From: an uncultured Chitinophagaceae bacterium
Lineage (GTDB): Bacteria; Bacteroidota; Bacteroidia; Chitinophagales; Chitinophagaceae
NCBI GenBank assembly: GCA_903884185.1
Contig: CAISDV010000172.1
Span: 1-32,643 of the forward strand
Direction: 5' to 3'
Length of the DNA: 32,643 nucleotides
The translations under genes and the position numbers were made by a program. Each line of letters opens with the position of its first letter. The first letter of the stretch is position 1. Under the pieces are notes generated by a model. The model was not told the DNA's origin and made no database searches. It saw only the letters and a program-made list of their open reading frames with translations. Of the stretch, positions 1 through 32,643 are shown piece after piece.

Positions 1-141
1 AAGGATATATCTTAGGGAAGAGGAAAGAAAGTTGCTAATCGTACGAAATTTGCTATATATCGGGCAATGAAGTGTATAATATTTCGTTAAAGAGGGCATA
101 GAGCAAACGGACTTATGCCAGACCTTAAATATTAAATAATT

Positions 142-408
142 ATGAAGAGGTTAAAAGCGGTTTCTTTATTTTCTTGTATTGGGGTGGGAGAATATTATTT
201 AAAAGATATAGGCATAGATGTTGTCCTCGCAAATGAAATAGAGCCGAAACGCTGCGATACATATAGCTATTTTCATCCAAGTACTAAAATGGTATGCGGA
301 GATATCACTGATAAAAAAGTGAAACAGCAAATACTTAAGGAATCTCTTGGATTAAATATTGATTTGGTTATTGCTACACCCCCGTGTCAAGGGATGAGCT
401 TGAATTGA
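142..408 (+). pseudogene. Truncated C5-cytosine DNA methyltransferase (N-terminal piece)
   Basis: The 88 residues match the start of a DNA cytosine-5 methyltransferase. A SAM-binding motif I of the form SLFSCIGVGE lies near residue 8, an acidic NEIEP follows at the end of strand 2, then GDI, and the catalytic-loop motif IV ATPPCQGMS sits near residue 80 with the nucleophilic cysteine. The family normally runs to 300-450 residues and carries motifs VI-X and a target-recognition domain. All of that is missing, because the frame stops four codons after PPCQ. The next frame opens at once into nuclease-like sequence, so a deletion removed the rest of this gene and the front of the next. The fragment cannot methylate DNA. 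The local sequence is visibly richer in A+T than the genes after 1062, which suggests a transferred origin. Confidence 0.8.
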
Positions 409-496
409 AGAACTTGGAATAGATGACGAAGAACAAAGTAAAATTATTACAATTTTAAAAATAGCTGAAGACATTAATCTGTATGCTAAAAACCCA

Positions 497-982
497 ATGC
501 TTGGGGATTCATATAAGTTCGAAGATACTTTATGTGAAGCCTTTAATTATTTTTATGATGTTACTGCTGAAAAGCATGCTGTTGCAGGAACGACAGATAT
601 AGAATGTATTTATTCATCTTTAGATGCCGGGGACAGGAAATTTGATGTCGAAGCAAAATCAACCAAAAACAAACTCACTGAATTGAGTGGGGGTAGATTG
701 AAACTTCATCGGGATAAAATAGGATCAGAATATACAATAGTAATTACCACAAGTTTTACACCAGTAGTCCTTCATGATATTAAAGATTCAAGGGCGATTT
801 TACTTAAATCTGCTTCTTTTTCGAATTTTCTTTATCAATCAATCTCAAAAAAAGGAAGAATAGTCAGCTATAAGCCAATTGACGATATTGTGGTTAATAA
901 TTTTGGGAAGGATATAACTGGGGAAATTAATCAATATGTATATGAAAATTTTGGGATAAATGCAAAAGCGACAGGAGGATAA
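497..982 (+). CDS. Type II restriction endonuclease C-terminal fragment (probable remnant)
   Basis: This frame encodes 161 residues from the first ATG but is open back to 404, directly after the methyltransferase break. The leading coding-like residues (IEELGIDDEEQ...) therefore suggest a gene that lost its start. A PD-(D/E)XK-like core is visible: TDIECIY near residue 33, then FDVEAKSTK near residue 49, a plausible D...ExK metal site followed by a helix with SGGRLKLHRDK. I recognise a restriction-nuclease fold but not the specific family or recognition site. The position right after a cytosine methyltransferase supports a type II system. Such enzymes usually carry a further N-terminal DNA-binding part, which is absent. 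Whether any protein is made is unknown. Confidence 0.5.
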   Translation: MLGDSYKFEDTLCEAFNYFYDVTAEKHAVAGTTDIECIYSSLDAGDRKFDVEAKSTKNKLTELSGGRLKLHRDKIGSEYTIVITTSFTPVVLHDIKDSRAILLKSASFSNFLYQSISKKGRIVSYKPIDDIVVNNFGKDITGEINQYVYENFGINAKATGG

Positions 983-1058
983 GAGTTTTTTAACTGGCGA
1001 GGAAATTGCGAAAACAAATATTAGGATCAATGTTAAACAGACAACTAATATATTTTAA
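960..1058 (+). CDS. Small overlapping ORF at the end of the restriction-modification scar
   Basis: An ATG at 960 opens a 32-codon frame ending at TAA 1056-1058. It overlaps the nuclease stop by 23 bases and ends four bases before folA. The predicted peptide (MQKRQEDKSFLTGEEIAK...) is hydrophilic and matches nothing I know. It may be the true, frameshifted C-terminus of the nuclease, a remnant of a third gene of the system, or chance. Confidence 0.2.
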   Translation: MQKRQEDKSFLTGEEIAKTNIRINVKQTTNIF

Positions 1059-1061
1059 TCT

Positions 1062-1556
1062 ATGATCATTTCCCTTATTGCAGCAGCATCTACTAACAAT
1101 GTTATTGGCAAAAATGGCCAGTTGCCCTGGAGCTTGCCCGAGGACCTTAAATTTTTTAAGAATACTACCTGGGCCATGCCCGTGGTGATGGGAAGAAAAA
1201 CATTTGAGTCGCTCGGCAATAAACCTTTGCCCGGAAGAGTGAATATTGTTGTAACAAGAAGAAATGATTGGAAACCAGATGGCGCGGTTGCTGTAAATTC
1301 TTTGGATGATGCTATTTTCTTAGCGAAAGAAAATGATTACAAAGAAATATTTATTACAGGCGGAGGTGAATTGTTTGTTGAGTCCATTACGCTGGTAGAC
1401 CGGATATATCTTACCAGGGTTCACACTGAAGTGGAGGGAGATGCTTTTTTTCCTGTCATAGATGAAAGCCGCTGGAAATTGGTTTCGAATAAGGATTGCC
1501 CTGTCGATGAAAAGCATGCATTTGCTTACAGTTTTCAGTTATGGGCGAAAAAATAA
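1062..1556 (+). CDS. folA: Dihydrofolate reductase
   Basis: Reduces dihydrofolate to tetrahydrofolate with NADPH in the cytoplasm, which sustains thymidylate, purine and methionine synthesis. The 164-residue length is normal for a bacterial enzyme. Family signatures are present in order: N-terminal SLIAAAS, the Met20-like loop NGQLPW, the helix LPEDLKFFK with the catalytic acid at D28, the cofactor motif VMGRKTFESL, and the late glycine motif ITGGGELF. The ATG at 1062 gives a start that fits the family. In many bacteria folA follows thyA. Here the upstream neighbour is a decayed restriction-modification remnant, so an older arrangement may have been disturbed, which is inference. The next gene starts 22 bases downstream. 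Confidence 0.96.
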   Translation: MIISLIAAASTNNVIGKNGQLPWSLPEDLKFFKNTTWAMPVVMGRKTFESLGNKPLPGRVNIVVTRRNDWKPDGAVAVNSLDDAIFLAKENDYKEIFITGGGELFVESITLVDRIYLTRVHTEVEGDAFFPVIDESRWKLVSNKDCPVDEKHAFAYSFQLWAKK

Positions 1557-1578
1557 CTACTGCTAATCATACAAACTA

Positions 1579-2379
1579 ATGTATTCCGCACCCAGGCTGG
1601 CTTTCAAATATCTCAGGTATTATCTTTCCTCTCTAAATGGAAGGGGCCATGGAACACATTCCCCGTTTGTATTTGAATTCATCACTGAAGTATTAAATGA
1701 TCGCCGCAATTTTTATTCCTACCAGCAAATAGAGAGTGTGCGGCAATTTCTTTTGCATGATGAACGTGATCTATTGATTGAAGATTTTGGCGCAGGTTCC
1801 AGGGTCATTAAAAAAAAGAACCGCAAGGTCTCAGCCATTGCCCACTCCTCACTCAAAACAAAAAAAATAGGACAACTGCTTTTCAGGATGGCAGATCATT
1901 ACAGGCCTGCCTATATGCTTGAAATTGGTTCGTCGCTTGGTATTACCTCTTCTTATCTCGCATCGGCTGACCTTTCTGCAAAACTGGTTACGCTCGAAGG
2001 TTCGCCGGAAGTGGCTTCTATTGCACGAGAAACCTTTTCAAAATTGAAATTGAAGAACATTGAATTGGTGGAAGGAAATTTTGATGAAACGCTTGCTAAA
2101 GTACTGGGTACTCATTTCCCGCAGCTCGACCTTGCTTTTATAGATGGCAATCACCGGTATGAACCAGCGATCCGATATTTTCAGCAACTGCTGGAGAAGT
2201 CAAATGACCATACCATCATATTGGTGGATGATATTCACTGGAGTAAAGAAATGGAAGAAGCCTGGCAATGGATACAAAGGCATGATGAAGTAACAATGAC
2301 CATCGATCTCTTTTTTATAGGGATCGTATTTTTGAGAAAGGAATTCATAGCGAAGCAACATTTTACGATCCGGTTTTAA
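1579..2379 (+). CDS. Class I SAM-dependent methyltransferase (O-methyltransferase-like)
   Basis: The 266-residue protein has a Rossmann methyltransferase core after an N-terminal helical extension of about 100 residues. The glycine-rich motif I is LEIGSSLGITSSYLA near residue 114. An acidic residue at the end of strand 2 appears in LVTLEGSPE, a FIDGNHRYE segment lies near 188, and VDDIHWSKEMEEAW near 216. The last two resemble the acidic metal or catalytic loops of catechol-type and Methyltransf_24 enzymes. The substrate is unknown. The neighbours give no pathway clue. It is probably co-transcribed with folA given the 22-base gap. Confidence 0.8.
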   Translation: MYSAPRLAFKYLRYYLSSLNGRGHGTHSPFVFEFITEVLNDRRNFYSYQQIESVRQFLLHDERDLLIEDFGAGSRVIKKKNRKVSAIAHSSLKTKKIGQLLFRMADHYRPAYMLEIGSSLGITSSYLASADLSAKLVTLEGSPEVASIARETFSKLKLKNIELVEGNFDETLAKVLGTHFPQLDLAFIDGNHRYEPAIRYFQQLLEKSNDHTIILVDDIHWSKEMEEAWQWIQRHDEVTMTIDLFFIGIVFLRKEFIAKQHFTIRF

Positions 2380-2406
2380 TGATAATTGAAATATTTTTTT
2401 TGACTG

Positions 2407-3195
2407 ATGAAAAAAGGGCTTGTTTTTTTATTCCTGTCACTCGCGGCCATCCCTGATGCGCAGGACCTCTCTTTGTACGAAAAGAAATTTTTTTCATACA
2501 ATAAATTCACATTGCCTTACAGGATACTATATCCGCCCAGCGTTTCAGAAAAAAAATATCCGTTGCTTGTCTTCTTGCATGGCGCTTATGAAAAAGGAAA
2601 CGACAATGAATCACAACTGGATATTGGCGGAAGGTATTTTTTAAGAGAAGAGAACAGGAAGAATTTCCCCGCGGTAGTAGTATTCCCGCAATGCCCGGGT
2701 AATGATCTTTGGGCTGATTTTGAGACCACCACAGATTCCTCAACCGGGCAGGTAATCGGGATCAGTTTTCCATTCCATAGACAACCAACGATTGTAACAG
2801 CAACTTTAAAAAAATTAATTGATTCCCTCGTGTCAACAGGAATGATAGACCCGGCAAGAATATATATTGGCGGCTTATCGCAGGGTGGTATGGGTGTGCT
2901 GGATATGATAGCGCGGTACCCACAAACTTTTGCAGGGGCTTTTTCAATTTGCGGGGGAGGGGATGTATCCACTTCCAAACTTTTTGCCGGCAAAGTGGCC
3001 CTCTGGCTGTTTCATGGCGAAAAGGATGATGTGATTCCGCCACTATTCTCCCAGCAGTTTTATAACCGGCTTCTCAAACTCAATGCTGATGTACGTTACA
3101 CGGGATACCCGGGTGTGTTGCACAATAGCTGGACCAATGCTTTTGCCGAAAAAGACCTGCTTCCCTGGCTATTTTCCAAAGCAAAAAATCAATAA
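2407..3195 (+). CDS. Secreted alpha/beta hydrolase (dienelactone-hydrolase/esterase type)
   Basis: A 262-residue alpha/beta hydrolase with an N-terminal signal peptide (MKKGLVFLFLSLAA, likely cut near DAQ). The triad is visible: nucleophile serine in GGLSQGG near residue 156, aspartate in FHGEKDDVIPP near 204, and histidine in GVLHNSW near 237. The early strand LLVFLHGAYEKG supplies the oxyanion region. The arrangement resembles the putative peptidase/PHB-depolymerase-like group found in many Bacteroidota. It probably acts in the periplasm on an ester or short peptide, and the substrate cannot be read from sequence. It starts 27 bases after the methyltransferase. Confidence 0.82.
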   Translation: MKKGLVFLFLSLAAIPDAQDLSLYEKKFFSYNKFTLPYRILYPPSVSEKKYPLLVFLHGAYEKGNDNESQLDIGGRYFLREENRKNFPAVVVFPQCPGNDLWADFETTTDSSTGQVIGISFPFHRQPTIVTATLKKLIDSLVSTGMIDPARIYIGGLSQGGMGVLDMIARYPQTFAGAFSICGGGDVSTSKLFAGKVALWLFHGEKDDVIPPLFSQQFYNRLLKLNADVRYTGYPGVLHNSWTNAFAEKDLLPWLFSKAKNQ

Positions 3196-3293
3196 TAACG
3201 GCCAATTCAGCCATTTTTTCGGCAGATAATCTTTTCAACAGCCTGTGTTGAGAATGTTTGAACACAAAGTCATTTTCGTTGCAATAAAAACGA

Positions 3294-3301
3294 TATTTTC
3301 G
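3294..3301 (+). promoter_or_regulatory. Possible -7 box upstream of pntAA
   Basis: TATTTTCG, close to the Bacteroidota TAnnTTTG -7 element, lies 20 bases before the pntAA start. A TTTCG at 3274-3278 could be a weak upstream element, but the 15-base spacing is short. Low confidence. Confidence 0.25.
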
Positions 3302-3320
3302 CGACCATCAATCTAACGGA

Positions 3321-4448
3321 ATGATCTCAGGTATACTCAAAGAACCGCAGGGAGAAAATCGTGTTTCATTATTGCCCGCCGAGGCAGAAACACTGGCTAA
3401 AAAAAATGTACAGGTATTGGTTGAAAATGGCGCCGGAGCAAGGGCATTTGCCAGCGATGAAACATATGCTGCAAAGAGTGCCACTATGACAAGCCGGGAA
3501 GAGATATTGCGAAAAAGTGATATGATCTTTTCCATCAACCCACTCACAGAAAGCGATACCGCTTTATTAAAACCAGGTGCCGTAGTATTAGGCGTTTACC
3601 AACCACTATTCAATGCTCCGTTGATGAAGCAGTGGGCAGCAAAAAATATTTCCTGTTTCAGCCTCGATACAATCCCACGTACCACACGTGCACAAAGCAT
3701 GGATGTATTAAGCAGCCAGGCAAACATCGCCGGGTACAGGGCGATACTGGTTGCGTCTACTTTATTTCCGCGCTATTTCCCGATGTTCATGACCGCAGCC
3801 GGAAGCATTCCGCCAGCCAAGGTGTTGATACTGGGAGCAGGTGTGGCGGGTTTACAGGCAATTGCCACTGCAAGAAGATTAGGCGCAGTAGTAGAAGTAT
3901 TTGATACACGCCCGGCAGTAAAAGAAGAAGTGATGAGCCTTGGCGCAAAATTTATTGAAGTGGAAGGTGCTGCAGATGCATCCAAAGCAGGAGGCTATGC
4001 AGTAGAACAATCAGAGGAATACAAACAAAAGCAGCAACAAAAAATAGGCGAAGCAATTGCCAAAGCAGATATCATTGTTACAACTGCCCAGATACCTGGC
4101 AGAAAAGCGCCGATACTGATCACGCAGGAAATGTTGCTGAGTATGAAAAACGGAAGTGTGATCATTGACCTTGCTTCTGCAACTGGTGGAAACACTCCTC
4201 TTACAAAAAATAATGAAACCATTGTTACACCCAATGGCGTTACCATACTTGGAAACAGTAATCTGCCCGGTGGTATGCCTTCAGATGCGAGTAAGATGTA
4301 TGGAAAAAATGTATTGAACTTCCTGCAACTTATTATCAATAAAGAAGGAGTAATGAATTTGAATTTTGAAGATGACCTTGTGAAAGGCTGCTGCATCACA
4401 CATGGCGGCGAAGTAGTGCATGAAGGAGTGAAGAAATTATTGGTTTGA
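3321..4448 (+). CDS. pntAA: NAD(P) transhydrogenase alpha subunit, part 1 (NAD(H)-binding)
   Basis: Soluble domain I of the proton-translocating transhydrogenase, which transfers hydride between NAD(H) and NADP(H) at the inner membrane and helps supply NADPH. The 375-residue protein has the alanine-dehydrogenase/PNT N-terminal fold (GILKEPQGENRVSLLP) and then the NAD Rossmann motif KVLILGAGVAGLQA near residue 167. DTRPAVKEEVMSLGAKF and the mobile-loop region with TTAQIPGRKAPILI follow. It ends without membrane helices. The three-gene split (AA, AB, B) differs from the two-gene E. coli form and is common in this phylum. pntAB starts 24 bases after its stop, so one operon is likely. Confidence 0.95.
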   Translation: MISGILKEPQGENRVSLLPAEAETLAKKNVQVLVENGAGARAFASDETYAAKSATMTSREEILRKSDMIFSINPLTESDTALLKPGAVVLGVYQPLFNAPLMKQWAAKNISCFSLDTIPRTTRAQSMDVLSSQANIAGYRAILVASTLFPRYFPMFMTAAGSIPPAKVLILGAGVAGLQAIATARRLGAVVEVFDTRPAVKEEVMSLGAKFIEVEGAADASKAGGYAVEQSEEYKQKQQQKIGEAIAKADIIVTTAQIPGRKAPILITQEMLLSMKNGSVIIDLASATGGNTPLTKNNETIVTPNGVTILGNSNLPGGMPSDASKMYGKNVLNFLQLIINKEGVMNLNFEDDLVKGCCITHGGEVVHEGVKKLLV

Positions 4449-4472
4449 TATTGACCATTGAACACAAACAGT

Positions 4473-4784
4473 ATGGATAATATATTTAATTGGATCGCAG
4501 AAAATCAGCAAATGATCTATATCGTTGTGCTGATGGTATTCCTGGGTATTGAAGTGATAGGCCGTGTGCCAAGTGTACTGCATACACCACTGATGAGCGG
4601 TGCCAATGCCATTCACGGTGTGGTGATCATCGGGGCAATCATTGTGATGGGTAAAGCCGAACCGGGTAACTATCTCGCGTTGATACTTGGTTTCCTTGCT
4701 GTGGTACTTGGTACATTGAATGTAGTGGGCGGATTTGTTGTCACCGACAGGATGCTGGAAATGTTCAAAAAGAAAAAATCTTAG
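4473..4784 (+). CDS. pntAB: NAD(P) transhydrogenase alpha subunit, part 2 (membrane domain)
   Basis: A small membrane subunit of 103 residues with about three hydrophobic helices (MIYIVVLMVFLGIEVIG; ANAIHGVVIIGAIIVMG; LALILGFLAVVLGTLNVVGGFVV). It corresponds to the N-terminal half of the proton channel of the transhydrogenase. The motif PLMSGANAIHG is characteristic of this subunit. The ATG at 4473 is preferred over an in-frame TTG at 4458, which would add only five residues. No clear Shine-Dalgarno sequence precedes it, as usual in Bacteroidota. It works only together with the flanking pntAA and pntB products. Confidence 0.93.
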   Translation: MDNIFNWIAENQQMIYIVVLMVFLGIEVIGRVPSVLHTPLMSGANAIHGVVIIGAIIVMGKAEPGNYLALILGFLAVVLGTLNVVGGFVVTDRMLEMFKKKKS

Positions 4785-4811
4785 TAAAAAGTTTCATAAA
4801 CATCTGTTTTA

Positions 4812-6245
4812 ATGAACAATATACTTACGCTTTGTTATCTCATTGGTTCCGTAACTTTTATCCTTGGATTGAAGATGCTTTCTAATCCTGCTTCTGCAAG
4901 AAAAGGAAATGGGATCGCCGCATTTGGAATGATCATCGCTATTCTTGGTACTATCTTTTTGTACAAAGATGAAGCTGGTGAAAGTCTGCATAATTACGGT
5001 TGGATACTCGCCGGGCTATTGATAGGAACCATTGTTGGAACATTGGCAGCAAAGAAAGTGAAGATGACGGCCATGCCGGAAATGGTAAGCCTCTTTAACG
5101 GAATGGGTGGCGCTTGTGCGGCTTTAATCTCTGTGGTAGAGTTTGATCATATTTACCAGGCAAATAAAATGCTTGGCTCACCCTGGTTTTCTGATGCCGT
5201 TCCGTTAGGGCATTATATTGCCATTATCGCAGGAGCTATTATCGGGAGTGTTTCATTTGCAGGAAGTATCATTGCCTGGGGCAAGTTGAGTGGAAAAGTG
5301 AATGATTTTTCTTTTAAAGGCCAGCATATCATCAACCTCGTGATATTAGCCGTGGTAATTGCAGCTGCTGTATACACTTACCAGTCAGATACACAAGTTT
5401 CAAATATTCCTTTTTTCATTACAGTAGCATTGGCTTTATTGTATGGTGTGTTCTTTGTGCTTCCTATTGGAGGTGCAGATATGCCTGTTGTGATCTCATT
5501 ACTAAATTCTTTTACAGGCGTTGCTGCAGCCTGTGGTGGCTTCCTGTATAATAATAAAGTAATGCTCACGGGTGGTATCCTTGTTGGAGCTGCAGGTACT
5601 TTGCTCACGATCCTGATGTGTAAAGCCATGAACAGGAGTTTGAAAAATGTATTGATCGGTTCTTTTGGTGCGAAGAATGCAGCAACAGGTGGCGAGAAAA
5701 CCGGAAGTGGTGGTACTTATAAAGAAATTTCTTTGAATGATGCAGCAACAGTAATGGCCTATGCAAATAAAGTGATCATTGTTCCTGGTTATGGATTGGC
5801 GGTTGCCCAGGCGCAGCATACCTGCCATGAACTGGAAAAATTACTGGAAGAAAAAGGCGTGGAAGTGAAGTATGCCATACATCCTGTGGCAGGCCGTATG
5901 CCCGGGCATATGAACGTTTTACTGGCCGAAGCAGATGTGAGCTATGACAAGCTGATGGAAATGGAAGATGCCAATGATGAATTCAAATCTACAGATGTTG
6001 TATTGATATTGGGCGCGAATGATGTTGTGAACCCCGCTGCAAAGGATGATCCTTCCTCACCTATCTATGGTATGCCAATATTAGAAGTAGAGCAGGCAAA
6101 GACAGTAATAGTCAATAAAAGAAGTATGAAGCCCGGCTATGCAGGGATTGAGAATGAATTGTTCTTTAGACCCAAGACATCTATGTTATTTGGCGATGCA
6201 AAAGCCGCATTGCAAAAACTCATTGCTGAGATAAAAAACCTATAG
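4812..6245 (+). CDS. pntB: NAD(P) transhydrogenase beta subunit
   Basis: The 477-residue subunit completes the transhydrogenase. The N-terminal two thirds are membrane helices of domain II, with conserved MPEMVSLFNGMGGACAAL and the ADMPVVISLLNSFTGVAAACGGF segment. The C-terminal third is the NADP(H)-binding domain III, with VPGYGLAVAQAQH near residue 325, HPVAGRMPGHMNVLLAEA, LGANDVVNPAA, and VNKRSMKPGYAGIEN near the end. The length is normal. It follows pntAB by 27 bases. No strong terminator is visible in the short gap before the next gene. Confidence 0.96.
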   Translation: MNNILTLCYLIGSVTFILGLKMLSNPASARKGNGIAAFGMIIAILGTIFLYKDEAGESLHNYGWILAGLLIGTIVGTLAAKKVKMTAMPEMVSLFNGMGGACAALISVVEFDHIYQANKMLGSPWFSDAVPLGHYIAIIAGAIIGSVSFAGSIIAWGKLSGKVNDFSFKGQHIINLVILAVVIAAAVYTYQSDTQVSNIPFFITVALALLYGVFFVLPIGGADMPVVISLLNSFTGVAAACGGFLYNNKVMLTGGILVGAAGTLLTILMCKAMNRSLKNVLIGSFGAKNAATGGEKTGSGGTYKEISLNDAATVMAYANKVIIVPGYGLAVAQAQHTCHELEKLLEEKGVEVKYAIHPVAGRMPGHMNVLLAEADVSYDKLMEMEDANDEFKSTDVVLILGANDVVNPAAKDDPSSPIYGMPILEVEQAKTVIVNKRSMKPGYAGIENELFFRPKTSMLFGDAKAALQKLIAEIKNL

Positions 6246-6268
6246 TCTTCATTTTCAAAACATGCCTT

Positions 6269-7633
6269 TTGAATCTCCCGGAATCTTTATTGCATTCATT
6301 AAATGGGATCAAAGGTTTTGATAAAGAAGCTTTTGAACAGGCACATATTTCCGGCGAACCGGTTGTTTCTATCAGGCAGAATCCTTTCAAATCTTTACCA
6401 GTATTAAGTTTTCAGGATATTACTACTACTCCTGTTCCCTGGTGCCCGGGCGGTTTTTATTTATCCAAACGCCCTTCTTTTACATTAGATCCTGTATTTC
6501 ATGCAGGCGCTTACTATGTACAGGAAGCAAGCAGTATGTTTTTGTGGGAAGTACTGAATCAGGTTGCGGATCTATCATCATCTCAAAAAATATTGGACCT
6601 CTGTGCCGCTCCCGGTGGAAAAAGCACTTTGTTGGCTTCTTTTTTTCCTGACGGATTGGTGGTGGCGAATGAAGTGATCAGGACAAGGGTTTCTGTACTC
6701 GCAGAAAATATTGCTAAATGGGGAGTGGATAATGTAATTGTCACCAATAACGACCCAAAAGATTTTGCTGGTGTTCAGGATTATTTTGATTTGATAGTAG
6801 TGGATGCGCCCTGCAGCGGCAGTGGGTTATTTCGCAAAGACCCGGATGCGTTAAATGAATGGAGCGAAGAAAATGTTACGCTCTGTCAGCACCGCCAGCA
6901 AAGGATTATAGCAGATATCTTGCCTTCGCTAAAAGAAGGGGGAATTCTTATTTATTCAACCTGCTCCTATTCCCCGCAGGAAAATGAAGAAGTGCTGGAC
7001 TGGATGATGGAAGAAATGGGAATGGAAAGTGTGCAATTAAAATTGAATGAGAATTGGAATATTACAGAAACTATCTCAACTAAACATGCCGCTAAGGGCT
7101 ACCGGTTTTACCCCGATAAATTACAGGGCGAAGGTTTTTTTATTGCAGCATTGAAAAAAACGGGAACATCCACTCACACCTATTCAAGCCCAAAAGAACA
7201 TTCACTTTCCTTTGCTTCAAAAAAGGAGATAGAGCATATACAATCATTTATTCATTTGCCATCATTGTATATCATTTTTAAACAGAATGATTTTTTCAGA
7301 GCGGTTAAAGAAGAATGTCTTAGCGAACTGGAGATGCTGGCAAAACATCTCTATATCAGGAAAGCAGGGATAGAATTGGGGAGCATCAAAGGAAAAGATT
7401 TTGTTCCGGGGCATGAATTGGCACTTAGCCTGCTGCCCTTGCAAAGTATTGCTACGATTGAGTTAGATAGAGAAGCGGCGTTACAATACCTGCGAAAAAA
7501 AGAAGTACAGGCACAAGGACCTAAAGGCTGGAGCCTGGTCACTCATTGTGGATTACCGATGGGATGGATAAAAGTTTTACCCAATCGCGTCAATAACTAT
7601 TATCCGTCTGAATGGAGAATTTTAAAAGATTAA
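6269..7633 (+). CDS. RNA m5C methyltransferase, NOL1/NOP2/Sun (RsmF-like) family
   Basis: Methylates C5 of a cytosine in RNA, probably 16S rRNA by analogy with RsmF, using SAM. The 454-residue protein has the RsmF layout. An N-terminal LPESLLHSLNGIKGFD region is followed by motif I LDLCAAPGGKS near residue 108, motif IV DAPCSGSGLFRKDP near 178, and motif VI YSTCSYSPQENEEVLDW near 228. The two cysteines are the release and nucleophile residues of the family. A C-terminal RNA-binding extension of about 150 residues follows. The start is a TTG at 6269. An ATG at 6262 is in another frame, and the family normally begins close to this LPES segment. It overlaps the frame of the following gene. Confidence 0.88.
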   Translation: MNLPESLLHSLNGIKGFDKEAFEQAHISGEPVVSIRQNPFKSLPVLSFQDITTTPVPWCPGGFYLSKRPSFTLDPVFHAGAYYVQEASSMFLWEVLNQVADLSSSQKILDLCAAPGGKSTLLASFFPDGLVVANEVIRTRVSVLAENIAKWGVDNVIVTNNDPKDFAGVQDYFDLIVVDAPCSGSGLFRKDPDALNEWSEENVTLCQHRQQRIIADILPSLKEGGILIYSTCSYSPQENEEVLDWMMEEMGMESVQLKLNENWNITETISTKHAAKGYRFYPDKLQGEGFFIAALKKTGTSTHTYSSPKEHSLSFASKKEIEHIQSFIHLPSLYIIFKQNDFFRAVKEECLSELEMLAKHLYIRKAGIELGSIKGKDFVPGHELALSLLPLQSIATIELDREAALQYLRKKEVQAQGPKGWSLVTHCGLPMGWIKVLPNRVNNYYPSEWRILKD

Positions 7634-7653
7634 TTTTACTAAGCTTAAAAGAA

Positions 7654-8721
7654 ATGTCTATGAGACTCTTGCAACAAATTTTTTATAGTGTCGTACTGTT
7701 ATCTATTTTGTCATTGCCGGTAAGTGTTCTTTCACAGGCAGCAGGAAATATCCATGTTGTTAAGAAGGGAGAGACCTTATCACTGATAGCAAAACAATCC
7801 AAAGTAAGCCTGGCAGATCTTATGCAGGAGAATAACCTGAATGAGAAAAGCCTTTTGCAGATCGGGCAAAAAATAAAAATACCATCAGGAACAAAGCATA
7901 CAGAAACTATAGTGCAAGCCCCTGTTGCAAAGAAGCCGGTAACTGAAGCGCCTGTTGTTACTACCAAAAAAGCAGAAGAAAGCATACATGTGGTGAAAGG
8001 AAAAGAAACACTGTATAGTATTGGCAAGCATTTTAATGTTTCTGTTGAACAATTAAAGGCCTGGAATAAACTTTCGTCAAATAATATTCATGATGGGCAA
8101 AAGTTGATAGTGTCAGGAAATGATACCAAAGAAACCAGCCAGCCTGTTGTAAAAGAAACCCCTGCAAAGCCACAGCCCGAAAAAGTAGTGGTGAAAAAAG
8201 AAGAGCCTATTGTAAAGCCACCTGCCGAAGAAAAGAAAACAGTGATTGTAAAGGAAGAAAAAAAGCCTACGGCCAAACCTGAGCCTGCTGCTCCGCCTGT
8301 GGTTAAAGAAGACAAACAACCCATTGCTGAACAACCAAAAGAAACTATTGTGGCGAAAGAGATTGAAAAGCCGGCATTAAAGAAAGAAAATATTATTGCG
8401 CCTCCGTCTCAGGAGTCAATCAGTGAGGGTGGATATTTTGAATCTTTTTATTTGAAAGGAGAACAGCATACAAGTGGCGATGCGGCTACATTCAAGACAA
8501 GCAGCGGCTGGTCTGATAAAAAATATTATGTGCTGATGAACAATGTAGATTCCAATGCAGTTGTTCGCATCACTGTCAATAACCATACAGTATTTGCTAA
8601 AGTGTTAGGCTCATTACCTGATATCAAAGAAGACAATGGCTTGCTTTTGCGGCTTAGCAATGCTGCTGCAGCTTCGTTAGGTGTTTCTGATGCTAAGTTT
8701 ACAGTGAAAGTGGATTACTGA
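7654..8721 (+). CDS. Secreted LysM protein with double-psi beta-barrel domain
   Basis: A 355-residue exported protein. The start at 7654 puts a clean signal peptide (RLLQQIFYSVVLLSILSL...VLSQA) at the N-terminus, whereas the longer frame from 7612 overlaps the upstream gene. Two LysM domains follow, at about residues 32-76 (HVVKKGETLSLIAKQSKVS) and 109-155 (HVVKGKETLYSIGKHFNVS). Then comes a long linker rich in Pro, Lys and Glu, and a C-terminal RlpA-like double-psi beta-barrel from about residue 260 (SGDAATFKTSSGWSDKKYYVLMN; RLSNAAAASLG). LysM binds peptidoglycan. The barrel of true RlpA is a lytic transglycosylase, but I cannot confirm catalytic residues here. The stop overlaps the convergent fmt stop by 7 bases. 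Confidence 0.87.
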   Translation: MSMRLLQQIFYSVVLLSILSLPVSVLSQAAGNIHVVKKGETLSLIAKQSKVSLADLMQENNLNEKSLLQIGQKIKIPSGTKHTETIVQAPVAKKPVTEAPVVTTKKAEESIHVVKGKETLYSIGKHFNVSVEQLKAWNKLSSNNIHDGQKLIVSGNDTKETSQPVVKETPAKPQPEKVVVKKEEPIVKPPAEEKKTVIVKEEKKPTAKPEPAAPPVVKEDKQPIAEQPKETIVAKEIEKPALKKENIIAPPSQESISEGGYFESFYLKGEQHTSGDAATFKTSSGWSDKKYYVLMNNVDSNAVVRITVNNHTVFAKVLGSLPDIKEDNGLLLRLSNAAAASLGVSDAKFTVKVDY

Positions 8722-9653
8722 TCCTTGTTCATTTTATAGCCACGTAAAAAATCTTCTACCGGCATTCTCTTTTTTCCTTCGGGCTGAAGTTCCAAGGCAT
8801 GGATATAGCCATCTGTACAAGTGAATTTCAGGAAACTCTTTCCATCACTCACCACCTCGCCGATTGAATGTGTTGTGCTGGTAATTTCTTTTTTACTTCG
8901 GTATATTTTCAGCATCTTATCATGTAAAAAACAAAAAGCACCGGGATAAGGTGATAGGCCACGAATTAGATTATGAATATCAGTCGCCGTTTTGTTCCAG
9001 TCGATCTTACAAGTTTCTGTCACAATTTTTGGAGCGGTCTTTAATATAGCATTGCTGGTTGAATTTGTTTGAGGAGTTTCCGATAAGCTATTTAATTCTT
9101 TTACCGTTCTCACGAGAAGCCCAGCCCCGGCCAGTTTCATACGGTCATGCAGCTCGCCTGCAGACTCATTTTCACTGATGCTTAATTTTTCTCTCAATAA
9201 AATATCCCCGGTATCTATCTCCTGTTTCAGTTTAAAAGTAGTGAGGCCAGTTTCTTTTTCACCATTTATAACAGCCCAGTTAATAGGCGCTGCGCCACGG
9301 TATTGCGGCAATAAAGAAGCATGCAGGTTGATAGTGCCCATTGGTGGCATATTCCAAACCAATTCGGGCAACATCCTGAAAGCCACTACCAATTGCAGTT
9401 CAGCATTCAATGAACGAAGTGCTGCAAGGAACTGCGGGTCTTTTAATTTTTCGGGTTGCAAGATTCTCAGCCCTTTTTCAACTGCATATTTTTTTACAGC
9501 ACTTTCGGTTAGTTTCATGCCACGCCCTGCGGGCTTATCAGGGGCTGTGATCACACCAACGATATTGCAGCCTGCTTCTGCCAATGCATCAAGCGAGGCG
9601 ACTGCAAAATCTGGTGTTCCCATGAAAATTATACGGGGGCCGGTAAAATTCAT
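8715..9653 (-). CDS. fmt: Methionyl-tRNA formyltransferase
   Basis: Formylates Met-tRNA(fMet) with 10-formyltetrahydrofolate to make the initiator tRNA. The 312-residue length is typical. The N-terminal strand RIIFMGTPDFAVASL, the tRNA-contact loop APDKPAGRGMKL, the catalytic segment NLHASLLPQYRGAAPINWA near residue 107 (Asn and His of the family) and EIDTGDIL with the catalytic Asp are all present. A C-terminal OB-like domain follows (CKIDWNKTATDIHNLIRGLSPYPGAF). Its TAA stop is interleaved with the TGA of the convergent LysM gene. Upstream, a hairpin repeat cluster separates it from the muramidase-like gene on the same strand. Confidence 0.96.
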   Translation of the reverse strand: MNFTGPRIIFMGTPDFAVASLDALAEAGCNIVGVITAPDKPAGRGMKLTESAVKKYAVEKGLRILQPEKLKDPQFLAALRSLNAELQLVVAFRMLPELVWNMPPMGTINLHASLLPQYRGAAPINWAVINGEKETGLTTFKLKQEIDTGDILLREKLSISENESAGELHDRMKLAGAGLLVRTVKELNSLSETPQTNSTSNAILKTAPKIVTETCKIDWNKTATDIHNLIRGLSPYPGAFCFLHDKMLKIYRSKKEITSTTHSIGEVVSDGKSFLKFTCTDGYIHALELQPEGKKRMPVEDFLRGYKMNKDQ

Positions 9654-9667
9654 GCTTTATATTCTTT

Positions 9668-9733
9668 AAACCCTCCAAGAGTTTATAACTCTCCAAGGGT
9701 TATAACAAACTTAAACCCTCCAAGAGTTTAAAT
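9668..9733. repeat. Cluster of three short imperfect palindromes (AAACCCTCCAAGAGTTT type)
   Basis: Two near-identical copies of the 17-mer AAACCCTCCAAGAGTTT, at about 9668 and 9714, flank a variant with arms TATAAC and GTTATA. Each copy can fold into a small hairpin. The cluster fills the gap between the muramidase-like gene and fmt, both read leftward. It is not followed by a T-run in either direction, so it is a poor intrinsic terminator. It resembles the AACCT-type hairpins near 11605 in size and layout. Confidence 0.6.
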
Positions 9734-9748
9734 TTTTAAATATTCCGC

Positions 9749-11023
9749 TCAATCAAAATCGGGATATAAAAGATATCTTTTCCTGATCTTTTTGAACTCA
9801 TCTAGTTTAGGCTGCCAGCTTGCCCTTATCTCTGCTTCTGTCTTTCCATTCCTGATCTGTTGTATCAATTGATCATTTCCTGCCAGGCGATTGATGCCAT
9901 AGCTTTTCAGCAAACCATTTTTTGGCCTGATAAAAAAACTATCCTTCTCAGGAAATAATTTATACGCATCCAGTAAATATTTTAATTGTAAACGGTTATC
10001 AATAGCTTTTAATACTTTCTCATTTGTGCCGGATAGATCCCAGCCATAGCATACTTTATCTTTTTGCTTGGGTTCTTTTGCGCCTTCACGACTGGTAGGA
10101 GTAAATGAAAATAAATTATGCGGCAGGGAAGGATGCCCGAAAATAGCAAATGGATGATCTGTGCCACGGCCCTCACTCAAAACCGTTCCTTCAAACAAAC
10201 AATTACTTCCATACCAGTAAACGGACGACATATCAGGCAGGTTGGGAGAAGGTTTGATAGGTAATACATATTTACTGTTGTGTGTATAGTTAGCACATTT
10301 GATCACCTGGAAATGAAAGAGAGTGTCTTTTGAATTTTTTGCCCGCAAATAATATTCATATTTTTCATTCGCTTTATCGGATAACCATTTTTCTCCTGCT
10401 ATCATGAATGCATATTCGGCTATCGTCATGCCATACACAGTAGGAATCGGCTGCATACCTACAAAGCTTTTAAAAGCGGTATCCAGTACCGGCCCGTCAA
10501 CATAAAACCCATTTGGATTGGGCCTGTCGAGCAATATGAGGGGTTTGCTGTTCTCAAATGCAGCTTCCATGAATTCCTGCACCGATGAAATAAAAGTATA
10601 GAAGCGGGTGCCTACATCCTGGATATCGATCAGCATCACATCAACATCGTTCAAGTCTTCTGCAGTAGGTTTTCTCTTCTTTCCAAAAAGAGAGATCACG
10701 GGAATGCCTGTAGCTGAATCAATATATGTATCCACCCTTTCGCCGGCATCAGCAGTACCACGGAATCCATGCTCAGGGCCAAAAGCCTTGGTAATTTTGA
10801 TACCCAGTTTCTGTAAGGTATCTACCAGGTGCGTCTTGCCAATCGTGGCTGTATGATTGGCAAAAATGCCCACCCGTTTACCTTTTAACAGAGGAAGATA
10901 TACTTCCGTTCGGTAGGCAGCTGGCAGTATCTCAGCCGATGCCGGAGCTTTTTGTTTGGAAGCCTGCGAAAAACAAAGAGAACTGAGAAACAATAATACA
11001 AGAAGTGGGAAATATTTTTTCAT
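9749..11023 (-). CDS. DUF1343 protein, NamZ-type exo-beta-N-acetylmuramidase
   Basis: A 424-residue exported protein of the DUF1343 family, whose characterised member NamZ removes terminal MurNAc from peptidoglycan fragments. The N-terminus is a signal peptide (KKYFPLLVLLFLSSLCFS). Family motifs follow: GKRVGIFANHTA, FGPEHGFRGTADAG near residue 80, DIQDVGTRFYTFISS near 140, LLDRPNPNGFYVDGP near 164, and LSEGRGTDHPFAIFGHP near 275. The start at 11023 is supported by the signal peptide. Cell-wall recycling in the periplasm is the likely role. It is divergent from the FKBP gene. Confidence 0.87.
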   Translation of the reverse strand: MKKYFPLLVLLFLSSLCFSQASKQKAPASAEILPAAYRTEVYLPLLKGKRVGIFANHTATIGKTHLVDTLQKLGIKITKAFGPEHGFRGTADAGERVDTYIDSATGIPVISLFGKKRKPTAEDLNDVDVMLIDIQDVGTRFYTFISSVQEFMEAAFENSKPLILLDRPNPNGFYVDGPVLDTAFKSFVGMQPIPTVYGMTIAEYAFMIAGEKWLSDKANEKYEYYLRAKNSKDTLFHFQVIKCANYTHNSKYVLPIKPSPNLPDMSSVYWYGSNCLFEGTVLSEGRGTDHPFAIFGHPSLPHNLFSFTPTSREGAKEPKQKDKVCYGWDLSGTNEKVLKAIDNRLQLKYLLDAYKLFPEKDSFFIRPKNGLLKSYGINRLAGNDQLIQQIRNGKTEAEIRASWQPKLDEFKKIRKRYLLYPDFD

Positions 11024-11059
11024 GGTAGTAATTAAAGCACGAAAGTTAATTAAAATTAC

Positions 11060-11090
11060 TTGTGTGGGTTAATTTCCGGGATTACCTTGC
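11060..11090 (+). promoter_or_regulatory. Candidate -33/-7 promoter of the FKBP gene
   Basis: TTGT (11060-11063) and TACCTTGC (11083-11090) are 19 bases apart, matching the Bacteroidota TTTG/TAnnTTTG layout. The implied transcript would start about 48 bases before the ATG. The same TACCTTRC word occurs before pepT and the SPFH gene. Confidence 0.4.
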
Positions 11091-11144
11091 AAGCGTTCAA
11101 AAATAGACCGGAAAGAGAATTTTTTTATCATCAAATCAATAAAA

Positions 11145-11597
11145 ATGCAACAAGTAAAAAAAGGCGACAAAGTGAAAGTGCACTATCATGGTAAATTAAC
11201 AAACGGTGTAACATTTGATTCTTCAGAAGGGCGCGAACCACTTGAGTTTGAAGTGGGTGCAGGCGCAGTGATACAGGGATTTGATGAAGGCGTTACCGGT
11301 ATGACAGCTGGCGAGAAAAAAACCATTCATATCCCTGCTGATGAAGCTTATGGCGCCAAACAGGAAGATATGATCATGGAATTTCCAAAAGATAAATTCC
11401 CGGAAGACATGGTGCCCGAAGTAGGCATGCAACTGAATATGAGTAATGGTGGACAGAATTTCCCAGTTGTTATTGTTGAAGTGATGGATGATGTGGTGAT
11501 ACTGGATGCCAATCATCCGCTTGCTGGAGAAGACCTGGTATTCGACCTTGAGCTGGTAGAGATCTCGGGGAGTAAGCCTTTGATCATTACGCTGTAG
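11145..11597 (+). CDS. FKBP-type peptidyl-prolyl isomerase, SlyD-like
   Basis: A cytosolic 150-residue prolyl isomerase and chaperone. The FKBP core is split: VKKGDKVKVHYHGKLTNGVTFDSS and IQGFDEGVTGMTAGEKKTIHIPADEAYG precede an insert-in-flap region (about residues 75-125, with FPKDKFPEDM and a VVILDANHPLAGEDLVFDLEL return). That arrangement defines the SlyD group. The histidine-rich nickel-binding tail of E. coli SlyD is absent and the protein ends in SKPLIITL. There is no signal peptide. An A-rich leader without a Shine-Dalgarno sequence precedes the ATG. Confidence 0.93.
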   Translation: MQQVKKGDKVKVHYHGKLTNGVTFDSSEGREPLEFEVGAGAVIQGFDEGVTGMTAGEKKTIHIPADEAYGAKQEDMIMEFPKDKFPEDMVPEVGMQLNMSNGGQNFPVVIVEVMDDVVILDANHPLAGEDLVFDLELVEISGSKPLIITL

Positions 11598-11604
11598 ATA
11601 AAAA

Positions 11605-11661
11605 AAACCTATGAGGTTTCAAAAACCTCATAGGTTTGATTTTAAAACCTTATAGGTCTTT
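11605..11661. terminator. AACCT hairpin repeat, probable bidirectional terminator
   Basis: AAACCTATGAGGTTT (11605-11619) and its exact reverse complement AAACCTCATAGGTTT (11623-11637) form two small hairpins that can also pair with each other as one 15-bp stem. A third degenerate copy lies at 11645-11661 and is followed by a T-rich stretch. An A-run precedes the first copy, giving a T-run on the other strand. It sits between two convergent genes, where a shared terminator is expected. Confidence 0.6.
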
Positions 11662-11667
11662 CTTTAA

Positions 11668-12216
11668 TTATTTCTTTCTATTCATCCACCATCCCAGCCA
11701 GAGGCCTGTTAGTCCCCAACTCATCAGTGCATCTATTAAATGTCCGCTCAGGTCTCTTGATTGATACCAGATATGATAAGTATAAGCCGAGTTCAGAAAT
11801 ACAATTAACCCAACAAATAACGAGGCCATAAAAAAAGTACCGAAACCGGGTGAATCTATTTTGCCCAGTATCCAGCAAAGCAGCCATACGAGTACAATGT
11901 TCACGAGGAAAACACGGATCAGGCTCAACCCCATATTTATATTGTATGCTTTATGATACGAGATCATTGCCCAGGGCTTGCCCTCCATGTTCTTCATGAG
12001 TTTATCGGCTTCGGCCCAGGTGGTAGTTGCCGGCACGGTCGGTAATGAATAGCTGCCATCTTCAGAAAATTGTGTATTGAGGTAAGCAAGGATACTGTCC
12101 TGTTTAGGTGTGTAATCTTCTGCGGAGCGGTGAAGATCTAACATCGTCCATGACAAAGTTTGCCATGCAAAGATGATGACAGCACCTACTAATACACCAA
12201 TGATTGTTTTATGCAT
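11668..12216 (-). CDS. Conserved hypothetical membrane protein
   Basis: A 182-residue protein with four predicted membrane helices: residues 4-24 (TIIGVLVGAVIIFAWQTLSW), about 93-115 (LSLIRVFLVNIVLVWLLCWIL), about 122-142 (FGTFFMASLFVGLIVFLNSA) and about 160-178 (LIDALMSWGLTGLWLGWWM). Between helices 1 and 2 is a loop of some 70 residues that probably faces the periplasm (LPTVPATTTWAEADKLMKNM). I recognise no enzymatic motif. It is convergent with the FKBP gene and divergent from pepT. Function unknown. Confidence 0.75.
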   Translation of the reverse strand: MHKTIIGVLVGAVIIFAWQTLSWTMLDLHRSAEDYTPKQDSILAYLNTQFSEDGSYSLPTVPATTTWAEADKLMKNMEGKPWAMISYHKAYNINMGLSLIRVFLVNIVLVWLLCWILGKIDSPGFGTFFMASLFVGLIVFLNSAYTYHIWYQSRDLSGHLIDALMSWGLTGLWLGWWMNRKK

Positions 12217-12262
12217 GTCGCGGGTTTTGGTTGAGAAAACAAAATAGAAAAAGGAATTGAGA

Positions 12263-12290
12263 TTTGCAAGGAGCGATTTTATTTACCTTG
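12263..12290 (+). promoter_or_regulatory. Candidate -33/-7 promoter of pepT
   Basis: TTTG (12263-12266) and TACCTTG (12284-12290) are separated by 17 bases, a good match to the Bacteroidota promoter. The expected transcript start is near 12296, so the ATG at 12298 would be almost leaderless. The ATGs at 12301 and 12307 are alternatives. Confidence 0.5.
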
Positions 12291-12297
12291 CCCCTAA

Positions 12298-13548
12298 ATG
12301 ATGGCTATGTTTGATCAGTATGTATTCACTGTTGCAGAAAAATTTATGCGTTATGTGCAGGTTGATACCCAAAGTAACCCGCAAAGCAATACACATCCCA
12401 GTACTGAAAAGCAAAAAAATCTTTCGGCAATCCTGTCCGAGGAATTAAAAAAGATGGAAATTGCAGATGCCTGTACTGATGAGTATGGTTATGTGTATGC
12501 TACCATTCCTTCCAACTCAAATAAAAAAACTCCAGTCATTTGTTTTTGTGCGCATGTGGATACGGCGCCTGATTGTAGTGGCACTCATGTGAAACCCATA
12601 CTCCATAAGGATTATCGTGGGCAGGATATTATTCTTCCGGATGATAATTCGCAAATATTGCGAGTGAAAGATTATCCCTATTTAAAAGAACATATCGGTC
12701 ATTCTATTATTACCGCAAGCGGGAATACATTGCTTGGGGCTGATGATAAAAGCGGTGTGGCTATTATTATGGATATGGCGAATTACTTATTGGCACATCC
12801 TGAAATAAAACATGGCACCATAAAAATTTTATTTACTCCTGATGAAGAAATAGGTAAGGGGACTGCAAAACTGGATTTGAAAAAATTAGGTGCTGATTTT
12901 GCATACACATTGGATGGTGGTGAGGCCGGTACATTGGAAGACGAAACATTTAGCGCAGATGGTGCCGTGGTCACTATTCATGGAGTGAGTGTACACCCCG
13001 GTTATGCAAAAGATAAACTGGTGAATGCTTTAAAGATCGCCGGAGAAATTCTTGACGCGCTTCCAAAAGATGAATTTAGTCCGGAGACAACTGAAAAACG
13101 ACAAGGCTTTGTTCATCCGGTAAGAATGGATGGGCAAGCCGAGAAGGCAACCATAGAGTTTATTGTACGGGATTTTCTAACAGCAAAGCTTGCTGAACAT
13201 GAAGCAAGGTTGAAGTCAATAGTTGAAACAGTTCTCGCAAAACACCCCTACGCCAATTTTAAATTTGAAGTGCATGAACAGTACCGCAATATGAAAGAGG
13301 TGCTGGATAAATATCCGCAAGTTGTATCTAATGCAGCCGAAGCATATTCACGCGCCGGATTAAAAGTTCGCAGCGAACCGATCCGTGGTGGTACAGATGG
13401 AAGCAGGCTAAGCTTTATGGGATTGCCTTGTCCCAACTTGTTTACAGGCATGCAGGCCATTCACAGCAAACTGGAATGGATTGGCGTGAAGGATATGGAG
13501 AAGGCGGTGGAGGTGTTGGTGAATCTGGTGCAATTGTCTGGACTATGA
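12298..13548 (+). CDS. pepT: Peptidase T (tripeptide aminopeptidase)
   Basis: A cytosolic zinc aminopeptidase of family M20B that removes N-terminal residues from tripeptides. The 416-residue protein shows the metal and catalytic motifs in order: CAHVDTAPD near residue 84, GADDKSGVAIIM near 148, TPDEEIGKG near 180 (catalytic Glu pair), TLDGGEAG near 203, and the C-terminal RGGTDGSRLSFMGLPCPN with the last metal ligand region. The insertion between catalytic halves (HGVSVHPGYAKDKLVNAL) is typical. Three ATGs occur at 12298, 12301 and 12307, and the nearby promoter makes the later ones possible. The stop codon is the first word of a 9-bp repeat ladder. Confidence 0.95.
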   Translation: MMAMFDQYVFTVAEKFMRYVQVDTQSNPQSNTHPSTEKQKNLSAILSEELKKMEIADACTDEYGYVYATIPSNSNKKTPVICFCAHVDTAPDCSGTHVKPILHKDYRGQDIILPDDNSQILRVKDYPYLKEHIGHSIITASGNTLLGADDKSGVAIIMDMANYLLAHPEIKHGTIKILFTPDEEIGKGTAKLDLKKLGADFAYTLDGGEAGTLEDETFSADGAVVTIHGVSVHPGYAKDKLVNALKIAGEILDALPKDEFSPETTEKRQGFVHPVRMDGQAEKATIEFIVRDFLTAKLAEHEARLKSIVETVLAKHPYANFKFEVHEQYRNMKEVLDKYPQVVSNAAEAYSRAGLKVRSEPIRGGTDGSRLSFMGLPCPNLFTGMQAIHSKLEWIGVKDMEKAVEVLVNLVQLSGL

Positions 13549-13581
13549 TTTATATGATTAAAGTGATAGGTATGATAAAAA
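13546..13581 (+). repeat. 9-bp tandem array starting at the pepT stop codon
   Basis: Four exact 9-bp steps begin with TGATTTATA, TGATTAAAG, TGATAGGTA and TGATAAAAA. The first TGA is the pepT stop. Because the period is three codons, every unit puts another TGA in the pepT frame. Two 14-mers are shared with the array at 23036. Confidence 0.8.
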
Positions 13582-13593
13582 AATCTCCTAATC

Positions 13594-13625
13594 CTTTGCG
13601 CCTTAATTTACTTTGCCTCTTTGCC
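13594..13625 (+). repeat. CTTTGC-word array (copy 1)
   Basis: CTTTGCG, CTTTGCC and CTTTGCC lie at 13594, 13611 and 13619. This is the loosest of four such arrays between 13.5 and 17.7 kb, all in the same orientation. Confidence 0.5.
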
Positions 13626-13651
13626 CGCCCGGCTAAGCCGTTCGGACGGGC
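13623..13651. repeat. GC-rich palindrome containing the stop of the GT87-like gene
   Basis: Arms GCCCGCCCG (13623-13631) and CGGACGGGC (13643-13651) pair with one mismatch around GGCTAAGCC. The leftward gene reads through half of the palindrome and takes its TAG stop from it (13633-13635), so its last residues PVRTA are repeat-encoded. It may also act as a transcription end, though no T-run follows. Confidence 0.6.
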
Positions 13652-14808
13652 GTGAAACTCTCGAACATCATCTCCCAAACGATTTTCATCCAAACCAAAA
13701 TGCAAGGAACTACCTTGATCGCATATGGAAAAATATAATCGGCCCGGATAGGTTTTGGAAAGATATCTGTAACAGATAATGTCGTAAAAACAAACGCAAG
13801 TATCGCCAACACTAGATCTAACTTTTTTCTTTTTTGTGAGAAGAACCAGATCGCCACGCCACTCATTGCAATCACAAATGTGGGCGACTCGGCCTTATGA
13901 TTAAATATGATGATCCACACCAGTAGTGACGCGAGTGCCATCAGCCTGAAATGATAATTTTTATATTCTTTGATCCGAAGAAAAGGAAGCATGAATAAAA
14001 CTCCGCCAATTAATAACACAATTGTTTTTGAAATATCCAGGTTGAACCATGTCTTCAACCAACCCATCACTGAAAAACCATAAGATACAGAACTGTCGTT
14101 CTTCAGAAGCTCCATCCAACTGGCATATAAAAACTTTAACTGCTGAAAGTTTACCACTGCCAGCGGAAGAATGAACAGGATAACAAACCACATGGCTGAA
14201 TACAAAGCCAGTTTCCATTTCTTAGGATAGAAAAGAAACAGCACAAACGCTGCAACGCCAAACACTTTAATATAGATGGTAAATACAATGCTCAATGCTG
14301 CCAACAGGTATTTTTCCCGTTCCAATAATCCAAATGCAAGAACTATGAGTCCCACCATCAAGCCATTACTCTGTGAATTTTGCATGGAAGTGGTCAGTTC
14401 TATCAAAACAAAAAGAAGCATGGCATTTCTTTTCCTGCTTTCGATCCCAGGGATATAACGAATGGCAAAAAACAATGCCAGTGCATTTACAAGGTTCCAC
14501 AAATGCAATCCAACGACATCCGGAAGTTTGGCGAATATTCCAAAGAACACCGAAAATGTTGGACTGTACTTATACAAATCCCAGTGCTCATCAGGATATA
14601 ATTTATACAGATCCAATCCCTGCACCAAATGAAACCAGGATTGTTTAAAGATCACATAATTATTATACTGCGTATATAATTTGCCGTTACTGAGAAGTAC
14701 ATTCCCCTGCATGAAAAAAGATTGCGTGCTTACAAAAAGCGCCACCAATGCAAATAGCAGGAAGACGAGATTGGTGCCGGAAAATAATTGCGAAATACCT
14801 TTTTTCAT
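13633..14808 (-). CDS. GT87-like (DUF2029) membrane glycosyltransferase
   Basis: A 391-residue protein with about ten hydrophobic helices. The layout matches the DUF2029/GT87 polyprenyl-phosphate-sugar transferases: first helix FLLFALVALFVSTQSFF, a periplasmic loop with LDLYKLYPDEHWDLYKYSPTF, then LWNLVNALALFFAIRY and the MQNSQSNGLMVGLIVLAFGLLE segment typical of the family. These enzymes transfer a sugar, mannose in characterised members, from a lipid carrier to envelope glycans or lipids. The donor and acceptor here are unknown. The gene stands alone, divergent from the SPFH gene. The last codons lie in a GC-rich palindrome. Confidence 0.75.
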   Translation of the reverse strand: MKKGISQLFSGTNLVFLLFALVALFVSTQSFFMQGNVLLSNGKLYTQYNNYVIFKQSWFHLVQGLDLYKLYPDEHWDLYKYSPTFSVFFGIFAKLPDVVGLHLWNLVNALALFFAIRYIPGIESRKRNAMLLFVLIELTTSMQNSQSNGLMVGLIVLAFGLLEREKYLLAALSIVFTIYIKVFGVAAFVLFLFYPKKWKLALYSAMWFVILFILPLAVVNFQQLKFLYASWMELLKNDSSVSYGFSVMGWLKTWFNLDISKTIVLLIGGVLFMLPFLRIKEYKNYHFRLMALASLLVWIIIFNHKAESPTFVIAMSGVAIWFFSQKRKKLDLVLAILAFVFTTLSVTDIFPKPIRADYIFPYAIKVVPCILVWMKIVWEMMFESFTPVRTA

Positions 14809-14902
14809 AGGGCCTTCTTTGAACTAATTCAAGTAAAGTAATTGCATTGTTCCAATTCCTGCAAATTCAACACCCGATTTTATTCCACACATACAACATA
14901 TA

Positions 14903-14932
14903 TTGGCGGTCTCAATTCTTTGACTACCTTAC
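14903..14932 (+). promoter_or_regulatory. Candidate -33/-7 promoter of the SPFH gene
   Basis: TTGG (14903-14906) and TACCTTAC (14925-14932) are 18 bases apart. The implied transcript starts about ten bases before the ATG at 14948. It shares the TACCTTRC -7 word with the FKBP and pepT promoters. Confidence 0.4.
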
Positions 14933-14947
14933 GCAAAATTTACTGCT

Positions 14948-15895
14948 ATGGAAATTCTTCAACATTATTGGTGGGTGCTAGTGGCGCTGTTCATTATTTT
15001 CAGCGGACTGGTAACTGTAAACCAGGGAACGATCGCCGTGATCACGATGTTTGGTAAATACCAACGCATCCTGCGGCCGGGACTGAACTTCAAGATCCCA
15101 ATTGTAGAACAGGTATATAAAACGATCAGCATTCAGAACCGTTCGGTGGAGCTTGAATTCCAGGCGGTAACACTTGACCAGGCGAATGTGTATTTTAAAA
15201 GCATGCTGCTTTATTCGGTGATCAACCAGGATGAGAACAGCATCAAAAATGTAGCATTCAAATTCATCAGCGATAAAGACCTGATGCAGGCATTGATACG
15301 CACTGTGGAAGGAAGTATCCGCGGTTTCGTGGCAACCAAGCGCCAGGCGGAGATTTTATTGCAGCGTAAAGAGATCGTTGAGTTTGTAAAAGCACAGATC
15401 GACCATTCACTGGAAGAATGGGGTTATCATTTGCAGGACCTGCAGATCAATGATATCACCTTCGACCAGCAGATCATGGAAAGCATGAGCAGGGTGGTAG
15501 CAAGTAATAACCTGAAAGCCGCGGCTGAGAATGAAGGGCAGGCTTTACTGATCACAAAAACAAAAGGCGCAGAAGCAGAAGGTAATGCCATTAAAATATC
15601 TGCCGAAGCTGAAAAAGAAGCGGCACGTTTGCGCGGACAAGGTGTGGCATTGTTCCGGGAAGAAGTGGCAAGAGGTATGAGCCAGGCTGCAGAACAAATG
15701 AAACAGGCAAATCTTGATACAAATGTGATCCTGTTCAGCATGTGGACAGAAGCCATCAAAAATTTTGCGGAAGTAGGAAAGGGCAATGTTATTTTCTTAG
15801 ATGGCAGCCCCGAAGGAATGGAAAATAATATGCGACAGATCATTGCGATGATGAAGTTGAAGGAGGCGCACCAGATTACGCCCCCTACCAAGTAG
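14948..15895 (+). CDS. SPFH/Band 7 (stomatin/QmcA-like) membrane protein
   Basis: A 315-residue protein with one N-terminal membrane anchor (WWVLVALFIIFSGLVTV, residues 8-25) followed by the SPFH domain: TVNQGTIAVITMFGKYQRILRPGLNFKIP near residue 24, RSVELEFQAVTLDQANVYFKS, and a KRQAEILLQRKEIVEFVKAQI helix. An Ala/Glu-rich coiled coil (ITKTKGAEAEGNAIKISAEAEKEAARLRG) leads to the C-terminus. SPFH proteins oligomerise into membrane microdomain scaffolds and often modulate proteases. No NfeD partner is adjacent, so the partner is unknown. The stop is followed at once by a 9-bp repeat and a terminator. Confidence 0.88.
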   Translation: MEILQHYWWVLVALFIIFSGLVTVNQGTIAVITMFGKYQRILRPGLNFKIPIVEQVYKTISIQNRSVELEFQAVTLDQANVYFKSMLLYSVINQDENSIKNVAFKFISDKDLMQALIRTVEGSIRGFVATKRQAEILLQRKEIVEFVKAQIDHSLEEWGYHLQDLQINDITFDQQIMESMSRVVASNNLKAAAENEGQALLITKTKGAEAEGNAIKISAEAEKEAARLRGQGVALFREEVARGMSQAAEQMKQANLDTNVILFSMWTEAIKNFAEVGKGNVIFLDGSPEGMENNMRQIIAMMKLKEAHQITPPTK

Positions 15896-15898
15896 GAT

Positions 15899-15932
15899 CA
15901 GAATTTACAGAATTTAATAATTACAGAATTTT
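15899..15932 (+). repeat. CAGAATTTA 9-bp array after the SPFH gene
   Basis: CAGAATTTA occurs twice in perfect tandem (15899, 15908) and once more as CAGAATTTT at 15924 after a 7-base unit. It starts four bases after the SPFH stop codon. Confidence 0.65.
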
Positions 15933-15966
15933 AAAGGCAGGTAGATTTTCTATCTGCCTTTTGTTT
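15933..15966 (+). terminator. Intrinsic terminator of the SPFH gene
   Basis: GGCAGGTAGA (15937 on) pairs with TCTATCTGCC (ending 15958) across a short TTT loop, with one G-T wobble, and is followed by TTTTGTTTT. This is the clearest rho-independent terminator in the window. Confidence 0.8.
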
Positions 15967-15978
15967 TGTGAGTAAACT

Positions 15979-16016
15979 CTTTGCGATTCTTTGCGAAATC
16001 CTTTGCGCCCTTTGCG
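15979..16016 (+). repeat. CTTTGCG-word array (copy 2)
   Basis: CTTTGCG occurs at 15979, 15989, 16001 and 16010 (steps 10, 12, 9) and is followed by an A-run. It lies between the SPFH terminator and the lipoprotein gene. Confidence 0.7.
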
Positions 16017-16056
16017 TTTAAAAAATCAGCAAGAATATGATTAGCGTTTTCTTTCT

Positions 16057-16551
16057 TTATAAATTATATTCTTCATAGAATGCCTGCTTTGTTTTTCTGT
16101 CATACCAGAGGTATTGCCAATATTTCCCTTCTTTGCCAATCTTATAAGGCGTTAAAAGTTCTATTTTGTCTTTGTTCCACCACTTGAATTCATCTAAGAA
16201 GAGAAGGCCATCATCATCTTTAGAAGTTGTTTCTTGCATTTTCTTTATATCGATGATGCTGTTAATTGTTTTTTTGTTACAAGTAAATGCAATTAGGACT
16301 TTGTAATTAATACCTAAATAATCTCCATAAGAATAAATGTTTTTTACGTCACTTGTCAATTCAACTTGCAAATGTTCTTTAAAACGCTTTTTGTTATGAT
16401 CTGTGTCCGGTTTATAGGAATCATAAGTAGGAAATACTTTGTCTAACTGTTTTGATGCTCCATCCTTGGCTTTAGTAATGACATTTTCTCCCTTTTTCTT
16501 TAGCCTGTCACATGAAAAAAAAGCTATAGAAAAAGTGAAGATTAAAAGCAT
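16057..16551 (-). CDS. Hypothetical lipoprotein
   Basis: The chosen ATG at 16551 gives 164 residues with a type II signal peptide, MLLIFTFSIAFFSC, and a lipobox cysteine at residue 14. The frame extends upstream to 16626, but that would bury the signal. After lipidation comes a lysine-rich stretch (DRLKKKGENVITKAKDG), then a mixed alpha/beta part with IDIKKMQETTSKDDDG and a tryptophan/tyrosine-rich end (EGKYWQYLWYDRKTKQAFYEEY). I recognise no family. Base composition is more A+T-rich than neighbouring genes. It is bracketed by two same-orientation CTTTGCG arrays, which might mark an inserted segment. Confidence 0.6.
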   Translation of the reverse strand: MLLIFTFSIAFFSCDRLKKKGENVITKAKDGASKQLDKVFPTYDSYKPDTDHNKKRFKEHLQVELTSDVKNIYSYGDYLGINYKVLIAFTCNKKTINSIIDIKKMQETTSKDDDGLLFLDEFKWWNKDKIELLTPYKIGKEGKYWQYLWYDRKTKQAFYEEYNL

Positions 16552-16647
16552 TGACCTAATACTTGATATGGATAGATTTAACTGGAGCACAATAATAGTA
16601 TTTTGACAGATCTCAAATCTAAACAAAAGTGTTTATTCGTAATGAGC

Positions 16648-16683
16648 CTTTGCGGAACTTTGCGGCCCTTAGCGTTCTTTGCG
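16648..16683 (+). repeat. CTTTGCG-word array (copy 3)
   Basis: CTTTGCG, CTTTGCG, CTTAGCG and CTTTGCG lie at 16648, 16658, 16668 and 16677 (steps 10, 10, 9), followed by an A-run. The gap from here to exbB (16840) holds AT-rich sequence that probably includes the exbB promoter, but I could not fix its boxes. Confidence 0.7.
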
Positions 16684-16839
16684 GTTAAAAAAATATCATG
16701 CTGTAATTGAGTTATAGTTGTTAAAAATCTCCATAATGTGTAAAATCTTTCCTAAAAACACACTTAAATACCATTTTATTCACAGCCTCCCAGTTCCTTT
16801 GCAGAAGTGTTACTTTAGCTAACCTCAAACTGATAGAAC

Positions 16840-17541
16840 ATGTTCCATTTTTTGCAAGTAGGTGCACCCAACCTGGTTGACACTTTACATAAAGCCGCCA
16901 ATGCCATACCCGCTGCTCCTGAAAAAATCTCTATGTGGGACCTGCTTCAAAAAGGCGGTACCATCATGTACCCATTATACATTTTGCTGGTAGCTGCAAT
17001 CTTTGTCTTTTTTGAAAGACTGATCGCTATCCGCAAGGCTTCGAAGATCGATGATAATTTTATGAGCATCATCCGCGATAATATCATGAGCGGTAATGTT
17101 ACCTCAGCACGTAATCTCGCAAAGAACACCAATAACCCTGTTGCACGTATGATAGACAAAGGCCTGCAACGTATTGGCAAACCCATTGATGCTATTGAAA
17201 AGAGCATGGAGAATGTGGGCAAGCTGGAAATGTATAAGATGGAACGCAACCTTTCTATTCTTTCTTTGATCTCGGGCATTGCACCTATGTTTGGATTCTT
17301 AGGAACGATCGTCGGGATGGTGCAATTATTTTATGGCATCGCTTCTACCGGAGAATATACTTTGAACACGATCGCCGGTGGTATCTATACCAAGATGGTC
17401 ACCTCTGCAACGGGTCTGATCATTGGCTTGATCGCTTATGTAGGTTATAATTTTTTAAGCACACAAATAGATAAGACAGCCAATAAAATGGAAGCAGCAA
17501 GTGCAGAGTTTATTGATACGCTGCAGGAACCGACGAGATAG
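16840..17541 (+). CDS. exbB: ExbB/TolQ/MotA-family proton channel
   Basis: A 233-residue inner-membrane protein that with ExbD uses the proton gradient to drive a TonB-type or Tol-type protein. Three membrane segments are visible: about residues 42-62 (GGTIMYPLYILLVAAIFVFFERL), 145-168 (SGIAPMFGFLGTIVGMVQLFYGIA) and 183-205 (YTKMVTSATGLIIGLIAYVGYNFL). The second and third carry the conserved glycine and threonine pattern of the channel. Between the first two is the usual cytoplasmic helical loop. The final T-R-stop codons (17533-17541) lie in the first units of a heptamer array that separates exbB from exbD by 165 bases. Confidence 0.92.
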   Translation: MFHFLQVGAPNLVDTLHKAANAIPAAPEKISMWDLLQKGGTIMYPLYILLVAAIFVFFERLIAIRKASKIDDNFMSIIRDNIMSGNVTSARNLAKNTNNPVARMIDKGLQRIGKPIDAIEKSMENVGKLEMYKMERNLSILSLISGIAPMFGFLGTIVGMVQLFYGIASTGEYTLNTIAGGIYTKMVTSATGLIIGLIAYVGYNFLSTQIDKTANKMEAASAEFIDTLQEPTR

Positions 17542-17637
17542 TAGATGCGGGATACGAGATGTGAGATTCGAGATAGGGGATGCTTGATAGGTGATGGGGG
17601 ATAGATAATATGGGATTCAGGATAAATGATAGGGGCA
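17533..17637 (+). repeat. Degenerate heptamer array, 15 units, between exbB and exbD
   Basis: Fifteen consecutive 7-base units without a phase slip. Examples are ACGAGAT, AGTAGAT, GCGGGAT, ACGAGAT, GTGAGAT and TCGAGAT, ending with AGGGGCA. Thirteen of fifteen units end in GAT. The first unit and part of the second are the end of the exbB coding sequence, including its TAG stop. It lies inside the presumed exbB-exbD transcript. Confidence 0.85.
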
Positions 17638-17653
17638 TGGGTTACAAGAATTT

Positions 17654-17685
17654 CTTTGCGGTCTTTGCTCCTTTGCCTCTTTGCG
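17654..17685 (+). repeat. CTTTGC-word array (copy 4), upstream of exbD
   Basis: CTTTGCG, CTTTGCT, CTTTGCC and CTTTGCG lie at 17654, 17663, 17671 and 17679 (steps 9, 8, 8), ending 21 bases before the exbD ATG. Confidence 0.7.
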
Positions 17686-17706
17686 TGAAACAAAAATAGG
17701 ATCACA

Positions 17707-18111
17707 ATGAATATTCGGAAACGTTTAAGAAAACATGCAGAAGTGCACACAGGGGCATTGAACGATATATTGTTCATTCTTCTGCTGTTCTTCCTGATCG
17801 TTTCTACACTCGCCAACCCGAATGTGATCAAGGTATCCAACCCCAAATCAAAAAGCGATACAAAGGCCAAACAGACCGTGGTGATCACGGTTGATAAGAA
17901 CCAGCAGATATACCTCGGACAAAAAGCCATTCCTTTTGAGCAGCTCGAATCTGAACTGAAAGCATTCCTTGCAAAAGAAACAGATAAACCTTCTGTAGTC
18001 ATTAACGGCGACAGTACTTCGCACCTGGGCACTGCCATTAAAGTAATGCAGGTGATCAAGAAGTTAGGCGCTACGCCTGTAATGGCGGTGGATAATAATG
18101 GAGTGAAGTAA
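17707..18111 (+). CDS. exbD: ExbD/TolR-family biopolymer transport protein
   Basis: A 134-residue partner of ExbB. It has a short basic cytoplasmic start (MNIRKRLRKHAEVHTGA), one membrane helix (residues about 19-37, LNDILFILLLFFLIVSTLA) with the conserved proton-carrying aspartate at residue 20, and a periplasmic domain (VVITVDKNQQIYLGQKAIPFEQLESEL; VVINGDSTSHLGTAIKVMQVIKKLG). The length is normal. It follows exbB on the same strand, but the gap is unusually long and repeat-filled. No tonB or second exbD is in view. Confidence 0.9.
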   Translation: MNIRKRLRKHAEVHTGALNDILFILLLFFLIVSTLANPNVIKVSNPKSKSDTKAKQTVVITVDKNQQIYLGQKAIPFEQLESELKAFLAKETDKPSVVINGDSTSHLGTAIKVMQVIKKLGATPVMAVDNNGVK

Positions 18112-18153
18112 CTCATGCCCGTCATGGCAAACCCCGCTAATGCGCTCATGTAC

Positions 18154-18230
18154 GTCATTTCGAATCCCCGATAAACTTGCTGTATCATATTTTCCGTAAA
18201 CATGATATCGGGGTGAGAAATCTTAGAGTG
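18154..18230. repeat. Left cruciform repeat (GTCATTTCGA...GAGAAATCT), inverted copy
   Basis: A 77-base unit whose outer arms ATTTC/GAAAT and CCCCGAT/ATCGGGG, and inner TATCAT/ATGATA, can fold into a long hairpin. It is the reverse complement, with divergence in the middle, of the two units at 18574-18735. A decayed relative (GTCATGGCAAACCCCGC) precedes it at 18121. Confidence 0.8.
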
Positions 18231-18278
18231 CTGTTCACTTTTACCTGCATCCCCTCTAACCAAAGAATATTCTAACCA

Positions 18279-18578
18279 ATGGAAAAAGGAGGTGCAGTCT
18301 ATATTATGACCAATAAAGTCAAAACTGTTTTCTATGTTGGTGTAACTTCTGATCTTCAAAGACGCATTCGGCAACACAAAACACATTACTATGAAAGCAA
18401 TTTCACTGCCCGATATAATATTGAATATTGTGTTTATTATGAAGAATTCACTAGGATAGAAGCAGCAATTGCAAGAGAAAAAGAAATAAAGAAGTGGAGA
18501 AGAGAGAAAAAAATATCGCTGATCAATTCAATAAACCCTGAGTGGAGAGATTTGTGGGAAGACGTAAAAAGTTGGTGA
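18279..18578 (+). CDS. GIY-YIG nuclease domain protein (YhbQ/UPF0213-like)
   Basis: A 99-residue single-domain protein. The split motif appears as AVYIMTNK near residue 6 and FYVGVTSDLQRRIRQHK near 18-34, with the catalytic arginine expected in the QRRIRQH helix. The acidic metal-ligand region is probably in EAAIAREKEIKKWRREKK near 68-85. Such stand-alone domains cleave or nick DNA, often at branched structures, but their biological role is mostly unknown. The gene lies between inverted copies of a cruciform repeat. Its TGA stop (18576-18578) falls inside the first right-hand repeat. I infer a link between enzyme and repeats. Confidence 0.85.
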   Translation: MEKGGAVYIMTNKVKTVFYVGVTSDLQRRIRQHKTHYYESNFTARYNIEYCVYYEEFTRIEAAIAREKEIKKWRREKKISLINSINPEWRDLWEDVKSW

Positions 18579-18735
18579 ATCCGTTAAGATTTCTCACCCC
18601 GATAACATGAATTGGGAAAAAATTCATGAAATGTTAATCGGGGTTCGAAATGACGGTGAATCCGTTAAGATTTCTCACCCCGATAACATGAATTGGGAAA
18701 TATTCATGTGAAGTTAATCGGGGATTCGAAATGAC
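18574..18735. repeat. Right cruciform repeats, two tandem 81-bp units
   Basis: Units 18574-18654 and 18655-18735 are both exactly 81 bases, and the first 46 bases are identical. Each has arms ATTTC and CCCCGAT pairing with ATCGGGG and GAAAT, and an inner AACATGAATT/AATTCATG stem. The array begins in the GIY-YIG stop codon and ends five bases before the fadN stop. Confidence 0.9.
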
Positions 18736-18740
18736 GATCA

Positions 18741-21119
18741 TTAATTCCTCACCGGCCTCCCACTCTTCAACACACTCTGAATTCTTTCTAAAGTTTTCTT
18801 CTCGCCACATAAGCTGAGGAATGCTTCTCTTTCAAGATCGAGTAAGTATTGTTCTGTTACTAATGAAGGTTCACTAAGATCACCACCGCACATGACGTAA
18901 GCTAATTTTCTTGCAACCAATGCGTCATGGTCGGTTGCATAATTGCCGCGCCACATACCGTTGATGCCCGCGTACAATGCGCCCAGTGCGGAACGCCCTA
19001 ATACTTTTACATCTTTGCGTTGCTGGGGAATGGAATAACCACTATCATATAATTCGATCACACTTCTTTTTGCTTCACCTGCTCTTCGGCCAATATTCAT
19101 CACCACTTCATCATGCCCCTTTCTTAAAATACCCATCGCAAAACCTTCTTGTGCTGATGTTGCCACTTTAGCAGTAGCGATGGAGAGGAAACGATTTTTT
19201 AAGGTAATCGTTTCTGGTTCATCCTCATGCATTTCATCTGCTGCGCGCAATACAAACTCTTTGGTGCCACCGCCACCCGGTATCAATCCCACACCTAACT
19301 CCACTAAACCAATATAAGTTTCAGCCGCTGCACAAATCTTATCAGCATGCAAATTCATTTCACAACCCCCACCGAGTGTTAAACCATGTGGCGCTACAAC
19401 AACAGGCACAGATGAATATCTCACTCGCATCATAGTATTCTGGAACATACGGATGGCCATATCCAGTTCATCATAATCCTGTTCTATTGCGAGCATGAAG
19501 ATCATTCCCACATTTGCTCCCGCACTAAAATTGGCGCCGTCATTTATAACTACCAGTCCTTTGAACTTTTCTTCTGCTAGGGCAATTGATTTTTGTATCC
19601 CTTCCAAAACCTCACCACCAATACTGTTCATCTTGGTGCTCCATTCTAACCCCGCCACACCATCGCCTATATCATATAAACGGCAGGCGCTGTTTTTCCA
19701 AACTATTTTATCTGTGTAATTGTTGAGAATGATAAATGCCTCTCCACCCGGCATCTCTTTGTAAGATTTTGAAGGAATATCATAATACAAACGCTTCCCA
19801 TTCTCTGTCTTATAAAAACTCTTGCACCCTGTACCCAACATATCATTTACCCATGGAGCTATCCCGTATCCCGCATCCCGCATTTGTTTAACAACAGCTT
19901 CCACCCCCAACAGATCCCATGTTTCAAAAGCGCCAATCTCCCAGCCAAAGCCGGCTTTCATAGCATCATCTACACGATACACTTCATCAGATATTTCGGG
20001 AATGCGATGTGAGATATAAGAGAACAATGAATAATGAAACAAACGATAAAATTCTCCTGCTTTATCCGTGCCAGCACTCAGCATTTTGATCCTTTGTTTC
20101 AGGTCGTCAACAGGTTTGGCTGTTTCAATCGTTGCGAACTTAGCCTTGGTGCGTGGTTCATATTCAAAACTTGTCAAGTTCAAAACACGGATATCTTTCT
20201 CTCCTTTTTGTGCGGGCATCTTTTTAAAAAAGCCCTGGCCTGTTTTATCACCCAGCCAATTATTTTCAATTAATTTATTTAACCATGCGGGAATAGTAAA
20301 AATATCTTTTGCTTCATCTGCCGGACAATTGGCCGCAACACCATTGGCAACTTTCACTAATGTATCAATACCTACCACATCTGCAGTTCGGAATGTGGCA
20401 GATTTAGGCCTTCCGATGATTGGGCCTGTGAGTGCATCCACTTCATCAATACTCAATCCCAACTTCTCCATGATATGAAAAATACTCATGATGCTGAAGA
20501 CACCGATGCGGTTGGCGATGAATGCGGGCGTGTCTTTACATAATACGGTTGTTTTACCAAGATAGAGATCACCATAATGCATTAAGAAATCAACGATCGC
20601 CGGATCGGTATCAGGAGTTGGAATAATCTCAAGTAAACGCAGATAGCGTGGCGGATTAAAAAAATGTGTTCCGCAGAAATTCTTTCTAAAGTCTTCACTT
20701 CTTCCCTGCGATAAAAGATGAATGGGAATACCCGATGTGTTGGAAGTGATCAAAGTGCCCGGTTTGCGGAACTGTTCCAGTTTTTCATAGACCAGTTGTT
20801 TGATGTCGAGCCTCTCCACCACCACTTCTATGATCCAGTCGCAGGAAGCAGTGTCTTTCATGTTATCATCAAAATTTCCAGTCGCAATTCTTTTCAGTGC
20901 ATCTTTTGTGAAGATGGGAGAAGGATTACTTTTTATAGCAGCCTGCAATGCATCATTCACCAATTTGTTTCTCTCAGCAGGTTTCTTGCTTTCTTCGGCG
21001 CCTTTGGGTACAATATCCAGTAATAACACTTCCACACCAATGCCCGCAAAATGACAGGCGATCCTTGAACCCATGACACCACTGCCCAGAACGGCAACTT
21101 TTTTAATGACTCTTTTCAT
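18741..21119 (-). CDS. fadN: FadN-type 3-hydroxyacyl-CoA dehydrogenase/enoyl-CoA hydratase
   Basis: A 792-residue bifunctional beta-oxidation enzyme with the dehydrogenase first, as in Bacillus FadN and opposite to E. coli FadB. The NAD motif VAVLGSGVMGSRIA is at residues 8-21, the catalytic histidine segment GTHFFNPPRYLRLLEIIP near 140, and a second dehydrogenase C-terminal domain follows (DAMKAGFGWEIGAFETWDLLG). The hydratase domain has the oxyanion GANFSAGANVGM near 530 and GLTLGGGCEMNLHADKI near 578, then PGGGGTKEF. The ATG at 21119 is chosen because a -7 box overlaps the longer start at 21158. Usual partners (thiolase, acyl-CoA dehydrogenase) are not adjacent. A palindromic operator sits upstream. 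Confidence 0.92.
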   Translation of the reverse strand: MKRVIKKVAVLGSGVMGSRIACHFAGIGVEVLLLDIVPKGAEESKKPAERNKLVNDALQAAIKSNPSPIFTKDALKRIATGNFDDNMKDTASCDWIIEVVVERLDIKQLVYEKLEQFRKPGTLITSNTSGIPIHLLSQGRSEDFRKNFCGTHFFNPPRYLRLLEIIPTPDTDPAIVDFLMHYGDLYLGKTTVLCKDTPAFIANRIGVFSIMSIFHIMEKLGLSIDEVDALTGPIIGRPKSATFRTADVVGIDTLVKVANGVAANCPADEAKDIFTIPAWLNKLIENNWLGDKTGQGFFKKMPAQKGEKDIRVLNLTSFEYEPRTKAKFATIETAKPVDDLKQRIKMLSAGTDKAGEFYRLFHYSLFSYISHRIPEISDEVYRVDDAMKAGFGWEIGAFETWDLLGVEAVVKQMRDAGYGIAPWVNDMLGTGCKSFYKTENGKRLYYDIPSKSYKEMPGGEAFIILNNYTDKIVWKNSACRLYDIGDGVAGLEWSTKMNSIGGEVLEGIQKSIALAEEKFKGLVVINDGANFSAGANVGMIFMLAIEQDYDELDMAIRMFQNTMMRVRYSSVPVVVAPHGLTLGGGCEMNLHADKICAAAETYIGLVELGVGLIPGGGGTKEFVLRAADEMHEDEPETITLKNRFLSIATAKVATSAQEGFAMGILRKGHDEVVMNIGRRAGEAKRSVIELYDSGYSIPQQRKDVKVLGRSALGALYAGINGMWRGNYATDHDALVARKLAYVMCGGDLSEPSLVTEQYLLDLEREAFLSLCGEKKTLERIQSVLKSGRPVRN

Positions 21120-21157
21120 AAAGGAGTGTTTACCCGCGGACTTATTCCACGGCTGCA

Positions 21158-21165
21158 CAAAAATA
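21158..21165 (-). promoter_or_regulatory. -7 box of fadN
   Basis: On the minus strand this reads TATTTTTG, a full match to TAnnTTTG. A transcript would start near 21151, about 30 bases before the ATG at 21119. No good -33 TTTG was found, so activation or a weak upstream box is possible. Confidence 0.5.
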
Positions 21166-21185
21166 GTTAGTTATGCAACTATTTT
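21160..21185. promoter_or_regulatory. Palindromic operator overlapping the fadN promoter
   Basis: AAAATAGTT (21160-21168) and AACTATTTT (21177-21185) are perfect 9-base inverted repeats around an 8-base centre. Nested inside is TAGTTATGCAACTA (21168-21181) with 5-base arms. It overlaps the -7 box, so a bound dimer would repress. MarR or TetR regulators of fatty-acid genes bind sites of this size. No regulator gene is in the window. Confidence 0.5.
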
Positions 21186-21295
21186 ACGGAATTTGAAAGA
21201 AAAAATATTTACTGTTTCCGCCGAAAAAAGAAGATCATTTCAGTCTAAAACAATAAATTCATGTTTCCAATCACTTCTAACTATCAACTTGCATT

Positions 21296-23035
21296 ATGGG
21301 AGACCTCCAGATCAAAAAACAACCAAAAAAGTACGATGCGATTATTGTGGGATCAGGCGCAGGTGGCGGAATGGCAGCCTATGTTTTAGCAAATGCGGGG
21401 CTGAAAGTGTGTTTGATAGAGGCCGGCCCTATGTATGATCCTGCGATCAATACTACTCAATTAAAAAATCCCTGGCAATCGCCCAGGCGTGGTGCCAGCA
21501 CTAAGTATCGCCCGTTCGGTGATTTTGATGCCTGCTATTGGGGATGGCAGATCGATGGCGAACCCTTTACTTTAAAAGATGATACCAAATGGGATTGGTG
21601 GCGTGCACGTATGGTTGGCGGACGAACCAATCACTGGGGAAGGATATCCTTGCGTTTTGGCCCCAAAGATTTTAAACGCAGGAGTATTGACGGGCTTGGA
21701 GAGGACTGGCCAATAGGTTACGAAGATGTTAGCCCTTATTATGATAAAGTGGAAAAACTGATAGGTGTATTTGGCACTAATGAAGGTTTGCACAATGATC
21801 CGGATGGTATTTTTCTTCCACCACCCAAACCAAGGTTGCATGAATTGATGGTGAAAAATGGGGCAAAAGCTGCAGGAGTGCCGGTGATACCTTCCCGGCT
21901 GTCAATCCTCACAAAAAAAATAAATGACACACGCGGTGCCTGCTTTTTCTGTGGTCAGTGTAACAGGGGATGCACAGTGTATGGCGATTTTTCTTCCTCT
22001 TCTGTTTTGGTAAAACCGGCTATTCAAACAGGTAATGTTGATATCATCACAAGCGCGATGGCACGCGAAGTGCTTACCAACAGTGATGGAATGGCAACAG
22101 GTGTTTCTTTTGTGAATAAAGAAGATATGCAGGAATACCAGGTTACGGGTAGAACGGTGATCGTTGCAGCAAGTGCCTGTGAAAGCGCAAGATTATTACT
22201 CAACTCTAAATCAACCAGGTATCCAAATGGATTGGCAAATGGAAGTAATGTGGTAGGAAAATATTTGCATGATTCCACGGGTGCCGGAATGAGTGGCGTG
22301 CTTCCGGAATTGTTCGACCGAAAGAGATATAATGAAGATGGTGTTGGCGGATTGCATGTATATACCCCCTGGTGGCTTGACAATAAGAAACTTGATTTCC
22401 CCCGTGGTTATCATATTGAATATGGAGGTGGGATGGATATGCCCATGTATGGATTTGGCGGCGGTATAGAAAACCAGAATGGAAATTTTTTGGTAAAAGG
22501 AAAGCAAAAAGAAGCCGGCGGCTATGGCGCTTCATTAAAAGAGGATTACCGTTACTTTTATGGAGCCGGTATTTCTATGGCTGGCCGTGGTGAAGCCATT
22601 CCGCTTGAAAGTAATTATTGTGAGATCGATCCTAAAGTGGTAGATAAATACGGCATCCCTGTATTACGCTTCAATTATAAATGGAGCGAGCACGAGATCA
22701 ACCAGGCAAAACACATGAAAGAAACATTCAAAGAAATATTACACAAGATGGGTGCCGTGATCACCGGGGGTGATAAAGACGGCCCGCAAAATAATTATGG
22801 TTTGCATACACCAGGTAATATCATTCATGAAGGTGGTACAGTGCGCATGGGTAGTGACCCGAAAAGATCAGCCTTGAATAAATGGAGCCAGTCGCATGAG
22901 TGCAAGAATTTATTTGTGGTAGATGGCGGCCAGTTCACTTCACAGGCCGATAAAAATATCACATGGACGATCCTTGCATTGTCTATGAGGGCATCGGAAC
23001 ATATTGTAGAGGAAATGAAAAAACAGAACCTTTGA
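21296..23035 (+). CDS. GMC-family FAD-dependent dehydrogenase (gluconate/glucose dehydrogenase large subunit type)
   Basis: A 579-residue flavoprotein. The FAD-binding motif DAIIVGSGAGGGMAAYVLANAG is at residues 14-35, MVGGRTNHWGRISLRF near 110, and the C-terminal GMC signature includes HEGGTVRMGSDP and VVDGGQFTSQADKNITWTILALSMRASEHI. A four-cysteine cluster CX2CX2CX3C lies at residues 216-226 (CFFCGQCNRGC). That spacing suits an iron-sulfur cluster passing electrons from FAD. Relatives oxidise sugars or sugar acids in the periplasm. It has no signal peptide of its own, so it is probably exported with the small subunit encoded next. The stop is followed by in-frame TGA repeats. Confidence 0.88.
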   Translation: MGDLQIKKQPKKYDAIIVGSGAGGGMAAYVLANAGLKVCLIEAGPMYDPAINTTQLKNPWQSPRRGASTKYRPFGDFDACYWGWQIDGEPFTLKDDTKWDWWRARMVGGRTNHWGRISLRFGPKDFKRRSIDGLGEDWPIGYEDVSPYYDKVEKLIGVFGTNEGLHNDPDGIFLPPPKPRLHELMVKNGAKAAGVPVIPSRLSILTKKINDTRGACFFCGQCNRGCTVYGDFSSSSVLVKPAIQTGNVDIITSAMAREVLTNSDGMATGVSFVNKEDMQEYQVTGRTVIVAASACESARLLLNSKSTRYPNGLANGSNVVGKYLHDSTGAGMSGVLPELFDRKRYNEDGVGGLHVYTPWWLDNKKLDFPRGYHIEYGGGMDMPMYGFGGGIENQNGNFLVKGKQKEAGGYGASLKEDYRYFYGAGISMAGRGEAIPLESNYCEIDPKVVDKYGIPVLRFNYKWSEHEINQAKHMKETFKEILHKMGAVITGGDKDGPQNNYGLHTPGNIIHEGGTVRMGSDPKRSALNKWSQSHECKNLFVVDGGQFTSQADKNITWTILALSMRASEHIVEEMKKQNL

Positions 23036-23153
23036 CCATGATTAAAGTGATTTATATGATTGCATAATTAGATGTCTCATACTAAGACTAATCATTTTTC
23101 AATTATATAACTCATTTAATCATGGTAATCAAGTAAATCATTAAAATCAAGGT
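23036..23153. repeat. Long inverted repeat built from 9-bp words (TGATT.../AATCA...)
   Basis: The left arm 23036-23062 and right arm 23100-23125 are reverse complements with about two mismatches and one gap, including 11 perfect end bases (CCATGATTAAA). The left arm has TGATT units every 9 bases. The right side continues with four AATCA units at exact 9-base steps (23118, 23127, 23136, 23145). It fills the gap between the dehydrogenase subunits and would form a strong RNA hairpin. Confidence 0.8.
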
Positions 23154-23156
23154 CAC

Positions 23157-23819
23157 ATGGATAGAAGAAAATCGATCAAAGCCTTATTAATAGGCGCTAC
23201 TTCAGCGGGAGTAATTTTGGAAGCCTGTAATACTGCCGACAAGAAAGCGAGTGACGCTGCTACAGATCCGTATGCCGGTGTTGACCGCATGGCGGAGGAG
23301 AAGGAGCACTTGAAAAAAGTAAATGCGGAAACATTTTTTACCGAGCATGAAATGGCCACCATTACTATACTGGTGGATATCATTATTCCTAAAGACGCGG
23401 TAAGCGGAAGCGCTACAGATGCTAAAGTGCCTGATTTTATTGAGTTTATTGTGAAAGACCAACCCAACCACCAAACTCCCATGCGTGGCGGCTTGCGCTG
23501 GCTGGATATACAATGCCTGAAACGTTTTGATAAATCATTCCGTGATTGTACCGAAAAAGAAAGGATGGAAATAGTGGATGAAATTGCCTGGCCTAAAAAA
23601 GCAAAGCCTGAAATGGGTCAGGGCGTTGCCTTCTTTAACAAGATGCGCGACCTTACTGCCAGCGGGTTCTATACAACAGAAATGGGTTTTAAAGATATCG
23701 GCTATGTGGGCAACAAGGCCACTCAATGGAATGGCGTACCTGATGATGTACTAAAACAATATGGGCTGGCTTATACAGATAAGGAGATGAAAGAATGTGT
23801 GAGCTTTGATAAAGCATAA
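23157..23819 (+). CDS. Gluconate 2-dehydrogenase subunit 3-like small subunit
   Basis: A 220-residue protein matching the small subunit that accompanies GMC sugar dehydrogenases. The N-terminus combines a Tat-like RRKSIK motif with a hydrophobic stretch and a lipobox-like ILEAC (cysteine at residue 24), so it may be a Tat-exported lipoprotein. The body begins FFTEHEMATITILVDIIIPKD, the usual family opening, followed by VPDFIEFIV and a C-terminal half with MGFKDIGYVGN. In characterised dehydrogenases this subunit carries the export signal for the catalytic partner. It starts 121 bases after the large subunit, across a hairpin repeat. No cytochrome c subunit is adjacent. Confidence 0.87.
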   Translation: MDRRKSIKALLIGATSAGVILEACNTADKKASDAATDPYAGVDRMAEEKEHLKKVNAETFFTEHEMATITILVDIIIPKDAVSGSATDAKVPDFIEFIVKDQPNHQTPMRGGLRWLDIQCLKRFDKSFRDCTEKERMEIVDEIAWPKKAKPEMGQGVAFFNKMRDLTASGFYTTEMGFKDIGYVGNKATQWNGVPDDVLKQYGLAYTDKEMKECVSFDKA

Positions 23820-23834
23820 TTTCTTAGCCACCGA

Positions 23835-23850
23835 TCCCGAAGTTTCGGGA
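23835..23850. repeat. TCCCGAA/TTCGGGA palindrome and following 8-bp array
   Basis: TCCCGAA-GT-TTCGGGA is a perfect short palindrome 16 bases after the small-subunit stop. It may end transcription of both convergent genes, though it lacks a T-run. An 8-bp array (CTGTGTCT, CTGTGTTT, CTGTGGCA at 23885-23908) follows. Confidence 0.55.
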
Positions 23851-23884
23851 ACTGAAACACGGAAGTAGGAACCAAGCAATATTT

Positions 23885-23908
23885 CTGTGTCTCTGTGTTT
23901 CTGTGGCA
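23885..23908. repeat. CTGTG 8-bp array
   Basis: Three exact 8-base steps starting with CTGTG, followed by an A-run, just beyond the metG stop. A 14-base word is shared in inverted form with 31250-31265. Confidence 0.65.
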
Positions 23909-23922
23909 ATAAAAAAAATTGT

Positions 23923-26076
23923 CTAACTAACCGTACTCCCCTCATCAATTTTTCCTTCGGGATTGATGAAATGCAGTTTGCCGGTTTTATCTTCGGCCAT
24001 TAAGATCATTCCATTGCTTTCAATGCCCTTCATTTTTCTTGGGGCCAGATTGACAACTACTGTTACCTGCTTTCCAATAATATCTTCGGCGTTAAAATGT
24101 AATGCGATACCGGATACGATAGTTCTCTTCTCAAAACCCAAATCCACTTCCAATTGTAAAAGTTTATCTGCTTTCTCTACTTTTTTTGCAGAGATGATTG
24201 TCCCGATCCTCAAATCAACCTTCGCAAAATCATCGAAGACAATTCCATCTTTTAGAGTGTTCGTAACTGGCAACTGGGAACCAGCAACTCCTGTCCGACT
24301 ATGTCCTTCAGGCGGGGGTAACGGCTCTTGGCTTTCTTTCTCCATTTTACTTGCATTTAATTTTTGAATCTGCACTTCGATCTCAGTATCCTCAATTTTC
24401 CTGAACAATAATTCAGGTGCGCGTAAAGTATACCCTACGCTCAATAATTTCATACTTCCTGCATTTTCCCAATCCAGTATTTTGTCTACTACTTTCAGCA
24501 GGTACAGCATCTTCTTTGCAGTATTGGGCAGGAAAGGATTGATCAACACTGCAAGGTTGGCAGTGAGTTGCAAACAAATGTGCAGGCAATTGTCGATCAA
24601 ATGTTTTTCATCAACAGGATTCTTCTTCCAGGGTTCTTTTTCCTGGAGATATTTATTGCCTTTGCGCGCCAGGTCTATCACTTCAAACAAAGCCTCCCTG
24701 AATTTATATTGCTCGAGTAAATTTTCTATCCTGTCTTTTGCCAGTTTTATTTCTTCCACCAGCTTCCTGTCGATATTATCTAAATGATCGGCATGCAATG
24801 GCGGTACTTTGCCACCACAGAGCTTGTGCATCAATACCAACGCCCTGTTCACGAAATTTCCGAAGATGCTTACCAGTTCGCTGTTGTTCGCATCCTGGAA
24901 ACCTTTCCAGGTAAATTCACTGTCTTTTGTTTCCGGTGCTATCTGTGTTAAATAATAACGCAATGTATCTGCCAGTTGCGGGCCGCCATTATCTTTTTTT
25001 ATCCAGTCGTTGATATAATCGTCCATCTCAATGCTCCATCCGCGGCTGGTACTCATCTTATCACCTTCGAGATTCATGAATTCATTTGCAGGAACATTGG
25101 TAGGTAAAATATTTCCATGCAATTTCAACATCACCGGGAAAATGATGCAATGAAATACAATATTATCCTTCCCAATAAAATGAACCAGCTTGGTCTCCTT
25201 ATCATTCCAGTATGGCTCCCAGTTTTTCTGATTGTCGAGCGCCCATTGTTTGGTAGCGCTGATATAACCAATAGGAGCATCAAACCATACATACAATACT
25301 TTTCCGGCAGCATCTTTCAGTGGCACTTTCACTCCCCAATCTAAATCCCTTGTAACGGCCCTTGGCTGCAAACCCCCGTCAATCCAGCTTTTACACTGGC
25401 CTAATACGGTTGAGCGCCAGGCTTCGTTTGCTGCCGCATCATTGCCATGCTCATTCAATATCCATTCCCTTAAAAAATCTTCATGTTTATCCAAAGGCAG
25501 GTACCAGTGTTTGGTTGATTTTTTTATAGGAATGTTTCCGCTTAAAGTGCTCACGGGGTTGATCAGCATTTCCGGGCTTAATGATGTGCCGCATCTTTCG
25601 CACTGATCGCCAAATGCATTTTCATAACCACAATTGGGGCAGGTGCCTTTGATATACCTGTCGGCCAAAAAAGTGGAAGTAGCTTCATCAAAATATTGTT
25701 CTGTTTCTTTTATCTGCAGATCGCCTTTCTTATTCAATGCAGTAAAAAATTCCTGTGCTGTTTCATGGTGAAGCGGGGAACTGGTGCGGTGATAAATATC
25801 AAACTCAATTCCCAGGTCCTTGAAATTCTGTTCAATGATGGGATGATATTTATCAATGATTGCCTGTGCAGTGGTCCCTTCTTTCATTGCCTGTATGGGA
25901 ATGGCAGTTCCGTGTTCATCGCTTCCACAAACAAATACCACATCTCTTTTTTGTGCTTTCAGGTAGCGCACGTAAATATCAGCAGGCAGGTATGCTCCCG
26001 CCAGGTGGCCCAAATGTTTGAGTCCATTGGCATAAGGCAATGCTGCGGTGATCAGGTATCTTTTTGGTTGTGCCAT
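23923..26076 (-). CDS. metG: Methionyl-tRNA synthetase
   Basis: Charges tRNA(Met) with methionine. The 717-residue dimeric form has the class I HIGH-like motif HLGHL at residues 21-25 after ITAALPYANG, a zinc knuckle (CPNCGYENAFGDQCERCG near 146-163), and the KMSKS-like DKMSTS near 336-341. An anticodon-binding helical domain follows, then a C-terminal EMAP/Trbp111-like tRNA-binding domain from about residue 612 (FDDFAKVDLRIGTIISAKKVEKADKLL). The linker between the last two contains an odd Pro/Gly-rich stretch, residues 584-608 (EPLPPPEGHSRTG...), part of which is coded by four heptamer repeats. The core enzyme looks intact. Confidence 0.96.
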   Translation of the reverse strand: MAQPKRYLITAALPYANGLKHLGHLAGAYLPADIYVRYLKAQKRDVVFVCGSDEHGTAIPIQAMKEGTTAQAIIDKYHPIIEQNFKDLGIEFDIYHRTSSPLHHETAQEFFTALNKKGDLQIKETEQYFDEATSTFLADRYIKGTCPNCGYENAFGDQCERCGTSLSPEMLINPVSTLSGNIPIKKSTKHWYLPLDKHEDFLREWILNEHGNDAAANEAWRSTVLGQCKSWIDGGLQPRAVTRDLDWGVKVPLKDAAGKVLYVWFDAPIGYISATKQWALDNQKNWEPYWNDKETKLVHFIGKDNIVFHCIIFPVMLKLHGNILPTNVPANEFMNLEGDKMSTSRGWSIEMDDYINDWIKKDNGGPQLADTLRYYLTQIAPETKDSEFTWKGFQDANNSELVSIFGNFVNRALVLMHKLCGGKVPPLHADHLDNIDRKLVEEIKLAKDRIENLLEQYKFREALFEVIDLARKGNKYLQEKEPWKKNPVDEKHLIDNCLHICLQLTANLAVLINPFLPNTAKKMLYLLKVVDKILDWENAGSMKLLSVGYTLRAPELLFRKIEDTEIEVQIQKLNASKMEKESQEPLPPPEGHSRTGVAGSQLPVTNTLKDGIVFDDFAKVDLRIGTIISAKKVEKADKLLQLEVDLGFEKRTIVSGIALHFNAEDIIGKQVTVVVNLAPRKMKGIESNGMILMAEDKTGKLHFINPEGKIDEGSTVS

Positions 26077-26113
26077 ATATTTTTTTTCATCACAAAGTCG
26101 CTAAGTGATATCT

Positions 26114-26145
26114 CTGCGACCCTCCCCGTCTCCCCGCCTCTGCGG
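26114..26145. repeat. C-rich 8-bp array upstream of metG
   Basis: CTGCGACC, CTCCCCGT, CTCCCCGC and CTCTGCGG are four exact 8-base steps at 26114-26145. They lie between the sorting-domain gene and metG, 38 bases before the metG ATG on the minus strand. Confidence 0.6.
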
Positions 26146-26199
26146 TAAAACTTAAAGTGCCACGAAAATAAGTAATTGAAAGCAAGGATAAAGAATGAC

Positions 26200-28341
26200 T
26201 TACCTGATGATGGTAATACTGCCACCCACATTGGGATGCAGGGCATCGAGTTTAATAATATAGTAGTAAGTACCAATGGGCAGCGGGTTGCCATGATATT
26301 TTCCATCCCAGTAGGTATTATAACCGGTGGAATGATACACCACCTGGCCATTGCGGTCAAATACATCCACCGTACAATCCGGGTAAAAACGTAACAGCGC
26401 TATTTCCCATGTATCGTTGATGCCATCGCCATTGGGTGTAAAGGCGTTCGGCGGATTTACAACAGGATAGATAGGTGGCAATATGTTGATATTCACAGGT
26501 TCAATAGCAGTACATCCATACCTGGTTGTGGCTTTGATATAATAAACTCCTTTAAATTCTACTGCCTCAGGATGGGCAAGCGGTTTTGTTGCCAGCGTGT
26601 CTTCCCAATATGTATAAGTTGAACCGGTATCATGTGGGAAGGTTACCGACAGGTTTGACCTTGCAGGGAAATAAATAGGTGTTGGATCGGTAACGGTTAA
26701 CACTGGCAGTGGGTGTACTGTAGCAGTTACGGGTTTGATAGTGATGCATCCATTAGGATCAACACCCTTGATATAAAAATTACCACTTGAAGTTAATGCA
26801 TTAGGAGTGGGCACGCTGATAGTAGCAGAACTGTCTATCCAGTAACTGTATTGTAAAGGCGAGCTGCTGCCGCTTGTAACACCAGGCAGAGTAAGATTTA
26901 AAGGGCTACAGGAACCGGGATCATTGATCACAATAGATGGAAGTGGATTGATGGCAACTGTTAGAGGTGTTACAGTTGTACATCCCGTTGTATCAGTTCC
27001 CTTGATATAATAGATACCCGCATTACTTATTGAATTTGGATTTGATAAAGGCATGGTTGCACTTCCATCCAACCAGTAACTATAAATTAAAGTTGGATCA
27101 TTACCTGATGTCACCGATGGTGTAGTAATATCAATTTTCCCCGGAAAACAAACTCCGGTCGGAGTGCTAACACCCACTACGGGCTGGCTAAGTACCACCT
27201 GGACAGGTTTTATATCACTGCACCCAACATCATTCACAGCTTTAATATAATAAGTGCCACTGGTATTAATAACGCTTGGAAAAGGCACATATGTCAACTG
27301 GTCAAGAGCAGTAAAATACGAAAAGGTAAGGCCGGGTGTACTCCCGGCAGTAACAGAAGTAGCCGTAAGATCTACTCACACATTGAGACAGGAGTGAATA
27401 TTACTTGCAACATTAAAATCGAATGGATTGGGTAATGCCTTAATAGTTGTATAGATCGTGTCTAAACACCCAAGGCCGGGGTAAGGAACAATTTCTAAAG
27501 CATAGACAGTACCCGGCGCAGGGGCAGGAGATAATTTTAATGTATTCTCAGTTCCTAATTCCTGTGAAAAATCAGCATTGAACCAATGATACTCATTAAA
27601 ACCAAATGGTGCTGTAAGTGTAATGGAACCGGGGGTGCCGCAAAAAACATTGCCTGATACGGGTGATGTACAGTTTTCATTTACATCAATGTATGCATAG
27701 CCAAAATGCCCGCCAACGGTACAATCATTGGTAGTGAATTCGAGGCGGATAGTTTTTCCGCCATACCCCAATAATTTTACAGTGATCGGAGACCAGTCTT
27801 TATAATACACATCAGTACCATTACCTGATTTAATAAAACCCGGCAACCCTGCTGATGCCACAAAATCAAAAGCACCGCAGGTGATATATGCACCGGCTGA
27901 TACATCGTACACTTTGGATGTGAACCTGGGCTGCTGGTATGCTGCATGGCTGGGGTTTTCAAAAACAACTGCATAATTATAAATGATACTGTAGTTGTCC
28001 TGGCCTATTGGGATGGTAAAAGTATAACTGACCCTTTCCGCCTGTGCACCGGTCTGGTTATTACCTAATTGAATGGAATATTTGCTGCCATTTGGGCAAT
28101 TCACAGGAAAATGTCCGTAGGGATCTTTTGTCTGAGGATAAGTACTCTGAAGCATGGTATGCCTGCCCGAAACAGGGCCGGAATAATTTACAGAAACAAC
28201 GCCATTCTTGTCTATCGTTCCTGCATAACAATCCCAGCCGGTAAATGTCCCATCCTCGAACCCGATATTGGGAGGGCACTGCGCCATACCCTTTGAAGAG
28301 AATAATAAAATCAATATGATTAACCGCAGTGTAAGCTTCAT
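26200..28341 (-). pseudogene. T9SS-exported multidomain protein with in-frame TGA
   Basis: One reading frame of 714 codons is interrupted by a TGA at codon 322 (27376-27378). Both halves are in the same frame. The N-terminal part (27376-28341, 321 residues) has a signal peptide (LTLRLIILILLFSSKGMAQ) and a beta-rich domain opening CPPNIGFEDGTFTGWDCY. The second part (to 26200) has four similar Ig-like repeats of about 70 residues marked by YYIKA...GC. It ends in a gliding-motility/CHU_C type sorting domain (NAFTPNGDGINDTWEI; VDVFDRNGQVVYHS; PIGTYYYIIKL). Intact, it would be secreted by the type IX system and attached to or released from the cell surface. As read, the sorting domain is lost. 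A sequencing error is possible. Confidence 0.8.
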
Positions 28342-28444
28342 AGGAACAATATGCCTGGGGAGGCGGCCTTAAAATTAAGGCAATGGGTTGTTATTCAGCA
28401 TGAAATCTGTAAAAACGGTTATGGGAAATCGTTAATATTGCTGA

Positions 28445-29356
28445 ATGATCATCCTGCCACCCTATCTCAGAAAAGGCGATACCATTGGGATGGTTTGTCC
28501 GTCCGGTTTTATGGCGCTTGAAAAAACTACCGCCTGCATCGAACAATTAAAAGATTGGGGCTACAAAATAAAGATGGGCAAAACACCCGGCCACCAGTTT
28601 CATTATTTTTCTGGGACTGATAAAGAACGGCTGCAAGACATGCAACAAATGCTGGATGATGCAGAAATAAAAGCTGTGTTTTGCTTACGCGGAGGTTACG
28701 GGATGAGCCGCATTATTGAAGGACTTGATTTCAAAAAGTTCAGAAAAAATCCAAAGTGGCTGATCGGGTTTAGTGATATCACTGTTCTTCATGCGCACGT
28801 GTACAGGCAATTTGGAATTGCATCACTGCATGCGCCGATGGCTTCCGCTTTTAATGAAGGGGGATATAAAAACGAATTTGTACAATCACTCCGCAAAGCA
28901 TTGAAAGGGTCGATGTCAACTTATTCCTGTCCAATACATCCATTGAACAGGCAGGGAGTTGCCAGTGGGGAATTGATAGGTGGCAATCTTTCACTTGTGG
29001 CGCACCTGGTAGGAAGCCGCTCATCTTTTCAAACAAAAAATAAAATATTGTTTCTGGAAGATATTGGCGAATACATCTACAATGTTGACCGCATGATGAT
29101 TCAACTAAAAAGAAACGGAATGCTGGATGGGTTGGCAGGGCTGATCATTGGCGGGTTCACAGAAATGAAGGATACAACTACACCTTTTGGTGCTGATGTA
29201 TATCCAGTGATCAATGAACACATCAAAGAATACTCTTATCCTATTTGTTTTCATTTCCCGGTAAGCCACGAAAAAGAAAATTATGCTTTGAAAGTAGGCG
29301 TGATGCACCAGTTAAAAGTATCGGGTAAAAAAGTGTGGTTGCAGGAACTCAAATAA
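28445..29356 (+). CDS. LD-carboxypeptidase, peptidase family S66
   Basis: A cytosolic 303-residue serine peptidase. Characterised members cut the L-Lys/mDAP-D-Ala bond of murein tetrapeptides during wall recycling. Family motifs are clear: LRKGDTIGMVCPSG at the start, CLRGGYGMSRI near residue 79, the nucleophile in LIGFSDIT at S110, GELIGGNLSLV near 178, the catalytic glutamate in FLEDIGEYIYNVDRM near 200, and the histidine in FPVSHEKENYAL near 280. The length is standard. It ends four bases before the convergent hydrolase stop, leaving no room for a separate terminator. Microcin-C-resistance relatives share this fold, so the substrate is not certain. Confidence 0.9.
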   Translation: MIILPPYLRKGDTIGMVCPSGFMALEKTTACIEQLKDWGYKIKMGKTPGHQFHYFSGTDKERLQDMQQMLDDAEIKAVFCLRGGYGMSRIIEGLDFKKFRKNPKWLIGFSDITVLHAHVYRQFGIASLHAPMASAFNEGGYKNEFVQSLRKALKGSMSTYSCPIHPLNRQGVASGELIGGNLSLVAHLVGSRSSFQTKNKILFLEDIGEYIYNVDRMMIQLKRNGMLDGLAGLIIGGFTEMKDTTTPFGADVYPVINEHIKEYSYPICFHFPVSHEKENYALKVGVMHQLKVSGKKVWLQELK

Positions 29357-29360
29357 AATA

Positions 29361-30185
29361 TTAATTCTCCAGCAGGCTATCCAGTTTCTGATGAAACACT
29401 GCAAAATCATTCAGGTTATGATGATCGCCTTTTTCGATGGTGATGAATTCATCAGTAGGTTTTAGAAGAGATTTTAAACGAAGTGCATTATTGTAAGTGA
29501 TCACCCAATCATCTGTTCCATGAAAAATGCTGACAGGCGCCACCACTTTTTGCAGGTATTCATTTTGCGGGATCTTATATTTTAAGACCATATCTACCGG
29601 GTACATCCAGAAGAATCTTTTGGAAAGAGAAGCGATACTGTAATAAGGGGTTTCGAGTATCAAGCGTTTACAATCGCGTACACTCGCCAATTGTGTTGCA
29701 ATGCCCGAGCCTAAAGATTTTCCATAAAGAATAATTTTCTCCTGCGGGAATTTAGCCTTTGCCAGTTGATATACCTGTAGTGCTTCTGCATAAAGGGTTT
29801 GCTCGGTCAGTTTGCCGGTTGATTTACCATAGCCCGGGTAATCGGGCATCCATACTTCATAACCATGTTGGGTAAAATTGTTTGCGAACTTTGAATACCT
29901 GTTCACATTTTCCCTGTTGCCGTGAAAATAGATCACCACCCCTTTTGCAGTAGAATCATTTGCAGGAAGGAACTGAACAATATTAAAACGGGTATTTTCA
30001 TCGTAAGAAATATTGGCTTCGGTAAAAGGAGTATTAAATGTAAAAGCATCCCCCGGTGCCATTGCAGTTGGGCGGAATAACAATTTTTCCTGCAAATAAT
30101 AAAGGGCAATACCGATGATGCAGTACAGGATAACAATTAATTTGATTGCTCCAAATAGACTCATGCCTGCGATTTTTTGTTTCAT
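29361..30185 (-). CDS. Membrane-anchored alpha/beta hydrolase, paralogue A
   Basis: A 274-residue hydrolase of the Bem46/YfhR-like type. One N-terminal anchor helix (IKLIVILYCIIGIALYYL, residues about 14-31) is followed by QEKLLFRP. The oxyanion strand is VVIYFHGNRENVNRY, the nucleophile serine is in LYGKSLGSGIA near residue 142, aspartate in IFHGTDDWVI near 220, and histidine in KGDHHNLNDF near 254. The substrate is unknown. Paralogue B upstream on the same strand has the same layout and similar motifs, so a tandem duplication is likely. The two are separated by a hairpin-repeat cluster. Confidence 0.85.
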   Translation of the reverse strand: MKQKIAGMSLFGAIKLIVILYCIIGIALYYLQEKLLFRPTAMAPGDAFTFNTPFTEANISYDENTRFNIVQFLPANDSTAKGVVIYFHGNRENVNRYSKFANNFTQHGYEVWMPDYPGYGKSTGKLTEQTLYAEALQVYQLAKAKFPQEKIILYGKSLGSGIATQLASVRDCKRLILETPYYSIASLSKRFFWMYPVDMVLKYKIPQNEYLQKVVAPVSIFHGTDDWVITYNNALRLKSLLKPTDEFITIEKGDHHNLNDFAVFHQKLDSLLEN

Positions 30186-30244
30186 CGCGCAAAAATAGGT
30201 TAGGTTTTACTCCTTATTCATCTTTTCTTATTCTTTATAACCTA

Positions 30245-30395
30245 ATCCCGAAGGGATGCAATTATTATAGGTTAATAAAGGTTTTGCTATTTAAACCCCG
30301 AAGGGGTGACATTATCTTATCATGCCATCCCTTCGGGATTTTGACTTTATACTGTCATTATTTTGCTATAATCATTTCAGCCCTTTGGGCTTTTT
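30245..30395. repeat. Cluster of four GC-tipped hairpin repeats
   Basis: ATCCCGAAGGGAT (30245-30257), ACCCCGAAGGGGT (30295-30307), ATCCCTTCGGGAT (30327-30339) and AGCCCTTTGGGCT (30379-30391) are all perfect 5-bp stems with 3-base loops. The first and third are inverted copies. The last is followed by TTTT on the plus strand. The cluster fills most of the gap between the two hydrolase genes. Confidence 0.8.
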
Positions 30396-30397
30396 AT

Positions 30398-31123
30398 TCA
30401 TTCCTTCAAAATATCCCTGATGAAATTATGGTACTCATGAAAAGAGGGGAGATTATTATGCCCGCCGCCAACAATACGGATCAATGTGATTCTGTCTGGA
30501 TTGAGTTGCTGTAATTTCTCACTATGCTTTAGAGGTATCAGCCAATCCTTTGTTCCATGAATGATATAGGTATGGCAGTTCACATTCCCGATCCATTGAT
30601 CTGTGCGCAGCTTGAAACGTAATGTCCAGCGATGTAATAAAAATGGCGTATACCTTTCTGCCACTTTTATAAAGCTATAATAGGGCGAATCGAGTATCAG
30701 GTATCTGGGATGATTATCTGCAGCGATCTTTGTTGCAAACCCACTGCCCATGCTTCTTCCATAAACAAGGATATGTTGCTCTGGATATTTTTTCAATAAT
30801 TGTTCATATACAAACTGCATATCGCCAAGCATTGCCTTTTCACCCCGCTTGCCGGTACTTTTTCCAAAGCCGCGGTAATCTACCAGTACTACATCATATT
30901 GGTAGCGGTAAAAATCTCGTGCATATTTTGCCCAGCCCTTGATGCTGCGGCTGTTTCCATGAAAATATAAAATGAGCCCCAAAGGCTTTTCACAATAAAA
31001 ATGAAGCCCGTTGATACTGACCCCTGGCGCTACATCAAAAAATAATTCATCAAATGGCGCTTCATATTTGTATTCAAAATCCTGCGGAAGTTTTTCGGGC
31101 TTGAAAATGAGTTTCTCCTGCAC
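30398..31123 (-). CDS. Membrane-anchored alpha/beta hydrolase, paralogue B (start uncertain)
   Basis: From the GTG at 31123 the protein has 241 residues: QEKLIFKPEKLPQDF, the oxyanion strand LILYFHGNSRSIKGW, nucleophile serine in VYGRSMGSGFA near residue 121, aspartate in IIHGTKDWLIP, and histidine in VGGGHNNLPSF. The frame stays open upstream to 31195 and encodes a hydrophobic helix (VIIYIIIGYAILLLAGYLV) equivalent to the anchor of paralogue A. No ATG, GTG or TTG precedes that helix. Either a rare start such as CTG 31186 is used or the start was lost by mutation. The substrate is unknown. It lies on the same strand as kup and paralogue A. Confidence 0.8.
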   Translation of the reverse strand: MQEKLIFKPEKLPQDFEYKYEAPFDELFFDVAPGVSINGLHFYCEKPLGLILYFHGNSRSIKGWAKYARDFYRYQYDVVLVDYRGFGKSTGKRGEKAMLGDMQFVYEQLLKKYPEQHILVYGRSMGSGFATKIAADNHPRYLILDSPYYSFIKVAERYTPFLLHRWTLRFKLRTDQWIGNVNCHTYIIHGTKDWLIPLKHSEKLQQLNPDRITLIRIVGGGHNNLPSFHEYHNFIRDILKE

Positions 31124-31249
31124 CAGGTACCCGGCCAGTAATAAAATGGCATAGCCAATAATGATATAAATGATAACAGGACTCAGAAGGATAGATTAAA
31201 GACTAATAAAGATAATGCAGAAGTTATGGAGTAGTACTATTGCCGTAGA

Positions 31250-31301
31250 GGCACAGAAACACAGAAGGAATCCTACAATCATCAAATCCTACGAATCTTA
31301 G
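31250..31301. repeat. 8-bp arrays ending in the kup stop codon
   Basis: GGCACAGA and AACACAGA (31250-31265) are followed by AATCCTAC, AATCATCA, AATCCTACG and AATCTTAG (31269-31301). The steps are 8, 8 and 9. The last unit contains the kup stop (TTA on this strand, 31298-31300). Confidence 0.7.
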
Positions 31302-32643
31302 TCCACGCGCTTCAGGTTGATCTTCGAAACAGGCGCCACAATCAGTGGAAATTTTTCAACAGTAACGGTGCTGGTATCCAATCCAAAGCCACGTTCTTCG
31401 CCCAGAGAGACTTCTTTCAGCCAGAAATAAAGTTTCATGATGAGGCGCTCAAAGAAAGGAAGTTCATTATCCTGGCTCAGGTATTTTTCAAGAACAATGA
31501 ATTGGAAATCGCCCACCACATTATTTTTTTCGAGGCTTTCATAACGGCTGGTAATATTCACTTCTTTATTGGCTACAAGGTCTTGCACCACTTTGCGGAA
31601 TAAGAGATTGATGCGTTGCTCCACCCTGAATCCCAGCCTGAATTCCACGCGAATGATATCATCGGCCATAATATGCTCTACGCTGTATTCGCAAGTGTAA
31701 GGATCATCCAAAACATCTACGTGTATCAGCCAGTAAGTGTCAGCGCGTTTTGGTTTTTTATTGAGGATGGAATAAATGATCTTATGTTCAATTTCTTTTG
31801 GATTGTTGGCACTCGTCATATAAACCAAATGCGTTGCAAATTTTGCGATCGTTGTGTCTTCACTGAGTTCTTTCAGAAGGGGAATGTATTGTTGCAACCT
31901 AACAAACTCCACATACCGGTTCTTGATCTTACGGCTTCGGAACCAGGTGTACATCACAGTAAATAGAACGCCACCAACGATCAGCGTAACAAAACCACCA
32001 TGCGGAAATTTTTCAAGATTGGCTATCAGGAAAGCGGTTTCAATGGTTAGATAGACAATAAGGTAGAGGTATATCCATGCGGATTTGACGCGGTGGCTGA
32101 CAAGGTAATTAGCGAATAGAATAGACGTACTTATCATGCATAATGTAATCGCCAGTCCATACGCCGCTTCCATATTGGATGATTTCTGAAAGAACAATAC
32201 GATGCCTATACAACCTACATATAATAACATGCCAATGCCAGGAATATAGAGCTGCCCTTTTTCTTCAGTTGGATAATTGATCTTCATTTTGGGCCAGAGG
32301 TTCAAACGCATGGCTTCGGATATCAAAGTAAATGAGCCGGATATCAAAGCTTGGCTGGCAATGATAGCAGCAGTAGTGGCAATCACAACACCCCCAAGTT
32401 TGAACCATTGTGGCATCATTCCAAAAAATGCATTAAAGCCCTGGTCAATCACTACGGAAGTAAGTATCTGGCCTTTATGGGTTGCCAGTAACCAGGCACC
32501 CTGTCCTAAATAATTTAATATTAAACAGGCCTTTACAAATATCCAGGAGTAACGAATATTGTTTCTCCCGCAATGGCCAAGATCGCTATACAATGCTTCG
32601 GCTCCGGTAGTACACAGAAATACGGCACCCAGCAGCCAGAAAC
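31298..32643 (-). CDS. kup: KUP-family potassium uptake protein (5' end outside window)
   Basis: The gene runs off the right edge, so the N-terminal helices are missing. The visible frame begins with FWLLGAVFLCTTGAEALYSDLGHCG, a hallmark of KUP/HAK/KT potassium-proton symporters. It continues through several membrane helices (KACLILNYLGQGAWLL; IIASQALISGSFTLISEAMRL; AAYGLAITLCMISTSILFANYLV; TLIVGGVLFTVMYTWF). A cytoplasmic C-terminal domain of about 200 residues follows, ending in SKINLKRVD. An internal TTG at 32593 is not the real start, because homology continues upstream to the edge. Its role is potassium import across the inner membrane. The stop codon lies in an 8-bp repeat unit. Confidence 0.94.
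   Translation of the reverse strand, partial: FWLLGAVFLCTTGAEALYSDLGHCGRNNIRYSWIFVKACLILNYLGQGAWLLATHKGQILTSVVIDQGFNAFFGMMPQWFKLGGVVIATTAAIIASQALISGSFTLISEAMRLNLWPKMKINYPTEEKGQLYIPGIGMLLYVGCIGIVLFFQKSSNMEAAYGLAITLCMISTSILFANYLVSHRVKSAWIYLYLIVYLTIETAFLIANLEKFPHGGFVTLIVGGVLFTVMYTWFRSRKIKNRYVEFVRLQQYIPLLKELSEDTTIAKFATHLVYMTSANNPKEIEHKIIYSILNKKPKRADTYWLIHVDVLDDPYTCEYSVEHIMADDIIRVEFRLGFRVEQRINLLFRKVVQDLVANKEVNITSRYESLEKNNVVGDFQFIVLEKYLSQDNELPFFERLIMKLYFWLKEVSLGEERGFGLDTSTVTVEKFPLIVAPVSKINLKRVD

Follow-up and report, generated by a model that had tools for sequence, protein, structure and literature searches.

What does a very small nuclease gene do between inverted copies of a dispersed palindromic repeat, and do gene and repeats form one unit? 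The question is raised by a stretch of DNA of 32,643 nt (hereafter, the window), which is contig C172 of a 2.95-Mb genome assembled in 188 contigs. From the layout of this locus, the original prediction had proposed a self-spreading or repeat-maintaining unit, parallel to REP elements and their RAYT transposases. The features involved are:

18154-18222, + strand: left CGTC-type REP core, with a GTC tag, outer stem ATTTC/GAAAT and inner stem CCCCGAT/ATCGGGG; the tag lies away from the gene
18279-18578, + strand: GIY-YIG nuclease gene, 99 aa (PF01541, E 1.5e-15; Y8, Y19, R29, H33 and E67 conserved)
18574-18735, no strand: 81-bp tandem duplication holding both right REPs, its first copy including the end of the nuclease gene
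18588-18654, - strand: right CGTC-type REP, copy 1, inverted with respect to the left REP (fold z -4.7)
18669-18735, - strand: right CGTC-type REP, copy 2, found by pattern match and folding as DNA

The predicted 99-codon gene is thus confirmed, as are, by coordinates and alignments, the single repeat on its left and the two tandem inverted copies on its right. The units of the duplication (18574-18654 and 18655-18735) are identical in 76 of 82 aligned columns, and the left repeat matches the two right copies in 63/80 and 65/81. All three read CGTCATTTC...GAAATC, with the CGTC tags directed outward from the gene and the tails inward. The only GTCAYNNYGA heads in the 32.6 kb are those of the three repeats at the nuclease gene, so the arrangement is not a product of chance. 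Against shuffles, DNA folding of the three repeats yields z = -2.1, -4.7 and -2.9, in agreement with the hairpins anticipated for them. A cruciform, as the repeats had been called, is a possible form, but in the hairpins the 5-bp outer stem is separated by an internal loop from an inner stem that varies. In the same way, the stop codon (18576-18578), which had been placed inside the right repeat, falls in the 81-bp duplication but not in the hairpin core.

Judged by its sequence, the protein is a member of the GIY-YIG nuclease superfamily, carrying the domain (PF01541, 57.7 bits, cut-off 22.6) and the expected Tyr, Arg, His and Glu residues, which among 139 aligned rows are conserved in 139 (Y19), 135 (R29), 137 (H33) and 138 (E67). 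The AlphaFold model (mean pLDDT 92.4) found its best Foldseek match in the UPF0213 protein 1zg2 (E 1.1e-3), followed, with weaker E-values, by Slx1 and the nuclease domain of UvrC; a match to TIGR01453 is partial and, at 25.5 bits, below the cut-off of 56.05. Pfam reports only GIY-YIG and T5orf172, and neither an intron or intein context nor an added DNA-binding domain such as NUMOD was found by Pfam and inspection of the locus. As Pfam finds no further domain, any specificity would have to come from the nuclease itself or from DNA shape.

The repeats are dispersed through the source genome. The pattern GTCATTTCGA-N25-50-GAGAAATC yields 12 strict copies in 2.95 Mb against 0 for the reversed control, a multi-copy dispersal that is a trait of the CGTC-REP superfamily; both right copies of the window are among the 12, the left one exceeding its length by one base. 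Nine dispersed copies were checked, and all lie outside ORFs of at least 120 codons. Three dispersed copies, at C78, C171 and C176, belong to tail-to-tail REP pairs with a conserved spacer of ~24 nt, which is the repeat-gene-repeat layout minus the gene, and the REPs dispersed through the genome, singly or in pairs, are best read as non-autonomous relatives of the REP-gene-REP unit. For the structure, 13 copies were aligned, namely 10 of the 12 strict copies (one short and one nested copy being omitted), the left copy of the window and the partners at C78 and C176. The outer stem is invariant across them, partly because the search pattern selected for it; the inner stem, selected only for its place, shows compensatory variation. 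In the two stems together, 90.3% of the cells are paired, and the covariation score of 0.203 (shuffled, 0.063) was reached by 0 of 500 shuffles, the slid controls scoring at most 0.063.

Across homologous loci, 372 of 483 heads have a 3' arm that pairs exactly with their own 5-letter stem, with C/T after it, compared with a mean of 74 when stems are shuffled. GA precedes the 3' arm in 235 of 371 partnered units; the GA after the 5' arm is built into the head search, and the one before the 3' arm lies opposite. The general CGTC unit consists of a GTC tag and a 5-bp stem starting with AT or AC, the other stem letters depending on the type. It further has an inner hairpin, usually a CT tail and, often, GA flanking the internal loop on either side. 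The window copies and a Neisseria-type REP fold well as DNA; two short Bacteroidota REPs of 25-26 nt fold weakly (z -0.84 and +0.58), which we count against easy REP folding.

The association of gene and repeat was examined in loci picked by protein similarity alone, whose flanks were afterwards scored for CGTC-type hairpin units. In the source family, 90 of 147 genomes gave a protein match, many of them a single one, and 57 gave one at E 1e-10 or better. The first set (29 homologues plus the window's own copy, 30 loci) has a unit within 400 bp in 25 and on both sides in 18, while random DNA from ten of these genomes contains 23 units in 400 kb. A second set was taken from a public genome collection as the best 80 of 532 confirmed stretches, with a narrower alignment (A2), the alignment A1 being too diverse for a scan of the collection; 71 of these loci extend 300 bp to either side of the gene, and a unit lies within that distance in 65 of them, on both sides in 46. 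A third set of 34 further family loci gives 30 and 19, respectively, at the same distance. In a fourth, from a plasmid collection, ten of 12 loci have a unit within 300 bp, nine on both sides; these are 12 of 20 records with a match, the eight omitted being other records of the same genera, and the positives belong to alphaproteobacteria, Neisseria, Aeromonas and Planktothrix. Three pairs of loci occur in two sets (L016/L068, L029/L104, L036/L117), and were counted once in the stem-partner, two-side stem, tree, motif-free flank and residue counts.

Over the best 80 of 532 loci, the density of units falls from 5.60/kb within 300 bp of the gene (261 in 46.6 kb) to 0.177/kb more than 1.5 kb away (105 in 591.8 kb), an enrichment of about 30-fold. 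The 71 loci scored from these best 80 of 532 comprise 62 from Bacteroidota, 56 of them positive, and nine others under six phylum labels, all positive, although single labels may be wrong, since most are MAGs. Counting the Planktothrix cyanobacterium, the pairing was found in eight phyla. Mapping repeats and GIY-YIG genes in the genome and its relatives therefore gives strong enrichment beside these genes, and most homologues examined in relatives have flanking repeats in the same architecture; neither unenriched repeats nor orthologues generally devoid of them were encountered, and the self-spreading or repeat-maintaining unit proposed originally gains support.

Loci without a strict unit were also inspected by eye, and the resulting calls were not added to the strict counts. 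CGTC-like variants, such as GTCATTGCGAGG..GAAGCAACC, CCTCATTCCGGG and GTCCTTTCGACC, are visible in L070, L098, L142, L143, L147 and L151, in the first-set loci L027, L033, L037 and L038 and in the plasmid loci L205 and L214; L119, L170 and L044 (the last from the first set) are doubtful, and L082, L096 and L156 unconvincing. A motif-free comparison of the flanks found a repeat across the gene in 92 of 126 close-clade loci (30 of them best as inverted), as against 0 of 61 control pairs 1.2 kb away. At least three units of the ATTN type occur in 36 of the 57 family genomes with a close homologue and in 16 of the 90 without one. No unit of the searched ATTN pattern was found in 13 of the 57, several of which have other stem types at their own nuclease locus. 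On the other hand, ten family genomes hold at least five units and no close homologue (G063, G132 and G146 with 59, 43 and 27 strict units). In these ten genomes, none of 28 loci of other GIY-YIG genes has a unit nearby, and six stretches of G132, searched for an alternative partner, show only REP pairs and ORFs judged unrelated by eye. Such REP-rich genomes, G063, G132 and G146 among them, are exceptions to the pairing. Phage records gave no nuclease homologue at 1e-5.

Besides being adjacent, gene and repeat correspond in type. In 45 of 69 loci, the nearest units to the left and right of the gene have one and the same stem, where shuffling gives 13.8 on average and 24 at most; these nearest units are inverted in 48 loci and direct in 21. 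In multi-copy genomes, stems match in 12 of 16 comparisons across one locus and in 3 of 24 between different loci of one genome: those of G131 use ATTTC, ACTGC, ATGTT/ATCCT and ATTGC, and those of G093, ATTGC and ATTCT. Mapped on the protein tree, the stem types of 133 loci require 60 changes, compared with a mean of 90 and a minimum of 80 in 500 shuffles, a signal that includes a contribution from the shared descent of the genomes. The gene is therefore bracketed by cognate repeats whose type is matched to each paralogue, as in the REP/RAYT systems.

The same protein search returned a second, weaker group of GIY-YIG genes (L185-L204) in genomes of the source family, which serves as a comparison: 14 of its 20 loci come from genomes where a close-clade locus was examined too. 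CGTC units flank only 2/20 of them, at 0.17/kb, the background level, so the link with repeats belongs to one clade and not to small nuclease genes generally. In a fast protein tree, unrooted as written, the 14 single-gene rows of this sister subfamily form one clade; it gives the impression of being nearer to UPF0213. In 18 of the 20 loci the gene follows a same-strand tRNA, of one of several kinds, at a distance of 2-172 nt, and in 15 of 17 the two flanks of the gene share a direct repeat, which in most of them is, by eye, the 3' part of the tRNA. As these loci are repeat-flanked too, the motif-free test supports flanking by repeats and not CGTC as such. Some of the genes form tandem pairs or triples (G051, G055, G027, G103, G084, G129), and two distant GIY-YIG paralogues of the source genome, L002 and L003, both adjoin tRNA-Arg. 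Altogether, the sister genes look like tRNA-targeting mini-elements.

Relatives with and without the unit, whose comparison had been suggested originally, do exist; three such sites were located, to the intergenic region and not to the base. Maribellus maritimus (L115) and M. luteus (L132) share ~8.7 kb of collinear DNA, in which the unit sits between different gene pairs, at two positions 2 kb from each other, each gene-less in the other species. Site 1 retains degraded REP remains in the gene-less species, so gene loss is possible there; at site 2, no REP was seen at the gene-less site of the relative. The third case is a pair of Bacteroidota MAGs. L134 has two nuclease copies 58% alike, one of them orthologous to the single copy of L102 (88%); at the second, 677 bp separate flanks that are 28 bp apart in L102. 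Occupied and empty sites, a trait of mobile elements, are therefore present among relatives. A gene-less REP pair behaves likewise, 128 bp being present in L121 and none in L130. The inserted stretches have GTC near their start and GAC near their end; between the compared genomes, intergenic DNA has diverged too far for exact borders or target duplications to be read.

Among 12 pairs of gene copies, homology ends near the REPs in three and at the gene ends in four. The three (L157/L158, L017/L145 upstream and L166/L173) stop 2-49 bp past the REPs. Another three share just collinear or overlapping flanks (L115/L132, L102/L134, L032/L174), and the remaining pairs, L040/L177 and L105/L114, are repeat arrays in which no clear end is seen.

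Several smaller observations belong to these comparisons. By eye, the head-to-head REP pair at L121:7173-7294 that is missing in L130 lies within an apparent reading frame. The left-hand neighbour gene of the G007 copy is present in six congeners, whose stretches have no nuclease match and no ATTTC-type unit, four of them containing one strict unit each with other stems; they were rejected as an empty site, the right flank having no counterpart. Within G007 itself, consecutive stretches of C40:13944-14617 are 90-92% identical to DNA beside its GIY-YIG gene. An 85-bp insertion of L126 relative to L133 (5541-5626), in DNA otherwise 94% identical, was discarded as a CGTC unit; it carries unrelated TTGTACA palindromes.

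Several known systems come close to this arrangement. The parallel with REP/RAYT drawn originally holds at the level of layout, a small gene with copies of a dispersed palindromic repeat on either side. RAYT paralogues have their specific repeat types, and their gene-less repeats are non-autonomous kin. RAYT (TnpA-REP) is, however, a tyrosine transposase and its REPs have a GTAG tag, whereas the window has a GIY-YIG enzyme and a CGTC tag; since both characters differ, the unit is not a REP/RAYT member. With GIY-YIG homing endonucleases the gene shares the catalytic domain family and a patchy distribution, but it is bounded by REPs, with no intron or intein seen and no added domain. Stand-alone GIY-YIG proteins such as UPF0213 or Slx1-like ones have the same fold and length as the window protein, and the sister subfamily differs in its background level of CGTC units and its position beside tRNA genes.

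As to the repeats, CGTC REPs have been reported from five phyla, including Neisseria, Rickettsia and alphaproteobacteria, with Neisseria dRS3 and Rickettsia RPE-4 and RPE-6 among the examples; in that study, families 1-4 have a stem of 8-9 bp, a loop of 4-5 nt and mostly CCA-like tails, no gene partner is given among transposase genes, and the repeats "apparently lack a dedicated transposase", their mobilisation being left open (Di Nocera, De Gregorio and Rocco, 2013; PMC3733652). Those of the window share the CGTC tag, a stem starting with complementary AT, the dispersal as palindromes and the frequent pairs, and differ from families 1-4 in their units of 67-69 nt, 5-bp outer stem, internal loop, variable inner stem and CTTA tail; given these differences in stem, loop and tail, they are a variant of the CGTC type outside the four families. 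The Neisseria and Aeromonas loci of the plasmid set have the short REP form of the 2013 families, and the gonococcal homologue is flanked by units of the GTCATTCCCGCG type, which we take, partly from the published text, to be dRS3. Unlike the CGTC REPs as described in PMC3733652, the window repeats have a gene partner, and on sequence grounds the nuclease is a strong candidate for the missing partner that would spread CGTC REPs, palindromic repeats that are abundant in bacteria. In our best reading, the pair is an analogue of REP/RAYT that uses a different enzyme. No earlier paper linking GIY-YIG genes to REPs was found in the open-licence PubMed Central literature: the term "GIY" appears 0 times in PMC3733652, PMC12306157 and PMC6006769, and the passages of PMC9465073 in which a RAYT and a GIY-YIG gene are both among clade-specific genes draw no link.

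With a probability of roughly 0.6, we propose that the locus is a minimal autonomous, selfish REP element (REP-GIY-YIG gene-REP): its nuclease would work on the repeats that it carries and probably spread them. Such action of the protein on them is an inference. The GIY-YIG protein would recognise REPs of its own type, in the shape of a folded strand or a cruciform, and nick at or near the REP foot; host repair or template switching at the break could then copy REPs, and sometimes REP-gene-REP, to new places, and the same repair may expand the unit into tandem arrays, such as the 81-bp duplication of the window.

The main rival, unlikely in our view but to be taken seriously, is homing. REPs would spread by other means, and a free-standing GIY-YIG gene targeting one REP type would insert in or between them, which is why REPs would flank it. 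The sister subfamily, which looks like a free-standing homing element at tRNA genes (18/20 loci; direct repeat in 15/17), adds weight to this explanation, and both the paralogue-specific stems, expected of a site-specific nuclease, and the REP-rich genomes without the gene fit it. However, genomes with the gene have more REPs, Maribellus site 2 shows no REP at the gene-less site of the relative, and the homology of some copies stops 2-49 bp past the REPs, as if REP-gene-REP had moved whole.

It is quite improbable that the nuclease is a domesticated maintenance enzyme, trimming or resolving replication-blocking REP hairpins for the host without spreading them. Slx1 and UvrC, its structural neighbours after UPF0213, are repair nucleases, and a single match in many family genomes would suit such a role; the patchy distribution (90/147 family genomes with any match, 57 with a close one), the different positions of the unit in relatives and the several paralogues, each with its own repeat type, speak against it. 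Very little can be said for a mere passenger, a small gene brought by chance or hitch-hiking to tolerant intergenic spots where REPs collect: the nine dispersed copies checked do lie, like the gene, outside ORFs of at least 120 codons, but the 31-fold enrichment, the 2/20 of the sister subfamily and the stem matching across the gene disfavour it. Repeats serving the gene as terminators or regulatory hairpins, with no role in mobility, would fit their presence on both sides, and hairpins may act in RNA, but scans of 17900-18900 gave no terminator-like site and no Rfam match, and the repeats are dispersed elsewhere in the genome, which makes this reading hardly credible.

Returning to the autonomous REP element, it can be extended to a broader and more tentative proposal, to which we would give slightly less than even odds: CGTC REPs in general may be the non-autonomous form of an unrecognised mobile element whose sole enzyme is a hairpin-reading GIY-YIG nuclease of ~100 residues, the sister subfamily acting likewise at tRNA genes. 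If true, the same nuclease fold would serve two tiny kinds of autonomous element, and the movement of DNA would require just a structure-specific nick and host repair. A repeat-spreading element with a GIY-YIG enzyme as its only protein would, to our knowledge of the open-licence literature, be the first of its kind. With a partner gene whose catalytic domain is known, the spread of CGTC REPs can be tested directly, in the tube and in the cell.

Two further observations concern neighbouring genes. Near the contig end, positions 142-982 of the window hold a short ORF, presumably resembling the start of a cytosine-5 DNA methyltransferase, and a second ORF, possibly forming a restriction pair. 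On the Planktothrix plasmid (L207), the GIY-YIG/REP unit is located in a defence region, between an annotated MmeI-type restriction enzyme and the DISARM gene drmA.
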